From NCBI RefSeq assembly GCF_000426045.1, contig NZ_AUEP01000010.1:1-64000 (forward strand): a stretch of 64,000 nucleotides of DNA, written 5' to 3'. A model generated the notes under the pieces. It was given only the letters and a program-made list of their open reading frames with translations. It was not told the origin of the DNA and did not search any database. The first letter of the stretch is position 1. Each line of letters opens with the position of its first letter. A program made the position numbers and the translations under genes. This DNA is from Marmoricola sp. URHB0036 (lineage in GTDB: Bacteria; Actinomycetota; Actinomycetes; Propionibacteriales; Nocardioidaceae). Positions 1-64,000 of the stretch are shown here, in pieces.

Positions 1-2795
1 GAGCCGCCTTCGGGGATCTCGGTGCCGGGGGTGCTGGTGGTGCCGGAGGAGGCGGGTACCTCCTGGTCGGCCTCGGGCTCTACGTCGGTGTCGGCGTCGT
101 CCTGGCTGCGGTCGACGTCCTCGCCGGTGTCCTCAGTCGTGGGCTCAGCCGGCTCCTCGGTGGAGTCGTCCTCGTCGACGTCGAACAGCGAGCCGCCGAA
201 GCCGTCGGAGGACTCCTCGTTCTTGGCCTCGGGCTCGGCCTGCGCGTCCTCGGAAGCCTTCGCTTCCTGGGACGGCGCCGGGTCCTCGGAAGGCTCGTCG
301 TCACCGAGGTCGAACAGTGATCCGCCGCTCTTCTCCTCGGTCTTCGCCTCCGGCTCGGCCTTCGCGGCAGGCTCGTCGGAGGAGGACGCGTCGGCGTCGT
401 CGTCACCCACGTCGAACAGTGAGCTGCCGCCCGAGGCCTTGGCGGCCGGGCCGACGTCCTCGGTGTCGGTGACGGTCTCCTCGGTCTGGGTGACGTCGTC
501 GGCGTCGGGCTCGGCCTTGGTGGCCTCGTCGGTGGAGGACTCCTCGCGCTCGATGGTCGCGGTCGCCGTACCACCACCAGCAGCACCGGAGCTCGACGCG
601 GCGGCGGCCTTCTTCGCGGCCGGCTTGGACTCGCCCTTCACGGAGGCGAGCAGCATCTGCGCGACGTCGAGGACCTCGACCTCCTCGCGGGCGTCGCCCT
701 TGCTCTGCGCGGCGGTCAGGCCGTCGGAGAGCATCACCCGGCAGAACGGGCAGCCGACGGCGATCTGGTCGGCGCCGGTCTCGACGGCCTCCATCGTGCG
801 GGTCTCGTTGATCCGCGTGCCGATGGTCTCCTCCATCCACATGCGGGCACCGCCGGCGCCGCAGCAGAAGGACCGCTCGGAGTTGCGCGGCATCTCGGTG
901 AGCTCGGCGTCGGGGATGACGTTGAGCAGCTCGCGCGGCGGGGAGTACACACCGTTGTGGCGGCCGATGTAGCACGGGTCGTGGTAGGTGACCGAGCGCT
1001 TGCCGCCGCCGCCGTTGGACGCGACCGGGACGAGCTTCTTCTCGCGCACCAGCCGGTTGAGCAGCTGGGTGTGGTGCACGACCTCGAGCTCGATGCCGAG
1101 CTGGCTGTACTCGTTCTTCAGGGTGTTGAAGCAGTGGGCGCAGGTCGAGACGACCTTCTTGACCTTGTGCTCCTTGAAGGTCTCGATGTTCTGCGCCGCG
1201 AGGCCCTGGAACACGAACTCGTTGCCGGCGCGGCGAGCGGAGTCACCGGTGCAGGTCTCGCCGTTGCCGAGTACGGCGAACGACACCCCCGCCATGTCGA
1301 GCAGCTCGGCCACTGCGCGGGTGGTCTTCTTGGCGCGGTCCTCGTAGGCGCCGGCGCAGCCGACCCAGAACAGCCAGTCGACCTCGTCGAGGTCCTCGAC
1401 GTCCTCGCCCACGACCTTGACCTCGAACGGGAGGTCCTTGGCCCAGTCCAGCCGGGCGGTGGGCGACATGTTCCAGGGGTTGCCCTTGTTCTCCATGCCC
1501 TTGAACAGGCCGTTGAGCTCGCTGGGGAAGTTCGACTCCACCAGCACCTGGTAGCGGCGCATGTCGACGATGTGGTCGACGTGCTCGATGTCGACCGGGC
1601 ACTGCTGCACGCAGGCACCACAGGTGACGCAGGACCACAGCACGTCCGGGTCGATCACGGCGGCGCCGCTGTCGGGCATGTAGAACCAGTCGTCGCCGGT
1701 GTCGCCGACCAGGGGGCGCTCGACCTCGAGCGCGAGCTTCTCGTTGCCCTCGACCATGCTGTCCCGCTTGCCCTCGTCGGCCAGGAGGTACGGCGTCTTG
1801 GACAGCGTGTGGTCGCGCAGCGCCATGATCATCAGCTTGGGGGAGAGGGGCTTCTCGGTGTTCCAGGCCGGGCACTGGTCCTGGCAACGGCCGCACTCCG
1901 TGCAGCTCGTCATGTCGAGGACGCCCTTCCAGCTGAAGTCCTCGGCCGCACCGACGCCGAGCTTGGCGTCCTCGTCGAGGTCCTCGAGGTCGTCCAGCGT
2001 CAGCGGCTTGCCGCCCGACATCATCGGCTTGGCCGCACCGAGCGCCACCGGATCGCGACCGAACATCACGTTGAGCGGGGCCACGAAGATGTGCAGGTGC
2101 TTGGAGTTGAGCACGAAGATCAGGAAGACCAGCATCACCCCGATGTGCAGCAGCAGGCCGATGCCGATCAGGGCGGTGCTGTCCGGCAGCACCTTGCCCA
2201 GCCCGTAGGAGACGAAGGCCGCCTTGCCGTAGCCGTCGTCGGTCCCCATGTCACGCGCCTGGACGGCTCCGCGGAACAGGAACAGCGTCCAGATGACGTT
2301 GAAGATCATGAACAGCGTGAGGTACGCCGGACCGAGGTGCGAGCCGAAGAAGCGAGACTTGCGTCCCTGGTTCTTGGGGTTGTTCACGATCCGGATCCAC
2401 CAGAAGGTGCCGATGCCGAGCAGGCACATCACCGCGATGAAGTCCTGCAGGAAGCCGAGCACCGCCCAGTTGCCGAAGACGAACCAGCTCCACTCCGGGT
2501 CGCGCGAGAGCAGCACGGCGTACGCCTCGAGGTAGACCGTGCCGAGGATCAGAAACGCCCAGAAGACGAAGAAGTGCGCAGCGCCGGGGATCGACCACTT
2601 CAGCAGCTTCTTCTGGCCGAGGACCTCGACGAGCTGGCGCTTCACAGTGGTGCCGACGCGGCCGAAGGCGCCGTGGATGCGATCGGGCGCCGGCTGCCCG
2701 TGGCTGATCGCGCGGTAGAGGAACAACGCCCGCTGGGCCGCGAGCGACAGGGCGACCACGGTCATCAGCAGGCCGACGATGAGCACCAGAACCAC
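1..2795 (-). CDS. Membrane-bound Fe-S reductase, HdrD/Rv0338c-like (3' end beyond window)
   Basis: About 931 codons are visible and the C-terminus is cut by the window edge. A GTG start at 2795 is chosen because GGAG lies 6 bases upstream and the protein then opens with a hydrophobic segment (VLVLIVGLLMTVVALSLAA). More membrane segments follow, then two 4Fe-4S motifs: CTECGRCQDQCP (Cys298-Cys308) and CVTCGACVQQCP (Cys389-Cys399). Two CCG cysteine-rich domains follow, with motifs near residues 550 (TCAHCFN), 603 (HDPCYIGR), 640 (FCCGAGG) and 682 (GCPFC). The layout matches heterodisulfide-reductase-related proteins such as mycobacterial Rv0338c; the electron partners are not known from this sequence. 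The tail after residue 700 is Ala/Glu/Asp/Ser-rich, probably disordered, with three SLFD motifs. Identity of the family is firm, function is general. Confidence 0.93.
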   Translation of the reverse strand, partial: MVLVLIVGLLMTVVALSLAAQRALFLYRAISHGQPAPDRIHGAFGRVGTTVKRQLVEVLGQKKLLKWSIPGAAHFFVFWAFLILGTVYLEAYAVLLSRDPEWSWFVFGNWAVLGFLQDFIAVMCLLGIGTFWWIRIVNNPKNQGRKSRFFGSHLGPAYLTLFMIFNVIWTLFLFRGAVQARDMGTDDGYGKAAFVSYGLGKVLPDSTALIGIGLLLHIGVMLVFLIFVLNSKHLHIFVAPLNVMFGRDPVALGAAKPMMSGGKPLTLDDLEDLDEDAKLGVGAAEDFSWKGVLDMTSCTECGRCQDQCPAWNTEKPLSPKLMIMALRDHTLSKTPYLLADEGKRDSMVEGNEKLALEVERPLVGDTGDDWFYMPDSGAAVIDPDVLWSCVTCGACVQQCPVDIEHVDHIVDMRRYQVLVESNFPSELNGLFKGMENKGNPWNMSPTARLDWAKDLPFEVKVVGEDVEDLDEVDWLFWVGCAGAYEDRAKKTTRAVAELLDMAGVSFAVLGNGETCTGDSARRAGNEFVFQGLAAQNIETFKEHKVKKVVSTCAHCFNTLKNEYSQLGIELEVVHHTQLLNRLVREKKLVPVASNGGGGKRSVTYHDPCYIGRHNGVYSPPRELLNVIPDAELTEMPRNSERSFCCGAGGARMWMEETIGTRINETRTMEAVETGADQIAVGCPFCRVMLSDGLTAAQSKGDAREEVEVLDVAQMLLASVKGESKPAAKKAAAASSSGAAGGGTATATIEREESSTDEATKAEPDADDVTQTEETVTDTEDVGPAAKASGGSSLFDVGDDDADASSSDEPAAKAEPEAKTEEKSGGSLFDLGDDEPSEDPAPSQEAKASEDAQAEPEAKNEESSDGFGGSLFDVDEDDSTEEPAEPTTEDTGEDVDRSQDDADTDVEPEADQEVPASSGTTSTPGTEIPEGG
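180..430 (-). repeat. Three SLFD-V/L motifs in the acidic tail of the Fe-S reductase
   Basis: In the reading frame of the Fe-S reductase the sequences GSSLFDVGDD, GGSLFDLGDD and GGSLFDVDED occur with Phe at residues 794, 828 and 871. They are separated by Glu/Ala/Ser/Pro-rich spacers of 34 and 43 residues. All three lie in the same frame, so this is a peptide-level repeat rather than a DNA tandem repeat. Confidence 0.85.
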
Positions 2796-2950
2796 GTGTC
2801 ACTCCACTCTTGTCGTGCGAAGAGCCGGCCGTCGGGGAGGGTCCGGCGCTCGCAGACTACGGGCAAACCGCCGGGGCGCGGCAGGCGTACTGGGTGTGAC
2901 AAATGCTACCTACCGGTAACTGTTCGGATCCGGGTGCCCGGGGAAACCCG

Positions 2951-3712
2951 ATGAGCCTGCCCCGGCATGAGGTCGCGTTCTGCGGGAAACGGGATCACGT
3001 GCAACAGCCGGTGATCGTCCTCGACGTCAATGAGACCCTCTCCGACCTGCGGCCGCTCGCGGAGCGGTTCGTCGAGGTCGGCGCCGACCCAGGCGCCTCG
3101 GACCTGTGGTTCGCCGCCACCCTGCGTGACGGCTTCGCGCTGTCGATCGCCGATGTCCGTCCGGTCTTCGCCGACGTGGCCCGCGAGGCGGCCCGGACGC
3201 TGCTCTCGCGCTGGCGGCTCGACCGCCCGCTGGACGACGCGGTCGAGCACGTGATGGCCGGACTGCGCGACCTGTCCCTGCACCCTGACGTCGCCCCGGC
3301 ACTGCGCCGGCTCTCGGCGCACGGCTTCCGCACGGTCACGCTGAGCAACGGATCGACCAGCCTGGCGCACCGCCTCCTCGAGCGCGCCGGACTCCTCGAG
3401 CACGTGCAACAGCTGTTCTCCGTGGAGGAGCAGACGGCCTGGAAGCCGGCGTCCGCGGCCTACGGATATCCCGCGGCGCAGCTGGGAGTGGCGCCGTGGG
3501 ACATGGTCCTCGCCGCCTGCCACCCCTGGGACGTGGACGGAGCCATCCGGGCCGGGCTGCGCGGAGTCTGGGTCAACCGTGCGGGCGCGGCGTACCCCGG
3601 CACCTTCACGTCACCGACCGCCACCGTCACCGATCTCACCCAACTCCTCGACGTCGTCGCCGAGCCCATCCTGGACGACCAGGCTCCAGGGGTCAGGAGC
3701 GCACGACCTTGA
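2951..3712 (+). CDS. Haloacid dehalogenase, type II (HAD superfamily hydrolase)
   Basis: This is a cytosolic HAD-fold hydrolase of the 2-haloacid dehalogenase-like group. Motif I is DVNETLSDL near the N-terminus, motif II is TLSNGST, the motif III lysine lies in EQTAWKPA, and the motif IV region is AACHPWDVDGA. The closing motif resembles actinobacterial type II enzymes; the true substrate cannot be read from the sequence. Start choice is uncertain: ATG 2951 is listed, but GTG 2999, directly before the conserved QQPVIVLDVNETL block, would give a protein of more usual length, and an in-frame ATG also exists at 2903. The gene is divergent from the Fe-S reductase and its 3' end overlaps the convergent secreted hydrolase by 20 bases. 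Confidence 0.85.
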   Translation: MSLPRHEVAFCGKRDHVQQPVIVLDVNETLSDLRPLAERFVEVGADPGASDLWFAATLRDGFALSIADVRPVFADVAREAARTLLSRWRLDRPLDDAVEHVMAGLRDLSLHPDVAPALRRLSAHGFRTVTLSNGSTSLAHRLLERAGLLEHVQQLFSVEEQTAWKPASAAYGYPAAQLGVAPWDMVLAACHPWDVDGAIRAGLRGVWVNRAGAAYPGTFTSPTATVTDLTQLLDVVAEPILDDQAPGVRSARP

Positions 3713-6314
3713 CGACCTTGTCGGCGCTGCTGAACTGCACGGTCACCCGGCCACCGGTCGAGCAGTAGCTGAAGGTGGTGCCGAGGCGCCGGTCGGGCTG
3801 GCCCACGGCGGTCAGGGTCTGCCAGGAGGTCATGCCGGGCTTCACCCTGGTGGTGAAGGTCGAAGGCGACAGCTTCGTCCCCGGGTTGGTGCAGGCGTTG
3901 GACTTCACGCCGTACGCGCGCTCCCACATCTGCAGGTACGCCTCGGGGCCACGGGACATGTCCTTGACGATGTCGGGGCCGGCCTGCATCTTCAGGTCCT
4001 GGATCCAGTCCGGGTAGAGCCCGTAGTGCGCGACGCCGTCCTTGTTGATGTCGTAGACGCGCTGGCCGCTGACCTGCTGGTCGACCTTGACACCGCCCAG
4101 CGTGGTGAACGGGTAGGTCACGGGGTTCTTCGCGGCGTCGGGACGCGGGTTGCCCTGGGCGCCGAGGCCGTTGATGTCGGCACCGAAGCCGAAGCCCCAG
4201 TAGGTCTTGGGGTTGGTCCAGGTGAGGTGTCGCTTCCACTTCTCGACGAAGCCGTTGCTGTCACCGGCGTACGGCGTGATGAAGCCCTTCTCCTGGTAGA
4301 TCCGGGGATAGGCGTCCGGCGTCGACCACGAGTGGCTGGACACGACGCCGCTGTAGCCGAGGGCGTCGATCAGGTCGAGCGAGCTCTTGCGGGCCTTCAC
4401 GCTCATGTGGTCGGGGTCGAAGATCATGTGCCGCTTGGCCAGGCCGCGGATGGTGTGCTCGCCCAGCGAGGAGAGACCCATCGAGTTGCAGTGGTGCTTG
4501 GCCGGGTAGACCGGCACTGCCGGGAGCTGGACGCCGGACGCCTTCGCGACGGCACCGAACAGCGCGTCCTGCGCCGGGACCTGGTTGGAGTCGAGCGGCA
4601 CCGAGTTGTCCTGGTCCTTGTCGTGGACCTCGGGGTCGTTGGGGTTGCAGGTCTGCATCCGCCACGGGGAACCGGTCTCCAGGGCGTTGGCGCTGTTCAC
4701 CAGGTAGCCGGTCGCGCCGGTGTCACCGGCCACACCCGCGAGCGCGTTGTCGAACTTGTTGACCAGCTCCATCTGGGTGACGCCCATCTTGCGCACCTCG
4801 TCGAGCTGCTTGTCGATGGAGGCGTCGGTGCACTTCAGGTCGGGTACGCCGAGCTTCTGGGTGCAGCCGAACGGCACCGAGGTCTCGATGCCCATCACCA
4901 CGGCCAGCTTGCCGGCGTTGATGACCTTGCGGGCCTGGTCGGGCGTGGTGACGATCCGGTACCAGCCCTGGCCCGGACCGCCGTTCTGGGCGTCGACGTA
5001 GTCCTGGAGGGCGTACATGTCCTTGGCCTGCAGGCGGATCGAGTCCATGTCGTCGCAGGAGTTGCGCTTCAGCGGGTAGAGCTCGCACAGCTTGTTGTTC
5101 TCGACGAGCAGGTTGACGAGGATCCGCTGGCCGGCGCGCCAGGAGCGTTCCATCCACTTGTAGTAGGTGCCCTCGTGGGTCAGCGAGTCCGGCGCCGGCC
5201 AGTCCTTGAAGGTCGGCCAGCCGACCGGGTCGTGGTGGGTGGTCCCGGAGAGGAAGTCCTCCATCACCGCGCCGTAGCCGTTGGTCAGGTAGTGGTCGGG
5301 GCAGTCAAGGAGCGCCACCTCCACGCCGTACGGCGACCACGGCCGGCCGCAGTGCACGTCGCCACCGAGGAACTCGAAGGCCATCCCGTGGGTGTGCGCG
5401 TCGACGAAGCCGCGGGTCTCCTGCATGCTGCTGACGCCGGCGATCGGGTTGCCCGAGACGTTGGTGCTGACCTCGGGGAAGTCGGTGCAGCCGGTGCGGA
5501 GGTGCAGGCGCAGCGGGGTCGGCGTACTCGTGATCGTGGCGTTGGCCGCGCCGTCGGTGAGGTAGCCCTTCCCGGGGATCTGGAAGGTGAACTGGCCGGC
5601 CCTGGGCATCTGCACGACCCAGTCGTTGCTCGGTCCGCCCGCGTCGGCGTACGTCGCCGTGGCCGTGCCGCCGTCGAGGTAGCGACGCTCGGGGCTGTAC
5701 AGCAGGTAGCGGCCGAGCGCGGTCGGCTTGAAGTAGAGCGGGGTGCCGGTGCTCTCCGAGGCAGCAGCGAAGGTGGGGACGTTGGTGTCGGTCAGCCAGC
5801 GGCCGGACTTCGTGGACTGCAGGCCGTAGCAGCCGTTGAACATGTTGTAGCGGTTCGTCGGGCTGGCGGCGTGGCCGGCGCTGACTGGCACGTGGGTCAG
5901 GGCGGGCTCGGTCTGGTTGCGCTGCGCGGCGGCGTCGTCCTCCGCGAGTCGCGCCTGCGTCGGGGTGGTCGGGTCGGCCGTCTCGGCGTCGGTGGTGGGC
6001 GCGGAGCGGGAGACCGAGTTCTTGGTCGCCGGGTCGTTGTGGTTGTGCCCGTCGTCGACCAGGCCGTTGGGGTGGATGTGCGAGCCGTCGGGCAGGTAGA
6101 CGGTGTCGGCACCCTGGGCGCCGGCCCGGGCCGTCGCCCGGGTGTTCTTCGCCTGCGCGACGTACGCCTTCTTGTAGCCGTCGGCCAGCCCGGAGGAGGG
6201 CGAGCCGAAGAACGTGCCGGGCACCACGAACCCCACCACCAGGGCTCCCAGCGTGAGGGCACTGACGACGATGAGCCGGCGGGCAGCGCTCTCGCGCGCG
6301 TTCTGTCGGAGCAT
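3693..6314 (-). CDS. Secreted amidohydrolase / membrane-dipeptidase-like metallohydrolase
   Basis: The 873-residue protein starts with a charged region and one hydrophobic segment (LIVVSALTLGALVVGFVVPG), so it is probably exported or membrane-anchored. A beta-rich region with an NGCYGLQS segment (about residues 160-290) comes first. A metal-dependent TIM-barrel domain follows: VDAHTHG carries the HxH metal motif, and a later block (FDPDHMS, then VVSSHSW) resembles the His and Ser-His-Ser region of peptidase M19 dipeptidases. Many cysteines fit an extracellular protein. It is the last gene of a probable operon with the MFS transporter (30-base gap) and the IclR regulator. The substrate is unknown; family placement is by motifs only. 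Confidence 0.72.
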   Translation of the reverse strand: MLRQNARESAARRLIVVSALTLGALVVGFVVPGTFFGSPSSGLADGYKKAYVAQAKNTRATARAGAQGADTVYLPDGSHIHPNGLVDDGHNHNDPATKNSVSRSAPTTDAETADPTTPTQARLAEDDAAAQRNQTEPALTHVPVSAGHAASPTNRYNMFNGCYGLQSTKSGRWLTDTNVPTFAAASESTGTPLYFKPTALGRYLLYSPERRYLDGGTATATYADAGGPSNDWVVQMPRAGQFTFQIPGKGYLTDGAANATITSTPTPLRLHLRTGCTDFPEVSTNVSGNPIAGVSSMQETRGFVDAHTHGMAFEFLGGDVHCGRPWSPYGVEVALLDCPDHYLTNGYGAVMEDFLSGTTHHDPVGWPTFKDWPAPDSLTHEGTYYKWMERSWRAGQRILVNLLVENNKLCELYPLKRNSCDDMDSIRLQAKDMYALQDYVDAQNGGPGQGWYRIVTTPDQARKVINAGKLAVVMGIETSVPFGCTQKLGVPDLKCTDASIDKQLDEVRKMGVTQMELVNKFDNALAGVAGDTGATGYLVNSANALETGSPWRMQTCNPNDPEVHDKDQDNSVPLDSNQVPAQDALFGAVAKASGVQLPAVPVYPAKHHCNSMGLSSLGEHTIRGLAKRHMIFDPDHMSVKARKSSLDLIDALGYSGVVSSHSWSTPDAYPRIYQEKGFITPYAGDSNGFVEKWKRHLTWTNPKTYWGFGFGADINGLGAQGNPRPDAAKNPVTYPFTTLGGVKVDQQVSGQRVYDINKDGVAHYGLYPDWIQDLKMQAGPDIVKDMSRGPEAYLQMWERAYGVKSNACTNPGTKLSPSTFTTRVKPGMTSWQTLTAVGQPDRRLGTTFSYCSTGGRVTVQFSSADKVVKVVRS

Positions 6315-6344
6315 GGCCGCTCAACGAGCGAACCGCGCAGTCGG

Positions 6345-7529
6345 TTACTCGGCGCTCGTCGCGTCGCGTCGCGGGACGAGTGGCAGCGCGACCACCGGGC
6401 ACACCGCGGCCAGGGCGTACGTCGCGGCGTACCCCCAGTGCGTGATGGCCAGACCGGCGATCGGGGCGACCGCAGCCGCGGTGAGGTACTGCGCCGTGTT
6501 CTGCACGCCGAGCGCGCGTCCCGACCAGTAGGAGCCGGCCCGCTCGGCCACGCTGGTGAAGGCCAGTCCGTTGTCGGCGACCGTGACCGTCGAGGCGACC
6601 ACCATCAGCACCACCGCGACCGCCAGCGGCTCGGTCAGCGCCAGCAGCCCCATCGTCACCGCCGCTGCGATGGCGACCCAGCGCAGCGGCCGCACCCGGG
6701 ACCCGACCATGTCGGAGAGCTGGCCGACACCGATCCGACCCAACGCGCCGAGGACGTGGGTGCCGGCGACGAGCGCGCCGGCTGCGGCGGCCGACCAGTG
6801 CCGGTGCTGCACCAGCCAGGTCAGGGAGTAGGTCCACACCAGGAACTGCGGGACCACGAGCAGCACCGAGACGCCGTGCACGCGGGCCAGGAAATGGTCG
6901 GCGCGGTACGGGTTCGCGGTGAGCGCGTCGGTCGGCGCCGGCCGGGGCGGGTCGATCACCAGGACCAGCACGGACAGGCACGCCAGCGCGGTCGCGACCA
7001 CCGGGATCCACAGGGCGGCGGACACGCTCACCCGATCGGCGACGACGGCGATCGTCGCCGCGGCGATGGCCACTCCCAGCGGCTGGGCCATCTGACGGAT
7101 GCCCATGGCCAGGCCTCGGCGCTGGGGCGGGAACCAGCCGACCACGATCCGCCCGCTGGCCGAGCCGGTGCAGGCAGCGAACATCCCGACGAGGAACAGC
7201 ACCACCACGAGGGGGAGGGTGCCGTGCACCATCGTTGCGACGATCCCCAGGAGCGTCGTACCCCCCAGGCCGGCGAGGAGCACCGCGCGCTCGCCGATGC
7301 GGTCGACGACCAGTCCCCAGAGGAAGAGGGTGAGCATCACCCCGGCGATGGGGGCGGCGGCCACGGTGCCGGCCTGGGCCAGCGAGAGCCCGCGGTCGTC
7401 CTGCAGCTGCGGGATCAGGAAGGCCGGTCCGTTGATCGCCACCGAGGCCCCCGCCTGCGCCGCGACGCTGGCCGCGAGCATCGACCACCGCCGCGCCACC
7501 GAGATGCTGGAGGCGTCGAGGGAGGTCAC
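6345..7529 (-). CDS. MFS transporter
   Basis: The 394-residue polytopic membrane protein has about 12 hydrophobic segments. The loop between helices 2 and 3 (GLVVDRIGERAVLL) matches the MFS signature region. The GTG start at 7529 lies 4 bases after the stop of the IclR gene, so the two are almost certainly cotranscribed. The pairing with an IclR regulator and a secreted hydrolase suggests uptake or efflux of a small organic compound linked to that hydrolase; this is inference, and no substrate can be assigned. Confidence 0.88.
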   Translation of the reverse strand: MTSLDASSISVARRWSMLAASVAAQAGASVAINGPAFLIPQLQDDRGLSLAQAGTVAAAPIAGVMLTLFLWGLVVDRIGERAVLLAGLGGTTLLGIVATMVHGTLPLVVVLFLVGMFAACTGSASGRIVVGWFPPQRRGLAMGIRQMAQPLGVAIAAATIAVVADRVSVSAALWIPVVATALACLSVLVLVIDPPRPAPTDALTANPYRADHFLARVHGVSVLLVVPQFLVWTYSLTWLVQHRHWSAAAAGALVAGTHVLGALGRIGVGQLSDMVGSRVRPLRWVAIAAAVTMGLLALTEPLAVAVVLMVVASTVTVADNGLAFTSVAERAGSYWSGRALGVQNTAQYLTAAAVAPIAGLAITHWGYAATYALAAVCPVVALPLVPRRDATSAE

Positions 7530-7533
7530 CGCC

Positions 7534-8292
7534 TCACGTTAGAGGGCGACCGAGGCGGCGACTCACGGTGGTCGCGGTGGCGGACACGGCCGCGACCAGC
7601 TCGGGCAGGTTGACCTCCTCGTGGCTGTCGTAGGTGGTGGCGATGCCGCCCAGCGGGATGCCGTTGTGGTCGAGGACGGCCACGGCGACCGAGGCGAAAC
7701 CAGGAGTGATCTCGCCGTCCTCGGTCGCGTAGCCGCGAGCCCGGGCCTCGCTCAGCACGGCGCGCAGCGCCCGGAGGCTCTGCGGCCCCCGACCGTGCCG
7801 GTCGACGAACGCGCTCTTGTCGGGGTAGAGGGCGCGTACCTGGTTCTCCGGGAGGGCAGCCATGATCGCCCGGCCGCTCGCGGTCAGGTGCGCGGGCAGG
7901 CGTACGCCGACGTCGGTCACCAGTGGTCGCCGGCCCGGGGCTCGCTCCTCGAGCACGTAGAGCACGTCGCGGCCGTGCGGGACGGCGAGGTGGGCCGACT
8001 GGCCGATGCGGTCCACCAGCGCGGCCAGGGGCCGGTGCGCGATCCGCTGCAGCGGCGCCTGCCGGGCGTAGCCGATGCCGACCTCGAAGGCGGCCACCCC
8101 CAGGCAATAGCGACGGTCCTCGGCGATGTGGGTGACGAAGCCCTGCTCGATCATCGCGTTCACCAGGTGGTACGCCGTGGACCGCGGCAGGTCGAGCGCG
8201 GCGGCCAGCCGCTCGAGCGGCACCGGGTCGGGCTGGGCGGCCAGGAAGCGCAGCACCCGGAGCGTGCGGGTGGCGGCCGGGACCTGGCTCAT
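7534..8292 (-). CDS. IclR-family transcriptional regulator
   Basis: The 252-residue protein has an N-terminal winged helix (TLRVLRFLAA through LPRSTAYHLVNAMIEQGF) and a C-terminal IclR ligand domain (LTASGRAIMAALPE, then GYATEDGEITPGFASVAVAV). An open frame continues far upstream, but ATG 8292 is chosen because the domain starts directly after it and a TAGGTT -10-like hexamer sits 7 bases before it, as for a leaderless transcript. It heads the operon with the MFS transporter and the secreted hydrolase and probably controls them. Confidence 0.9.
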   Translation of the reverse strand: MSQVPAATRTLRVLRFLAAQPDPVPLERLAAALDLPRSTAYHLVNAMIEQGFVTHIAEDRRYCLGVAAFEVGIGYARQAPLQRIAHRPLAALVDRIGQSAHLAVPHGRDVLYVLEERAPGRRPLVTDVGVRLPAHLTASGRAIMAALPENQVRALYPDKSAFVDRHGRGPQSLRALRAVLSEARARGYATEDGEITPGFASVAVAVLDHNGIPLGGIATTYDSHEEVNLPELVAAVSATATTVSRRLGRPLT

Positions 8293-8299
8293 GTCGGAA

Positions 8300-8305
8300 A
8301 ACCTA
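8300..8305 (-). promoter_or_regulatory. -10 hexamer for a leaderless IclR mRNA
   Basis: TAGGTT on the minus strand is followed by 7 bases and then ATG 8292. No Shine-Dalgarno sequence is present. No clear -35 was identified. Confidence 0.5.
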
Positions 8306-8388
8306 GTCCCACGGGCACCACCAGTGTCAGGATGGCGGGACGAATCGGGCGTACTCGGAGCCCGACCCGATGAGAGGCAGACTTCCCC

Positions 8389-8961
8389 ATGCCCCGACGC
8401 GTACTCGCGGCCGCCTTCGTAGCACTGGCCGTGGCCCTGACCCTGGTGGTTCCTTCGACCGCCGATGCGGCCGGACTGCCCAGCAAGAAGCAGTGGGTCT
8501 CCGACACCTACAAGGCCCTGAACGGCTCCCGGATCTTCGTGCGCGACCGGGTCGCCCGAGCTGGATCGAACCAGGGTGGCAGGAAGCTCGCGCTCAACCT
8601 CGACATCGACAACACCTCGCTGGCGACGTACTACGACACCGGCAAGCCGGTCGCGGCGACGCTGCGCCTGGTGAAGTACGCCAAGAGCAAGGGCGTCTAC
8701 ATCCTGTTCAACACCGGCCGCAACGTGAAGCAGCGCGGGCAGACCATCGCCGCCCTCAAGCGCGCCGGCTACCCGGTCGACGGCCTCTGCGCGCACTACA
8801 AGGGTGAGGCCCTACGGCACAGCAAGCAGCGCTGCCGGCAGTCGTTCGTCAACAACGGCTTCACGATCATCGCCAACATCGGCAACCGCAGCACCGACTT
8901 CGTGGGCGGCAACTACGAGCGCGCCTACCGCCTCCCCAACTACGGCAACCGGCTCGGCTGA
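8389..8961 (+). CDS. Secreted class B-type acid phosphatase (HAD subfamily IIIB)
   Basis: The 190-residue protein has a signal peptide (RRVLAAAFVALAVALTLVV, cleavage after TADAA). The mature part shows HAD motif I LDIDNT, with two Asp for phosphoryl transfer, motif II LFNTGR, a lysine-containing KGEALRHSKQ segment and motif IV GNRSTDFVGG. This is the acid phosphatase class B / HAD IIIB pattern, so it probably removes phosphate from small organic phosphates outside the cell. An AGAGG ribosome site lies about 11 bases before ATG 8389. It is a single gene, divergent from the IclR operon. Confidence 0.85.
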   Translation: MPRRVLAAAFVALAVALTLVVPSTADAAGLPSKKQWVSDTYKALNGSRIFVRDRVARAGSNQGGRKLALNLDIDNTSLATYYDTGKPVAATLRLVKYAKSKGVYILFNTGRNVKQRGQTIAALKRAGYPVDGLCAHYKGEALRHSKQRCRQSFVNNGFTIIANIGNRSTDFVGGNYERAYRLPNYGNRLG

Positions 8962-8985
8962 GGCTGCTCTCGGCGTGCGGTGACT

Positions 8986-9099
8986 GGTCCCGACCATCCG
9001 TTCGCTTCGCTCACTGCTCGACCACCTGATGGTCACCGGCCGCGGCAACCGCAAGCTGGTCGAGCAGCGAGCGCCAGCGAGCGATCAGTCGAGACCACC
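8986..9099. repeat. Pair of inverted REP-like elements
   Basis: Two copies of an element of about 41-43 bases lie in opposite orientation: 8986-9026 (reverse) and 9057-9099 (forward). The forward form begins TGGTCGAGCAGCGAGCG and ends GTCGAGACCACC. A third copy is at 29035-29078. The pair fills the gap between the acid phosphatase stop and the convergent secreted protein, whose stop codon it touches. Confidence 0.8.
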
Positions 9100-9968
9100 T
9101 ATGACGTGCTGTCGACCCGGGTCTGGATCTCGCCGACGGGGAGGGTGGTCGCGGCGCTCGGGATCTCCAGGGCGCCGGCCAGGTCCTGACGTCCGCCGCC
9201 GGGGATGGTGAAGGACACCGAGATCACGCTGGTGGCGGTGATGGTGTAGCTGCCCTGGGCGGCGTACCCGTGCTCGATCGCGCCGGGCTGGTGGAGCGCG
9301 GCGTCCTTGATTCCCGTACCGGTGGCGCCGGCCCCGTCGCCGAAGTCCCAGCGGACGTCGGTGACGGTGAAGGTCACCGGGATCGTCTGGCCGAGCACGA
9401 CGACCGGGATGGTCTGGCTCGGCGCCTCGGCGTAGTAGTTGTTGGGCAGGTTCACGTACGAGCGGTTCCCCGGCTGTACGACGGCCGTCGGCTTGGGGGC
9501 GGCGGCGTACGCCTGGTCGAGCACCATCTCGACGGTGATCTGCGGCTGCTGCTCGACCGGGTCGTCGGCGCCGCGGCACACGTTGCCGACGAAGTCCCAG
9601 CCGCCGACCGTCGGCGAGATCTGCTGGCGCCAGTGCTGCATGTACAGGTCACCGTCGTGGCCCTGGGTCTTGCAGACCGACACCGCCGCCATGCACAGGG
9701 CGTCGCTACCGCCGTTGGGCGGACCGTTGGTCATGCACGCAGGCGTGTAGTAGTCCTTGTAGACCGGCGGGGGCGGGCCGCTGGAGTGCACGTAGGGCTG
9801 CCCGGGGTGGTAGACACCGGGAACGCCGGTCTGCCCCTGGTGCTCACCGCTGATGATCGTCCCGTCACCGGTGTTCTGGCCGCCGATCGGGTCGTCTTTG
9901 GCGGCTGCCGGCCCGCCGGCCCACAGCGCCACTGCCAGGACGGCGAGGACGACGAGTATTCGCTTCAC
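9099..9968 (-). CDS. Secreted protein with PKD-like domain
   Basis: GTG 9968 is preceded by GGGGGAG at 5 bases, a strong ribosome site. The 289-residue product starts with a signal peptide (MKRILVVLAVLAVALWAGG, then PAAAKDD). A cysteine-containing central region follows (PACMTNGPPNGG, CMAAVSVCKTQG, FVGNVCRGADD). The C-terminal part contains VRWDFGDGAGATG and HGYAAQGSYTITATSVI, the hallmark of a PKD/Ig-like beta-sandwich fold. Its start overlaps the stop of the upstream DUF6318 lipoprotein by GTGA, so the two are translationally coupled and may act together at the cell surface. Function is not known. Confidence 0.82.
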   Translation of the reverse strand: MKRILVVLAVLAVALWAGGPAAAKDDPIGGQNTGDGTIISGEHQGQTGVPGVYHPGQPYVHSSGPPPPVYKDYYTPACMTNGPPNGGSDALCMAAVSVCKTQGHDGDLYMQHWRQQISPTVGGWDFVGNVCRGADDPVEQQPQITVEMVLDQAYAAAPKPTAVVQPGNRSYVNLPNNYYAEAPSQTIPVVVLGQTIPVTFTVTDVRWDFGDGAGATGTGIKDAALHQPGAIEHGYAAQGSYTITATSVISVSFTIPGGGRQDLAGALEIPSAATTLPVGEIQTRVDSTS

Positions 9969-10558
9969 TTGTTCTCCCCCGACTTCCAGCCGGTCAGACG
10001 GTAGCGGCCGTTCTCCCAGGCGACGCCGACCTCGATCAGGTAGTTCTTCTTCGCGGGGTAGGTCTTCACCGCGTGGCCGGAGGCGTCGACGTCGGCCCGT
10101 TTCCCCGCCCGGCTCTGGATGTCGACGACCCAGACGTTGTCCAGGACGCGCGCGGTCTCGAAGGCGCGCTTGACGGGCAGGTCGGCGGGCTCGAGGTGGA
10201 GGCCCTTGGCCTGCTGGCCGTCGAGGTAGGTCTTCAGCTCGGTGCACATGGTGCACCTGGTCCGCTTGCCGGTGGCTCCGACCGACGTGATCGGCGTCGC
10301 GTCGTTGGTGGCGAAGGCGTAGTTGTAGGCCTTCACGAAGTACGTCGCGAACGCGATCCGCCCGGCCGAGGTGTTGCCGGAGGCCGACGGCAGCTGGGGC
10401 GGGGTGGCGGTCGGGCTCGGGCTGGCGCTCGGGGACTCCTCGCGCACCGGGGCGCTGGCCGGTGTCTTGCTGTCGCCGCCACCGCACGCGGAGGTGACGA
10501 GCAGGAGCGCGGTCAACGCCGTGACGGCGGTGGCTCGCGCAACGAGTCCGAGACGCAC
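9965..10558 (-). CDS. DUF6318-type lipoprotein
   Basis: The 197-residue protein has a lipoprotein signal (TALTALLLVTSAC) with the acylated cysteine followed by GGG and a Ser/Pro/Thr-rich linker. The folded domain contains FVKAYNYAFATND and a CTMC cysteine pair, then NVWVVDIQSRAG and YLIEVGVAWENGRYRLTGW, as in the actinobacterial DUF6318 family. GTG 10558 is taken as start because GGGGGAG lies just upstream, although spacing is short (3 bases). It is coupled to the downstream PKD-like secreted protein. Confidence 0.8.
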   Translation of the reverse strand: MRLGLVARATAVTALTALLLVTSACGGGDSKTPASAPVREESPSASPSPTATPPQLPSASGNTSAGRIAFATYFVKAYNYAFATNDATPITSVGATGKRTRCTMCTELKTYLDGQQAKGLHLEPADLPVKRAFETARVLDNVWVVDIQSRAGKRADVDASGHAVKTYPAKKNYLIEVGVAWENGRYRLTGWKSGENK

Positions 10559-10662
10559 GATCTCCCCCTCGTGGTCGACGTCAGGTCCAGGCAGAGTTCT
10601 ACTGCCCAGCACGGGGGCGCGCCAAACCAGTCGTTTCGGGCGTGCTGATCCGGGCCGGCCGA

Positions 10663-11604
10663 TCAGTACTGGTGGAACCAGCGCGGCAGCTGGACCGAGG
10701 CGCCGGGGCAGGTGACGTTGCGGTCGCGCTGGTCCTCGACCCACTGGCCGAGCACGCCGGCGCCGCCCTGGATCACCCAGTCGCGGCGGCACCGCCGCAG
10801 GGCCTCGGCCCGGGAGGTCTGTCCCGCCGCTCGCCACTCCGGCACCCGGAGGGCGAGGTCGCCGACCACCGACTCGTAGAGGTACGGCGTGGAATAGACG
10901 CCGACCGCGTAGCCGGCGTCGGTGTAGCCCTGGGCTGCCCCCCGGACGACGGCCGCGTTGGCCTGCTTGTCGGAGCCCCAGTCGAAGTGCGGCACCGACT
11001 CGACGTCCAGCCACACGATCGGGGTCTGCAGGCCGGCCTTCTTCAGGCTCGCGATGTTGAACTGCGCCTGTCGACGGCCCAGCTCCTCACCCGTCACCCC
11101 GGAGGGGGAGAAGCGGGTCGGCCCGCTGATCACCGAGTACGCCGCCACCAGCAGGTGGTGGCTCTTGGCCCAGGCGACCTGGCTGGCCAGGCACGGGTTG
11201 GCCACGAACCCGGGGCCGTTCGTCAGCCCGATCACCACGAAGCGGGCCGAGGAGTCGGGGAGGGGGAGTCCTTCGGACCGCTTCTCCGGGATGCCCATCC
11301 CCTTCGGGCACTGCGGCCAGCTGATGTCGCCGCCGAGCAGCGAACCCACGTCGCGCGGAGTGGGCAGCGCCGGGACCTCGATCGACGGGGTCGGCACGGT
11401 GGAGGCGGACGGTGTCGCCGCGGTGGGCGTCGGCTCGGAGGCACTGGCGGTTGGCGTCGGTGCAACCGAGGTGGAGGGCGTGGCCGTGGCGTCGGCCTTC
11501 TTCGAGTCCGGAGCGAGCGGCGCCTCGCAACCGGCGGTGAGGAGCACGACGAGGGCGAGGACGGCCAGCGGAGTCGGTCCGACGGTCCGTCGTGCTCGAC
11601 GCAT
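10663..11604 (-). CDS. Lipoprotein with GH25-like (lysozyme-type) domain
   Basis: The 313-residue protein has a lipobox (VVLLTAGCEAPL) and a long Ala/Pro/Ser/Thr linker to about residue 85. A TIM-barrel-like domain follows: DISWPQCPKGMGIPEKR, FVVIGLTNGPGFVANPC, HHLLVAAYSVI, then IVWLDVESVP, where Asp and Glu sit where GH25 enzymes carry their catalytic pair, and AVGVYSTPYLYESV. It may bind or cleave peptidoglycan or another surface glycan, but activity is an inference because the domain is divergent. The start ATG 11604 is followed by a typical Arg-rich signal region. It is divergent from hutH. Confidence 0.72.
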   Translation of the reverse strand: MRRARRTVGPTPLAVLALVVLLTAGCEAPLAPDSKKADATATPSTSVAPTPTASASEPTPTAATPSASTVPTPSIEVPALPTPRDVGSLLGGDISWPQCPKGMGIPEKRSEGLPLPDSSARFVVIGLTNGPGFVANPCLASQVAWAKSHHLLVAAYSVISGPTRFSPSGVTGEELGRRQAQFNIASLKKAGLQTPIVWLDVESVPHFDWGSDKQANAAVVRGAAQGYTDAGYAVGVYSTPYLYESVVGDLALRVPEWRAAGQTSRAEALRRCRRDWVIQGGAGVLGQWVEDQRDRNVTCPGASVQLPRWFHQY

Positions 11605-11622
11605 GGTCTCCCTCTGCTGACA

Positions 11623-11640
11623 CGTCTCGGATCCGAGACG
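11623..11640. promoter_or_regulatory. 18-bp perfect palindrome, candidate operator upstream of hutH
   Basis: CGTCTCGGATCCGAGACG is a perfect palindrome in the 89-base gap between hutH (start 54 bases downstream) and the divergent GH25-like lipoprotein. Its inner 14 bases recur exactly at 22037-22050, upstream of the M20 peptidase / MFS operon. Confidence 0.6.
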
Positions 11641-11693
11641 AAGCGGTCGGTGCGGGGCTGGCAGCAGGCTCCCGCGCGAGGTTGGATCGTCGC

Positions 11694-13273
11694 ATGAGTA
11701 CGCCGAGCCCGACCAACTTTCCGGACACCGTCCCGGCCACTGTCGAGGTGGGCATGGGCGCGCTCTCCTTCGACGAGGTCGTCGCGGTCGCCCGCGGAGA
11801 GGCCCCGGTCGTGATCGGTGACGAGGCGCTGGCCGCGATCGAGCGGGCTCGCGTCGTCGTCGAGGAGCTCGCCGCGGCCCCCACGCCGGCGTACGGCATC
11901 TCCACGGGGTTCGGCGCCCTCGCGACCCGGCACATCCCGACCGAGATGCGCGCCCAGCTGCAGCGCTCCCTGGTCCGCTCGCACGCAGCCGGGTCGGGTC
12001 CCGAGGTCGAGCGGGAGGTGGTGCGTGGCCTGATGCTGCTGCGGCTCTCGACGCTGGCCACCGGCCGGACCGGCGTACGGCCCGTGGTGCCGGAGCTGAT
12101 GGCGGCCATGCTCAACGCCGGGATCACCCCGGTCGTGCACGAGTACGGCTCGCTCGGCTGCTCCGGTGACCTCGCCCCGCTCTCGCACTGTGCCCTCGCG
12201 CTGATCGGTGAGGGCGACGTGCGCGACGCATCCGGCGCGCTGCTCCCGGCGGCCGAGGCGCTGGCCGCGGCCGGGCTCAGCCCGGTCGAGCTCGCGGCCA
12301 AGGAGGGCCTGGCCCTGATCAACGGCACCGACGGCATGCTCGGCATGCTGGTGCTGGCGCTGAGCGACCTCTCCGTCCTCATGCGTACGGCGGACATCGC
12401 GGCCGCCATGTCGGTCGAGGGCCAGCTCGGCACCGACCGGGTCTTCGCCCCCGAGCTGCAGGCCATCCGGCCGCACCCCGGCCAGGCCGCCTCCGCCGCC
12501 AACCTGACCGCGATCTTGAAGGACTCGGGCGTGGTCGCCTCGCACCGCGGTCCCGACTGCAACCGCGTGCAGGACGCCTACTCCCTGCGGTGCTCGCCCC
12601 AGGTGCACGGTGCCGCCCGCGACACCCTCGAGCACTGCGCGACCGTCGCCGGCCGTGAGCTGGCCAGCGCGGTCGACAACCCGGTGGTCCTGCCCGACGA
12701 GGGACGGGTCGAGTCCAACGGCAACTTCCACGGTGCGCCGGTCGCCTACGTGCTCGACTTCGCGGCCATCGTCGCTGCCGACGTCGCATCGATCAGCGAG
12801 CGTCGTACCGACCGCTTCCTGGACAAGGCCCGCAGCCACGGCCTGCCGCCGTTCCTGGCCGACGACCCGGGCGTCGACAGTGGGCACATGATCGCGCAGT
12901 ACACCCAGGCCGCGATCGTCTCCGAGCTCAAGCGCCTCGCCAACCCCGCCAGCGTCGACTCGATCCCGTCGAGCGCGATGCAGGAGGACCACGTCTCGAT
13001 GGGCTGGTCGGCCGCCCGCAAGCTCCGTCGATCGGTCGACGGGCTGGCGCGCGTCGTCGCCATCGAGGTGCTGACCGCCGCCCGTGCCCTCGACCTGCGT
13101 CGTCCGCTGTCGCCCTCACCGGCGACGGGTGCCGTGGTCGACCTGCTGCGCTCGTCGGGGATCCAGGGTCCCGGCCCCGACCGTCATCTCTCGCCCGAGA
13201 TCGAGACAGCCGTCGAGCTGGTCCGGTCGGGCGCCGTCCTCCATGCCGTCGAAGAAGTGATCGGAGAACTGCA

Positions 13274-13277
<4 letters not shown>
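11694..13277 (+). CDS. hutH: Histidine ammonia-lyase
   Basis: The enzyme converts L-histidine to urocanate and ammonia, the first step of histidine use. The 527-residue length is normal. The signature [14 protein letters not shown] is present; the MIO cofactor would form from Cys156-Ser157-Gly158, with Cys replacing the more common Ala. Conserved YGISTGFG and [10 protein letters not shown] blocks are also seen. ATG 11694 was chosen although the frame is open upstream to 11592, because family members start here; TTGGAT with a 6-base gap before ATG is a weak leaderless signal. hutU follows with a GTGA overlap. A perfect palindrome upstream may be an operator. Confidence 0.96.
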
Positions 13278-14947
<1,670 letters not shown>

Positions 14948-15014
14948 GTCCGGCAGCACTACGTAGACCTTCCAGGTGGCAGGTCTAGTTAGTGCCCGGA
15001 CCCCTGGTCACCCG

Positions 15015-15428
15015 TCAGCGCCCGGAGAACGCCTCGCGCACAGCTCGCCCGTTCGCGAGCACGCACACGCCGAGCAGGAGCACGCCGCACACAGCCTGCT
15101 CGAGCTTCAGCCACAGCGGGAACGGGTCCGGCAGCGACACGATCACCACGATCGCGACCAGCATGATCGCCGAGACGATCCGCAGCCTGACCAGGCCGCC
15201 CTTCGAGCCCTGCGCCGCTCGGGTGGCGAAGGCAAACATCAGGATCGAGGTGAGCGCGACGATGCTGCCGCGCACCCAGACCGCGTCGTTGACGGCGGCG
15301 TGGTCGCCGTGCAGGAGTGCGACGGCGCCGAGGGTGAGCAGGCTCAGCGCGAGGTAGCAGCCGACGAGCAGCCGAGCCCGGTCGAGGGTCACGTTGGCCT
15401 CGGCCGGTAGCGCGGTCGTGGTGTTCAT
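15015..15428 (-). CDS. Small four-helix membrane protein, unknown function
   Basis: The 137-residue protein has four hydrophobic segments (LLVGCYLALSLLTLGAVALL; VRGSIVALTSILMFAFA; RIVSAIMLVAIVVIVSL; LEQAVCGVLLLGVCVLA). I do not recognise a named family with certainty. Its ATG overlaps the stop of the TetR gene (ATGA), so it is probably a target of that repressor. The region between it and hutU (14948-15014) shows no convincing feature. Confidence 0.78.
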   Translation of the reverse strand: MNTTTALPAEANVTLDRARLLVGCYLALSLLTLGAVALLHGDHAAVNDAVWVRGSIVALTSILMFAFATRAAQGSKGGLVRLRIVSAIMLVAIVVIVSLPDPFPLWLKLEQAVCGVLLLGVCVLANGRAVREAFSGR

Positions 15429-16087
15429 GACGGTCCTTCCGTCGTACGCCGGGCGCGGGAGGGCTTCCCCGGTGGAGACGTGATCATCCGGTCGACCAGG
15501 TGCACGAAGTGGTCGATGACGGCGGGCCCGTCGAGCTCGGGGTCCGAGATGAACTGCTCGGCCAGCCCGTCGATGGTGGAGCGGAGCAGCACCGCGAGGG
15601 TCCAGGGATCGAAGTCGGCCAGCTCTCCGGCCCGCTGCCCGGTCTCGAGGAGGTCCTGGGCCACTGCGATCAGTGGGTCGTCGTCCTCGGTCTCGAACCA
15701 CGGGCTCCCGTCGTCGCGACGGAGGTTGCGGGCGACCTCCCGAGCGGCGCGGGCCTCGGTCTGGTGCGACCACGCCCAGCTGACCGCACCTCGCACGTAG
15801 GTGAGAACACGCTCGCGCTCGGTCCGTGCCTCCGCGCGCTGGGCTCGCAGGGGCGGGGTGGCATCGGTGTACACCTGCACGACCACGGCCTCCATCAGCT
15901 CCGCGCGCGAGGAGAAGTGGTAGAGCACGACGCTCTTGGAGACGCCGGCGCGGCGGGCGACCTCGGCGATCGTGGTCGCCTGGTAGCCGCGCTCGACGAG
16001 CGACTCGATCGCGACCTGCACGAACTGCCGACGCCGGGCCTGGTTGACGAAGGTGCCCTGACCATCCGATGGTTTTTTCGACCGCAC
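15425..16087 (-). CDS. TetR-family transcriptional repressor
   Basis: The 220-residue protein has an N-terminal TetR helix-turn-helix (FVQVAIESLVERGYQATTIAEVARRAGVSKSVVLYHF, about residues 22-58) and a variable ligand domain with a LLRSTIDGLAEQFI helix. The GTG start at 16087 lies inside a perfect inverted repeat and 6 bases after a TAGATT -10-like hexamer, with no ribosome site, so the mRNA is probably leaderless and self-repressed. It is cotranscribed with the small membrane protein. Confidence 0.88.
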   Translation of the reverse strand: MRSKKPSDGQGTFVNQARRRQFVQVAIESLVERGYQATTIAEVARRAGVSKSVVLYHFSSRAELMEAVVVQVYTDATPPLRAQRAEARTERERVLTYVRGAVSWAWSHQTEARAAREVARNLRRDDGSPWFETEDDDPLIAVAQDLLETGQRAGELADFDPWTLAVLLRSTIDGLAEQFISDPELDGPAVIDHFVHLVDRMITSPPGKPSRARRTTEGPS

Positions 16088-16095
16088 GGTCGAAA
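16076..16095. promoter_or_regulatory. TetR operator candidate over its own start codon
   Basis: TTTCGACCGCACGGTCGAAA is a 9-bp-arm inverted repeat with a 2-base centre. It covers the GTG start and the expected transcription start of the TetR gene and abuts the -10 hexamer. A second GACCGGTC palindrome lies about 10 bases further upstream. Confidence 0.65.
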
Positions 16096-16099
16096 TCTA
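16094..16099 (-). promoter_or_regulatory. -10 hexamer for a leaderless TetR mRNA
   Basis: TAGATT on the minus strand, 6 bases, then GTG 16087. It lies at the edge of the candidate operator. Confidence 0.5.
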
Positions 16100-16182
16100 T
16101 CACGACCGGTCAGGAAGGCCACCGGGTCCCGGCCCCGGAGACTCGGGCATTCGCGAGCGCGACGCGGGGAGCGGCAGGCAGA

Positions 16183-16689
16183 ATGCGCGCCATGTCCGAA
16201 ACTCCGCTCGGGGAGCAGCTCACGCCTGCGCCGTACCCACCCGGCTGGACGGTGCCTCCCGAGTCGTCGGGCCCGCGGCGTCCCGGCACGGTGCTGGCCG
16301 CGGCGATCGTGACCTGGACCGCGTCGGCGGTCACGCTCCTCGGCACCGCCTCGATGTTCACCTTCCTGATGAGCGCGGGCGAACCCATTCTCGACTCGTT
16401 CGACGGTTCGCGGCCGCTCCTGGTCGCGGTCGCCGTCGGCATCGCCGTCTGGTCGGTCGCTGCCTGCCTGTTGGCGTGGTGGACACTGACGGGCCGCAAC
16501 TGGGCCCGGATCCTGCTGGCGCTCTCGGCCGGGGCGACCGTCGTGGTGTCGACCTCGATGTTCTGGCTCGGGGTCCCGTTCGTCTCGCTGTTCGGCGGCA
16601 TCGCGGTGCTGGTCCTGCTGTTCATCGGCGGTGCCAACGATTGGTACCGCACGCGACCCGCCGCCCGAGAGCCAGAGGGAATGTCATGA
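16183..16689 (+). CDS. Small membrane protein, unknown function
   Basis: The 168-residue protein has a Pro-rich N-terminus (PAPYPPGWTVPPE) and four hydrophobic segments, starting with TVLAAAIVTWTASAVTLLG and ending with GIAVLVLLFIGGANDWYR. I do not recognise a specific family; the layout recalls Pro-rich actinobacterial membrane proteins. ATG 16192 is an equally possible start; GGGGAG at 16166-16171 favours 16183. Its stop overlaps the start of the M48 peptidase gene (ATGA), which suggests that the two work together at the membrane. Confidence 0.75.
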   Translation: MRAMSETPLGEQLTPAPYPPGWTVPPESSGPRRPGTVLAAAIVTWTASAVTLLGTASMFTFLMSAGEPILDSFDGSRPLLVAVAVGIAVWSVAACLLAWWTLTGRNWARILLALSAGATVVVSTSMFWLGVPFVSLFGGIAVLVLLFIGGANDWYRTRPAAREPEGMS

Positions 16690-17699
16690 CCGAGAAGCCC
16701 GTCCGCGCCCGTACGCCGCTCCCCGGCATCAGCTCGCGCGCCTGGGAGCATCCCGCCGACAAGGGGGCCCTGGTCGCACTGCGCAAGCTGCGCGGCTTCG
16801 ACACGGTGCTCAAGGCACTGTCCGGACTGATCAACGAGCGCGCCGTCCGGCTCTCGCTGCTCGGCGACGCGGTGAAGGTCGACGAGCGCCAGTTCACCCG
16901 GCTGCACCGACTGCTCACCGACGTCGGGGCGACCCTCGACGCGACCGAGCTGCCCGAGATGTTCGTCAGCGCCAACCCGTTCCTGAACGCCTCCACGATC
17001 GGGATGAACAAGCCGACCATCGTGCTGAACAGCGCCCTGGTCGACCTGCTCGACGAGGAGGAGCTGCGCTTCGTGATCGCCCACGAGCTCGGTCACGCGC
17101 TCAGCGGGCACGCGGTCTACCAGACCCTGCTCCAGCGACTGCTGGTCCTCAGCGGCGTGCTCGGCACCGTCCCGTTGGGCGGCCTGGGCATCCGTGTGAT
17201 CGTGGCCGCCCTGTTCGAGTGGTCACGCAAGGCCGAGCTCTCGGCCGACCGCGCCGGACTGCTGGCCACCCAGGACCCGCAGGTGGCCTTCCGGGTGCAC
17301 ATGAAGCTCGCCAGCGGTGGGCACCTCGACGACCTCGACACCACCTCGTTCTTCGCCCAGGGCGCGGAGTACGACGAGTCCGGTGACCTGCGCGAGTCGG
17401 TGCTGCGGCTGACGCTGGTCGAGCGGGTGTCCCATCCCTTCGCCGTCGTACGGGCCAAGGAGCTGCGACGCTGGGTCGACAGCGGCGCCTACACCGCGAT
17501 CCTGGCCGGCACCTACCCGCGCCGCGAGGATGACGCGTCGGCCGACGTGAGCGAGGCAGCGCGCGAGGCGGCGCAGAGCTACACCGAGTCGTTCCGCAAC
17601 ACCTCCGACGCCCTCGGCCGCTTCGTGCAGGAGACCGCCGGCGTGGTGGGCAGCGTCAAGGGCTGGTTCGACGAGACCTTCCGCCGCGGAGAGGCCTAG
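16686..17699 (+). CDS. M48-family zinc metallopeptidase
   Basis: The 337-residue protein carries the zinc motif HELGHALSGH (His133, Glu134, His137) and a downstream AELSADRAGL, which gives the third ligand. This is the M48 (HtpX/Ste24-like) pattern. A modest hydrophobic stretch follows the zinc motif (LLQRLLVLSGVLGTVPLGGLG), so membrane association is likely but weaker than in HtpX. The C-terminal 60 residues are polar and helical. A role in membrane protein quality control is inference. It overlaps the upstream membrane protein (ATGA), and its TAG stop shares the four bases CTAG with the stop of the convergent DUF1992 gene. Confidence 0.88.
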   Translation: MTEKPVRARTPLPGISSRAWEHPADKGALVALRKLRGFDTVLKALSGLINERAVRLSLLGDAVKVDERQFTRLHRLLTDVGATLDATELPEMFVSANPFLNASTIGMNKPTIVLNSALVDLLDEEELRFVIAHELGHALSGHAVYQTLLQRLLVLSGVLGTVPLGGLGIRVIVAALFEWSRKAELSADRAGLLATQDPQVAFRVHMKLASGGHLDDLDTTSFFAQGAEYDESGDLRESVLRLTLVERVSHPFAVVRAKELRRWVDSGAYTAILAGTYPRREDDASADVSEAAREAAQSYTESFRNTSDALGRFVQETAGVVGSVKGWFDETFRRGEA

Positions 17700-18241
17700 C
17701 GCCTTCGCTGCTCCTCACTACGCCGCCACCAACGACGCCGAGGCTCCTTGGGTGGCACTGGTCGAGGCGAGTCGGCCGTCTTCCGGGTCGGCCGGCGCCG
17801 CTCCCGCCAGCGCTCGACCTCGACGTCGACGTCCCGGGTGGGAGTGACCACGGGCGGGCCGCCCTGGAGCTGGCGTCGCGCCTCGACGATGCGCCGGTTG
17901 AAGTCCTCGACGATCGTGCGCACTTGCTTCTCGGTGGCCTCCCGGTCGAGCAGGTCGTCGAGCTCGGCGTCGTCCTTGCGCAGCTGAAGAGCAGCCGGGA
18001 GGACGCTGATCCGCTCGCGCTCGATCAGCTTCTTCAGCCACCAGTCCCGGTCGTGCGGTGAGCCGAGGTCGCCCAACGGCTTGCCGGCGCCGGGCAGGTT
18101 GTCGAACTCGCCGCGCTCCATGGCCCGCTTGACCTGGAGGTCGACCCACTGGGTCTGGTTGCGGATGCGCGCGGCAGCGGAGTCACCGCCGGTGCGCTGG
18201 TCTCGCGCACGGTCCGGTCGTCGATCAGGGTCCTCGGCCAT
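17696..18241 (-). CDS. DUF1992 / DnaJ-homologue (DNAJC28-like) domain protein
   Basis: The 181-residue protein contains QWVDLQVKRAMERGEFDNLPGAGKPL and the DRDWWLKKLIERERI segment that define DUF1992, the domain also found in DnaJ homologue subfamily C member 28. There is no J domain here. The C-terminus is Arg-rich (RRRWWRRSEEQRRR). ATG 18241 is preferred to GTG 18250 because GGGGGTG lies 7 bases upstream. The molecular function of the family is not established. The 3' end overlaps the M48 gene by 4 bases. Confidence 0.83.
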   Translation of the reverse strand: MAEDPDRRPDRARDQRTGGDSAAARIRNQTQWVDLQVKRAMERGEFDNLPGAGKPLGDLGSPHDRDWWLKKLIERERISVLPAALQLRKDDAELDDLLDREATEKQVRTIVEDFNRRIVEARRQLQGGPPVVTPTRDVDVEVERWRERRRPTRKTADSPRPVPPKEPRRRWWRRSEEQRRR

Positions 18242-18322
18242 GGGAATCACCCCCGCTTCCGGAGGCTAGCCGATGAGTTCGTCTCTCCCCAGAGGTCATA
18301 GTGACGACAGGGAGGTACGCAC

Positions 18323-19144
18323 GTGGACGTCTTCGCGACCGGATTGCGGATGGGTGAGTCGCCACGCTGGCACGACGGTCGGCTGTGGGTGTGTGACTGG
18401 GTGGCCGGCGAGGTGCTGTCCTACGACGTCGACGGGCAGCGGACCGTCGAGCTGACCATGACGGGCCTGCCGTTCTCCGTCGACTGGCTCCTGGACGGAC
18501 GCACCGTCCTGACGAGCACCCGAGGTGTGGTGACGGTCGAGGAGGACGGTTCGCTGACGCCGTACGGCGCCATGGACCAGGCCTGGAACGAGATCGTCGT
18601 CGACCCGGCCGGAAACACCTTCGTCAACGCGGCCGGCTTCGACCTGATGGGCGGTGAGGAGCCGCGGCCGGGCTTCGTCTGGGTGGTCCGTCCCGACGGG
18701 TCCTCGGAGGAGGTGGCCGACGGCGTCTGGTTCCCCAACGGGATGGCCGTCACCCCGGACGGCGGGACGTTGGTCGTGGCCGAGTCCTACGGGCACTGCC
18801 TCACGGCCTTCGACATCGGCCCGGGCGGTCGGCTCGACCACCGGCGGGTCTGGGCCGACCTCGGCGACGCCGCTCCCGACGGGATCTGCCTCGATGCGGA
18901 GGGAGCGACGTGGTACGCCGACGTGCCGCACCGCCAGTGCGTCCGGGTGGCCGAGGGCGGCGAGGTGCTCGAGGTGGTGCAGGCCGACCGGGGCTGCTTC
19001 GCGTGCATGCTCGGCGGCGAGGACGGCCGCACCCTGTATGTGGTCGCCAACGAGTGGGGCGGCACCAGCGGCATCGGCCAGGGCGAGCCGAGCGGGCAGC
19101 TGCTGGTGCACCGGGCCCCGGCACCGCACGCGGGACGCCCCTGA
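18323..19144 (+). CDS. SMP-30/gluconolactonase-family protein
   Basis: The 273-residue protein shows the beta-propeller pattern of SMP-30/LRE-like lactonases: GESPRWHDGRLWVCDW at the N-terminus (metal-binding Glu), AWNEIVVDPAGNTFVN, VWFPNGMAVTPDGGTLVVAES (Asn ligand), and APDGICLDAEGATWYAD with the Asp general base region. It probably hydrolyses a sugar or other lactone; the substrate is unknown. GTG 18323 follows GGAGG at about 6 bases. It stands alone between DUF1992 and the convergent MFS gene. Confidence 0.85.
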   Translation: MDVFATGLRMGESPRWHDGRLWVCDWVAGEVLSYDVDGQRTVELTMTGLPFSVDWLLDGRTVLTSTRGVVTVEEDGSLTPYGAMDQAWNEIVVDPAGNTFVNAAGFDLMGGEEPRPGFVWVVRPDGSSEEVADGVWFPNGMAVTPDGGTLVVAESYGHCLTAFDIGPGGRLDHRRVWADLGDAAPDGICLDAEGATWYADVPHRQCVRVAEGGEVLEVVQADRGCFACMLGGEDGRTLYVVANEWGGTSGIGQGEPSGQLLVHRAPAPHAGRP

Positions 19145-19154
19145 CCAAGCGGCG

Positions 19155-20594
19155 TCAGTCGGTGAACGCGTCCTTCGGTACGACGAAGAGACTGAGGGCC
19201 GCGACCAGGGCAGTGAGCGAGCAGACGGCCCAGACCGTGATGTAGCCGGACAACGGAGCGTGGCCGGCCTTGGCGTCGGCGATGGACCCGGTGGAGGACA
19301 GGGCGATCGCGAAGATGCTCGACGCGATCGCGCCGCCGATCGTCTTGGTGGTGTTGGTCATGCCGGTCACGAAGCCGGTGCGGTCGGCCGGCGCCGCCGC
19401 TGCTGCAGCCGCTGGGAGCGCCGCCACCAGCGCGCCCGAACCGAGGCCGGCGATCGCCATGTTGGCCAGCGTCTGCGCGGTCGAGTCGTGCAGCGGGATG
19501 AACAGCCCGTAGCCGATCGCCACCAGCACGCACGCACCGAGCATCGCCCCGCGCGTGCCGACGAACCGGGCCACCACCGGTAGCAGCAGGGCGCCCGCCA
19601 CCAGAGCGATCACGTAGACGCCGATCAACGTGGACACGAAGCTGGCCGAGGCACCGAGGCCGAAGCCCGCCTCGTCTGGATCGGTGCGGGCGAAGGTGGA
19701 CAGCGGGATCTGCGCGCCCAGCACCGACATGCCGAACAGGAACGCCGTCAGCTGCACCGGCCACTGGGCGGGCGTCGCGAGCAGGCGTACGTCGATCAGC
19801 GGCTCCTCGGCCGCCAGCTGGGCGAGCGCGAACGGCCAGAACGCGACGAGGCCCAGCACGAGCACCACCCACGCGAGCGGCGCTCCCGGGCCCTGCAGGC
19901 GCACCAGGATCAGACCGCCCATCACCAGCCCGATCGCGACCGAGACCAGCCAGAACCCGCGCATGTCCAGGCGACCCGTCGCGACAGGCGGAGTCGGGGC
20001 GACGCCGAACCAGACGACCACGAAGCACAGGCTCACCGCGATCGCCGGGATCATCAGCAGCGCCGTCATCGAAGTGGACTCGACGAGGGCGCCGCTGGTG
20101 AGAGCGCCGGCGATCACGCCGAGCTCAAGAGCAGCGACCAGGAACGCGGCGGCCCGCCGGGTCAGGCGTGCCTGCTGGCCGGTGCCGGCCGTGCGGCGGT
20201 GGATGATCGAGACCTCGAGCGGCAGCCAGACGACGTAGAAGCCCTGGATCGCCCAGGCGACCAGGAAGGTCGCGAAGGTGGGCGCGAAGGCCACGCCCCA
20301 CGAGGCGAGGGCGGTGACGGCCGTCGACAGGAGCAGCACCTGTCGGTGCCCGATCAGGTCACCGAGCCTGGCCAGCATCGGCACCGCCAGGGCCGAGACC
20401 ACCAGTTGCGCCGCCTCGAACCAGTTGACGTCGGCGTCGTGGATGGAGAGGTGGTCGGCGATGTCGCTGAAGATCGGCGTGTAGTAGCCCTGCAGGATCC
20501 CGCTCGCGATCTCGACGCAGACCAGGAAGCCGATGATCGTGGCCAGCCCGGGGACGAGGTTGCGTTCGTGGGCGGCGGCGTCCGTGGTGCTCAT
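19155..20594 (-). CDS. MFS transporter, 14-helix drug-efflux (DHA2-like) type
   Basis: The 479-residue protein has about 14 hydrophobic segments and an MFS loop 2-3 signature (LARLGDLIGHRQVLLLSTAV). ATG 20594 overlaps the stop of the M20 peptidase gene (ATGA); the longer open frame upstream is a shadow of that gene. The length and late helices resemble DHA2 exporters. It is translationally coupled to the peptidase, so it may move the peptidase's substrate or product (inference). Confidence 0.88.
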   Translation of the reverse strand: MSTTDAAAHERNLVPGLATIIGFLVCVEIASGILQGYYTPIFSDIADHLSIHDADVNWFEAAQLVVSALAVPMLARLGDLIGHRQVLLLSTAVTALASWGVAFAPTFATFLVAWAIQGFYVVWLPLEVSIIHRRTAGTGQQARLTRRAAAFLVAALELGVIAGALTSGALVESTSMTALLMIPAIAVSLCFVVVWFGVAPTPPVATGRLDMRGFWLVSVAIGLVMGGLILVRLQGPGAPLAWVVLVLGLVAFWPFALAQLAAEEPLIDVRLLATPAQWPVQLTAFLFGMSVLGAQIPLSTFARTDPDEAGFGLGASASFVSTLIGVYVIALVAGALLLPVVARFVGTRGAMLGACVLVAIGYGLFIPLHDSTAQTLANMAIAGLGSGALVAALPAAAAAAAPADRTGFVTGMTNTTKTIGGAIASSIFAIALSSTGSIADAKAGHAPLSGYITVWAVCSLTALVAALSLFVVPKDAFTD

Positions 20595-21919
20595 GCGGGC
20601 AACCTCTCGATCAGGCGGGTGTACCAGCGGACACCGTGAAGGAAGTCCTCGACGCCGATGTGCTCGTCGTGGCTGTGGATGCTCTCGCGCTGGGCCTTCG
20701 TCATGCGGAACGGCGTGAACCGGTAGACCCGTGGGCAGATGGCGGTGAAGTAGCGGGAGTCCGTGGCCGCCATCACCACGTACGGCGTCGGGACGGCGTC
20801 CGCGAAGAGCTCGGTGATCGTGGAGGTGATCAGCTCGAAGGCGGGGTCGTCCGTCGGGCTGACCGGGCTCGGCTCGTTGACGTCGACGAGGTCGAGCTGG
20901 ATCGAGTCGTCGGCGATGGCCTTGCGCACGTGCTCGGTCGCCGAGGCGACGGTGTCGCCGACCAGGATGCGCAGGTTGACGGCCGCGGTGGCACTCGACG
21001 CGATCACGTTGTGGGCCGGTGAACCGGAGAGCATGGTGACCGCCATCGTCGTACGCACCAGGGCGGCGGGTTCGGGGCCGGCCAGCACCAGGGCGCGCTT
21101 GACCAGGGGCTGCAACCGCCGGGCGTTGGCGAAGAGCGGGCGCAGCGCCAGTGGGGCGTGCGGCGCGATCCGGGTGAACAGCTCCAGCGTCGGCTCGGGC
21201 AGGGACGGGGCGAACGGCCGCTTCTCCAGTCGTACGACGGCCCGGGCGATGCGCGCGGTCGGTCCACCCCGCTCGGGCGTGGAGGAGTGACCCCCACGCC
21301 CCTCGGCGCGGAGCTCGATCGTGGTGGTGCCCTTCTCGGAGACACCGACGACCCCGAGCGGCGAGGTCACGCCGGGGAACGCCTCGTGCGCGACGGCTCC
21401 ACCCTCGTCGAGCACGAACCACGGGGCCACGCCGCGCGAGCGGAGCTCCTCGACCGCGGCGGCCGCGTCGGCTCCGGAGACCTCCTCGCGCGCGCCGAAG
21501 GACAGCCAGACGTCACGGGTCGGGACGAACCCCTGCTCGAGAAGCCGCTCGACGGCGGCACAGATGCCGACCAGCGAGCCCTTGTCGTCGAGCGTGCCGC
21601 GGCCCCAGATCGCGCCGTCGTGGATCTCGGCCCCGAACGGCGGGTGCTGCCCCGGCGCCGACTCCTCGATCGGGACGACGTCGATGTGAGCCATCAGCAC
21701 GACCGGGTCGGCCTCGCCGGACCCCTCCCACCGGAACAACAGCGAGTGGTCGCGGACCTGGTGCAGCGCCAGCCGTTCGTGCAGCAGGGGGAACGCCTCG
21801 GCCAGAACGCGTCGGAACTCCTCGAACGGAGCCGGGTCGATCAGACTCTCGTCGGTGTGGGAGACGGTGGGGATGCGGACGAGCGCTCGCAGCTTCTCGA
21901 CGACCTCGCTGTCCCCCAC
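20591..21919 (-). CDS. M20-family metallopeptidase (carboxypeptidase-type)
   Basis: The 442-residue protein carries the M20 dinuclear zinc motifs LMAHIDVVP, GRGTLDDKG, GAREEVSG (catalytic Glu-Glu) and a final HSHDEHIGVEDF, plus the GRGGHSSTPERG dimer-domain segment. The layout is closest to carboxypeptidase S / acetylornithine deacetylase relatives. GTG 21919 is chosen because the family start follows it and TACTTT lies 6 bases before it, a leaderless arrangement; the frame stays open upstream to 22060 but without family sequence. It heads an operon with the MFS gene. Confidence 0.88.
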   Translation of the reverse strand: MGDSEVVEKLRALVRIPTVSHTDESLIDPAPFEEFRRVLAEAFPLLHERLALHQVRDHSLLFRWEGSGEADPVVLMAHIDVVPIEESAPGQHPPFGAEIHDGAIWGRGTLDDKGSLVGICAAVERLLEQGFVPTRDVWLSFGAREEVSGADAAAAVEELRSRGVAPWFVLDEGGAVAHEAFPGVTSPLGVVGVSEKGTTTIELRAEGRGGHSSTPERGGPTARIARAVVRLEKRPFAPSLPEPTLELFTRIAPHAPLALRPLFANARRLQPLVKRALVLAGPEPAALVRTTMAVTMLSGSPAHNVIASSATAAVNLRILVGDTVASATEHVRKAIADDSIQLDLVDVNEPSPVSPTDDPAFELITSTITELFADAVPTPYVVMAATDSRYFTAICPRVYRFTPFRMTKAQRESIHSHDEHIGVEDFLHGVRWYTRLIERLPA

Positions 21920-21925
21920 GAGAGC

Positions 21926-21931
21926 AAAGTA
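21926..21931 (-). promoter_or_regulatory. -10 hexamer for a leaderless M20 peptidase mRNA
   Basis: TACTTT on the minus strand, 6 bases, then GTG 21919. No ribosome site is visible. Confidence 0.45.
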
Positions 21932-22036
21932 GTGGGTGGAGGTGGGGAGAGGGCCTCGAACCGCGTAGGACGAGGCCCTCTCGAGCGCTGGGGAGGAAAG
22001 CACGATAACCCTGCTCGTGCTGGAATGGTCCCTCGA

Positions 22037-22050
22037 TCTCGGATCCGAGA
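22037..22050. promoter_or_regulatory. 14-bp palindrome shared with the hutH upstream region
   Basis: TCTCGGATCCGAGA is a perfect palindrome in the gap between the nitroreductase stop and the M20 peptidase start, about 118 bases before the latter. The same 14 bases form the core of the palindrome at 11623-11640. The shared site suggests one regulator for both promoters. Confidence 0.55.
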
Positions 22051-22108
22051 CAGCCGCCACCAGGGTCGGCTGGCATCCGACGCCCGGATTGGATGGACTG
22101 GTCCCATG

Positions 22109-22723
22109 TCAGTCGGTCGCACGCCAGTTGCCGCGGTGCACGACCTCGTCGAGGTCCTTGCGTCGCCGCCGGGTGGGGGAGCCCTGGGCGCCCGGTGTCG
22201 TGGCGGGGTGGCCGAGCGTGATCGAGCCGACGGGGTCGAACGTCTCGGGGATGGCGAACTCGGCGCGCGCGGCCGGCACCTTCTCGGGCGGGATGCCGAA
22301 GAAGCAGGCGCCGAGTCCCTCGTCGACCGCTGTCTGCAGGATCAGCAACGAGGCCATCGCGGCGTCCATGTGCCAGAACGGCACCGGCCACCGAGCCTCG
22401 TCGCGGTCGGTCCAACCCTTGTCGGGTTCGGCATAGCGACCGAGGTAGGCCGCCTTGCTCGAGCAGGGCACTATCACGACTGGCGCGCGCATCATCCCGG
22501 CCAGCCACTCGTCGGGTTGGTCGAGGTCGTCGGCGGTGGCGGCCCAGTAGCGGCGTACCTCGTCGGGGGTGTCGAGGACCAGGAAGCCCCAGCCCTGGCT
22601 GAACCCGGCGCTCGGCGCGCGCACGGCGTTGTCGAGGGCACGGTCGACGACAGCTGGGTCGACGGGCTCGTCGGTGTAGTTGCGGACCATCTTGCGGCGG
22701 CGTACGACGTCGGCGAACTCCAT
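22109..22723 (-). CDS. Nitroreductase-family FMN oxidoreductase
   Basis: The protein shows MEFADVVRRRKMVRNYTDEPVD and NAVRAPSAGFSQGWGFLV, the FMN-binding start of the nitroreductase fold, and DEGLGACFFGIPPEKVP with LGHPATTPGAQGSP near the end. It probably reduces a small organic substrate with NAD(P)H. ATG 22723 (204 residues) matches the family start; two ATGs at 22732 and 22735 are possible, while the furthest in-frame ATG (22771) would overlap the divergent amidohydrolase gene. Confidence 0.85.
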   Translation of the reverse strand: MEFADVVRRRKMVRNYTDEPVDPAVVDRALDNAVRAPSAGFSQGWGFLVLDTPDEVRRYWAATADDLDQPDEWLAGMMRAPVVIVPCSSKAAYLGRYAEPDKGWTDRDEARWPVPFWHMDAAMASLLILQTAVDEGLGACFFGIPPEKVPAARAEFAIPETFDPVGSITLGHPATTPGAQGSPTRRRRKDLDEVVHRGNWRATD

Positions 22724-22748
22724 GCCGCCCATCATCGTCCGGACCGCG

Positions 22749-23957
22749 ATGCCTGACGACTTCGAGGCCATGTGGTCCGAGCTGGCGCCGCTCGGACGGT
22801 CGGCAGCCAGCGGGGGCTACTTCCGGCAACCATTCACCTCGGTGGAGTCCGAGCTGCGCTCGTGGTTCCGCGAGCAGTGCGCCGCCCGCGAGCTGCCCGT
22901 CGAGGCCGACGGCAACGGCAACCTGCTGGCCTGGTGGGGCGCAGGTTCTGATGCCGTGCTCGTGGGCTCGCACCTGGACTCGGTGCTCGACGGCGGGGCG
23001 TACGACGGCCCGCTCGGTGTGGTCTCGTCGCTCGCGGCGATCGACCTGCTCCGGTCACGCGGTGTGGCGCCGCGCCGACCGGTCGCGGTGGGCGCGTTCG
23101 CCGAGGAGGAGGGGTCTCGCTTCGGGCTGGCCTGCCTCGGCTCGCGGCTCGCCTCCGGGACGACGACGCCCGAGTCCGCCCGGGAGCTGCGGGACCGTGA
23201 CGGCGTACCCCTGCTGGACGCGATGGCAGCGGCCGGCGTGGAACCGTCGCTGGGACGAGCCGACTGGCTGGACCGCATCGGCTGCTTCCTCGAGCTGCAC
23301 GTCGAGCAGGGTCGCGACCTCGTCGACCGCGAGCGCGTGGTCGGACTGGCCACCGAGATCTGGCCGCACGGGCGCTACCGCTTCGACTTCACCGGCGACG
23401 CCAACCATGCCGGCACGACGCGGATGGAGGACCGCCACGACCCGATGCTCAGCTTTGCGATGACCGCTCTGGCCGCCGGCAAGCAGGCCCGCGTCTCCGG
23501 CCAGCGAGCGACCTTCGGCCGCGTCGACGTGGCGCCCAACGGCACCAACGCCATCCCCTCGCGCGTGACCGCGTGGCTGGACGCCCGGGGCGAGACCGAC
23601 GAGTCACTGGTGCGACTGGTCGCGGAGATCAAGCGCCAGGGCACCGAGCGGTCCGGCCGCGATGGCACCCGTCTCGAGGTCACCTCCGAGTCCGTCTCGG
23701 GCGCGGTCTCCTTCGACCCCGTCCTCACGGCCGGTGTGCGCTCCCGGCTCGCCGACCGCTGGGGCGACGTACCCGTGATCCCGACGATGGCAGGCCACGA
23801 CGCCGGCATCCTCGCCGCGGCCGGAGTACCGACCGCGATGATGTTCGTCCGCAACCCGACCGGTGTCTCGCACTCGCCCGAGGAGTTCGCGGAGATGGCC
23901 GACTGCCTGGCCGGCGTCGAGGCCCTCGCCGACGCGATCGAGGGGCTGGTCTCGTGA
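22749..23957 (+). CDS. M20-family amidohydrolase (allantoate amidohydrolase-like), probable hut gene
   Basis: The 402-residue protein has the M20 amidase motifs GSHLDSVLDGGAYDGPLGV, FAEEEGSRFG, LHVEQG, NHAGTTRMEDRHD and AGHDAG, as in allantoate amidohydrolase and N-carbamoyl amino acid hydrolases. Its stop overlaps the hutF start by GTGA and hutI follows by another GTGA, so it belongs to the histidine pathway operon. No hutG is visible in the window, so its likely task is hydrolysis of N-formylglutamate to glutamate and formate. That role is inferred from context; activity on allantoate is not excluded. ATG 22770 is a second possible start. Confidence 0.88.
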   Translation: MPDDFEAMWSELAPLGRSAASGGYFRQPFTSVESELRSWFREQCAARELPVEADGNGNLLAWWGAGSDAVLVGSHLDSVLDGGAYDGPLGVVSSLAAIDLLRSRGVAPRRPVAVGAFAEEEGSRFGLACLGSRLASGTTTPESARELRDRDGVPLLDAMAAAGVEPSLGRADWLDRIGCFLELHVEQGRDLVDRERVVGLATEIWPHGRYRFDFTGDANHAGTTRMEDRHDPMLSFAMTALAAGKQARVSGQRATFGRVDVAPNGTNAIPSRVTAWLDARGETDESLVRLVAEIKRQGTERSGRDGTRLEVTSESVSGAVSFDPVLTAGVRSRLADRWGDVPVIPTMAGHDAGILAAAGVPTAMMFVRNPTGVSHSPEEFAEMADCLAGVEALADAIEGLVS

Positions 23958-25225
23958 GGCTGCACCTCGAGCACGCCCTGCTCGACGACGGCGTCCACTC
24001 CGACGTACTCCTGGAGATCGAGCACGGGCGGATCAAATCGGTCGGGGCTGGCGGGCAATTCTGGAGCCGGGAGGGCGAAGTATCGGACGACCGGCGGCAG
24101 TTTCCCCGGGCGCCCGGGGAAACCGCCACCGAAACCGAAACCCTCCCCGGCCTCACCCTCCCCGGCCTCGCCAACTGCCACAGCCACGCGTTCCACCGGG
24201 CCCTCCGGGGGCACACCCAGACCGAGCGGGGGTCGTTCTGGACCTGGCGGGAGCAGATGTACGCCGTGGCGGCCGGCCTCACGCCGGACTCCTACTTCGA
24301 GCTGGCCCGGGACACCTACGCCGAGATGCGGGCGACGGGGATCACGGCCGTCGGGGAGTTCCACTACCTGCACCACCAGCCGGACGGGACGCCGTACGAC
24401 GACCCCAACGAGATGGGCAAGACGCTGCTGGCCGCCGCCGACGAGGCCGGCATCCGGATCCGGCTGCTCGACACCTGCTACCTCGCCTCCGGGTTCGGCC
24501 GTGCCCCCGAGGGAGTCCAGGTGCGCTACTCCGACGGGCACGCGGAGAAGTGGGCCGAGCGGGTGGCGGCCTTCGACGACCCGCGCGTCGGGATGGCCAT
24601 CCACTCCGTCCGTGCCGTGCCGCGGGCCCAGATCCCGATCGTGGTCGAGGCGGCGCAGGGCAAGCCGCTGCACGTGCACCTGTCCGAGCAGGTGGCGGAG
24701 AACGAGGCCTGTCAGTACGCCACCGGCATGACCCCGACCGAGCTGCTGGCCGAGGCCGGCGCCCTCGGCCCGCTGACCACCACCGTGCACGCCACCCACC
24801 TCACCGAGGGGGACATCCGGCTGCTCGGGCGGAGCCGTACCAACGTCTGCTTCTGCCCGACCACCGAGCGTGACCTCGCCGACGGCATCGGTCCTGCGCG
24901 CCGGTTGCGCAACTCCGGCGCCACCCTCACGCTGGGCTCCGACAGCCATGCCGTGATCGACCTGTTCGAGGAGATGCGCGCGGTGGAGATGCACGAACGG
25001 CTCGCGACCCACAAGCGCGGTCACTGGTCCGCTCGCGAGCTGCTCGCAGCTGCGACGTACGACGGACACCGCTCGCTCGGCTTCGACGACGCCGGTCGGA
25101 TCGCGGAGGGACAACGCGCCGACCTGGTCACCGTCGATCTCGACACCGTCCGCACGCGCGGGACCGGCGCCAGCCCGGAGACCCTCGTGTTCGCCGCCAC
25201 CGGCGCCGACGTGGTGCAGCCGTGA
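23954..25225 (+). CDS. hutF: Formimidoylglutamate deiminase
   Basis: The enzyme turns N-formimidoyl-L-glutamate into N-formyl-L-glutamate and ammonia. The 423-residue amidohydrolase-superfamily protein has [16 protein letters not shown] (metal HxH), HVHLSEQ, TVHATHL and [17 protein letters not shown] (metal Asp). The [10 protein letters not shown] block is typical of HutF. GTG 23954 overlaps the upstream stop. An insert between residues about 37 and 62 (QFWSREG through ATETET) precedes the [11 protein letters not shown] block and contains a 24-bp perfect palindrome at the DNA level. Confidence 0.94.
24100..24123. repeat. 24-bp perfect palindrome inside hutF
   Basis: Each half is GTTTCCCCGGGC or its complement, and a GGCG / CGCC pair further out can extend the hairpin. 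It sits in the part of HutF that looks like an insert relative to the family. Confidence 0.75.
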
Positions 25226-26373
25226 CCAGCCTGCTGCTGACCGGCATCGCCGAGCTGGTCACCAACGACCCCGCCCACGACGGCACTCCCAGCGGGATCC
25301 TCGAGGACGCCGCCGTCGTCGTCGACGGCCACGGGATCGCCTGGGTCGGCCGGCGGGTCGACGCCCCTGCCGCGGACGCTGCCCGCGACCTCGGCGGCCG
25401 GGCCGTCATCCCCGGCTTCGTCGACTCCCACTCCCACCTCGTCTTCGCCGGCGACCGGGCGCCCGAGTTCGCCGCCCGGATGGCGGGGGAGAGCTACGCC
25501 GCCGGTGGGATCCGTACGACGGTCGCGGCAACCCGGGCCGCCACCGACGAGCAGCTCGCTGCCAACGTGGCCCGGCTCGTCGCCGAGATGCGCCGGCAGG
25601 GCACCACGACCGTCGAGATCAAGAGCGGCTACGGCCTGAGCACCCTCGACGAGGCACGCAGCCTGGCGATCGCACAGCAGTACACCGACGAGACCACCTT
25701 CCTGGGCGCCCACGTCGTCGCGCCGGAGTACGCCGAGGACCCGGCCGGCTACGTCGAGCTCGTCACGGGACCGATGCTCGAGGCGGCCGCGCCGTACGCG
25801 AAGTGGATCGACGTGTTCTGCGAGACCGGCGCCTTCGACGCCGACCAGGCCCGGACGATCCTGGCCGCCGGACACGCGCAGGGCCTCGCCGGACGGCTGC
25901 ACGCCAACCAGCTCGGTCCGGGTCCCGGCGTGCGCCTCGCCTGCGAGCTCGGCCTGGCCGCGGTCGACCACTGCACCTTCCTCGACGACGCCGACGTCAG
26001 CGCCCTGGTCGACTCCGGCACGGTGGCGACGCTGCTGCCCGGCGTCGAGTTCAGCACGCGGTCGCCGTACCCCGATGCCCGCGGACTCCTCGATGCCGGC
26101 GTGACCGTGGCGCTGGCCAGCGACTGCAACCCGGGGTCCTGCTACACCTCGTCGATGCCGCTGTGCGTCGCCCTGGCCGTCCGCGAGATGCGGATGACTC
26201 CCGCCGAGGCCGTCTGGTCGGCCACCGCAGGTGGTGCCCGGGCACTGGCTCGTGACGACGTCGGCATCCTCGCCCCCGGCAAGCGGGCCCACCTCACCGT
26301 GCTCGAGGCGCCGTCGTACGTCCACCTCGCCTACCGCCCCGGCGTCCCCCTGGTGGCCGAGGTGCTGGGCTGA
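25222..26373 (+). CDS. hutI: Imidazolonepropionase
   Basis: The enzyme opens the imidazolone ring to give N-formimidoyl-L-glutamate. The 383-residue length is usual. Motifs seen are [16 protein letters not shown] (metal HxH and substrate Arg), [36 protein letters not shown] and [16 protein letters not shown] (metal Asp). The GTG start overlaps the hutF stop, making hutF-hutI coupled. This protein acts before HutF in the pathway although its gene comes last. Confidence 0.96.
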
Positions 26374-26386
26374 CCCCGACTGTCCG

Positions 26387-26434
26387 TTGCGTCATACGCA
26401 TGGTGGCCTCGAGGCCTCGATTCGTATGACGCAA
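26387..26434. terminator. Nested inverted repeat after hutI
   Basis: 12-bp perfect arms TTGCGTCATACG / CGTATGACGCAA enclose a 24-base loop that holds a second perfect palindrome GGCCTCGAGGCC (26405-26416). It lies just after the hutI stop. There is no U-tract. It may end transcription or be a mobile palindromic element; no other function is visible in 26374-26539. Confidence 0.5.
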
Positions 26435-26539
26435 GGAGCGGTCGACGGGTCCAACGATGAGTTCGGGCGCGTCGACGGGTCTGACTCCTCGAACAGCTTC
26501 CCGCGGAGCTACCTGGCTCCGCGTCAGAGAGGAAACCCG

Positions 26540-27409
26540 ATGAGCGAGCTCACCCTCACCACCCACACCGTCGGCAGCGGTACGGCGACGGTCACCTACG
26601 ACGTCCGCGGCGATCTCGCCGAGGCCACCGCCGACCGGCCGGTCCTGATGCTCGTCGGCTCCCCGATGGACGCCAGCGGATTCGGCACCCTGGCCAGCCA
26701 CTTCACCGACCGCCCCGTGGTCACCTACGACCCGCGCGGTGCCGGCCGCAACCCCACGGACGCGACGCCGATCTCGGCCGAGGAGCACGCCGACGACCTC
26801 CACCGCGTGATCCAGGACCTGGCCGTCGGGCCCGTCGACCTGTTCGCCAGCAGCGGCGGTGCCGTCAACGCCCTGGCCCTGGTCACGGCCCACCCCGAGG
26901 ACCTTCGCCGGGTGGTGGCGCACGAGCCCCCGCTCGCCGCACTGCTGGCCGATCGCGACGCGGTCCTGGCCGTCACCCGCGACATGCTCGCCACCTACCA
27001 GAGCCAGGGCGCCGGTCCGGCGATGGCCAAGTTCATCCCGTTCGTCATGTACGACGGACCGGTACCCGAGACCTACCTCGACCAGCCGCCGGCCGACCCG
27101 GCCATGTTCGGGATGTCGAGCGAGGACGACGGCACCCGCACCGACCCGCTCATGCGCAACATCGCGGGCTGTGTCGGCTACCAGCCGGACCTCGAGGCGC
27201 TGGCCGCGTTCGGAGACCGGCTCGTGCTGGCCGTCGGCGTGGAGTCCGGGCAGCAGATGGCCGCGCGAGGCGGACGGTCGGTCGCGGAGGCGCTGGGTCG
27301 CCCGGCAACCGATTTCCCCAGCCACCACGGCGGATTCCTCGGTGGCGAGCACGGCCAGAACGGCGACCCCGTCGGCTTCGCCGCCGCGCTACGGACCGTG
27401 CTGGACTAA
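26540..27409 (+). CDS. Alpha/beta-fold hydrolase
   Basis: The 289-residue protein shows the fold's oxyanion region (LMLVGSPMDASGF), VVTYDPRGAGRN, the nucleophile elbow LFASSGGAVNAL, where the usual GxSxG reads ASSGG, and a late His region (FPSHHGGFLGGEHGQ). Such proteins may be esterases or non-haem peroxidases; the substrate cannot be told. ATG 26540 is preferred because AGAGAGG lies 7 bases upstream and the family begins here; the open frame continues upstream as a shadow of hutI. Confidence 0.83.
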   Translation: MSELTLTTHTVGSGTATVTYDVRGDLAEATADRPVLMLVGSPMDASGFGTLASHFTDRPVVTYDPRGAGRNPTDATPISAEEHADDLHRVIQDLAVGPVDLFASSGGAVNALALVTAHPEDLRRVVAHEPPLAALLADRDAVLAVTRDMLATYQSQGAGPAMAKFIPFVMYDGPVPETYLDQPPADPAMFGMSSEDDGTRTDPLMRNIAGCVGYQPDLEALAAFGDRLVLAVGVESGQQMAARGGRSVAEALGRPATDFPSHHGGFLGGEHGQNGDPVGFAAALRTVLD

Positions 27410-27416
27410 GACGCGC

Positions 27417-27514
27417 AAGTCCAAGGAGGAGCGCGCTGCGCCCACTCATCACGCACGCTGGACTGCGTTGTCGTCAGTTGCCGTGGCTCCGCCACGGCTC
27501 ACCTCCTTGGACTT
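27417..27514. terminator. Long inverted repeat between convergent genes
   Basis: 13-bp perfect arms AAGTCCAAGGAGG / CCTCCTTGGACTT flank a 72-base loop that contains an inner hairpin GCCGTGG...CCACGGC (27479-27499). It sits between the alpha/beta hydrolase stop and the puuD-like stop, so a bidirectional terminator is the simplest reading. No U-tract is present. Confidence 0.55.
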
Positions 27515-27525
27515 ACCGGTCTGGC

Positions 27526-28224
27526 TCAGCCCGACGCTGCCCTGACCAGTGCGTCGAACAGGCGCTGGTCACGGCCGATCTCCGGGTGCCATTGGACCGC
27601 GACGCAGAACCGCTCTCCGGGTGTCTCCATCGCCTCGAGCGTGCCGTCCTCGGCGTGGGCCACGGCGTCGAAGCCCGGGTGCGAGCGCACCGACTGGTGG
27701 TGGTGGCAGTGCACGGTCGTCCCCGGACCCAGGATCGAGCGCAGCACGGACGACTCCGCGGTCGACACCTCGACCTCGCCGAACACGTCACCGCCGGGAC
27801 TGTGCTCCTCGTGCCCGACCACGTCGGGCGTGTGCTGGTCGAGCGTGCCTCCGGCCGCGACCGCCATCACCTGCATCCCCCGGCACACCCCGAGCGTCGG
27901 CAGGTTGGCGGCCGCGGCCGACGTCAGGAGGGCGAGCTCCCACGCATCGCGGTCGGGGCGCCACGAGGCCGTCCGCGGATGCGGCTCCTCGCCGTACTGC
28001 TGCGGGTCGACGTCCGCGCCGCCGCTGACCACCAGCCCGTCGATGCGGGCGACCACCGAGGCAGCGGCATCGGGGTCGTCAGTGGCCGGCGGCAGCAGCA
28101 CGGGTACGCCGCCGGCGCGCACGATCGCATCGGCGTACATCACCGGCAGCAGGTCGGCGGGCTGGTCCCACACTCCCCACTTCGCCTGCTCCCGGTACGT
28201 CGTGAGCCCGATCAGCGGTCGCAT
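27526..28224 (-). CDS. Gamma-glutamyl amide hydrolase, PuuD-like (class I glutamine amidotransferase fold)
   Basis: The 232-residue protein belongs to peptidase family C26: LVVSGGADVDPQQYGEEPHP, nucleophile in LGVCRGMQVM, VHCHHHQSV, and the catalytic His-Glu in VAVQWHPEI. PuuD releases glutamate from a gamma-glutamyl product. Here it ends the chain of gamma-glutamylation genes (ligase 30440-31801, aldehyde dehydrogenase 29084-30436, SDR 28239-29018), all on the minus strand with short gaps. ATG 28224 begins with MRPLIGLTTYRE, the usual family start. Confidence 0.9.
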   Translation of the reverse strand: MRPLIGLTTYREQAKWGVWDQPADLLPVMYADAIVRAGGVPVLLPPATDDPDAAASVVARIDGLVVSGGADVDPQQYGEEPHPRTASWRPDRDAWELALLTSAAAANLPTLGVCRGMQVMAVAAGGTLDQHTPDVVGHEEHSPGGDVFGEVEVSTAESSVLRSILGPGTTVHCHHHQSVRSHPGFDAVAHAEDGTLEAMETPGERFCVAVQWHPEIGRDQRLFDALVRAASG

Positions 28225-28238
28225 CTCGCGGTCACATC

Positions 28239-29018
28239 TCAGAGGGGCGTCACGTACGCGCCCGAGATGCCGCCGTCGACCAGGAACGTGCTCGCGGTGA
28301 TGAAGCTCGACTCGTCGGAGGCCAGGAACAGCACGGCGTTGGCCAGCTCCTCGGGCTCGGCGAACCGACCCATCGGCACGTGCACCAGCCGCCGGGCCGC
28401 CCGCTCGGCGTCCTTCGCGAACAGCTCCTTGAGCAAGGGGGTGTTCACCGGTCCGGGGCACAACGCGTTCACCCGGATGCCGTCGCGCGCGAACTGCACG
28501 CCGAGCTCGCGGCTCATCGACAGCACGCCACCCTTCGAGGCCGAGTAGGAGATCTGGCTGGTGGCCGCGCCCATCACGGCGACGAACGACGCGGTGTTGA
28601 TGATCGAGCCGGACTTCTGCTCGAGCATGTAGGGCAGGGCTGCCTTGCAGCACAGGTAGACGCTGGTCAGGTTCACCTCCTGCACCCGCCGCCACGCCTC
28701 GAGCTCGGTGTCCAGGATCGAGTCGTCGTCGGGCGGGGAGATCCCCGCGTTGTTGAACGCGATGTCGACCGAGCCCCAGGTGTCCTTGGCCGTCGCGAAG
28801 AGCGCGTCGACCTCCTCCTTGCTGGTCACGTCGACGTGGGCGTACGCCGCGAACTCCGCACCGCCGAGCTGACCGACGAGCTCGTGCCCGCGCTGGTCGT
28901 CGATGTCGCCGATGAGCACGCGCGCGCCCTCCTCGACGAACCGGTTCACCGTCGCCAACCCGATCCCCGAGCACCCGCCGGTGACCACCGCGACCTTGCC
29001 GTCCAGACGTCCTGCCAT
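28239..29018 (-). CDS. SDR-family oxidoreductase
   Basis: The 259-residue classical short-chain dehydrogenase has VVTGGCSGIG (nucleotide-binding glycine motif), NNAGI, a catalytic serine in NTASF and the YSASKGG catalytic Tyr/Lys. The acidic residue after strand 2 (IGDIDD) favours NAD+. Its position between the ligase/aldehyde dehydrogenase pair and the PuuD-like gene suggests that it oxidises an alcohol intermediate, for example a gamma-glutamyl amino-alcohol to the aldehyde (inference). The spacing of 65 bases to the aldehyde dehydrogenase contains a REP-like repeat. Confidence 0.88.
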   Translation of the reverse strand: MAGRLDGKVAVVTGGCSGIGLATVNRFVEEGARVLIGDIDDQRGHELVGQLGGAEFAAYAHVDVTSKEEVDALFATAKDTWGSVDIAFNNAGISPPDDDSILDTELEAWRRVQEVNLTSVYLCCKAALPYMLEQKSGSIINTASFVAVMGAATSQISYSASKGGVLSMSRELGVQFARDGIRVNALCPGPVNTPLLKELFAKDAERAARRLVHVPMGRFAEPEELANAVLFLASDESSFITASTFLVDGGISGAYVTPL

Positions 29019-29034
29019 GTCATGTGCCTTTCTA

Positions 29035-29078
29035 GGTGGTCGAGCAGCGAGCGAAGCGAGTGGATGGTCGAGACCACC
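29035..29078. repeat. REP-like element, third copy
   Basis: The 44-base element starts GGTGGTCGAGCAGCGAGC, has AGCGAAGCGAG in the centre and ends GGTCGAGACCACC; its two ends are near-complementary. It matches the pair at 8986-9099 and lies between the SDR start and the aldehyde dehydrogenase stop. Confidence 0.8.
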
Positions 29079-29083
29079 GCTGC

Positions 29084-30436
29084 TCAGTGGGCGATGAACA
29101 CGTTCTTCTCCTCGGTGAACGCGTTGGGGGCGTCCGGACCGAGCTCGCGGCCCAGCCCCGACTGCTTGTAGCCGCCGAACGGCGTCCAGTAGCGCACCGC
29201 CGAGTGGCTGTTCACGCTGAGGTTGCCGGACTCCACACCACGCGCGACCCGCAGTGCGCGACCGAGGTCGTTGGTGAAAATCGACCCGGACAGCCCGTAC
29301 TCGGTGTCGTTGGCCAGCGAGATCGCCTCCTCCTCGCTGTCGAACGGCATCACCGCCACGACCGGACCGAACACCTCCTCGCGCCACACAGCCTCGCTCG
29401 TGCTCCTCGACTCGACGACGGTCGGCGGCAGCCAGAACCCGTCACCGTCCGGGCGCGAGCCGGTGAACGCGACGTCGGCGCCGTCGATGTAGCGCTGCAC
29501 CGAGTCGCGCTGCGCGGCCGAGACCATCGGGCCCATCTCGCTGTCGTCCTGACCCGGGTCGATCACCTTGAGTGCTCGGACGGACTGCTCGAGCCCGCTC
29601 ACGAACTCGTCGTACGCCGAACGCTCGACCAGGATTCGCGACCGGGCGCAGCAGTCCTGGCCGGCGTTGTCGAAGACGGCGTACGGCGCACTGGCCGCGG
29701 CTGCTGCGACGTCGGCGTCGGCGAAGACGATGTTGGCGCTCTTGCCGCCGAGCTCGAGGGTCACCCGCTTCACCTGCTCGGCGCAGCCGGCCATGATCTG
29801 CTTGCCCACCTCGGTCGACCCGGTGAAGCACACCTTGCGCACCGACGGGTGCGTCACGAAGCGCTGGCCGACCACCGATCCCTTGCCGGGTACGACGGTG
29901 AGCACTCCCTCGGGGAGACCGGCCTCGAGCGCGAGCTCGCCGATCCTGATCGCGGTCAGCGGGGTGATCTCGGCCGGCTTGAGCACGACCGTGTTGCCCG
30001 CGGCGAGGGCCGGCGCGAAGCCCCAGCCGGCGATCGGCATCGGGAAGTTCCAGGGCACGATGATGCCCACCACGCCGAGGGGCTCGTGGAAGGTGATGTC
30101 CACGCCTCCCGGCACCGGGATCTGCCTGCCGAACAGTCGCTCGGGGGCCGCCGAGTAGTAGTTGAGGCAGTCGCGGACGTTGCCCGCCTCCCAGCGGGCG
30201 TTGCCGATCGTGTGGCCGGCGTTGGCCACCTCGAGCCGGGCCAGCTCCTCGATGTGCTCGTCGATGACGGCGGCGAAAGCGCGCAGCATCCGCGCCCGCT
30301 CGCCGGGTGCCACGTCACGCCAGCCGGGGAAGGCCTCCTGGGCGCGGTCGATCGCCGCGTCGGTCTCCTCCAGGCTCGCCGATCCGACCTCGGCGATCTG
30401 CTCGGTGGTGACCGGGTTGATGACGGCAGTCGTCAA
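29084..30436 (-). CDS. NAD(P)-dependent aldehyde dehydrogenase (gamma-glutamyl aldehyde type)
   Basis: The 450-residue protein has the ALDH motifs VPWNFPMPIAGW, CFTGSTEVGKQI, LELGGKSAN (catalytic Glu) and FDNAGQDCCARSR (catalytic Cys). Context with a gamma-glutamyl ligase suggests that it oxidises a gamma-glutamyl-linked aldehyde, like PuuC. The start is TTG 30436, three bases after the ligase stop, with GAGAGG upstream; no ATG or GTG fits the conserved N-terminus. At 450 residues it is shorter than PuuC (about 495), lacking part of the N-terminal extension. Confidence 0.9.
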   Translation of the reverse strand: MTTAVINPVTTEQIAEVGSASLEETDAAIDRAQEAFPGWRDVAPGERARMLRAFAAVIDEHIEELARLEVANAGHTIGNARWEAGNVRDCLNYYSAAPERLFGRQIPVPGGVDITFHEPLGVVGIIVPWNFPMPIAGWGFAPALAAGNTVVLKPAEITPLTAIRIGELALEAGLPEGVLTVVPGKGSVVGQRFVTHPSVRKVCFTGSTEVGKQIMAGCAEQVKRVTLELGGKSANIVFADADVAAAAASAPYAVFDNAGQDCCARSRILVERSAYDEFVSGLEQSVRALKVIDPGQDDSEMGPMVSAAQRDSVQRYIDGADVAFTGSRPDGDGFWLPPTVVESRSTSEAVWREEVFGPVVAVMPFDSEEEAISLANDTEYGLSGSIFTNDLGRALRVARGVESGNLSVNSHSAVRYWTPFGGYKQSGLGRELGPDAPNAFTEEKNVFIAH

Positions 30437-30439
30437 GGT

Positions 30440-31801
30440 TCACATCCTCTCGAAGGTCCGGGCGAGCTCCCAGTCGGTGACAGCGGCGTCGAAGGCCGCG
30501 AGCTCGACGTCGGCCATGTTGACGTAGTGGTCCACGACGTCGTCACCCAGGGCTGCCCTGGCCATGTCCGACGCCGCGAACGCCTCGCGTGCGGCCCGCA
30601 ACGTGTGCGGCACGTGCGGCTTGTCCGAGGCGTAGGCGTTGCCAACCAGCTCGTCCTCGAGCTCCAGCTCGTTCTCGATCCCGTAGAGCCCGCCCGCGAG
30701 CATCGCGGCCAGCGCCAGGTAGGGGTTCACGTCGCCGCCGGGCAGCCGGTTCTCCATCCGTCCCGATGCGCCGTGCCCGACCAGCCGGACGGCGCAGGTG
30801 CGGTTGTCGGTGCCCCAGGCGACGGCCGTCGGCGCGAACGAGGCGGAGGCGAATCGCTTGTAGGAGTTGATGTTCGGCGCGTAGAGCAGGGTGAAGTCGG
30901 TCATCGTGGCGAGTACGCCGGCGACGAACTGGTCGTAGAGCGGCGAGCGCTCGGCGCCCTCCCCGAAGACGATGCTCCCGTCGGCACCGCGCAGCGACAG
31001 GTGGATGTGGCAGGAGTTGCCCTCGCGCTCGTCGTACTTCGCCATGAACGTGATCGCCTGACCGTGCTGCGAGGCGATCTCCTTGGCAGCGGTCTTGTAG
31101 ACGGCGTGGTTGTCGGCGGTGACGAGTGCCTCGGCGTAGAGGAAGCCGATCTCGTGCTGGCCGAAGTTGCACTCGCCCTTCGCGCCCTCGACGTCGAGGC
31201 CGGCGGCGTACATCTGGTTGCGGATGTCGCGCAGCAGCGGCTCGACGCGCGAGGTGCCGATGAGGGAGTAGTCGATGTTGTACTGGTTCACCGGTGTCAG
31301 GTCGCGCCAGCGCCGGTCGTGCGCGTCCTCGTAGGTGTTGTTGAACGCGATGAACTCCAGCTCGGTGCCGGCCAGCGCCACCATGTCCTTGGCGGCGACC
31401 CGCTCGAGCTGGTGCTTGAGGATCGTGCGCGGCGACTGCACGACCGGGGCGTGGTCGAGCCAGACCAGGTCGCACTGCACCATCGCGGTGGCCGGCAGGT
31501 GGGGGAGCAGGCGCAGGGTGTCCCAGTCGGGGACGAACTCCATGTCGCCGTACCCCCGCTCCCACGAGGAGATGGAGTAGCCGGCCACCGTGTTCATGTC
31601 GATGTCGACGGCCAGCAGGTAGTTGCACCCCTCGGTGCCGTGCTCGAGGGCGAAGTCGAGGAAGTAGCGGCCGTGCAGCCGCTTGCCCTGCAACCGGCCC
31701 TGCATGTCGGTGAAGCCGAGCACCACCGTGTCGACCTCGCCCGACTCGATCATCGAGCGCAGCCGGTCGAGGGTGAGATACCGGTCGTTGGGTGTGCTCA
31801 T
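30440..31801 (-). CDS. Glutamine-synthetase-like gamma-glutamyl-amine ligase (PuuA/GlnA3/GlnA4 type)
   Basis: The 453-residue protein has the glutamine synthetase fold (GTELEFIAFN; EGNSCHIHLSLRG; NRLPGGDVNPYLALAAMLAGG) but starts with a short N-terminus, and its neighbours are catabolic, unlike assimilation-type GlnA. It probably joins glutamate to a polyamine or an amino-alcohol using ATP. It is the first structural gene of the ligase-ALDH-SDR-hydrolase series and lies 91 bases downstream of the GntR gene. A 12-bp tandem repeat fills part of that gap. Exact amine not determinable. Confidence 0.9.
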   Translation of the reverse strand: MSTPNDRYLTLDRLRSMIESGEVDTVVLGFTDMQGRLQGKRLHGRYFLDFALEHGTEGCNYLLAVDIDMNTVAGYSISSWERGYGDMEFVPDWDTLRLLPHLPATAMVQCDLVWLDHAPVVQSPRTILKHQLERVAAKDMVALAGTELEFIAFNNTYEDAHDRRWRDLTPVNQYNIDYSLIGTSRVEPLLRDIRNQMYAAGLDVEGAKGECNFGQHEIGFLYAEALVTADNHAVYKTAAKEIASQHGQAITFMAKYDEREGNSCHIHLSLRGADGSIVFGEGAERSPLYDQFVAGVLATMTDFTLLYAPNINSYKRFASASFAPTAVAWGTDNRTCAVRLVGHGASGRMENRLPGGDVNPYLALAAMLAGGLYGIENELELEDELVGNAYASDKPHVPHTLRAAREAFAASDMARAALGDDVVDHYVNMADVELAAFDAAVTDWELARTFERM

Positions 31802-31852
31802 CGTGCTCTCCCGTGGGTCTCGCCGTGGTGGGTGTCGTAGCCGTCGTCGTGC

Positions 31853-31900
31853 CTGGTCATCCGACTGGTCATCCGACTGGTCATCCGAACAGTCATCCGA
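31853..31900. repeat. 12-bp tandem repeat, four units
   Basis: Three exact CTGGTCATCCGA units (31853-31888) and one variant ACAGTCATCCGA follow each other. The array covers the last codons of the GntR gene and part of the leader of the ligase gene. Confidence 0.85.
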
Positions 31901-32633
31901 GCAGTCCTCGCAACAGGGCGGCCGTGTCGTCGCAGTGCTCCTGCATCACCTGGTGCGCGCGGTCCTCCCGACCGCCCAGGATCGCCGCGACGATCCGTGC
32001 GTGCTGGGTGTCGGAGTGGGCGATGTTCGCCTCCAGGACCGGGATCGCGCTGAGCATCTCGTGCATCGTCGACTGCACCGACGTCACGGCCTCGATCAGG
32101 CGGGAGGAGCCGGTGAGTGCCGCGATGGTGAGGTGGAAGCGAGAGTCGGCCTGCCGGTGCACGGCCGGGCCGCTCGCGGTGGCCACCGCCTCGTGCGCCG
32201 CCTCCAGCCGCTCCACCTGCTCCTCGCCGAGCGGGGAGCTGGCGGCCAGGCGCGCGCCGCCGGGCTCCACGATCCGGCGGAAGTCGAGCATGTCCGCCCA
32301 GTCGGCCCGCCGTGAGGGAGTACGCCGCGACGCGGCCCGTGCGGACGGGGTGGCCGGCCGCATCGTCACCACGGTGCCCCCGCCGCGACCGCGTGTGGTC
32401 TGTACCAGTCCGGCCTGACGCAACGCAGCCATGGCCTCGCGCAACGTCGCGCGGGACACTGCCAGTCGTCCGGCCAGGTCACGCTCCGACGGCAGCACCG
32501 ACCCTCGGGGGTAGACGCCCAGACGGATGAGCGTCGCCAGCTGCTCCACGCAGGCCTCGAAGGCGTGGTGTCCCCGTACCGGGCGCAGCACCGCCTCGGG
32601 CAGCGCAGGGTCGGGAGCGGGGATCACGTCCAA
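31893..32633 (-). CDS. GntR-family regulator with FCD domain
   Basis: The 246-residue protein has an N-terminal GntR winged helix (IRLGVYPRGSVLPSERDLAGRLAVSRATLREAMAALRQAGLV) and a C-terminal FCD helical bundle with the metal/ligand pattern DFRRIVEPG, DSRFHLTIAALTG and HARIVAAILGG. It lies between the permease (divergent) and the amine-degradation genes (downstream), so it probably controls both. TTG 32633 is listed; GTG 32627 is a close alternative. Confidence 0.9.
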   Translation of the reverse strand: MDVIPAPDPALPEAVLRPVRGHHAFEACVEQLATLIRLGVYPRGSVLPSERDLAGRLAVSRATLREAMAALRQAGLVQTTRGRGGGTVVTMRPATPSARAASRRTPSRRADWADMLDFRRIVEPGGARLAASSPLGEEQVERLEAAHEAVATASGPAVHRQADSRFHLTIAALTGSSRLIEAVTSVQSTMHEMLSAIPVLEANIAHSDTQHARIVAAILGGREDRAHQVMQEHCDDTAALLRGLLG

Positions 32634-32664
32634 CAGTGTTCGAGCCTGCTGACGCGAGTGTCAA

Positions 32665-32726
32665 TGGTCTGGACTCAAACCTTTTACATCCCGGCTATGG
32701 ACGGGGTCGAGATTTGAGGTCTACCT
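32665..32726. promoter_or_regulatory. Candidate GntR operators in the divergent promoter region
   Basis: TGGTCTGGACTCA (32665-32677) is a one-mismatch inverted repeat of TGGTC, and AGGTCTACCT (32717-32726) has AGGT/ACCT arms; both resemble the GT-n-AC layout bound by FCD-type GntR proteins. They lie between the GntR gene and the permease, whose AGGAGG ribosome site is at 32756-32761. Confidence 0.4.
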
Positions 32727-32767
32727 TGCTGGGCACGGGCCAGATTGTCTTTCCCAGGAGGCGGAAC

Positions 32768-34315
32768 ATGGCTACGACCGAACCCGAGCTCAACTCCGAC
32801 GACCAACTGCTGGCGAAGCTCGGCTACAAGCAGGAACTCAGTCGTTCCTGGTCGAGCTTCTCCAACTTCGCCATCTCGTTCTCGATCATCTCGATCCTCG
32901 CCGGCTGCTTCACGACCTTCTACCAGGGCTGGAACAACGGTGGCCCGGTAGCGATCTCGTGGGGCTGGCCGATCATCTCGGCCTTCATCCTGCTCATCGG
33001 CTTCACCATGAGCGAGCTGGTCTCGGCGTACCCGACCTCGGGTGGGATCTACTGGTGGGCCTCCAAGATGGGCGGCCCGGCGGCCGGCTTCTTCACCGGC
33101 TGGCTGAACCTCATCGGGCTGCTCGCGGTCACCGCCTCCGTGGCGTACGGCGCCGCGACGTTCCTCGACCTCACGATCAGCACGATCAGCGACAGCTGGG
33201 CCGGTGACTACTCCCTCACCCGCGTGTTCATCCTCTTCGTGGCGATCATGGTCCTGGCTGCCCTGGCCAACATCTTCAGCGGCCATCTCCTCGCCATCGT
33301 CAACAACATCTCGGTGTGGTGGCACGTCGCCGGCGCCACGATCGTGATCCTCATCCTGATCTTCGTCCCCGACCACCACCAGAGCCTCACCTACGTCTAC
33401 ACGGAGCGGATCAACAACTCCGGCTTCAGCAGCGGGTTCTACTGGTTCCTGGTGCTGCCGCTCGGCTTCCTGCTCACGCAGTACACGATCACCGGGTTCG
33501 ACGCCTCGGCCCACCTCTCGGAGGAGACACAGGGCGCGGCGGAGGGTGCGGCCAAGGGCATCTGGCGGTCGATCTTCTACTCGGCCATCGGTGGCTACGT
33601 GCTCCTGCTCTCGTTCGTGTTCGCGGTGCAGGACCCCGACGGCGTCAACAAGGGGTTCGGGAACGTCGACGTGATCTTCACCCAGGCACTGGGCGAGGGT
33701 TGGCACTTCACGATCCTGCTGATCTCGACCGCCGGCCAGCTGTTCTGCGCCACGGCCTGCCTGACCAGCGCTTCGCGGATGACGTTCGCGTTCAGCCGTG
33801 ACGGCGCCATTCCCGGCTCGTCGTGGCTGTCCAAGGTCAACGCCGCCACCAAGATCCCGGCCAACGCGGTGATGTTCGTGGCGACCATCGGGATCCTCAT
33901 CACGCTGCCCGCGCTGAAGAGCGTCGGTGGAGTGCCGGTCGCCTTCCTGGCGGTTGTCTCAGTGGCCGTGATCGGGCTCTACCTCGCGTTCGCGGTGCCG
34001 ATCTTCCTGCGGTGGCGGATGGGCGACGCCTTCGAGCCCGGGTCGTGGACCAACGGCAAGAAGTACAAGTGGATGAACCTCGTCGCGGTGATCGAGATCG
34101 TGGTCATCTCCATCTACTTCATCATGCCCTTCACCCCGGCAGGCGTACCGGGCAACAAGGACTTCGCCTGGTCGAGCGTCAACTACGCGCCGGTGCTGAC
34201 CTTCGGGACGCTGATCATCCTGGCCATCTGGTGGAAGGTGTCGGCCAAGAACTGGTTCACCGGCCCGAAGCACACGATCGACCAGGCTGTCCTCGAGGCG
34301 TTCGACGAGGGCTGA
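32768..34315 (+). CDS. APC-family amino acid/amine permease
   Basis: The 515-residue protein has about 12 hydrophobic segments and APC features: an N-terminal SRSWSSFSNFAISFSIISI, YPTSGGIYWWASKMGGP and FDASAHLSEET, as in GABA/choline/ethanolamine-type permeases. ATG 32768 follows AGGAGG at 6 bases. It is divergent from the GntR regulator and probably imports the amine that the gamma-glutamylation pathway degrades. A GC-rich hairpin at 34348-34379 ends the unit. Confidence 0.92.
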   Translation: MATTEPELNSDDQLLAKLGYKQELSRSWSSFSNFAISFSIISILAGCFTTFYQGWNNGGPVAISWGWPIISAFILLIGFTMSELVSAYPTSGGIYWWASKMGGPAAGFFTGWLNLIGLLAVTASVAYGAATFLDLTISTISDSWAGDYSLTRVFILFVAIMVLAALANIFSGHLLAIVNNISVWWHVAGATIVILILIFVPDHHQSLTYVYTERINNSGFSSGFYWFLVLPLGFLLTQYTITGFDASAHLSEETQGAAEGAAKGIWRSIFYSAIGGYVLLLSFVFAVQDPDGVNKGFGNVDVIFTQALGEGWHFTILLISTAGQLFCATACLTSASRMTFAFSRDGAIPGSSWLSKVNAATKIPANAVMFVATIGILITLPALKSVGGVPVAFLAVVSVAVIGLYLAFAVPIFLRWRMGDAFEPGSWTNGKKYKWMNLVAVIEIVVISIYFIMPFTPAGVPGNKDFAWSSVNYAPVLTFGTLIILAIWWKVSAKNWFTGPKHTIDQAVLEAFDEG

Positions 34316-34347
34316 GTCCCCCCGCGAGTCACAAGCGCGTCACAGCC

Positions 34348-34379
34348 CCGGCCCGGACCTCGTCGTGAGGCCGGGCCGG
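34348..34379 (+). terminator. Hairpin after the APC permease
   Basis: 9-bp perfect arms CCGGCCCGG / CCGGGCCGG, with an inner CCT/AGG pair, lie 32 bases after the permease stop and 47 bases before the next gene. No U-tract follows. Confidence 0.6.
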
Positions 34380-34426
34380 TGGCAGGATGCCCCACTATCC
34401 CCGTCTCATCATCTGGAAGGACACGC

Positions 34427-35323
34427 ATGCGCAAGACCTCTCGGGTGGCCGCCACCCTGATCGTCGCCTCGATCGCCCTGGCCGGCTGCGGCTCCAACTC
34501 GCTGGACAGCGGCAGCGACAAGAAGGGCAGTGACGTCAAGACCTCGGTCGACAAGGCCGCGGCGGCGCTCGTGCCCCAGGAGATCAAGGACAAGGGCACC
34601 CTGACCATCGGCACCGACGCCAGCTACGCCCCCAGCGAGTTCTTCGCCGGTGACGGCAAGACCATCGAGGGCTTCGACATCGACCTGTTCACCGCCGTGG
34701 CCAAGAAGCTCGGCCTGAAGGTGAAGTTCCAGAACGCCAACTTCGACTCGATCATCACCGGCGTCCAGGGCAAGAAGTACGACCTCGGCATCTCCAGCTT
34801 CACGGTCAACGCCGACCGGATGAAGCAGGTCAACATGGTCAGCTACTTCAACGCCGGGACGCAGTGGGCCACGGCCGCGGGCAACCCCAAGAAGGTCGAC
34901 CCCGCCAAGCCGTGCGGCATCACGGTCGCCGTGCAGAAGGCGACGGTGCAGCAGGAGGAGGACCTGCCGCCGAAGCAGAAGGCCTGCCAGACGGCCGGCA
35001 AGCCGCTGAAGGTGCTCGTCTACACCGCCCAGGACCAGGCCACGGCCGCGGTCGTCTCCGGCAAGGCCGACGCGATGCTGGCGGACTCGCCGGTCGTGGC
35101 GTACGCCGTCAAGAAGTCCTCCGGAAAGCTGGACGCCGCCGGTGACATCTACGACTCCGCCCCCTACGGCTACGTCGTGCCGAAGGCCGACACCGCCCTC
35201 GCCGACGCGATCGTCGCGGGCCTGAAGTCGCTCGACACTGACGGGACCTACGCAAAGGTGCTGAACGACTGGGGCGTCGACCAGGGCGCGATCCACGACT
35301 TCACCGTCAACCCCGCGGTGTGA
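34427..35323 (+). CDS. Polar amino-acid ABC transporter, substrate-binding lipoprotein
   Basis: The 298-residue protein has a lipobox (IALAGCGS) and the family 3 solute-binding pattern: TLTIGTDASYAPSEF, FDIDLFTAVAKKLGL, FDSIITGVQGKKYDLGISSFT, and a second-lobe ITVAVQKATVQQ. It binds a small amino acid-like ligand outside the membrane. A permease and an ATPase gene follow on the same strand. Neighbourhood with the amine pathway suggests a related ligand (inference). Confidence 0.92.
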   Translation: MRKTSRVAATLIVASIALAGCGSNSLDSGSDKKGSDVKTSVDKAAAALVPQEIKDKGTLTIGTDASYAPSEFFAGDGKTIEGFDIDLFTAVAKKLGLKVKFQNANFDSIITGVQGKKYDLGISSFTVNADRMKQVNMVSYFNAGTQWATAAGNPKKVDPAKPCGITVAVQKATVQQEEDLPPKQKACQTAGKPLKVLVYTAQDQATAAVVSGKADAMLADSPVVAYAVKKSSGKLDAAGDIYDSAPYGYVVPKADTALADAIVAGLKSLDTDGTYAKVLNDWGVDQGAIHDFTVNPAV

Positions 35324-35326
35324 TCC

Positions 35327-35362
35327 CGAGAGACTGACCGAGAGACTGACCGAGAGACTGAC
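35327..35362. repeat. 12-bp tandem repeat, three units
   Basis: CGAGAGACTGAC is repeated three times exactly between the binding-protein stop and the permease start, ending 9 bases before ATG 35372. The GGAG ribosome site lies directly after the array. Confidence 0.88.
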
Positions 35363-35371
35363 GGAGTCCAC

Positions 35372-36361
35372 ATGAGTTCTGCTGCCGCCCCCGAGGACAC
35401 CGGTCCGACCCCGCCCTCGGGGGCGCAGGCAGAACGTCCCGGCACGATCGACGCGGTGCCCGTGCGGCACCCGTGGCGCTGGGTCACCATCGCCGTGATC
35501 CTGGCGCTGATCTTCCTGCTCGTTCGTCTGCTGCTCACCAACGACGCCTTCAACTGGTCCTTCGTGTGGCAGGCGATGGTCCAGTCCCCGGTGCTGAACG
35601 GACTGATGCTGGGCACCCTGCTGGGCACGGTCGGCGCGATGGTCATCGGCATCACCTTCGGCATCGCACTGGCCGTGATGCGCCTCTCCGACAACCCGGT
35701 GCTCTCCGGTGTCGCGTGGATCTACACCTGGTTCTTCCGCGCCATCCCCCGGCTGGTGCTGCTCACGATCATGGGCGCGCTCGGGGTGCTGTTCCCCGAC
35801 GGGCTGAACCTGATCCCGTTCGGCAACGACCTCGCCCACCTCTTCGGCGCCGACCACCTCGGCTTCGCCACCATCGACGCCAACCGGGTCTTCGTCGGCG
35901 TCCTGGGCGGCATCATCGGCCTCGGTCTCTCGGAGGCGGCCTACATGGCCGAGATCGCCCGCGCCGGCATCCTCTCGGTGGATCCCGGGCAACGTGAGGC
36001 CGCCTGTGCCCTGGGCATGAGCAACGGCAAGGCGATGCGTCGCATCGTGCTGCCGCAGGCCATGCGCGTGATCGTCCCGCCGACCGGCAACGAGACCATC
36101 GCGATGACCAAGGACACCTCCCTGCTCATCGCCATCCCGGTGACCACCGAGCTGTTCTTCCAGCTCAGCTCGATCGGTTCGCGCACCTACCAGACCTTCC
36201 CGGTGCTGGTCGCCGCGGTGCTCTGGTACCTCGTCGTGTGCAGCGTGCTGATGGTGGTGCAGTCGCGGCTCGAGGCGTACTTCGGACGGGGCTTCGGCAC
36301 CTCCGCCCCGGACGAGGGCTTCCGCACGCGGATGCTGTCGATGATCGGAGGCAGCAAGTGA
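35372..36361 (+). CDS. Polar amino-acid ABC transporter, permease
   Basis: The 329-residue protein has a polar N-terminus of about 40 residues and then several membrane segments. The EAA loop, [24 protein letters not shown], is the ATPase docking site of HisM/GlnP-type permeases. It is the only permease in the cluster, so the transporter may use a homodimer, or a partner elsewhere. Its stop overlaps the ATPase start (GTGA). Confidence 0.92.
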
Positions 36362-37185
36362 GCGACGTGATGCCCCTCGTGCACGCCGTCAACGTGCACA
36401 AGTCCTTCTACGGCGTCGAGGTGCTCAAGGGCATCGACATCGACGTCGCCGCCGGAGAGGTGATCTGCCTCCTGGGGCCCTCCGGATCCGGCAAGACGAC
36501 CTTCCTGCGCTGCATCAACCAGCTCGAGACGATCCAGGGCGGTCGCATCTGGATCGACGGCGAGCTGGCCGGCTACGAGGAGAAGGGCGGCCGGCTGCAC
36601 CGGCTCAACGACAAGCGGATCGCCGCCCAGCGTCGCGAGATCGGCATGGTCTTCCAGCGGTTCAACCTGTTCCCCCACAAGACCGCGCTGGCCAACATCA
36701 TGGAGGCGCCGGTCCACGTGGCCGGCACGGGCAAGGCGGAGGCCGAGAAGCGTGGCCGCGAGCTCCTCGAGCGCGTGGGGCTCGGCGAGCGCTGCGACGC
36801 CTACCCGGCCCAGCTCTCCGGAGGCCAGCAGCAGCGGGTCGCGATCGCCCGCGCGCTGGCCATGGACCCCAAGCTGATGCTGTTCGACGAACCCACCTCG
36901 GCGCTCGACCCCGAGCTCGTCGGGGAGGTCCTCGCTGTCATGCGCGAGCTGGCCGCCGCGGGCATGACCATGATCGTGGTCACCCACGAGATGGGCTTCG
37001 CCCGCGAGGTCGCCGACCGGGTGGTCTTCATGGATGGCGGCGTGGTGGTGGAGCAGGGTCCGCCGGAGGACGTCATCAACAACCCGCAGCACGAGCGCAC
37101 CCAGGCCTTCTTGTCCCGCATCAAGGAGGAGACCGAGGAGCACGCCGCTGCGCTGAAGGAGCGGGTTGCGGCCGAGGAGCTCTGA
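36358..37185 (+). CDS. Polar amino-acid ABC transporter, ATP-binding protein
   Basis: The 275-residue ATPase shows Walker [11 protein letters not shown]-loop [11 protein letters not shown], signature LSGGQQQR, Walker [13 protein letters not shown] and the switch His in VVTHEMGFA, as in GlnQ/HisP. GTG 36358 overlaps the permease stop; the frame is open further upstream, but only as a shadow. The C-terminal tail is Glu-rich. It energises uptake by the preceding binding protein and permease. Confidence 0.93.
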
Positions 37186-37299
37186 GCGCTCGATCTCCTC
37201 GAGGACCCCCCGCTGGTGTCCGGCGATTCGATTGGGCAAGATCGGGAACGACAGGCGTACGGCGCGACAGTGCGCCCACCCACCACGAGGAGGCACCAG

Positions 37300-37554
37300 A
37301 TGACCAACGACGAGCCCCTGAACGACGACGAGCTGGACACCACGGCAGGCGGTTCCGAGGCCGTTCCGGGCGGCGACGCCGACGGCACTGACGGTGACGG
37401 CACCGACGGGACCGACGGCGGCGCCAGCGACGCGGACGGCACCGACGGCGATGGGACCGACGGCACGGACGGCGATGCCACCGACGGCGGCGACGCCGAC
37501 GGCACCGATGGTGACTCCACCGACAGCACGGACGGCGACGCGAGCGACGGGTGA
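37300..37554 (+). CDS. RiPP-precursor-like peptide with Asp/Gly/Thr repeat core
   Basis: The 84-residue product starts MTNDEPLNDDELDTTAGG, resembling leader peptides that end in a Leu-x-x-x-Ala-Gly-Gly cleavage site. After SEAVPGG, almost only Asp, Gly, Thr, Ser and Ala follow, with three copies of DADGTDGD[G/S]TD[G/S]TDG at residues 26-40, 44-58 and 65-79. There is no Cys, Lys or aromatic residue. AGGAGG lies 6 bases before ATG 37300; a longer open frame from 37216 lacks a ribosome site. The stop overlaps the start of a JmjC/cupin hydroxylase gene (GTGA), so the peptide is its likely substrate. An acidic low-complexity protein without modification remains possible. Confidence 0.72.
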   Translation: MTNDEPLNDDELDTTAGGSEAVPGGDADGTDGDGTDGTDGGASDADGTDGDGTDGTDGDATDGGDADGTDGDSTDSTDGDASDG

Positions 37555-38690
37555 CCGATGCCCTCGAGCTGCTGAGCGGGGACGCCCAGTCCTTCGTCGA
37601 GAAGATCTGGGCGTCCCACGTCCACCTGCACCAGACCGACCCCACTGACCTGGTCGGGCTGCTCTCCTTCGACGACGTCGACGAGCTGCTGACGTCGTCG
37701 GCCATCCGCACGCCCGCGGTCCGGTTGGCGCAGGACGGCTCGGTGCTGGCCCAGTCGCGCTACACGCGCAGTGGCGCCACCCTGGCCGGCCAGCCCCTGA
37801 CCGGTCTGGTGGACGCCCGCAAGGTGATCGACCTGTTCGAGGGCGGCGCGACCGTCGTACTCCAGGGACTGCATCGCTACTGGCCCCCGCTGACCCGCCT
37901 CGTCGCCGAGCTCGAGCTCGCGCTCGGCCACCCCTGTCAGGCCAACGCCTACCTGACCCCACCCGGGTCGCAGGGCTTCGCCGTGCACAGCGACAGCCAC
38001 GACGTCTTCGTCTTCCAGACCCACGGAGCCAAGCTGTGGGAGGTCCATCCCGCACCCGGCGAGAGTGCCGAGGTCCGCGAGGTGCTGCTCGAGCCCGGGC
38101 TGAGCATGTACCTGCCGACGGGCACCCCGCACGCCGCCCGGGCCCAGGACGCGGTCTCGCTGCACGTCACGATCGGCATCAACCAGGTCACCTGGCGCAC
38201 CCTGCTCGACCGGGCCGTGGCCCGGGCCATGGATCAGGTGGAGGCCGATGCCCACCTGCCGGCGGGCTACCTCGAGGACCCCGACGCCCTGGTCGCCGGG
38301 CTCGACGACCGGCTGACGGCGCTTCGCGAGGCCCTGGCCGAGACCGACCTCTCGCGGGTGGCCGACGAGCAGACCAGGTCGTTCCTGGAGAAGCGCAACG
38401 GGCACCTCCGCGGTTCCCTGGTCGACCGGATGGCCCTCGACTCGGTCACCGGCAACACCCGGCTGCGCCGTCGGCCCGGCAAGCCCTGCGTGCTGCGCCC
38501 CGACGGCGACCGTCTGCACGTCCTGCTCGGCGACCGCCGGATGACGGTCCCGGCGCGCATCACCGACGCCGTCGAACGCGTCCGCACCCTCGGGGTGTTC
38601 ACCCCCGACGACCTCGGGCTGGACACCGAGTCCGGCCTGGTCCTGTGCCGCCGGTTGATCCGCGAGGGACTGCTCGAGGTCGTCCGCTGA
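37551..38690 (+). CDS. JmjC/cupin-type 2-oxoglutarate hydroxylase (RoxA/YcfD-like)
   Basis: The 379-residue protein belongs to the JmjC-domain Cupin_4 group that includes the ribosomal arginine hydroxylase YcfD. The iron triad is visible: HSDSHDVFVFQTHGAKLWEV gives His146 and Asp148, and GTPHAARA gives His194. The family hydroxylates side chains of proteins using Fe(II), O2 and 2-oxoglutarate. The C-terminal half (about residues 230-379) is helical/winged-helix-like, as in YcfD relatives (PGKPCVLRP, then FTPDDLGL). It is coupled to the upstream repeat peptide, which makes peptide hydroxylation, for example of Asp, the leading idea (inference). Confidence 0.88.
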   Translation: MTDALELLSGDAQSFVEKIWASHVHLHQTDPTDLVGLLSFDDVDELLTSSAIRTPAVRLAQDGSVLAQSRYTRSGATLAGQPLTGLVDARKVIDLFEGGATVVLQGLHRYWPPLTRLVAELELALGHPCQANAYLTPPGSQGFAVHSDSHDVFVFQTHGAKLWEVHPAPGESAEVREVLLEPGLSMYLPTGTPHAARAQDAVSLHVTIGINQVTWRTLLDRAVARAMDQVEADAHLPAGYLEDPDALVAGLDDRLTALREALAETDLSRVADEQTRSFLEKRNGHLRGSLVDRMALDSVTGNTRLRRRPGKPCVLRPDGDRLHVLLGDRRMTVPARITDAVERVRTLGVFTPDDLGLDTESGLVLCRRLIREGLLEVVR

Positions 38691-39592
38691 CCCCGTCGGC
38701 GCGTGCTGCCGCCCGCGGTGGCGACTTCCGGTGCTCGGTCGCCTCCGAGCAGCGGCAGGACGACCTTGCCGGCACCGCCACCCACGTCACCGCGTTCCTG
38801 CTCGTCGAGCACCACGGGCCGTGGGGCACCAGCGCGCCCCGGGACAGCCGGCTGCCCGACACGGTGCGAGCGCACCTGACGACCCACAAGAACATCAAGG
38901 TGCTGCTGGCCCGTCGGCACCACCGGGCCCATCGCGGGCCCGACTTCCGCGCCTTCCTGTGCTTCCCGGCGAGGCGGCTGCTGCTCACCTCGACCTTCGT
39001 CGACCCCGAGGAGCTGACCCGTCTCGACCTCGACGCTGTCGCGCGCGGTGAGGCACCCGACTGGGACCGGATGGCCGGCCCGCTGTTCGGGGTCTGCACC
39101 CACGGACGGCACGACGCGTGCTGTGCCGAGCGCGGGCGTCCGGTCGCGTCCTCGCTGACGGCGAGCCACCCGGCGCAGACCTGGGAGATCTCGCACATCG
39201 GCGGCGATCGCTTCGCGGCCAACATGGTGGTCCTGCCCGAGGGGCTCTACTACGGCCGGATGGAGCCGGGGTCGGCCGGCGAGGTCGCTCTGCTGCACGA
39301 GGCCGGACGGCTCGACGTCGATCGGCTGCGCGGGCGGTCGTCGTACCCCATGCACGTGCAGTACGCCGAGATCGCGCTGCGCCGACTGCTGGGGGAGGAC
39401 CGCCTCGACGCCGTACGACTCGTGCGCCGGGAGGGATGGACCGCCGTGTTCGCCCATTCCGACGACTCCGGCTCGCGGGAGTGGGCCGTCACGGTCAGCC
39501 GTCGTACGGACGGGGAGGGGCAGCTCACCTGTGGCCTGGAGCGCCTTAGTCCCGTCCCGGTGCACGACGTCGTCTCGATCGAGCAGATCTGA
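38687..39592 (+). CDS. Sucrase-ferredoxin-like Fe-S protein
   Basis: The 301-residue protein is a thioredoxin-fold [2Fe-2S] protein of the Suc_Fer-like family: FRCSVASEQRQDDLAGTA and FLLVEHHGPWG near the start, then VCTHGRHDACCAERGRPVA, with Cys137 and a CC pair as cluster ligands, and SHIGGDRFAANMVVLPEGLYYGR. It may supply electrons. Start: no ATG/GTG/TTG fits well. CTG 38687 overlaps the hydroxylase stop as CTGA and has GAGG at a good distance; GTG 38645 is the alternative and would overlap by 46 bases. It is the third gene of the candidate peptide-modification unit. Confidence 0.87.
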   Translation: MTPSARAAARGGDFRCSVASEQRQDDLAGTATHVTAFLLVEHHGPWGTSAPRDSRLPDTVRAHLTTHKNIKVLLARRHHRAHRGPDFRAFLCFPARRLLLTSTFVDPEELTRLDLDAVARGEAPDWDRMAGPLFGVCTHGRHDACCAERGRPVASSLTASHPAQTWEISHIGGDRFAANMVVLPEGLYYGRMEPGSAGEVALLHEAGRLDVDRLRGRSSYPMHVQYAEIALRRLLGEDRLDAVRLVRREGWTAVFAHSDDSGSREWAVTVSRRTDGEGQLTCGLERLSPVPVHDVVSIEQI

Positions 39593-39610
39593 GGCACCTG
39601 AGCTCTCCGC

Positions 39611-39645
39611 CTAAGGCAATGGCCGATGTCCGGTCGGCGTCTTAG
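39611..39645. promoter_or_regulatory. Nested inverted repeat upstream of the small ORF / LuxR unit
   Basis: CTAAG (39611-39615) and CTTAG (39641-39645) flank GCCGA / TCGGC arms (39622-39638). It lies 43 bases before the small gene and could be a hairpin ending the previous unit or a regulator site. A second near-palindrome, CTGGAATCGA...TCGATCCAG, follows at 39649-39670. Confidence 0.4.
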
Positions 39646-39687
39646 CACTGGAATCGAGTCATCGATCCAGTCAAGGAGATGAGCACC

Positions 39688-39828
39688 ATGTACAGCCCCC
39701 TCAACGAGGACTACATGTTCCAGGAGATGAAGAACCGGACGGAGAGCCTGCTCCGTCCTCACCGTGAGGACGTCGCCGCACGCGCCGGACGCCGTTGGTG
39801 GCGCCGCGCGACGCACCGTGCGGGATGA
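39688..39828 (+). CDS. 46-residue basic small protein coupled to the LuxR gene
   Basis: The product starts MYSPLNEDYMFQEMKNRTES and ends in an Arg/Trp-rich tail (RAGRRWWRRATHRAG). AAGGAG lies 9 bases before ATG 39688. Its TGA stop overlaps the ATG of the LuxR gene (ATGA at 39825-39828), so it is in position to couple translation. The N-terminal half is acidic and amphipathic, the C-terminal half strongly basic. I do not recognise a named family. It could be a regulator partner, a leader peptide or an antimicrobial-like peptide. Confidence 0.68.
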   Translation: MYSPLNEDYMFQEMKNRTESLLRPHREDVAARAGRRWWRRATHRAG

Positions 39829-42752
39829 TGACCGATGTGCGGATGGACCGGAGCAGGACCGAGACCCTCGTCGGACGTGACGGGGAGCTCGAGGTCCTGC
39901 TCCGCTCTGCCACCGGGACCGAGCACACCCGGATGCTTCTCCTCTCGGGCGACGCAGGCGTCGGCAAGACCCGCCTGCTGACCGAGGCGCTCGACCGCCT
40001 CACCGCCGACGGTTGGCGCACCCTCGTCGGCCACTGTCTCGACTTCGGCGAGACCTCCATGCCCTACCTCCCCTTCGCGGAGATGCTCGCCCAGGTGGGC
40101 GAGGTCGCCCCCGAGCTCGTCGAGCAGGACCTCCACCCCGCCCTGGCCCGGCTGCGGCACCGCGCGCCGGCCGACGAGCCCACCGAGGGCCTCGACCGGG
40201 CCGAGGTGTTCGAGGCGATGTACGTCCTCGTCGAGGACCTCGCCGCGCTCGGCCCCGTCGTCCTCGTCGTCGAGGACGCTCACTGGGCCGATGCCAGCAC
40301 GCGAGACCTGATCAGCTTCCTGCTCTCCCGTCGGCTCCGGGGCCGCTGCCTGATCGTGGCCACCTTCCGCTCCGACGAGATGCACCGCCGCCACCCGCTG
40401 CGCCAGCGGGTGGCCGAGTGGGTGCGCCTCCCCGGCGTCGAGCGGGTCCAGCTCGACCCACTGCCACCGGGCGCCGTGCGCGGCCTGGTCGAGCAGATGA
40501 TCGGCAGCCAGGGCAACTCCCTCGGCGAGCAGTATGACGACGACATCGAGCGGATCGTCCAGCGTGCCCAGGGCAACGCCTTCTACGTCGAGGAGCTGGT
40601 CAGCGCCTTCCTCGGCGGTGGCTGGAGCCTGCCCGAGGACCTCGCCGATCTCCTCCTCGTGCGGCTGGACCGACTCGACGAGTCCGCGCGCGACGTGGTC
40701 CGCGTCGCCTCCGCCGCCGGCCAGCGTGTGCCTCACGACCTGCTCGCCCGGGTCGCACCCGTCACCGAGGACGAGCTCGAGGTGGCGCTGCGCACCGCCA
40801 TCGACGCCAACGTGCTGGTCCGCACCGGCACCTCCGAGTACGCCTTCCGGCACGCCCTCCTCGGCGAGGCCGTCTACGACGACCTGCTGCCCGGCGAGCG
40901 GATGCGCCTGCACACGGCGTACGCCGAGGCGGTGCGCGAGCTCCACGGCAGCCGCCAGTCGGCCAACCTGGCCCGGCACGCGCTCGCCTCCCACGACCTG
41001 CCCACCGCCCTGCAGGCCAGCGTGGAGGCCGGCGACCAGGCCCTCGCCAGCGGCGGGCCCGACGAGGCGGCCAAGCACTACACGACAGCGCTGGAGATCT
41101 ACGCGCGCGCCGCACGCCACCTCGACGACCCGCCCGACGAGGCCGAGCTGGTGGCCCGCACGGTCGACGCGCTGTGCAGCTCCGGGCGACCCGAGACGGC
41201 GCTCGCGCTGATCGACTCCCACCTGGGCCGGCTCCCCGCCGACGCGCCGCCCATCGCCCGCGCGCGGTTGCTCCTCGCCCGGGTCGAGGCGCTGCGCTCC
41301 ACCGAGACCGACGCCCAGCCGAGCCTGGTCAGCGGCGAGGCACTCGAGCTGGTCGGCCCCGAGCCCACCCACCTGCGGGCCAGGATCCTGGCGATGCACG
41401 CGCAGGCGCTGATCTGGGACGGCCGCTTCGACGAGGCCCGGCACGAGGCCGACGAGGCGATCGAGCTGGCCGACCAGCTGGGGCTGCCGCGCCTGGCCGC
41501 CGACGTCGGCGTCACGCTGACCTGGCTCAGCCAGCACCTCGACCTCGGCGAGAAGAGCCGGGCCGAGCTGAAGCGGATCATCGCCGAGGCGCAGGCGCGC
41601 GGTGACGTGCTCAGCGAGATGCGCGGCTACCAGCGCTGCGGCGGTCTCGAGTACGACTACGGCGAGCTGGCCGCGGCCCAGGCCAACTTCCTCGAGGCGG
41701 CCCGGCTCGCACGCGAGATCGGCCGACCGTGGACGATCCAGGGCATCGCCGGCCGGATGCAGGCCGCCGTGATGGCCTACATGCGCGGCGAGTGGGAGGA
41801 AGCCCTGGCCATCGCCGACTACAGCAACGAGGACCCGCCGCCGACCCCGCGCGCCATGCTCGATGCCGTCGCCCTCGCGGTGGCCGCCGGGCGCGGAGAC
41901 GTCTCCGCGCTGGGCCGGTTCTCCGGCCTGCGCGAGCGGTGGCACCGCGAAGGTCTCGTCGCCGTGGTGGGTGGCGGTGCCGCGATCGAGCTGCAATCCC
42001 TCCGCGACGGAGCAGCAGCCGCCGTCGCGACGTACGACGACCTCTGCTGCGTGCTCACCCCGCTCTGGGGCGAGAGCTTCGGTGCTCGTCTCCGGCTGGC
42101 GACCCTGGCCCTGTCGGCACTCGCCGACGAGGCGCCGCGCACCTCCACGGCCGCCCGCGACGAGGTGCGCGCGAGCGCAGCCAGGCTGATCGGCGACGCC
42201 GACCGGGTGCTGGCCGTGCGCGACGAGGACGAGCGACCGTTCGCGATCGAGGGCCGGGCCTGGGCGGCGCGGCTGCGGGCCGAGGAGCTCCGGCTCGAGT
42301 GGCTGCTGGGCGGACGTGTCGACCTCGACGACCTCGTCAGTCGCTGGCAGCGGTCGGTGGAGCTGTTCTCCGACCTCGGCCACGTCTACGAGGAGGCGCG
42401 GGCCCGCACCCAGCTCGCTCTCGTCCTTCGGGCCGCCGGCGACGGCGAGGCCAGCCAGGAGCAGGCCGGTGCCGCGCGCACGGTCGCCGCGCGACTCCGC
42501 TCCAAGCCGCTGCTCGACGAGCTCGGGTCGACCGGGCGCGCGAGTGGCGCCGACGCGGGTGCGCTCACGCCGCGCGAGCGCGAGATCCTCACCCTCGTCG
42601 CCGCCGGACGCAGCAACGGCGAGATCGGCAAGCAACTGTTCATCTCGGCCAAGACCGTGAGCGTGCACGTCTCCAACGTGATGGCCAAGCTCGGCGCCGG
42701 CAGCCGCACCGAGGCCAGCGCGCTCGCCCGCCGGGCCGGGCTCATCGACTGA
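39825..42752 (+). CDS. LAL-type LuxR transcriptional regulator (AAA ATPase)
   Basis: The 975-residue protein has an N-terminal ATPase with Walker A GDAGVGKT (residues 42-49) and a Walker B region VVLVVEDAHWADAS (about 146-159), a long helical-repeat middle with TPR-like segments, and a C-terminal LuxR helix-turn-helix (LTPREREILTLVAAGRSNGE, then TVSVHVSNVMAKLG, last 60 residues). This is the large ATP-binding regulator of the LuxR family (MalT-like). ATG 39825 overlaps the small gene's stop. The target is unknown; the neighbouring hydrolase and P450 genes are candidates. Confidence 0.92.
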   Translation: MMTDVRMDRSRTETLVGRDGELEVLLRSATGTEHTRMLLLSGDAGVGKTRLLTEALDRLTADGWRTLVGHCLDFGETSMPYLPFAEMLAQVGEVAPELVEQDLHPALARLRHRAPADEPTEGLDRAEVFEAMYVLVEDLAALGPVVLVVEDAHWADASTRDLISFLLSRRLRGRCLIVATFRSDEMHRRHPLRQRVAEWVRLPGVERVQLDPLPPGAVRGLVEQMIGSQGNSLGEQYDDDIERIVQRAQGNAFYVEELVSAFLGGGWSLPEDLADLLLVRLDRLDESARDVVRVASAAGQRVPHDLLARVAPVTEDELEVALRTAIDANVLVRTGTSEYAFRHALLGEAVYDDLLPGERMRLHTAYAEAVRELHGSRQSANLARHALASHDLPTALQASVEAGDQALASGGPDEAAKHYTTALEIYARAARHLDDPPDEAELVARTVDALCSSGRPETALALIDSHLGRLPADAPPIARARLLLARVEALRSTETDAQPSLVSGEALELVGPEPTHLRARILAMHAQALIWDGRFDEARHEADEAIELADQLGLPRLAADVGVTLTWLSQHLDLGEKSRAELKRIIAEAQARGDVLSEMRGYQRCGGLEYDYGELAAAQANFLEAARLAREIGRPWTIQGIAGRMQAAVMAYMRGEWEEALAIADYSNEDPPPTPRAMLDAVALAVAAGRGDVSALGRFSGLRERWHREGLVAVVGGGAAIELQSLRDGAAAAVATYDDLCCVLTPLWGESFGARLRLATLALSALADEAPRTSTAARDEVRASAARLIGDADRVLAVRDEDERPFAIEGRAWAARLRAEELRLEWLLGGRVDLDDLVSRWQRSVELFSDLGHVYEEARARTQLALVLRAAGDGEASQEQAGAARTVAARLRSKPLLDELGSTGRASGADAGALTPREREILTLVAAGRSNGEIGKQLFISAKTVSVHVSNVMAKLGAGSRTEASALARRAGLID

Positions 42753-42790
42753 CGCTGCTGCCGCTGGTAGCCACCGCCGGGTCCCGTACC

Positions 42791-42796
42791 TAGGGT
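42791..42796 (+). promoter_or_regulatory. -10 hexamer for a leaderless alpha/beta hydrolase mRNA
   Basis: TAGGGT, 6 bases, then ATG 42803. No ribosome site is seen in the 50-base gap after the LuxR stop. Confidence 0.5.
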
Positions 42797-42802
42797 CGTC
42801 GC

Positions 42803-43669
42803 ATGGTCGTGACCCAGGTGCTGCCGACTCGACTGGGGCCGGTCGAGGTCGCGCACCTGCCCGGTCCGAAGCCGCCGGTCCTGTTCTTCCCGGGCGGACA
42901 CTGTCCGGCTGCCGGCGACTGTGGCTGGAGCCTCTACACCGATGCCGGGCACGCACTCGTGGCCTTCTCGCGCCCCGGCTACGGCCGCACCGACGTCGGC
43001 CGGCTCAACGCCGGCGAGTTCGTCCCGGCCGTGGGTGACTGCTGCGACCTCCTGGGAGTCGAGGAGACGGCTGCGGTCGTCGGAGTCTCGTTCGGGGGAC
43101 TGCAAGCCATCGAGGTGGCGGTCCAGCTGCCGCAGCTTGCCCCCAGGCTCGTGCTCCACAGCTGCGCACCCTCGACGTACTCCTATCCCGACACCCGCAG
43201 GGAGACCCTCGCCGGGCCGGTCGTCTTCGGCCCCACCCTGCAAGGGCTGACCTGGCGTGGCGTTTCGCGACTGGTGGCCACCGAGGCCGGCCTGCGGAGG
43301 ATGGTCGGCGCCCTGTCGAGGCGGCCCGTCGGCGAGTGGTGGCACACCTGGTCGGAGGATGACAAGCGCCGCAGCCGCGACCTGTTCCTGACCATGGACT
43401 CCGGCAGCGGATTCGCCCACGACCTGTGGCAGGGACGGCCGGACCGGTCCGGCCACCGGCGCCTCCTCCAGACCCAGGTGCCGTGCCCCACGCTCGTGAC
43501 CGCCTCACCATGGGACGGTGGCGTGGGCTTCATCCATGCGCAGGACCTGGCAGCCACCATCCCGGACGCCACCCTCGTGGAGCTCGGCAGCCCCAGCCAC
43601 CTGTTCTGGGTCGGACCGGAGCGGACCCAGGCGCAGGCGGCCGTCGCCGGTTTCCTGCCCAGCGGCTGA
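42803..43669 (+). CDS. Alpha/beta-fold hydrolase
   Basis: The 288-residue protein has LFFPGGHCPAAGDCG, FSRPGYGRTDVG, the nucleophile elbow VVGVSFGGLQAIE (GxSxG with Ser) and a late LGSPSHLFWVGPE, which carries the catalytic His. It is a general esterase/lipase-like hydrolase; the substrate is unknown. It lies between the LuxR regulator and a P450 gene on the same strand, each with its own promoter-like hexamer. Confidence 0.87.
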   Translation: MVVTQVLPTRLGPVEVAHLPGPKPPVLFFPGGHCPAAGDCGWSLYTDAGHALVAFSRPGYGRTDVGRLNAGEFVPAVGDCCDLLGVEETAAVVGVSFGGLQAIEVAVQLPQLAPRLVLHSCAPSTYSYPDTRRETLAGPVVFGPTLQGLTWRGVSRLVATEAGLRRMVGALSRRPVGEWWHTWSEDDKRRSRDLFLTMDSGSGFAHDLWQGRPDRSGHRRLLQTQVPCPTLVTASPWDGGVGFIHAQDLAATIPDATLVELGSPSHLFWVGPERTQAQAAVAGFLPSG

Positions 43670-43701
43670 ACGGCGGCCTCGTCGCTGCCCCCCGTGCCCG
43701 G

Positions 43702-43707
43702 CATACT
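43702..43707 (+). promoter_or_regulatory. -10 hexamer for a leaderless P450 mRNA
   Basis: CATACT, 6 bases, then ATG 43714. The gap after the hydrolase stop is 44 bases and has no ribosome site. Confidence 0.45.
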
Positions 43708-43713
43708 CTGCGT

Positions 43714-45096
43714 ATGTCGACCGAGACCGTGACCGCGCGCCGCTTCGCGAAGATGCGGCCCGTCCCGCTGGTGGACGCCCCTCCCGTCGACCGGGCCGAG
43801 CTGCCACCCGGGCCCCACCTGCACGGCCTGCTGCAGAGCATCGGTCTGCTGCGCTTCCGGCACCAGTTCGTCCCCTACCTCAGGCGCAGGTACGGCGACG
43901 TCTTCTCGATCAAGATCCTGCCGGAGGGTCGGCACCTCGTCGTGTTCAACCGGCCCGAGCACGTCAAGGAGATCTTCGCCGGGGATCCCGAGGTCTTCCA
44001 CGCCGGCAAGGGCAACGCCATCCTCGGCCCGGTGATGGGGGAGCACTCGCTGCTGCTCGTCGACTCCGCGCAGCACAAGCGGGCCCGCAGGCTGCTGATG
44101 CCGGCCTTCAACGGCCACGCGCTGCGTGGCTACGAGGACCTCGTCACCGGCCTGGCCAAGACGGAGGTCGGTCGCTGGCAGGAGGGTGTCGCCTTCGCTT
44201 CGCTGGAGCGGATGAATGCGCTCACCCTCGAGGTCATCCTCCAGGTGGTCTTCGGGGTGACCGACGAGGACCGGCTCGGCGAGCTGCGCCCGCTGGTGAA
44301 CAAGACGGTGAACATCCCGCCGCTGGTCTTCCTGGGCTGGGGCTTCCCGAGGCTGCAGAAGTACGGCCCCTGGCGGCGCACCATCGAGAACCAGGTCGAG
44401 CTCGACCGCGTGATGTTCCGGGTGATCTCCGAGCGGCGTGCAGCGTCCGACCTGGCCGACCGGACCGACGTGCTCTCGCGGCTGCTGCTGGTGGAGGACG
44501 AGAACGGCGAGGGGCTGACCGACGAGGAGCTGCGCGACCAGCTGGTCACCCTGCTGCTGGCCGGGCACGAGACCACGGCGACCGCACTGGCGTGGACGCT
44601 GCACGAGCTCGGCCAGGACCCGGTCCAGGAGCGAAAGGCCCGGGATGCTGCGTCGGCCGGCAACTCGGAGTACCTCGAGGCGGTGCTCAAGGAGTCCATG
44701 CGGCTGCATCCCGTGATCCCGATGGTGGTGCGTCACCTGATGGCACCGGCGACGGTCGGCGGGGTCGACCTGCCCCGCGGCGCCAACGTGGCGGCCTCGA
44801 TCATCCTGGCCCACGAGTCGGAGGAGAGGCATCCCGAGCACCTGCGGTTCCGGCCGGAGCGGTTCCTCGAGGGCGAGGTCGCGATCAACACCTGGATCCC
44901 GTTCGGGGGCGGCGTACGACGCTGCATCGGTGCCGGCTTCTCGCTGATGGAGGGCGTGGCCGTGCTGCGCGAGGTGCTCACGACCTACGACGTGGAGCTG
45001 CCGCCCGGGACGACCGAGGTGCCCAAGGTCCGCAACATCACGAGCGTCCCGCGCCACGGTGCCCGGATCGTCGTACGTCGACGCGCGGGCGCCTGA
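43714..45096 (+). CDS. Cytochrome P450
   Basis: The 460-residue haem mono-oxygenase has the I-helix LLAGHETTAT (about residues 282-291), the K-helix motif ESMRLHP (Glu-x-x-Arg), and the haem-binding FGGGVRRCIG with Cys404 as the iron ligand. There is no membrane anchor, so it is cytosolic. The sequence style (PPGPHLHGLLQSI start, PFGGGVRRCIGAGFS) is near the CYP110/fatty-acid-type P450s, but the substrate is not certain. A redox partner is not adjacent; the Suc_Fer-like protein lies 4 kb upstream. Confidence 0.94.
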   Translation: MSTETVTARRFAKMRPVPLVDAPPVDRAELPPGPHLHGLLQSIGLLRFRHQFVPYLRRRYGDVFSIKILPEGRHLVVFNRPEHVKEIFAGDPEVFHAGKGNAILGPVMGEHSLLLVDSAQHKRARRLLMPAFNGHALRGYEDLVTGLAKTEVGRWQEGVAFASLERMNALTLEVILQVVFGVTDEDRLGELRPLVNKTVNIPPLVFLGWGFPRLQKYGPWRRTIENQVELDRVMFRVISERRAASDLADRTDVLSRLLLVEDENGEGLTDEELRDQLVTLLLAGHETTATALAWTLHELGQDPVQERKARDAASAGNSEYLEAVLKESMRLHPVIPMVVRHLMAPATVGGVDLPRGANVAASIILAHESEERHPEHLRFRPERFLEGEVAINTWIPFGGGVRRCIGAGFSLMEGVAVLREVLTTYDVELPPGTTEVPKVRNITSVPRHGARIVVRRRAGA

Positions 45097-45250
45097 CCAC
45101 GGCACCGGCGACCCGGACCTGACGGGTGCGTCGGTCGGGGGAGGGCCGGGCGCCACCCGTCAGGCGACCCGAGGCGCCCCGTCGCCGGGGCCGTCACCAG
45201 TCTGCCCCGATTTCCGACATCTGCGGCAGCCCGTCTAGACGGGTGGAATG

Positions 45251-45282
45251 TGCAAAGAACTCTTTGCAAAGGAATCTTTGCA
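45251..45282. promoter_or_regulatory. Double operator for the ArsR-type regulator
   Basis: TGCAAAGAACTCTTTGCA (45251-45268) and TGCAAAGGAATCTTTGCA (45265-45282) are two perfect-arm inverted repeats that share four bases. They cover the -35 position and spacer of the promoter whose -10 is TAGGCT at 45286. Confidence 0.8.
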
Positions 45283-45285
45283 CCC

Positions 45286-45291
45286 TAGGCT
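45286..45291 (+). promoter_or_regulatory. -10 hexamer for a leaderless ArsR mRNA
   Basis: TAGGCT, 6 bases, then ATG 45298. TTTGCA at 45263-45268, 17 bases upstream, fits as the -35 and lies inside the operator. Confidence 0.65.
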
Positions 45292-45297
45292 GTCGGC

Positions 45298-45873
45298 ATG
45301 AGCAGCACTCCGCACGTGATCGGACCCCCGGCCCTCAAGGGCCTGGCCCACCCGCTGCGACTGCGGCTGCTCGCCGAGCTGAACGCCCGCGGTTCGGCCA
45401 CCGCCAGCCAGCTCGGCACCGCCCTGGGTGAGTCGAGCGGCTCGACCAGCTATCACCTGCGCCAGCTGCACCGCCACGGGTTCGTCGAGGAGGACGTGGA
45501 GCAGGGCACCGGGCGCGAGCGGGTCTGGATCCCCCGCCAGGGCGGCTGGGACCTCCCGGCCCTCGACCTGGCGGAGGACCCTGCCAACGCGGCCGCCGTC
45601 GACCTCGTCGTGCAGGCGCAGCTGCAGGGCGACCAGGAGCTGATGCTCGACGTGATGGCTCGTGCGGACTCGTGGCCGCGTGAGTGGCGTGACGCCGCCG
45701 TACGTCGCAGCACCTTCATCGCCCTCGACCCCGGGCAGGTCGCGGCCCTGCAGGCCGAGCTCAACGAGGTGATCGACCGCTACCGCGACGGCGAGCCGGG
45801 CGCGGGCGCGAGACGCGTCTCGGTGGTCTACCACCTGCTCCCGACCGAGCACGAGGTCGAGGTCGACGGATGA
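45298..45873 (+). CDS. ArsR-type winged-helix regulator
   Basis: The 191-residue protein has an N-terminal winged helix (LKGLAHPLRLRLLAELNARGSATASQLGTALGESSGSTSYHLRQL, residues about 14-58) and a longer C-terminal region with no metal-type Cys motif, so it likely senses an organic ligand. The pair of TGCAAAG repeats in front of its own promoter suggests autorepression. Its stop overlaps the MFS start (ATGA), so the two form a regulator-exporter unit. Confidence 0.9.
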   Translation: MSSTPHVIGPPALKGLAHPLRLRLLAELNARGSATASQLGTALGESSGSTSYHLRQLHRHGFVEEDVEQGTGRERVWIPRQGGWDLPALDLAEDPANAAAVDLVVQAQLQGDQELMLDVMARADSWPREWRDAAVRRSTFIALDPGQVAALQAELNEVIDRYRDGEPGAGARRVSVVYHLLPTEHEVEVDG

Positions 45874-47105
45874 GCACCGAGACCGTGGCGGGCGCGCGAC
45901 TCGGAGCGCCGTTCTGGCGGTTGTTCACCTCCAGCAGCACCTCCAACCTCTCCGACGGCGTGATGCAGGCAGCCCTCCCCCTGCTGGCGGCGACGCTCAC
46001 GCGCGATCCGGTCGCCGTCTCGGCGATGGGATCGCTGGCGTTCCTGCCCTGGCTGCTGTTCGCGCTCCCGGCAGGCACCCTCGTCGACCGGGTGAACCGG
46101 CGTACGGCGATGGCCGTCGCCAACGTCGGGCGGGCGGCACTGCTCGCCGTCCTGGCCGTGTCGGTCGCGTCCGGCAACGCGTCCCTGCCGCTGCTCTACG
46201 TGGTGGCGTTCCTGCTCGGCTGCGCCGAGACCGTCTACGACAGCGCGGCCCGCGCCATGCTCTCCCGCGTCGTCACACGGTCCCAGCTCGAGCGGGGCAA
46301 CAGCCTGCTCACCACCTCCGAGAGCGTCGGCAACATCTTCCTCGGCGCGCCCATCGGCGCCTGGTTGTTCGCGGTCGCCGCGTCGCTCCCGCTCTGGGCC
46401 AACAGCGGTGGCTACCTGTGCGCGGCCCTGCTCGCGCTGACCGTGGGCGGACACTTCGCGGTGGACCGCTCGAGCGGTTCGTCCATGCGGGAGGACATGG
46501 GGGAGGGGCTGCGCTGGCTGGCCCACCACCGCCTGCTCCGGGAGCTGATGGCGACCAGCTTCTTCGGCGCAGCGATCCACTCCATGACGCAGGGCATCAT
46601 CGTGCTGTTCGCGCTGCAGAACCTCGGGCTCGACGTGCACGGCTTCGGCCTGGCCATCGCCGGAGCGGGAGTGGGTGCCGTGATCGGTGCCATGCTCTCG
46701 CCGAGGATCACCCGGCTGGTGGGGCGCACCAACGCGATGGGCGCGGCCCAGACCGTCTCCGCGATCGCCCTGCTCCTGATGGCCTTCTGGCAGCACCCGG
46801 TGGGCGGGCCGTTGCTGTACGCCGTGTCGGCCGGTGCCATCTCGATGTTCAACGTGCAGATCATGTCGGTGCGCCAGGCCCTCGTCCCCGAGCACCTCTT
46901 CGGCCGGGTGCAGGGCGCCTACCGCACCGTGATCTGGGGCGGCATCCCGGTCGGCATGTTCGCGGGCGGGCTGCTCGGCGGGTGGCTCGGCCTGCCCGCG
47001 GTCTTCGTGGTCTCGGGCGTGGGCGGCATCGTCGTCGGCACGATCACGTGGGCGGTGCTGCACGCCCACCGCCACGAGATGGCCCGCGCCTTCGACGAGG
47101 CCTGA
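45870..47105 (+). CDS. MFS transporter (enterobactin/multidrug exporter-like)
   Basis: The 411-residue protein has about 12 membrane segments; FTSSSTSNLSDGVMQAALPLLAA and LPAGTLVDRVNRRTAMAVAN match the MFS_3-type exporters. It is coupled to the ArsR gene (ATGA) and is probably induced when that regulator binds its ligand. The C-terminus is cytosolic and short. Substrate unknown, likely a drug or organic metabolite. Confidence 0.88.
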   Translation: MSTETVAGARLGAPFWRLFTSSSTSNLSDGVMQAALPLLAATLTRDPVAVSAMGSLAFLPWLLFALPAGTLVDRVNRRTAMAVANVGRAALLAVLAVSVASGNASLPLLYVVAFLLGCAETVYDSAARAMLSRVVTRSQLERGNSLLTTSESVGNIFLGAPIGAWLFAVAASLPLWANSGGYLCAALLALTVGGHFAVDRSSGSSMREDMGEGLRWLAHHRLLRELMATSFFGAAIHSMTQGIIVLFALQNLGLDVHGFGLAIAGAGVGAVIGAMLSPRITRLVGRTNAMGAAQTVSAIALLLMAFWQHPVGGPLLYAVSAGAISMFNVQIMSVRQALVPEHLFGRVQGAYRTVIWGGIPVGMFAGGLLGGWLGLPAVFVVSGVGGIVVGTITWAVLHAHRHEMARAFDEA

Positions 47106-47156
47106 GCCGTTCCGCTGACCGCAATCGGAGCCGACCGCCGGTCTCGACACCGTGTC

Positions 47157-47162
47157 TAGAGT
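47157..47162 (+). promoter_or_regulatory. -10 hexamer for a leaderless dehydrogenase mRNA
   Basis: TAGAGT, 6 bases, then ATG 47169. No ribosome site is visible. Confidence 0.5.
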
Positions 47163-47168
47163 CGGATC

Positions 47169-48647
47169 ATGACGACCGACGGAGCACGCTTCCTGGACGG
47201 GGCCGACTGGGCCGGAAACATCTTCATCGAGGGGACCTGGCGCCCTGGCTCGGCGGGCGAGGCACCGATAGTCGAGCCCGCCACCGGCGAGGAGCTCGGA
47301 CGCACCGGACGGGCGGGAGTCGACGACGTCGCGACGGCCGCGGGCTCGGCCGCCGACGCCCAGCAGGAGTGGGCGGCCCTGCCGCACCCCGCGCGGGCGG
47401 CGGTCCTGCGCAAGGCCGGCGACCTGTTCGGCCAGCACGCCGACGAGCTGGCGGAGTGGAACGTGCGCGAGGTCGGGGCCATCCGCGGCATGGCCGGGTT
47501 CGCGCTGCACGTCGCGGCCGAGGAGTGCTACGCCGCCTCGGGGCTGCCGAGTGCGTCGCTGGGTGAGCTGATCCCGAGCGAGGAGCCGCGGCTGTCGATG
47601 GTCAAGCGGCTGCCGGTCGGCGTCGTCGGTGTCATCTCGCCGTTCAACGTGCCGCTGATCCTCAGCATCCGGTCGGTGGCGCCGGCGCTGGCCCTGGGCA
47701 ACGCGGTGCTGCTCAAGCCCGACCCGCGGACGGTGATGACCGGTGGCGTGAACATCGTCCGGGTCTTCGAGGAGGCCGGTCTGCCGCCCGGCGTACTCCA
47801 GCTGGTGCCGGGTGGCGCCGACGTCGGCGAGGCGATGGTGACCGATCCGCACGTGCGGGTCATCTCCTTCACCGGTTCCACCGCCGCCGGTCGCGCGGTC
47901 GGCGAGCTGGCCGGCCGCCACCTCAAGCGCGCCCACCTCGAGCTGGGCGGGAACTCCGCGATGCTCGTGCTGGACGACGCCGATGTCGAGAAGGCGGTCA
48001 ACCTCGCGGCGTGGGGGTCGTTCTTCCACCAGGGCCAGATCTGCATGACCACCGGTCGCCACCTCGTGGCCGCACGGATCTACGACGACTTCGTCGAGGC
48101 ACTCGCCGAGAAGGCCTCGCACCTCCCGGTGGGCAATCCCGCCACCGAGGAGGTCGCCCTCGGTCCGGTCATCGACGAGGGCCAGCGCGACAAGATCCAC
48201 CACTTGGTCACCTCGACGACCGACGCCGGTGCCACGGCGGCCAGCGGTGCGTCGTACGACGGGCTGTTCTACCGGCCGACCGTGCTCAGTGAGGTGACCC
48301 GCGACCACCCGGCCTTCACCGAGGAGATCTTCGGGCCGGTCGCGCCGGTGACCCGGATCAGCAGCGAGGACGAGGCCGTCGAGCTCGCCCGGGCGAGCGA
48401 GTACGGCCTCTCGCTCGGCATCATCACCTCTGACGTGATGCACGGACTGGCGCTGGCCGACCGGATCCCGACCGGCATCGTGCACATCAACGACCAGACC
48501 GTGAACGACGAGGCCAACGCCCCCTTCGGCGGCCTGGCCGCCTCCGGCACCGGCTCCCGCTTCGGGGGCCTTGCGGCCAACATCGAGGCCTTCACCGAGA
48601 CCCGCTGGATCACCGCCCGCGCCGAGCCGCCCCAGTTCCCCTTCTGA
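47169..48647 (+). CDS. Benzaldehyde-type NAD+ aldehyde dehydrogenase
   Basis: The 492-residue ALDH has SPFNVPLILSIRSVAPALALGNAV, SFTGSTAAGRAV, LELGGNSAMLVL (catalytic Glu) and FFHQGQICMTTGR (catalytic Cys). The N-terminal DWAGNIFIEGTWRPG and the VNDEANAPFGGLAASG end resemble benzaldehyde and vanillin dehydrogenases. It oxidises an aromatic aldehyde to the acid, most likely. It is a single gene with its own promoter, ended by an inverted repeat at 48654-48718. Confidence 0.88.
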   Translation: MTTDGARFLDGADWAGNIFIEGTWRPGSAGEAPIVEPATGEELGRTGRAGVDDVATAAGSAADAQQEWAALPHPARAAVLRKAGDLFGQHADELAEWNVREVGAIRGMAGFALHVAAEECYAASGLPSASLGELIPSEEPRLSMVKRLPVGVVGVISPFNVPLILSIRSVAPALALGNAVLLKPDPRTVMTGGVNIVRVFEEAGLPPGVLQLVPGGADVGEAMVTDPHVRVISFTGSTAAGRAVGELAGRHLKRAHLELGGNSAMLVLDDADVEKAVNLAAWGSFFHQGQICMTTGRHLVAARIYDDFVEALAEKASHLPVGNPATEEVALGPVIDEGQRDKIHHLVTSTTDAGATAASGASYDGLFYRPTVLSEVTRDHPAFTEEIFGPVAPVTRISSEDEAVELARASEYGLSLGIITSDVMHGLALADRIPTGIVHINDQTVNDEANAPFGGLAASGTGSRFGGLAANIEAFTETRWITARAEPPQFPF

Positions 48648-48653
48648 GTCGCC

Positions 48654-48718
48654 GGATAGTCCAGAACGTTCGACCGCTTCCGGCGTACGACGCAGCGGCA
48701 TTTCGTTCTGGACTATCC
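48654..48718. terminator. Long inverted repeat between convergent genes
   Basis: 15-bp perfect arms GGATAGTCCAGAACG / CGTTCTGGACTATCC enclose a 35-base loop with an inner GACCGCT / AGCGGC pair. It lies between the dehydrogenase stop and the convergent sulfotransferase stop, as a bidirectional terminator would. There is no U-tract. Confidence 0.55.
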
Positions 48719-48724
48719 GCACCC

Positions 48725-49861
48725 TCAGAACGCCGCCCGCACCTCGTCCTCGGTGAGGCCGTAGTCGGCGAGGTCGTAGGAGTGCTGGGGGCGGCGGCCG
48801 CCCTGGCGCGACTCGGCGTCGAGCTTGGTGACGGCCTCGTCGACGGCCGGGGTCCACTCGAGGCCGAAGGCTTCGTAGATGCCCTTGGTCGTGGCGACCG
48901 GGTCACCCACGAACTCCTTGTAGTCGATGTCGACGAACTGCTCCGGGGCGTACGCCGCTCGCTCCCGCTCGAACCGGGCGACCGCCTTGCTCAGCATGTC
49001 GAGCTGGGTACGGCCGATGGTGTCGCCCACGAAGGTCGTCGACCAGCCCTTGGTCGCCTCGGCCGACAGCGAGCACGCCGACGCGATCGCGACGACCGGC
49101 TCGCGGTGGGTGTAGACGATCAGCGCGTCGGGGTAGACCGACATGATCGCGTCCAGCCCGACGAGGTGCGACGGGTTCTTCAGCACCCACTGCTTCTCCG
49201 GGTCGTTCAGCCCGATCAGCTGGAGGTTGGCCTTGTGCCGCGCGTAGGCGTCGGTCCAGTCCTGTCGCTCGAGCCAGGCGGAGTACTCCGGCACGTAGGC
49301 GAGCGACTCGTAGCCGATCGACTTGCCTGACTGGCGCAGGATCCGCCAGCACTCCTCGACCGACGACGCATCCATGAAGTGGATGCCCATGAACTCCGGG
49401 TTGTCGATGTGGTGCTCGGAGAAGGCGGCGTTCAGTGCGCCGAAAATCGGGTTCTCCTCCCAGGTCTCACGCGGCGGACGCGGCTGCGGCACCTCGGTCA
49501 GCCACAGCTCCAGTCCCTGGTGCGCCGGGTCGGCGTTGAGCAGGCGGTGCAGTGCGGTGGTCCCGGTCCGCGGCAGGCCGCAGACGAAGATCGGTCGCTC
49601 GACCGGCACCTCGGCGTACGACGGGTGCTCCTTGAAGCCGTGCTCGGAGAGCAACCGCCCGACCAGCGCGCTCTTGATGAACGTGCGTTGCATGTAGTTG
49701 CCCTCGGGGGTGAGCCCGCCGTTCGTCGCGAGGTCCTCGCACAGCAGGCGCAGGCCCTCCTCGTGCTCGGTGCCCCCGAAGTCCTCCAGGCCGGTCGTCC
49801 TGACCGCTGCCGCCAAGATGTCGTCGAAGGAACCGAGATCGGGTCTCGTCCTAGTAGCCAT
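48725..49861 (-). CDS. Sulfotransferase-family protein
   Basis: The 378-residue protein has the PAPS 5'-phosphosulfate loop PIFVCGLPRTGTTALHRLLN and a YTHREPVVAIAS segment for the 3'-phosphate, as in Stf3-like actinobacterial sulfotransferases. Whether it truly uses PAPS is not shown. ATG 49861 is chosen: it overlaps the upstream SDR stop by 11 bases. An in-frame ATG far upstream (49912) lies inside the SDR gene. It belongs to the SDR / sulfotransferase pair at the end of the lipid-type cluster. Confidence 0.88.
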   Translation of the reverse strand: MATRTRPDLGSFDDILAAAVRTTGLEDFGGTEHEEGLRLLCEDLATNGGLTPEGNYMQRTFIKSALVGRLLSEHGFKEHPSYAEVPVERPIFVCGLPRTGTTALHRLLNADPAHQGLELWLTEVPQPRPPRETWEENPIFGALNAAFSEHHIDNPEFMGIHFMDASSVEECWRILRQSGKSIGYESLAYVPEYSAWLERQDWTDAYARHKANLQLIGLNDPEKQWVLKNPSHLVGLDAIMSVYPDALIVYTHREPVVAIASACSLSAEATKGWSTTFVGDTIGRTQLDMLSKAVARFERERAAYAPEQFVDIDYKEFVGDPVATTKGIYEAFGLEWTPAVDEAVTKLDAESRQGGRRPQHSYDLADYGLTEDEVRAAF

Positions 49862-50657
49862 GGAACTCGCCACAGCTGACGTCGAGGGTGATGCCGCTGA
49901 TCGCCGAGGCAAGGTCGGAGGCCAGGAAGAGAGTCGCGCGGGCGACCTCCTCGGGGGTGGCCAGCCGCTTGAGGTCGGTCAGGTCGGCGGTCTCGCGGTA
50001 GATGTCGTCGTGGGTGACACCCCGCTCCTGCGCCATCCAGTCGAAGTAGGCCTTGTTGACGTCCTCGTAGATCCAGCTCGGCGCGACCGAGTTGACGCGG
50101 ATGCCGCGCGGACCGAGCTCGGTCGCCAGGGCCGACGCGATGTGCACGAGCGTGCCCTTGGTCAGCTTGTAGCCGGCGAACTCGGGCTGCGACTGCCGCA
50201 GCACCGCCGAGTTGACCATGATGATGGAGCCCCCCGGCTTGTCGGGCGACTCGGCCAACGCGTCGGCGAACAGCGTCGAGAGCCGCAGGGGCGCGAACGC
50301 GTTGGTCTCCAGCGACCCGCGCAGCGCGTCGTGCTTGATGGTGGTCAGCGGCTCCATCGGCGGGATCGCGAAGGCGTTGTTGAGCAGGCAGTCGACGCGG
50401 CCGTACTCCTCGAGGGTCGCCTTGACGAGGTTCTCGCACGCCTCCTCGTCGTTGATGTCCGTGGGTACGACGAGCGCGCGGCGCCCGTACGACCGGACCA
50501 CCTCCGCCATCTTGTCGAGCCGCTTCTGCGTCCTCGAGACGAGCACGAGGTCGGCGCCGAGCTTGGCCGCCTCCTCGCCGAGCGAGCGCCCGAGCCCGGG
50601 GCCGACGCCCGACAGGACGACGACCTTCCCCTCGAGCAACTGTGGTGAGTCGGTCAC
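49851..50657 (-). CDS. SDR-family oxidoreductase
   Basis: The 268-residue short-chain dehydrogenase has VVLSGVGPGLG (nucleotide motif), NNAFAI in place of NNAG, an NSAVL serine and YKLTKGT with the catalytic Tyr and Lys. GTG 50657 has GGAGACCT upstream. Together with the DUF1214, LLM, SnoaL and F420-reductase genes nearby, a role in steroid or lipid oxidation is likely but inferred. It overlaps the sulfotransferase start. Confidence 0.88.
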   Translation of the reverse strand: MTDSPQLLEGKVVVLSGVGPGLGRSLGEEAAKLGADLVLVSRTQKRLDKMAEVVRSYGRRALVVPTDINDEEACENLVKATLEEYGRVDCLLNNAFAIPPMEPLTTIKHDALRGSLETNAFAPLRLSTLFADALAESPDKPGGSIIMVNSAVLRQSQPEFAGYKLTKGTLVHIASALATELGPRGIRVNSVAPSWIYEDVNKAYFDWMAQERGVTHDDIYRETADLTDLKRLATPEEVARATLFLASDLASAISGITLDVSCGEFHGY

Positions 50658-50858
50658 GTCAGGTCTCCTTCAGTTCGCCGGGGGGGTTGTTCTGGTTGGC
50701 TGTGGCTCGCCGAGAGGGCGTTTCTGGTTGGGCGTACGCCGCCGAGAGGGCGCTCGTGGTTGGCCGAACCCCACCAGAACTGCCCGGTCGGCGTACTCCT
50801 GCCCACCAGAACTGCCCGGTCGGCGTACTCCTGCCCACCAGAACTGCCCGGTCGCGGG
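50658..50858. repeat. Repeat-rich spacer with a 32-bp tandem repeat
   Basis: About 2.7 copies of a 32-bp unit containing CCCACCAGAACTGCCCGG and GGCGTACTCCTG lie at 50769-50853. On its left, two looser copies of a CGCCGAGAGGGCG...TTCTGGTTGG unit occur that look like the same sequence in inverse orientation. The period is not a multiple of 3, and the spacer codes for nothing convincing. It separates the SDR and DUF1214 genes. Confidence 0.8.
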
Positions 50859-52010
50859 TCACGAGATCATCCTTCGGGCGATGCCGACCTGGCGGTCGGC
50901 GATGCGGGCGGTGTACTGCTCGGCGGAGATCTGGTTCTCCGCGAAGTGGGGGAGTCGCTCGGCCAGGGAGTCGAACGGCACGACCTCGAACGCGGGTCCG
51001 TCGGTGGCGTCCAGCGCACGGGAGAGTCGCTGCCAGCGCAGCATCATCACACCCTGCGGATGTCCACAGGTCTCCAGCCAGTTGGCAATCCCGGGGTTGC
51101 GCTCGCTGATGACGTAGCGCAGCCTGCCGTCGGGGTCGGCGTGCGACTGCGCTCTGGTCAGCGAGGTCTGGTGGTGCTCGTAGTCGGTGGAGATGTACCA
51201 CCGCGAGCCGATCTGGATCGCCTGGTAGTCACAGTCCGACACCGGCACGGTGACCACGAGAGCCTCGTCGTCACCGAGCGAGTAGTGGCCGATCGAGGAG
51301 AACTGCGAGGCGAGTCCGCCAGGTGTCGACGCCGGCTGGGTCAGGGTGTTCACCGGCTCCTTGTAGGTGAACCACTCCGGGAAGGCGAACCACGTGTTGA
51401 TGCGCCCGATGAGCATCTTCGCGGCCACGCCGTACCTCTTGGCGACCCGCTCGGGGGTGAGTGCGGGACGTGGCTGACCGGCCGTGTCGAGGCGCTGGAT
51501 GCGGATGGTGCCGCGGTCCTCGGCGTTCCAGTCGTCGTACACCTCGCGGATGATCAGCGTCGAGCCCTTCTTCAGCCCGAGCTCGGGTCCGAAGCGCCAC
51601 TCGAAGCTGCCGTCGTCGGCGATCTCGAGCTCGCGGTCGTCGAACGCGGCGACCGTGCCCGGCGCCCCCTCCGAGGAGTAGGTGCCGTCCATCACCTGGA
51701 AGGAGAGGTCGGCGGTGCTGCCGCGCACACCGGAGACGACGTAGGACCCGCCGGCGTCGAGGTAGGCGTTGAAGTAGACGGCGTCGGGGTTGTCGAGGCC
51801 CTGGCGGGCGTACTGGTGGGTGGGGTTGATCAGCACCGGGTGTTCGAGGTCGTAGTCGAAGGCCATCTGCAGCGACGACCGGATGCTGCCGGCGAGGTAG
51901 TCGAAACCCTCGGCCAGGTCCTGCTCCGAGACCTCGAACGGCGGGTTGGCGACCAGCTTCTCGGCCTCCGCGACTGCCTCGCGGAACGCCGCCGTGTAGT
52001 CGGCCGTCAC
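50859..52010 (-). CDS. DUF1214-domain protein
   Basis: The 383-residue protein contains a YVVSGVRGSTADLSFQVMDG segment and the C-terminal TPERVAKRYGVAAKM, FSSIGHYSLGDDEALVVTVP and YQAIQIGSRWYISTDYEHHQ block of DUF1214. It has no signal peptide. The function of the domain is not established; such genes are often found in lipid and steroid degradation loci of actinobacteria. GTG 52010 overlaps the LLM gene's stop, so the two are coupled. Confidence 0.85.
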   Translation of the reverse strand: MTADYTAAFREAVAEAEKLVANPPFEVSEQDLAEGFDYLAGSIRSSLQMAFDYDLEHPVLINPTHQYARQGLDNPDAVYFNAYLDAGGSYVVSGVRGSTADLSFQVMDGTYSSEGAPGTVAAFDDRELEIADDGSFEWRFGPELGLKKGSTLIIREVYDDWNAEDRGTIRIQRLDTAGQPRPALTPERVAKRYGVAAKMLIGRINTWFAFPEWFTYKEPVNTLTQPASTPGGLASQFSSIGHYSLGDDEALVVTVPVSDCDYQAIQIGSRWYISTDYEHHQTSLTRAQSHADPDGRLRYVISERNPGIANWLETCGHPQGVMMLRWQRLSRALDATDGPAFEVVPFDSLAERLPHFAENQISAEQYTARIADRQVGIARRMIS

Positions 52011-52885
52011 AGGCTCACCTTGCTGATGATCGAGTCGGCGTACTTGTTCAGGTGCTCGATCTTGGTCTCCAGCGGCTCGGTGTCGGGGCCCTTGATGTAG
52101 GGCACCCGGAAGCCGACGATGCAGTCGGTCACGCCCTTGTCCTCGAGCCGCTTGATGCCGTCGAGGTCGTAGGCGTCGTAGGAGATGACGTGCACCTCGA
52201 AGTCGTCGCGGGTGTCGCCCTCCTCCTTGCGGATCTCGGCCAGTCGCCCGAGCAGGCGGTCGAGCTCCTCGCCGTCACCGCCGGCGTGCATCCACCCGTC
52301 CCCCTTGCGTACGGCGCGCCGGAGAGCGGCGTCGGCGTGGCCACCGACCAGCAGCGGCACCTTCTCGGTCGGCGCCGGCGTCTGCTTCAACGGTGGGAAC
52401 GAGTAGAAGTCGCCGTCGTAGCCGAAGAACTCCCCGGAGGTCAGGCCGCGCAGGATGTCCATGCACTCATCCATCCGCTTGCCACGCTTCTCCCAGGGGA
52501 CGCCGAGCGCCTGGAAGTCCTCGGGCCAGGGCGAGAGGCCGACACCGAGCCCGAGCCGGTTGTTGCTCAGGTAGGCGACCGAGCTGACCTGCTTGGCGAC
52601 CAGCACCGGCGGCCGCACCGGCAGCTTGAGCACGAACGGCGTGAACCGCAGCGTGCTCGTGACGGCGGCCAGGTGGGCGCACAGGATCATCGTCTCGATG
52701 AACTCCTTGCCCTCGAGGAACTCCCGCTCGCCGGTGTCGGTGTAGGGGTACGTCGAGTCGGACTCCTCGGGGTAGATCAGGGAGTCGGCGACCGTCATCG
52801 AGGTGTAGCCCGCTGCCTCGGCGGCCTGGGCCAACGGCGCGTAGAAGTGGGCGTCGGTCATCGCCTCGGCGTAGGTGAAACGCAT
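52007..52885 (-). CDS. LLM-class F420-dependent oxidoreductase
   Basis: The 292-residue TIM-barrel protein starts MRFTYAEAMTDAHFYAPLAQ and has RLGLGVGLSPWPEDFQALGVPW and VPLLVGGHADAALRRAVRKGDGW, typical of actinobacterial luciferase-like enzymes that use F420 (or FMN). It begins a coupled pair with DUF1214. A TAGTCT hexamer lies 6 bases before its ATG, and a KstR-like site lies in the 45-base divergent gap. Confidence 0.9.
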   Translation of the reverse strand: MRFTYAEAMTDAHFYAPLAQAAEAAGYTSMTVADSLIYPEESDSTYPYTDTGEREFLEGKEFIETMILCAHLAAVTSTLRFTPFVLKLPVRPPVLVAKQVSSVAYLSNNRLGLGVGLSPWPEDFQALGVPWEKRGKRMDECMDILRGLTSGEFFGYDGDFYSFPPLKQTPAPTEKVPLLVGGHADAALRRAVRKGDGWMHAGGDGEELDRLLGRLAEIRKEEGDTRDDFEVHVISYDAYDLDGIKRLEDKGVTDCIVGFRVPYIKGPDTEPLETKIEHLNKYADSIISKVSL

Positions 52886-52891
52886 GCCCGA

Positions 52892-52897
52892 AGACTA
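52892..52897 (-). promoter_or_regulatory. -10 hexamer for a leaderless LLM mRNA
   Basis: TAGTCT on the minus strand, 6 bases, then ATG 52885. It overlaps the end of the KstR-like site. Confidence 0.55.
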
Positions 52898-52909
52898 GAA
52901 CACGTTCCA
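52896..52909. promoter_or_regulatory. KstR-like operator in the divergent promoter
   Basis: TAGAACACGTTCCA fits the AAC-nn-GTT palindrome (TnnAACnnGTTnnA) known for the steroid-catabolism repressor KstR. It touches the minus-strand -10 and lies within the 45-base gap shared by the LLM and SnoaL genes. Confidence 0.6.
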
Positions 52910-52918
52910 GTTTTCTGC

Positions 52919-52924
52919 CAGAGT
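52919..52924 (+). promoter_or_regulatory. -10-like hexamer for a leaderless SnoaL mRNA
   Basis: CAGAGT, 6 bases, then GTG 52931. The first base departs from the usual T. Confidence 0.4.
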
Positions 52925-52930
52925 GAGGCC

Positions 52931-53353
52931 GTGGACCTCGACCAGATCTCCGACCGCCTCGAGATCGAGGCCCTGCTCGTCCGCTACACCCGCGCCATCG
53001 ACACCGGCGAGTGGGACCGGCTCGACGAGGTGTTCACCGCCGACGCCGAGATCGACTACACCGCCACGGGCGGCATCGCGGCGTCCTACCCCGAGATCAA
53101 GGCCTGGCTGGCCGAGATGCTGCCGATCTTCCCCCGGCGGATGCACTCGCTCGCGCAGGTCGACAGCCACGTCGACGGCGACGCGGCAGAAGTCGCGGCG
53201 TACTTCCACAACCCGATGATCCTGCCCGGACGTGACGGCGCGGAGACGATCGTCGAGTTCGGCGGCATCTACCACCACGACCTCGTGCGTACGCCGGACG
53301 GCTGGCGCTCCCGACGACTCCTCGAGGAGCTCGTCTGGAAACGCGGGATGTAG
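52931..53353 (+). CDS. SnoaL/NTF2-like protein
   Basis: The 140-residue protein has the NTF2-like start DRLEIEALLVRYTRAIDTGEWDRLDEVFTADAEIDY and a HSLAQVDSHVDGDAAEV strand, ending DGWRSRRLLEELVWKRGM. This fold (nuclear transport factor 2 / ketosteroid isomerase-like) holds small enzymes of steroid and polyketide paths. The frame is open far upstream, but GTG 52931 fits both the family start and the promoter position. It is followed after 4 bases by the F420 reductase gene. Confidence 0.88.
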   Translation: MDLDQISDRLEIEALLVRYTRAIDTGEWDRLDEVFTADAEIDYTATGGIAASYPEIKAWLAEMLPIFPRRMHSLAQVDSHVDGDAAEVAAYFHNPMILPGRDGAETIVEFGGIYHHDLVRTPDGWRSRRLLEELVWKRGM

Positions 53354-53357
53354 CCCC

Positions 53358-53834
53358 GTGGACAAGAAGCCCGACGGCCTCGACGGTGAGTTCGCCCGTC
53401 GCGTGATCAAGGTGATGGCCCGCGTCAACGTGGCCGTCTACAAGCTGACCCGCGGCCGGATCGGCGGGACCTGGCGGGTCGGTGCCGGTTGGAAGGACCC
53501 CGTCCCGATCTGCCTGGTCGAGCACCGCGGCCGTCGTACGGGCAAGCTGCGCACCACGCCGCTGGTCTACCTCCGGGACGGCGACAGCGTCGTCGTGGTC
53601 GCCTCGCAGGCCGGTCGGCCCCAGCACCCGCTGTGGTTCCGCAACCTGGAGGCCGACCCCGACGTCACCGTGCAGATCAGGGGCGACCGGCGACCGATGA
53701 GGGCACGGACCGCAGGGACCTCCGAGCGGGCCGAGCTCTGGCCCAGGCTGGTCGACCTCTACCGCGACTACGACTCCTACCAGTCGTGGACCGACCGCGA
53801 GATCCCCGTCGTGATTCTCGAGCCGCGCGCCTGA
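53358..53834 (+). CDS. Ddn-like deazaflavin (F420)-dependent nitroreductase-family protein
   Basis: The 158-residue protein has VAVYKLTRGRIGG, VEHRGRRTGKLRTTPLVYL and VVVASQAGRPQHPLWFRNLEADPDVTVQ, the split-barrel signature of mycobacterial Ddn (DUF385) F420H2-dependent reductases. It probably reduces a quinone or an enone with F420H2. GTG 53358 is 4 bases after the SnoaL stop, so the two share an mRNA and fit the LLM enzyme on the other side. Confidence 0.88.
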   Translation: MDKKPDGLDGEFARRVIKVMARVNVAVYKLTRGRIGGTWRVGAGWKDPVPICLVEHRGRRTGKLRTTPLVYLRDGDSVVVVASQAGRPQHPLWFRNLEADPDVTVQIRGDRRPMRARTAGTSERAELWPRLVDLYRDYDSYQSWTDREIPVVILEPRA

Positions 53835-54009
53835 CGCGAGCTCGGCAGCGCCGGAATGTTCCCGTTTTCCACGCTGGACGCGGTCACGATTCGGCAACGG
53901 GGCGCATGGTTGCTTGACCAGTGGCAGCCGGTGGACCGAGGTTTGGTCAGATCGCCAGACCGAGGCGGTCTCCAGAGCACCTGACCTGTGACCCGGGGAG
54001 GCGATCGAC
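53835..54009 (+). promoter_or_regulatory. Upstream region of the peptide transporter operon
   Basis: TTGACC at 53914-53919 could be a -35, but no good -10 follows at 17 bases. GACCGAGG occurs twice (53934 and 53958), and GGTTTGG / CCAGACC form a one-mismatch inverted repeat nearby. GGGGAGG at 53995-54001 is a strong ribosome site. No gene is seen here. Confidence 0.4.
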
Positions 54010-54042
54010 CTGAGCAACCTCGACTCTTCTCCGGCAGAGGCC

Positions 54043-54996
54043 ATGGCCAGTGCCTCGTTGGTCGCCGAGAGTGACAAGGAGATCCAGGGCCGGTCGCTGA
54101 GCCAGATCGCCTGGCGGCGGCTGCGCAAGGACAAGGTCGCGCTGGCCGGTGGCTTCTTCATCGTCTTCCTGATCGTGGTCGCGATCTTCGCGCCGCTGAT
54201 CACCCACATCACCGGCGGGCCGCCCAACGAGTACCACTCCGACCTCGTCGACCCGGCCCTCGGCCCCTACGGCACCTTCGGCGGGATCAGCTGGCAGCAC
54301 CCGATGGGAGTCGAGCCGATCACCGGCCGCGACATCTTCAGCCGGGTCCTCTACGGAGCCCGCATCTCGCTGCTGATCGCGCTCCTCGCCACGGCGGTCT
54401 CCGTGATCATCGGCACGGTCGTCGGCATCACCTCCGGCTTCTTCGGTGGCTGGGTCGACGCGATCCTCAGCCGGATCATGGACATGTTCCTGGCCTTCCC
54501 CGTTCTGGTCTTCGCGATCGCGCTCGCGGGCGTCTTTCCGGAGAAGGCGTTCGGGCTCTCCGGCACACCGCTGAAGCTGACGCTGCTCATCTTCGTGATC
54601 GGCTTCTTCAGCTGGCCCTACATCGGCCGCATCGTGCGCGGGCAGACGATCTCCCTCCGCGAGCGCGAGTACGTCGAGGCCGCCCGCAGCCTCGGCGCCA
54701 AGCGGCCCTACATCCTCCGCACCGAGATCCTGCCGAACCTGATGGCGCCGATCCTGGTGTACGCCACGCTCATCATCCCGACCAACATCCTCTTCGAGGC
54801 GGCGTTGTCGTTCCTCGGTGTCGGTCTGCCGCCGCCGACGGCGACGTGGGGCGGGATGCTCTCCGACGCGGTCATCTACTACACGTTGCCGCACTTCATG
54901 TTCTGGCCCGGCCTGGCGATCTTCGCCACGGTGATGGCCTTCAATCTCTTCGGGGACGGGCTGCGCGATGCGTTCGACCCCCGGAGCGGCCGGTGA
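54043..54996 (+). CDS. Oligopeptide/dipeptide ABC transporter, permease (DppC-like)
   Basis: The 317-residue protein has an N-terminal RRLRKDKVALAGGFFIVFLIVVAIFAP segment, GVEPITGRDIFSRVLYGARISL and the ABC docking loop YVEAARSLGAKRPYILRTEILPN. It is DppC/OppC-like. ATG 54043 has GAGG only 2 bases before it; the strong GGGGAGG ribosome site instead fits an in-frame CTG at 54010, which would add 11 residues. It leads a five-gene operon. Confidence 0.92.
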   Translation: MASASLVAESDKEIQGRSLSQIAWRRLRKDKVALAGGFFIVFLIVVAIFAPLITHITGGPPNEYHSDLVDPALGPYGTFGGISWQHPMGVEPITGRDIFSRVLYGARISLLIALLATAVSVIIGTVVGITSGFFGGWVDAILSRIMDMFLAFPVLVFAIALAGVFPEKAFGLSGTPLKLTLLIFVIGFFSWPYIGRIVRGQTISLREREYVEAARSLGAKRPYILRTEILPNLMAPILVYATLIIPTNILFEAALSFLGVGLPPPTATWGGMLSDAVIYYTLPHFMFWPGLAIFATVMAFNLFGDGLRDAFDPRSGR

Positions 54997-55059
54997 TGAG
55001 ACCGGTTCACCAGCCTGGCCTGGGCTCCCCAGGGCGGTCGAGAAGGAAGGTAAATCAAG

Positions 55060-56829
55060 ATGCGCAGCACGCGTAAGAGAGCAGCGGTGGCGTTGATCGC
55101 CGTCGCCGCGCTGGGGCTTGCCGCCGCCTGCGGGACGAGCAAGAGCTCCGACAACGGCGGCAGCTCTGAGCCCAAGCTGGACAACAAGGCCCTCGACTCG
55201 GTGGTCAACGCCAGCGACCAGAAGGGCGGCACCCTCAAGATGGGTCTGGGCGGCGCCTGGGGCGACAGCTTCGACCCCGGCGACACCTACTACGGCTACT
55301 CCTGGGACCTCGGCCGCAACTACTGGCGCACGCTGGTGATGAACAAGACCGCCCCGGGCAAGCAGGGTCTCGAGCTGGTCCCCGACATCGCCACCGACCT
55401 CGGCAAGTCCTCCGACGGCGGCAAGACCTGGACCTACACCATCCAGAGCGGCCTGAAGTTCGAGGACGGCACTCCGTTCACGTCCAAGGACATCGCCTAC
55501 GCCGTGTCGCGCACCGTCGACCGCGCCGTGCTCAAGCAGGGCCCGAGCTACTTCGCCGACCTGCTGAACTGGCCGGCGAGCTACAAGGGCCCCTACAAGA
55601 GCCCGAAGAACGCCGACATCTCCTCGGCGATCGAGACGCCTGACGACACGACGATCGTCTTCCACCTCAAGCAGCCGTTCGCGGAGTTCGACAACCTCGC
55701 GTCCCTGCCGGCGACCGCTCCGGTCCCGGCGGCCAAGGACACGGGGGCGAAGTACACCACGCACCCGGTCTCCACGGGTCCCTACATGTGGAAGGGCAAC
55801 GTCGACGTCGCCACCGGCGGCACGCTGGTGCGCAACCCCAACTGGGACGCCTCGACCGACCCCAACCGCAAGGCGCTGCCGGACCAGATCGACGTCAAGC
55901 TCGGCCTGCAGGCCGACGACCTGGACAACCAGATCATCAGTGGTGACCAGGACGTCGACATCGCCGGTACCGGCGTGCAGCCGGCCGCGCTGCCGAAGGT
56001 CCTGCAGTCCAAGGAGCTCTCGGCTCGCTCGGACAACCCGGTCATCGCCCGCGAGTGGTACACGCAGATCATCGGCACCGTGAAGCCGCTGGACAACGTC
56101 GACTGCCGCAAGGCCGTGATCTACGCGATGAGCCCGACGTCGTACCAGAACGCCTACGGTGGCAAGTTCGCCGGCGGCGAGATCGCGACGACCGTGCTGC
56201 CCCCGGCGATCCCTGGCTACAAGGACACCGACGAGTACGGCCTGAAGGCCAACCCGAACGGTCAGGAGTCCAAGGCCAAGGACGCCCTCAAGAAGTGCGG
56301 CCAGCCCAACGGCTTCTCGACCACCATCGGCTACCGCTCCTCGCGCGACAAGGAGAAGAAGGTCGCCGAGGCCTTCCAGCAGTCGCTGGGCAAGGTCGGC
56401 ATCAAGATCAACATCAAGCCGATGCCCGACGACACCTACACCTCCGAGCTGTGCGGCAAGCCGTCGTACCTCGTGGACAACAAGGTGGGCCTGTGCGTCT
56501 ACGGCTGGGGTGCTGACTGGAACACCGGGTACGGCTACCTGGCCCAGATCGTCGACAGCCGGACCATCAACCCCGAGGGTGGTTCGCCGAACTTCGCGAT
56601 CCGCGTCCCGGAGGTGGACAAGCTGGTCGACCAGCTCGCTGTGGAGCCTGACGCCGCCAAGCGCGCGGAGATCTCCACGCAGATCGACCAGCTGGTCATG
56701 CAGAACGCCTACATCTACCCCGGCATCTACGCCAAGGCTGTTCTGCTCCGCGGGAAGGACCTGACCAACGTGTTCCTCAACGATGCGTTCGGCTACTACG
56801 ACTACACCGCCCTCGGCAAGAAGCAGTAG
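55060..56829 (+). CDS. Oligopeptide ABC transporter, substrate-binding lipoprotein
   Basis: The 589-residue protein has a lipobox (LGLAAACGTS) and family 5 solute-binding features: LELVPDIATDLGKSSDGGKTW, YTIQSGLKFEDGTPFTSKDI and YGWGADWNTGYGYLAQIV. GAAGGAAGG lies upstream of ATG 55060. It binds a peptide or similar ligand and passes it to the two permeases. Its gene lies between the two permease genes, which is unusual for Dpp/Opp operons. Confidence 0.93.
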   Translation: MRSTRKRAAVALIAVAALGLAAACGTSKSSDNGGSSEPKLDNKALDSVVNASDQKGGTLKMGLGGAWGDSFDPGDTYYGYSWDLGRNYWRTLVMNKTAPGKQGLELVPDIATDLGKSSDGGKTWTYTIQSGLKFEDGTPFTSKDIAYAVSRTVDRAVLKQGPSYFADLLNWPASYKGPYKSPKNADISSAIETPDDTTIVFHLKQPFAEFDNLASLPATAPVPAAKDTGAKYTTHPVSTGPYMWKGNVDVATGGTLVRNPNWDASTDPNRKALPDQIDVKLGLQADDLDNQIISGDQDVDIAGTGVQPAALPKVLQSKELSARSDNPVIAREWYTQIIGTVKPLDNVDCRKAVIYAMSPTSYQNAYGGKFAGGEIATTVLPPAIPGYKDTDEYGLKANPNGQESKAKDALKKCGQPNGFSTTIGYRSSRDKEKKVAEAFQQSLGKVGIKINIKPMPDDTYTSELCGKPSYLVDNKVGLCVYGWGADWNTGYGYLAQIVDSRTINPEGGSPNFAIRVPEVDKLVDQLAVEPDAAKRAEISTQIDQLVMQNAYIYPGIYAKAVLLRGKDLTNVFLNDAFGYYDYTALGKKQ

Positions 56830-56886
56830 TCGCACCATCCCGCTCCAACCACACCGAAGGTAGGTGAAGGCGCGGGTGGCCGGTTC

Positions 56887-56904
56887 CTCCAGGAGTTCCT
56901 GGAG
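56887..56904. promoter_or_regulatory. Palindrome upstream of the DppB-like start
   Basis: CTCCAGGAGTTCCTGGAG has 8-bp perfect arms. It overlaps the nearest purine-rich (GGAGGGG) stretch and could affect translation of the permease or partially end the binding-protein mRNA. Confidence 0.45.
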
Positions 56905-56927
56905 GGGCCGGCCGCCCAGCCGGTGTC

Positions 56928-57941
56928 TTGGTCAGCTACATCATCCGCCGCCTGCTCGCGGCGATCGGAGTCGTGATCGTGATCAGCATGATCACGTTCG
57001 CGATCTTCTACCTGATCCCGAAGCTGGCGGGGGCCACCCCCGAGTCGATGGCGGCACGCTACGTCGGGAAGTCACCGAACCCGGGCCAGCTGAAGGCCGC
57101 TGCCGAGTCGCTCGGGTTCAACGACCCGGTGCCGGTGCAGTACTGGCACTGGCTGCACGGCCTGGTCGCCGGGCGCGAGGTCAACAACGGCACCAGCATC
57201 GACCACTGCCCAGCACCCTGCCTCGGCTACTCCTTCAGGACCAGCCAGCCGGTCCTTCCCATGATCGAGAAACGCTTCCCGGTCACCCTGTCCCTGGCCG
57301 TCGGCGCGGCCATCATCTGGGTGCTGATGGGAGTCACCATCGGCGTGATCTCGGCGCTCAAGCGCGGCAGTGCCTTCGACCGGTTCGCCATGACGCTGGC
57401 CCTCGCCGGTGTCTCGCTCCCCATCTTCTGGACCGGCCTGGTCTCGCTGGCCTTCTTCAGCTACAACCTCGGCTGGACACCACCTGGGGCGTCGTACACA
57501 CCTCTGACGGAGAATCCACTGAAGTGGGCCGATGCCCTGTTGTTGCCGTGGATCACCTTGGCGTTGTTGTTCTCCGCGCAGTACGCACGATTAACGAGAG
57601 CAGGCATGCTCGAGACGATGGGTGAGGACTACATCCGCACGGCCCGGGCCAAGGGGCTGCCGGAGAAGACCGTCGTCCTCAAGCACGGCCTGCGCTCGGC
57701 CCTGACTCCGATCCTGACGATCTTCGGCCTCGACTTCGGGCTGCTCATCGGTGGCGCCGTGCTGACCGAGACCGTGTTCGGCCTGCCGGGTCTCGGCCAG
57801 CTCGCCATCCAGTCCACCAAGAACAACGACCTCCCGCCTGTGCTGGCCGTCGTGCTGATCACGGCCATCTTCGTGGCACTGTGCAACCTGGTCGTCGACC
57901 TCTTGTACGCCGTCATCGACCCGAGAGTGCGCACTCGATGA
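56928..57941 (+). CDS. Oligopeptide/dipeptide ABC transporter, permease (DppB-like)
   Basis: The 337-residue protein starts SYIIRRLLAAIGVVIVISMI and has a large loop, then TRAGMLETMGEDYIRTARAKGLPEKTVVLKHGLRSALTP, the docking loop of DppB/OppB. TTG 56928 is used because no ATG or GTG is in frame at the conserved start. An 18-bp palindrome with arms CTCCAGGA / TCCTGGAG and a GGAGGGG run lie 20-40 bases upstream. Confidence 0.92.
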   Translation: MVSYIIRRLLAAIGVVIVISMITFAIFYLIPKLAGATPESMAARYVGKSPNPGQLKAAAESLGFNDPVPVQYWHWLHGLVAGREVNNGTSIDHCPAPCLGYSFRTSQPVLPMIEKRFPVTLSLAVGAAIIWVLMGVTIGVISALKRGSAFDRFAMTLALAGVSLPIFWTGLVSLAFFSYNLGWTPPGASYTPLTENPLKWADALLLPWITLALLFSAQYARLTRAGMLETMGEDYIRTARAKGLPEKTVVLKHGLRSALTPILTIFGLDFGLLIGGAVLTETVFGLPGLGQLAIQSTKNNDLPPVLAVVLITAIFVALCNLVVDLLYAVIDPRVRTR

Positions 57942-58008
57942 ACCACCCCATGAACTCGCGAGCCCGGCTCGCTGCGCTCGATCCCGGCGCGACTCCGCGG
58001 GGACCCCG

Positions 58009-59073
58009 ATGAGCACGACGACCTCCGAGCAGCAGCAGCCGTCGTCGCGTGCGGGTGGCGCCTTCCTCGAGGTGCGCGACCTGAAGGTGCACTTCCCCAC
58101 CGACGACGGGGTGGTGAAGTCGGTCGACGGCCTGTCCTTCCACCTCGAGCGCGGCCAGACGCTCGGGATCGTGGGGGAGTCGGGCTCCGGCAAGTCGGTG
58201 ACGAGCATGGCGATCATGGGCCTGCACGGGAAGAGCGCCCAGATCAGCGGATCCATCCGGCTCGACGGTGAAGAGCTGGTCGGCGCGCCGCCTGAGAAGG
58301 TGCGCCGCCTGCGCGGCAAGAAGATGGCGATGATCTTCCAGGACCCGCTGTCCTCGATGCACCCGTTCTACACGGTGGGCAACCAGATCATCGAGGCCTA
58401 CCGGATCCACAACGACGTGTCCAAGAAGGCGGCTCGCACCCACGCCATCGAGATGCTCGACCGGGTCGGCATCCCGGAGCCGAACCAGCGTGTCGACGCC
58501 TACCCGCACCAGTTCTCCGGTGGCATGCGGCAGCGCGCGATGATCGCGATGTCGCTCTCCTGCGACCCCGACCTGCTCATCGCCGACGAGCCGACCACCG
58601 CCCTCGATGTGACGGTGCAGGCGCAGATCCTCGACCTGATGCGCGACCTGCAGAAGGAGTTCAACTCCGCCGTCGTCATCATCACCCACGACCTCGGTGT
58701 CGTCGCCGAGCTGGCAGACGACATCCTGGTGATGTACGCCGGCCGGTCGGTCGAGTACGCCAGCGCCAGTCAGCTCTTCAACGAGCCGGAACACCCCTAT
58801 GCCTGGGGGCTCCTGGGCTCGATGCCGCGCTTCGACAAGCCTCCAACCGAGCGACTGCTGCCGATCAAGGGAGTCCCACCGAGCCTGATCAACGTCCCGG
58901 CGGGGTGTCCGTTCAACCCGCGCTGCGACTTCCAGGAGCGGGTCGGCTCTCCGTGCCTGCACGACCGGCCCGAGCTGCTCGACAACGGCGCCGGCCACCG
59001 CGTGGCCTGCCACATCCCGTCCGCCGAGCGCCGCAACATCTGGGCGCAGGAGATCACCCCGAGGCTGCAGTGA
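58009..59073 (+). CDS. Oligopeptide ABC transporter, ATP-binding protein (DppD-like)
   Basis: The 354-residue ATPase has Walker [10 protein letters not shown]-loop [10 protein letters not shown], signature FSGGMRQR, Walker [13 protein letters not shown] and the switch His in ITHDLG. The C-terminal region ([17 protein letters not shown]) is the oligopeptide-ABC extension that may bind an Fe-S cluster. It is coupled to the second ATPase by GTGA. Confidence 0.94.
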
Positions 59074-60137
59074 CGACTCCCAGCACCGAGACCACCGCCC
59101 CTCGCCACGCGGCCGACGAAGAGCCGCTCCTCAAGGTCGAGGGCCTGGTCAAGCACTTCCCGATCGGCGGTGGCTTCCTGTCGAAGTCGACCAGCGCCGT
59201 CCAGGCCGTCGACGGCGTCGACTTCGAGGTCCGCAAGGGCGAGACCTTCTCGATCGTCGGCGAGTCCGGCTGCGGCAAGAGCACCACCGCCCGGCTGGTC
59301 ACCCGCCTGCTGGAGCCGACCAGCGGTCGGGTCACCTTCGACGGCACCGACATCTCTCACCTGTCGGACGCGAAGATGCGCCCGATGCGCCGCGACATCC
59401 AGATGATCTTCCAGGACCCGTACTCCTCGCTGAACCCGAGGCACACCGTCGGCAAGATCGTCGGCGCCCCCTTCAAGCTCCAGGGGGTTGACCCCGAGGG
59501 TGGCCGCCGGAAGGCGGTGCAGGAGCTGCTGAAGACCGTGGGCCTGAACCCGGAGCACTACAACCGCTACCCCCATGAGTTCTCCGGCGGGCAGCGCCAG
59601 CGCATCGGCATCGCCCGCACGCTGGCTCTCAAGCCGAAGCTGATCGTGGCCGACGAGCCCGTGTCAGCGCTGGACGTCTCGATCCAGGCCCAGGTGGTCA
59701 ACCTGCTCGAGGATCTCCAGGAGGAGCTCGACCTGACCTACGTGATGATCGCGCACGACCTGTCCGTCGTACGCCACGTGTCTGACCGGGTGGCGGTGAT
59801 GTACCTCGGCAAGATCGTGGAGATCGGCGAGCGCGACGACCTCTACGACCGCCCCCGCCACCCCTACACGGTCGCGATGCTCTCCGCGGTGCCGGTGCCC
59901 GACACCAAGCGTCGCGAGAACCGGGAACGCATCCGCCTCGTCGGCGACGTCCCCAGCCCGATCAACCCGCCCCCCGCCTGCCGGTTCCACACCCGCTGCT
60001 GGAAGGCGCAGGAGATCTGCCGCACCGAGGAACCCCCGCTGCTCCAGATCACCTCCGGCCCGGCCGTCACCGGCCCCGGCCACACCGTTGCCTGCCACTT
60101 CCCGGTCGAGCCGGGGGAGCTCGCCGAGAAGACCTGA
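59070..60137 (+). CDS. Oligopeptide ABC transporter, ATP-binding protein (DppF-like)
   Basis: The 355-residue ATPase has Walker A GESGCGKST, Q-loop FQDPYSSLNPR, signature FSGGQRQR, Walker B LIVADEPVSALD and the switch His in IAHDLS. The C-terminal CRFHTRCWKAQEIC carries the cysteine cluster of the oligopeptide ABC extension. GTG 59070 overlaps the preceding stop; the upstream open frame belongs to DppD. It completes a full transporter with both ATPases. Confidence 0.94.
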   Translation: MTTPSTETTAPRHAADEEPLLKVEGLVKHFPIGGGFLSKSTSAVQAVDGVDFEVRKGETFSIVGESGCGKSTTARLVTRLLEPTSGRVTFDGTDISHLSDAKMRPMRRDIQMIFQDPYSSLNPRHTVGKIVGAPFKLQGVDPEGGRRKAVQELLKTVGLNPEHYNRYPHEFSGGQRQRIGIARTLALKPKLIVADEPVSALDVSIQAQVVNLLEDLQEELDLTYVMIAHDLSVVRHVSDRVAVMYLGKIVEIGERDDLYDRPRHPYTVAMLSAVPVPDTKRRENRERIRLVGDVPSPINPPPACRFHTRCWKAQEICRTEEPPLLQITSGPAVTGPGHTVACHFPVEPGELAEKT

Positions 60138-60292
60138 CGGAATACCCGGGTAGCCGGGTGCTCCGGCACACTCAGGTTGCGCTTCGGTCTCACCGACAAC
60201 GAACGGCGCGCGTCAGCCGGCGACTGCTGGGTACATTCGGACCGACAGCCCACCCCGCGACATTTCCGGCCCGACACCACGAAAGACACGTG

Positions 60293-60850
60293 ATGGACGA
60301 CGACCTGACCGACGAGGAGAGGTCGGACCAGGTGCGCAGCGTGCTGTTCAAGGCACTCGGCGTGCTGGTCGTGATCGGGGTCCTGATCTTCCTCGGTACA
60401 ACGATCATGGTGCACGCGCTCGGACTGAACGACGACTCCTCGTCGGGGCCGGTCGGCGGCGGGCAGGCCGAGCCACCCAAGGCACTGCCTTCGAGCGCGC
60501 TGCCGGTCCCGGAGAAGTCCGACGAACCCAGCGACGAGCCCTCGGCCTCCGACTCGGCCTCTCCCAGCTCCGGCAAGCGCGGGGACATCGAGCTGAGCAT
60601 CTCGCCGATCATGGCCAAGCCGATGGAGCGGGTGAACCTCACCGGCACCTACAAGGGCGCCGACAACCTGCAGCTCGAGGTGCAGCGTTTCGAGGCCGGC
60701 ACCTGGAGCAACTTCGGCGTCCAGGCCAACGTGAAGGTCGGCACCTTCGCGACCTACATCACGACCGGCCGTACCGGTGAGAACCGGTTCCGCGTCTTCG
60801 ACCCGCAGACCAAGAAGGGCAGCAACGTCATCCTGGTGACGATCGACTGA
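60293..60850 (+). CDS. Membrane-anchored protein of unknown function
   Basis: The 185-residue protein has a short acidic cytosolic start, one membrane segment (ALGVLVVIGVLIFLGTTIMV), a Ser/Pro/Glu/Asp linker and a C-terminal beta-rich domain (VNLTGTYKGADNLQLEVQRFEAGTW). The single-span layout means that the last 100 residues are outside the cell. I do not recognise the family. ATG 60293 is preferred; the frame is open upstream but not protein-like. A pair of inverted repeats follows. Confidence 0.72.
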   Translation: MDDDLTDEERSDQVRSVLFKALGVLVVIGVLIFLGTTIMVHALGLNDDSSSGPVGGGQAEPPKALPSSALPVPEKSDEPSDEPSASDSASPSSGKRGDIELSISPIMAKPMERVNLTGTYKGADNLQLEVQRFEAGTWSNFGVQANVKVGTFATYITTGRTGENRFRVFDPQTKKGSNVILVTID

Positions 60851-60861
60851 GCTTGCCGCGA

Positions 60862-60923
60862 TTTCACAACACGTGTTGTGAAACTGGGGCTTCGCGAACA
60901 AAGCTTCGTTCGCAAAGCCCCAG
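60862..60923. terminator. Two adjacent inverted repeats between convergent genes
   Basis: A 22-bp perfect palindrome (TTTCACAACAC and its complement, 60862-60883) is followed directly by a hairpin with arms CTGGGGCTT / AAGCCCCAG and GCGAAC / GTTCGC (60884-60923). Both lie between the membrane-anchored gene and the convergent aldo/keto reductase stop. Confidence 0.6.
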
Positions 60924-60944
60924 CTTCGTACGACGTTCCGCGGC

Positions 60945-61799
60945 TCAGCTCGGGATGTAGTCGAACTCGTCCGGGTTCGGGCCGGTGCGGCCGTCCTCGC
61001 CACGGTCGAGGGAGCTGATCGACTCGATCGCCTGGTCGTCGAGCTCGAAGTCGAACAGGGCGGCGTTCTCGGCCATCCGCTCGGGGGTCGAGGACTTCGG
61101 GAAGACGATGTCGCCGCGCTGCAGGTGCCAGCGCAGGGTCACCTGGGCCGGCGTACGCCCCACGTGCTCGGCGATCTTGACGATCGTCGGGTCGTCGAGG
61201 ACGCCACCCTGGGCGATCGGTGACCAGGCCTCGACGAGGATGCCGGCGTCGCGGCTGGCGGCGCGGGCGGTCTCGTTGGTGAAGTACGGGTGCACCTCGA
61301 TCTGGTTGACCGCGGGCACGACGTCGGTCTCGGCGGCGAGCCGCTCGAGGTGGGCGGGCTGGAAGTTGGAGACGCCGATCGAGCGGGCGCGGCCGTCCTG
61401 CTGGAACTCGATCAGGGTCTTCCACGTGGACACGAAGTCGCCGTCGTACTTCGTGGGCAGCGGCCAGTGGATCAGGAACAGGTCGATCTGGTCGAGGCCG
61501 AGGTCGCTCATCGTCTGGTCGAAGGCCTTGCGGGCCGCGTCGGGTTCGTGGAAGCCGTTGTTGAGCTTGCTGGTGATGAACAGCTCGTCGCGCGGGATGC
61601 CGGAGCTGCGGATCGCCTCGCCGACGCCCTTCTCGTTGCCGTACATCTCGGCGGTGTCGATGTGCCGGTAGCCGGCCTCGAAGGCCTGTCCGGTGATCCG
61701 GGCCGTGTCCTCCGGTGGGACCTGGAAGACACCGAAGCCGAGCTGCGGGATGGTGTGTCCGTCGTTCAGGGTCAGGTTCGGAATCTGGGTCATACCCAT
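60945..61799 (-). CDS. Aldo/keto reductase
   Basis: The 284-residue protein has GYRHIDTAEMYGNEKGVG (catalytic Asp and Tyr), FITSKL (Lys), LFLIHWPLP (His) and the NADPH-binding end FPKSSTPERMAEN. It is like 2,5-diketo-D-gluconate reductases of actinobacteria. It reduces small carbonyls with NADPH; the real substrate is unclear. The start is at 61799 or the Met two codons later. Confidence 0.92.
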   Translation of the reverse strand: MGMTQIPNLTLNDGHTIPQLGFGVFQVPPEDTARITGQAFEAGYRHIDTAEMYGNEKGVGEAIRSSGIPRDELFITSKLNNGFHEPDAARKAFDQTMSDLGLDQIDLFLIHWPLPTKYDGDFVSTWKTLIEFQQDGRARSIGVSNFQPAHLERLAAETDVVPAVNQIEVHPYFTNETARAASRDAGILVEAWSPIAQGGVLDDPTIVKIAEHVGRTPAQVTLRWHLQRGDIVFPKSSTPERMAENAALFDFELDDQAIESISSLDRGEDGRTGPNPDEFDYIPS

Positions 61800-61842
61800 G
61801 CACTACCCGTCGAGCGACCGGGATATTCCCTGCGCCCGGTTC

Positions 61843-62763
61843 TCAGGCGGCGCAACGCTCCAGCCCGGGTGCCGCCTCCGGCGCAGGAGGTACGACGGGA
61901 TCCCCGTGGGACCTCTGGCCGTACCGCTGGCCGACCAGCACGCCGCCGAGCACCAGCACCATGCCGAGCGCCTGGACGGGCCCGAACACCTCGTGGGCGA
62001 ACGCGACCCCGAGCAGGGTCCCGACGGCCGGGTTGACCAGCCCGATGATCGACACCGATCCCGCCGACATCAACCCCAGCCCGCGGAACCAGCACACGTA
62101 GGCCAGTCCGGTGCCGACCCCGGCGATCCACAGGAACCCGAGCGCCGCGGGGGCGTCGATCGCGGGCGGCGCGCCTTCGATGAGCAGGGCCACCGGCAGC
62201 AGCGCGAGTCCGCCGACGACCAGCTGCCAGGACACCAGCGTGAGCAGGTCGACCGGCGACTTCCAGCGCTTGATGAGCACGAACCCCAGTGCGCTGACCA
62301 GCACCGACCCGAACGCACCGACCAGGCCGAGGGTGTCGACGTGGCCCGGGTTGCGGAGCACGAGGAGCATCACCCCGACCAGTCCCACGACGGCGGCCGC
62401 GACGCGGACGACGCCGGCGCGCTCGCCGATCACCAGCCAGGCGATGACCATCACGGCCAGCGGTGAGCTGGCCTGGAGGGTGGCGGCCAGGCCACCGGGA
62501 AGGTGGTAGGCGGCCAGGAAGATGAGCGGGAAGAACATTCCGATGTTGCACAGCCCGAGCACGATCGCCTTCCACCACCAGTCGCCGTGGGGGAGTCGGC
62601 GGCGGTAGGCCAGCAGCACCAGGCCCACGGGCAGGGCGCGAACCGTGGCCGCGAACAGGGGCCGGTCGGGCGGCAGGAACTGCTCGGTGACGAGGTACGT
62701 CGAGCCCCAGGCGATCGGGGCCACCGCGGTGACGAAGGGTGTCGACCAGTGAATGCCTTCCAT
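61843..62763 (-). CDS. EamA-family drug/metabolite transporter
   Basis: The 306-residue protein has ten hydrophobic segments in two repeats of five (EamA domains), starting MEGIHWSTPFVTAVAPIAWG, and ends with GLERCAA. It is a likely small-metabolite exporter. ATG 62763 lies 7 bases after TAAAAT on the minus strand; ATG 62772 (three residues longer) overlaps that hexamer and is less likely. It is divergent from the MarR gene, which probably controls it. Confidence 0.9.
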   Translation of the reverse strand: MEGIHWSTPFVTAVAPIAWGSTYLVTEQFLPPDRPLFAATVRALPVGLVLLAYRRRLPHGDWWWKAIVLGLCNIGMFFPLIFLAAYHLPGGLAATLQASSPLAVMVIAWLVIGERAGVVRVAAAVVGLVGVMLLVLRNPGHVDTLGLVGAFGSVLVSALGFVLIKRWKSPVDLLTLVSWQLVVGGLALLPVALLIEGAPPAIDAPAALGFLWIAGVGTGLAYVCWFRGLGLMSAGSVSIIGLVNPAVGTLLGVAFAHEVFGPVQALGMVLVLGGVLVGQRYGQRSHGDPVVPPAPEAAPGLERCAA

Positions 62764-62770
62764 GGAAGAC

Positions 62771-62776
62771 ATTTTA
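62771..62776 (-). promoter_or_regulatory. -10 hexamer for the EamA mRNA
   Basis: TAAAAT on the minus strand, 7 bases, then ATG 62763, a leaderless layout. Confidence 0.6.
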
Positions 62777-62792
62777 GTTTCCAAGGAAGGTA
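62775..62792. promoter_or_regulatory. MarR operator candidate between two promoters
   Basis: TAGTTTCCAAGGAAGGTA is an imperfect 18-bp inverted repeat (6 of 9 pairs) that touches the -10 hexamers of both divergent genes. Confidence 0.6.
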
Positions 62793-62796
62793 ATAT
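62791..62796 (+). promoter_or_regulatory. -10 hexamer for the MarR mRNA
   Basis: TAATAT, 7 bases, then ATG 62804; leaderless layout. Confidence 0.6.
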
Positions 62797-62803
62797 CAAC
62801 TCC

Positions 62804-63340
62804 ATGGGTGACACCAATCGTGACGAGCACGACGCGGTCGACCGGATCCTGGCGCAGTGGGCGCGCGAACGGCCCGAGCTGGACACCGGCCCGATGAGCG
62901 TGGTCGGACGCCTGCACCGGGTCGCGGGGCTGCTCGAGGCCGGGCTCCGGCCCGTGTTCGCCGAGGCCGGCCTCGGCAACGGCGACTTCGACGTGCTCGC
63001 CAGCCTGCGCCGGGCCGGTCATCCGTTCCGGCTCACGGCCGGCGAGCTCACCGCCAGCACGCTGGTGACCTCGGGCGCGATCAGCAAGCGGATCGACCGG
63101 CTCGAGTCGAAGGGCCTGGTCAAGCGGTCGGTCAGCGCCAAGGACGCCCGCGGGCGCGAGATCGAGCTGACCGCGGAGGGGCGGCGACTCACCGACGATC
63201 TCGTCGTACGCCACTGGGCCAACGAGGACCGGCTGCTAGCCGCCCTCGACGCCGGCGAGCGCGTCCAGCTGGCCGGGCTCCTGCGCAAGCTGCTGCTCGA
63301 CGTCGAGGGGCCGGCTGCCGGACCGGTGGACGCTGGTTAG
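62804..63340 (+). CDS. MarR-family transcriptional regulator
   Basis: The 178-residue protein has a winged helix of the MarR type: FDVLASLRRAGHPFRLTAGELTA, then LVTSGAISKRIDRLESKGLVKRSVSAKDARGREIELTAEG. The divergent EamA transporter and the palindrome between them suggest that it represses both genes. The 3' end overlaps the convergent zwf gene by four bases (TTAG). Confidence 0.92.
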   Translation: MGDTNRDEHDAVDRILAQWARERPELDTGPMSVVGRLHRVAGLLEAGLRPVFAEAGLGNGDFDVLASLRRAGHPFRLTAGELTASTLVTSGAISKRIDRLESKGLVKRSVSAKDARGREIELTAEGRRLTDDLVVRHWANEDRLLAALDAGERVQLAGLLRKLLLDVEGPAAGPVDAG

Positions 63341-64000
63341 GCGCCGATGATGTTCGGGTCGCGCCAGGTGCGCTCGAACGGCAGCCGCCACAGGTGCGGG
63401 GCGATCAGCTGGTGGATCCGGTTGGGTCCCCACGATCCCTGCCCGTAGGGGCGCACCACCGGCGGGTTCTCCAGCAGCGGCGAGGAGAGCTCCCACAGCC
63501 GCTCGATGCCCTCGGCCGAGGTGAACAGGGTGCGGTCGCCGCGGGCGGCGTCGTAGATCAGCCGCTCGTAGGCCTCGAGCACCGCCCCGGCCCAACCGGT
63601 CTCGTGCATCGCGAACTGCATCGACAGCTTGTCCAGCCGCATGCCGGGTCCGGGGCGCTTGCCGTAGAACGACAGCGACATCTTCGACTGGTCGGCGAGG
63701 TCGAAGGTGAGGTGGTCGGGCCCGTTGTCCCCGACGCCGCTCCCCGGCGGGAACATCGAGCGCGGTGGCTCGCGGAACGCGATCGAGATGATCCGTGCCC
63801 CTTCCGCCATCCGCTTGCCGGTGCGGAGGTAGAACGGGACGCCGGCCCAGCGCCAGTTGTCGACGTAGCACTTCAGCGCGATGAACGTCTCGGTCTCGGA
63901 GTCGTGGGCCACGCCCTCGATGTCGCGGTAGCCGATGTACTGGCCGCGCACCACGTCGTGCGGCTCGATGGGCAGCATCGAGCGGAAGACCTTGTTCTTC
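63337..64000 (-). CDS. zwf: Glucose-6-phosphate dehydrogenase, C-terminal part (5' end beyond window)
   Basis: About 221 C-terminal codons are seen. The sequence contains VVRGQYIGY, ETFIALKCYVDNWRWAGVPFYLRTGKRM and PHLTFDL-like elements ending in GSWGPNRIHQLIAP, all typical of the glucose-6-phosphate dehydrogenase C-terminal domain. The enzyme oxidises glucose 6-phosphate to the lactone with NADP+ in the pentose phosphate path. Its N-terminal Rossmann part lies outside the window. The stop (TAA) overlaps the MarR stop. Confidence 0.95.
   Translation of the reverse strand, partial: KNKVFRSMLPIEPHDVVRGQYIGYRDIEGVAHDSETETFIALKCYVDNWRWAGVPFYLRTGKRMAEGARIISIAFREPPRSMFPPGSGVGDNGPDHLTFDLADQSKMSLSFYGKRPGPGMRLDKLSMQFAMHETGWAGAVLEAYERLIYDAARGDRTLFTSAEGIERLWELSSPLLENPPVVRPYGQGSWGPNRIHQLIAPHLWRLPFERTWRDPNIIGA

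Follow-up and report, generated by a model that had tools for sequence, protein, structure and literature searches.

A conserved actinobacterial gene trio pairs Asp-repeat peptides with a JmjC oxygenase and a ferredoxin-like protein in a candidate RiPP-like system

Is the short Asp-rich peptide encoded directly upstream of a JmjC oxygenase gene in Marmoricola sp. URHB0036 the substrate of that enzyme? The two genes and a third, encoding a sucrase-ferredoxin (Suc_Fer)-like protein, lie head to tail on the + strand of the 64,000-nucleotide stretch of DNA analyzed here (the window). An earlier note, made from the DNA letters alone, had read them as a RiPP system in one overlapping unit. Both overlaps that it described are present, GTGA between the peptide and the JmjC start (at 37551) and then CTGA between the JmjC gene and the third gene (Table 1). 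Its count for the peptide tail was also exact, with 22 Asp among 59 residues and three repeats, two of them copies of DADGTDGDGTDGTDG and one DADGTDGDSTDSTDG. There is no ATG, GTG, or TTG near the CTGA overlap in the window; because one of these codons holds exactly that position in related loci, CTG is probably the start codon of the window Suc_Fer gene. Residues of this protein are numbered here from the ACC codon at 38690. In the genome of the window, JmjC_2, PF06999, and the Asp-repeat peptide each occur once, and a search of it for further copies of any of these returned none. None of the three proteins matched an NCBIfam model. Between the Suc_Fer gene and a nearby regulator gene lies a small ORF that had no match among related Nocardioidaceae loci.

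Table 1. Positions in the window of the three genes and their features
Feature	Position	Strand	Basis
Shine-Dalgarno-like GAGGAGG, before peptide start	37287..37293	+	sequence
Precursor-like peptide, 84 aa, stop included (stop 37552-37554)	37300..37554	+	homologous peptide in clade loci
Conserved leader motif PLNDDELDTT	37315..37344	+	position frequencies, codon-position test
Repeat core, three 15-residue DADGTDGD[GS]TD[GS]TDG units	37375..37551	+	sequence; Asp spacing
JmjC (JmjC_2) 2-oxoglutarate oxygenase, ribosomal-oxygenase architecture, 379 aa	37551..38690	+	PF08007; predicted structure
2OG residues N132, K161	codons 37944 and 38031	+	alignment to NO66
Fe-ligand stretch (H146, D148, H194)	37986..38132	+	conservation in homologues
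C-terminal RRE-like winged-helix domain (predicted), JmjC residues 303-379	38457..38687	+	predicted structure
Suc_Fer-like protein (thioredoxin-like ferredoxin family)	about 38687..39592	+	PF06999; start position
Suc_Fer CX8C (C136, C145), H141, H169, D173 stretch	39095..39208	+	HX3D variant of CX8C..HX3H

When 84,980 species genomes were scanned with the JmjC protein, 80 loci emerged, mostly from Nocardioides, Marmoricola, and Aeromicrobium, and in every scanned locus with enough upstream sequence a peptide ends beside the JmjC gene. When 395 genomes of the class and 296 of the phylum were searched by profile, the enzyme turned up in many lineages outside Nocardioidaceae; a close homologue (190 bits or more) occurred in 76 of the 395 class genomes. 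We delimited a JmjC clade by tree, with two well-supported halves whose union was not well supported. An Asp-rich repeat peptide is encoded directly upstream of the JmjC gene at all 164 testable loci of this clade, and a Suc_Fer gene is adjacent at 148 of 162. As a control, we repeated this upstream search before 953 further long ORFs from the same DNA. Tails with at least 15% Asp were found at 89% of clade loci and before 1.0% of the control ORFs; tails with at least 25% Asp were found at 69% of clade loci and before none of the 953. This comparison ruled out chance Asp-rich ORFs in high-GC DNA. No adjacent same-strand Suc_Fer gene was found beside more distant JmjC proteins. The arrangement thus recurs across the phylum, which supports the proposal of a single conserved functional unit made up of peptide, hydroxylase, and Fe-S protein.

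The unit appears to be small. Across 21 lineages whose flanks were examined to about 8 kb in either direction, the sole recurring families are JmjC (21) and Suc_Fer (19). No peptidase or exporter gene is common to the 21 within 8 kb, which agrees with the earlier remark that the unit holds neither, and ATP-grasp and methyltransferase genes are likewise not shared over that distance. We rejected secretion through a linked exporter, since exporter and peptidase neighbors are not conserved; the lack of a shared peptidase or exporter is unusual for a secreted RiPP. A LAL-type LuxR regulator lies near 33 of 81 Nocardioidaceae loci, the window included, and loci of other lineages are without it; being confined to Nocardioidaceae, it does not belong to the unit.

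The peptides have the organization of a RiPP precursor, that is, a short gene, a conserved N-terminal leader, and a variable C-terminal core. No Pfam or NCBIfam model recognized them apart from low-complexity noise to the Ser-Asp repeats of MSCRAMM proteins. In Nocardioidaceae-type peptides the leader follows the consensus PLxDD[DE][MI]xT, and D-x-D-G-T-D-G-type repeats come after it; in other lineages the leader is usually LDDD[MI]TT. Of 80 leaders, 76 were anchored on the motif for position frequencies and a codon-position test. Substitutions in the leader numbered 3935, 3154, and 8723 at codon positions 1, 2, and 3, and those in the whole peptide among close relatives 160, 163, and 494. This bias toward the third position indicates that the leader frame is selected as protein. 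The leader had been described as ending in LDTTAGG: a conserved leader does exist (PLxDDDMTT), but its terminal AGG is not conserved. The accompanying idea of a double-glycine leader is therefore not supported, and we rejected membership in the double-glycine (C39/PCAT) class, since the GG before the core is not conserved and the 21 lineages have no C39 peptidase, C39 ABC exporter, or other exporter in common within 8 kb.

The cores vary in repeat type, with EGPADGGAEGTPGVHDGGADGGA, DGGADGGADGG, GEGTADGGSNPEGHDGGADGTA, and DADSTDAD among those found beyond Nocardioidaceae, and the only functional side chain that all core types have in common is that of Asp. Family-wide, the spacing from one Asp to the next is 2 or 3 in 95% of cases, and the residue that most often follows Asp is Gly. 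The cores are also rich in Thr, Ser, Ala, and Gly. The ratio of Asp to Glu is 87:1 in Nocardioidaceae-type tails and 7.7:1 in other tails. Such an excess in the Nocardioidaceae-type tails indicates that the Asp side chain itself is selected, not acidity alone.

The enzyme upon which this peptide abuts was correctly assigned to the JmjC/Cupin_4 family (PF08007 at 4e-19 in Pfam), and the iron triad proposed for it, H146, D148, and H194, is invariant in 27 relatives. The 2-oxoglutarate (2OG) residues N132 and K161 are, like the Fe ligands, invariant in the same 27, and across 145 homologues the conservation of all five residues is 99% or more. By its sequence, then, the JmjC protein is catalytically equipped, with all Fe and 2-oxoglutarate ligands kept, and it supplies what a RiPP locus should have, a genetically linked modifying enzyme with an intact predicted active site. 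Its best sequence matches in the PDB are the ribosomal oxygenases NO66 (7e-18) and MINA53. The predicted structure (pLDDT 89) superimposes on human NO66 over residues 1-379 with a Z score of 26.5 and an rmsd of 5.8 Å over 364 residues. The protein has every feature of the JmjC_2/ribosomal oxygenase group, namely, a score above the Pfam cut-off, the HxD...H triad, the 2OG Lys and Asn, and the full-length architecture.

How might such an enzyme hold a repeat peptide? A RiPP-recognition fold in the hydroxylase, which the earlier note had suggested looking for by structure prediction, is indeed predicted at the C terminus. Modeled alone, this domain adopts a bbbb-aaa-b order (pLDDT 90.7), which contains the bbb-aaa arrangement of the RRE fold. 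The winged helices of the ribosomal oxygenases match it better, MINA53 with a Z score of 12.9 (1.7 Å over 82) and NO66 with a Z score of about 10 (10.2). YcfD apart, the next structural matches are RREs: MccB/MccA (Z score of 7.5), PbtF (7.4), McbB (7.3), TbiB1 with the TbiA leader (7.0), ThcOx, and PqqD. The predicted RRE fold alone would be no proof of leader binding, since ribosomal oxygenases share the domain and a Z score of 7 is modest.

Further evidence came from a clade of twelve loci (L130-L133 and L135-L142) whose peptides keep the repeats and are without the leader motif, the one such departure from a conserved leader upstream of the clade enzymes. Hydroxylase homologues with no conserved leader peptide upstream, which the earlier note would have counted against its reading, were looked for and, these twelve apart, did not turn up within the clade; in nearly all relatives a peptide with such a leader is encoded beside the enzyme. 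In the enzymes of these loci, about six residues are gone from the second-helix region of the RRE-like domain, leaving 11-13 of 19 positions occupied, compared with 16-19 elsewhere. The only other short domain (L172) belongs to a truncated contig. Because the leaderless loci form one clade, the co-loss counts as one event; within that single clade, loss of the leader motif together with part of the domain is what leader binding would predict. Some further loci flagged as leaderless by the automatic motif test carry LDDD-type leaders when inspected by eye.

The third protein had been called sucrase-ferredoxin-like, and Pfam agrees (PF06999 at 8e-18). Two eukaryotic proteins of this Pfam family, Aim32 and Apd1, coordinate a [2Fe-2S] cluster via CX8C...HX3H (PMC8482512). 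JmjC-linked copies share with Apd1/Aim32-type proteins the Pfam family, the CX8C motif, and the first His, but in place of two His ligands they have, almost without exception, Asp for the second His, and the Arg of the CX8C loop is replaced by His. Among 150 JmjC-adjacent copies, H141 and D173 are both present in 147, and the motif reads HX3D in 148 and HX3C in 2. Unlinked PF06999 copies mostly carry Arg and His at the two positions. In a sample of PF06999 proteins from 60 genomes, Asp was found in 12 of 12 copies near a JmjC gene and His in 16 of 17 without one nearby; the exception comes from G046, a genome in which JmjC stands without a Suc_Fer neighbor. That genome and three others in which Suc_Fer is not adjacent to JmjC (G064, G093, and G498) encode a D-type copy elsewhere. 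Some genomes have no D-type Suc_Fer, and four of these (G095, G197, G118, and G649) gave no match of any kind, which counts against a strict partnership. That the D-type protein follows JmjC even when unlinked is strong evidence for a shared function. Distances between JmjC proteins and between Suc_Fer proteins were correlated (Mantel r of 0.92, reached in 0 of 999 permutations), with a contribution from shared species history, and a value of 0.80 within the Nocardioidaceae set likewise partly reflects that history. At the level of sequence, the JmjC-linked Suc_Fer is a distinct subtype, with HX3D for HX3H.

On these grounds we consider it likely that the three genes encode a RiPP-like system, with the JmjC enzyme holding the leader while it hydroxylates the repeats. 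The conserved acidic leader (PLxDDDMTT) would be bound by the RRE-like winged helix at the C terminus of the enzyme, and this would bring the Asp/Gly/Ala/Thr repeats into the active site of the Fe(II)/2-oxoglutarate oxygenase. The repeats would then be hydroxylated many times per peptide, most likely at the β-carbon of Asp, which we infer to be the target because it is the sole functional side chain in all cores and is favored over Glu. The side chains that JmjC hydroxylases modify are those of Asn, Asp, His, Arg, or Lys. Thr, Ser, Ala, or Gly are possible alternative targets. The Suc_Fer-like [2Fe-2S] thioredoxin-like ferredoxin probably keeps the iron of the enzyme reduced over many turnovers; alternatively, it may serve as a second redox partner. 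The product would be a hydroxy-Asp-rich polyanion fit for metal-ion binding, perhaps acting inside the cell; the earlier note had suggested a metal-chelating or surface-active peptide. Since no exporter or peptidase is linked, secretion of the product is no more likely than an intracellular location.

The resemblance to NO66 and MINA53, the top PDB matches, and the NO66 architecture from end to end could instead mean that the enzyme is an actinobacterial ribosomal oxygenase acting on a ribosomal protein, with the acidic peptide a bystander. We regard this as distinctly unlikely given that the peptide accompanies every testable clade member, that the leader co-varies with the C-terminal domain of the enzyme, and that remote JmjC relatives (below about 160 bits) are mostly without such a peptide. 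Furthermore, many complete genomes from the same family gave no hit for the gene at the search threshold, a patchiness unlike the distribution of a core ribosome modifier. If the peptide is the substrate, the enzyme might still perform other chemistry on it: cross-linking or macrocyclization, oxidation of Thr, Ser, Ala, or Gly, or formation of aspartimide or isoaspartate at Asp-Gly. RiPP macrocyclization by a 2OG dioxygenase has reportedly been described (by Xia et al. in 2025, going by the title), and the prevalence of Asp-Gly steps would suit the last of these reactions. The cores, however, have only Asp and small residues in common, their repeat length and spacing differ with no hint of a fixed ring, and the loci share neither an ATP-grasp nor a methyltransferase gene within 8 kb, so that chemistry of this kind seems unlikely, though not far-fetched.

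The peptide might also need no modification at all. With Asp every 2-3 residues it could bind Ca2+ or Fe as it is, and the lack of shared export or maturation genes would fit an acidic peptide that works unmodified as a metal buffer, chaperone, or nucleic-acid mimic while the JmjC and Fe-S proteins act elsewhere or regulate it. Its strict pairing with an oxygenase that has an intact active site and bears an RRE-like domain, and the strong preference for Asp over Glu, make this very unlikely. Finally, a GTGA stop/start overlap and many Asp codons are features that a regulatory leader of the JmjC gene might have, sensing Asp-tRNA through attenuation or translational coupling. Such a role is scarcely credible for an ORF whose N-terminal motif is kept as protein across classes and stays while core types change; in addition, a terminator would not fit between the peptide and enzyme genes, whose spacing varies.

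Hydroxylation of the repeats by the JmjC enzyme, which remains our preferred reading, has partial precedents. BipG, from biphenomycin biosynthesis, is a JmjC ornithine γ-hydroxylase that acts on a RiPP precursor (PMC12707348). It is thus a JmjC 2OG oxygenase with a ribosomal precursor peptide as substrate, as proposed for the unit. The BipG system, as described, differs in having one Orn, a short core, and a nine-gene cluster with an MNIO, rSAM, arginase, peptidase, and MFS exporter, whereas the unit has an Asp repeat array, two enzymes, and neither peptidase nor exporter. According to the main text of an RRE survey, RRE-like folds are fused to PF08007 in fish and algae, with bacterial homologues in RiPP-like contexts (PMC12710340). 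These proteins and the unit enzyme are alike in joining PF08007 to an RRE-fold domain; the survey's main text treats the fish and algal proteins as having no known precursors and names neither such a peptide nor a Suc_Fer partner. NO66, MINA53, and YcfD share with the unit enzyme the JmjC domain, a helical dimerization part, the winged helix, and the Fe/2OG ligands; their substrates are ribosomal proteins, whereas the proposed substrate of the unit enzyme is a repeat peptide encoded next door.

The closest JmjC outgroup comes from Streptomyces, including S. clavuligerus, and has short non-repeat acidic peptides. A locus on the S. clavuligerus megaplasmid (L210), whose enzyme is 35% identical to that of the window, and a second locus (L143) resemble the unit in having a short acidic peptide followed by a JmjC gene. 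They differ in their DEI[EQ]V leader, their short Asp/Pro core with no repeats, and the lack of a Suc_Fer gene, and L210, unlike the unit, has S9 peptidase and ABC transporter genes nearby. In S. clavuligerus the annotation of the upstream peptide reads only "hypothetical protein," and that of the enzyme "cupin domain-containing protein." We found no description in the open literature of a family combining an Asp-repeat precursor, a JmjC-RRE enzyme, and a D-type Suc_Fer. The earlier note's statement that no described class is known to have this trio therefore holds, in the open literature, for the combination, but JmjC RiPP hydroxylases (BipG; PMC12707348) and, in the main text of the RRE survey, JmjC-RRE fusions (PMC12710340) have been reported. 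Those two elements are precedented; as far as the open literature goes, what looks new is the phylum-wide trio with Asp-repeat precursors.

If this reading is correct, a large, previously unlisted family would be added to ribosomal peptide modification. Its minimal make-up is unusual: a substrate, one oxygenase with a predicted built-in leader-binding fold, and one Fe-S helper that carries a naturally occurring ligand swap in a known cluster motif. The boldest form of the proposal, which we put forward tentatively and rate as possible but somewhat doubtful, is a phylum-wide class in which a JmjC enzyme with a built-in RRE and a [2Fe-2S] helper, its cluster held by Cys, His, and Asp or a relocated His, installs dozens of β-hydroxy-Asp residues on the repeat arrays to make an intracellular metal-binding polymer and not a secreted antibiotic. 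Were that so, a shared origin of the human ribosomal-oxygenase winged helix and RREs would be suggested. The system would tie RiPP enzymes to human ribosomal oxygenases, offer a direct way to study in bacteria how JmjC oxygenases select their peptide substrates, and provide genetically encoded polyhydroxylated, possibly metal-binding peptides.

Among the JmjC homologues of other genomes, the locus in Streptomyces clavuligerus (L210) is likely a RiPP cluster in a cultured strain. There a 48-aa peptide, WP_009999493.1 (MDDKKTSLEPDEIEVIPPVSTPDFVIADNDPSDPPIAIADPDPFDPVI), precedes the JmjC gene, whose product (WP_009999494.1) is labelled "cupin," and an S9 peptidase gene lies near the pair, as does one for an ABC transporter. 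Peptides also adjoin the JmjC gene upstream at two further loci: a candidate precursor, MAETKTLKMDEIQVETAPAADPQFLICDPDPSDDCWIVCNPNYCY, with Cys/Trp/Tyr in its core at L143, and a 35-aa peptide, MDPIEVEVEELTQVTSRDITAGGDSDGTDSSSDFI, at L149, where the JmjC gene is a much more distant relative (129 bits). L130 and L137, from the clade whose peptides lack the leader motif, have no repeat peptide of the usual kind upstream of JmjC; the upstream peptide ends in ...GQGPTVEPGA or ...GRGPTIEPGA, and no Suc_Fer gene adjoins JmjC. These two loci are perhaps a re-purposed branch.

In 33 of the 81 Nocardioidaceae loci, JmjC has a homologue of the LAL-type regulator at a distance of no more than 4.5 kb, mostly upstream; in other lineages no such homologue is near JmjC. 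The 49-codon ORF is accompanied by a Shine-Dalgarno-like AAGGAG and has no match among related Nocardioidaceae loci. In a subset of Nocardioides, a second PF06999 paralogue, of the H-type (motifs CTNGxRDxCC and HLGGHRF), is found about 1.6 to 3.5 kb upstream of JmjC.

Features at and around the JmjC loci
Feature	Coordinates	Location
C-terminal winged helix of JmjC protein	38457-38687	window
49-codon ORF, MSTMYSPLNEDYMFQEMKNRTES...	39679-39828	window, between Suc_Fer gene and LuxR regulator
Large LAL-type LuxR regulator	39795-42752	window, downstream of three-gene unit
Peptide and JmjC gene pair (L210)	4769-6164	S. clavuligerus NZ_CP065235.1
H-type PF06999 paralogue		L037, L042, L043, L054, L056, L062, L064, L065, L068, L070-L072, L074, L077, L081

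The winged helix of the JmjC protein, which is common to human MINA53 and NO66, has the RRE fold. This shared fold suggests that the winged helices of ribosomal oxygenases and RiPP recognition elements have a common origin.
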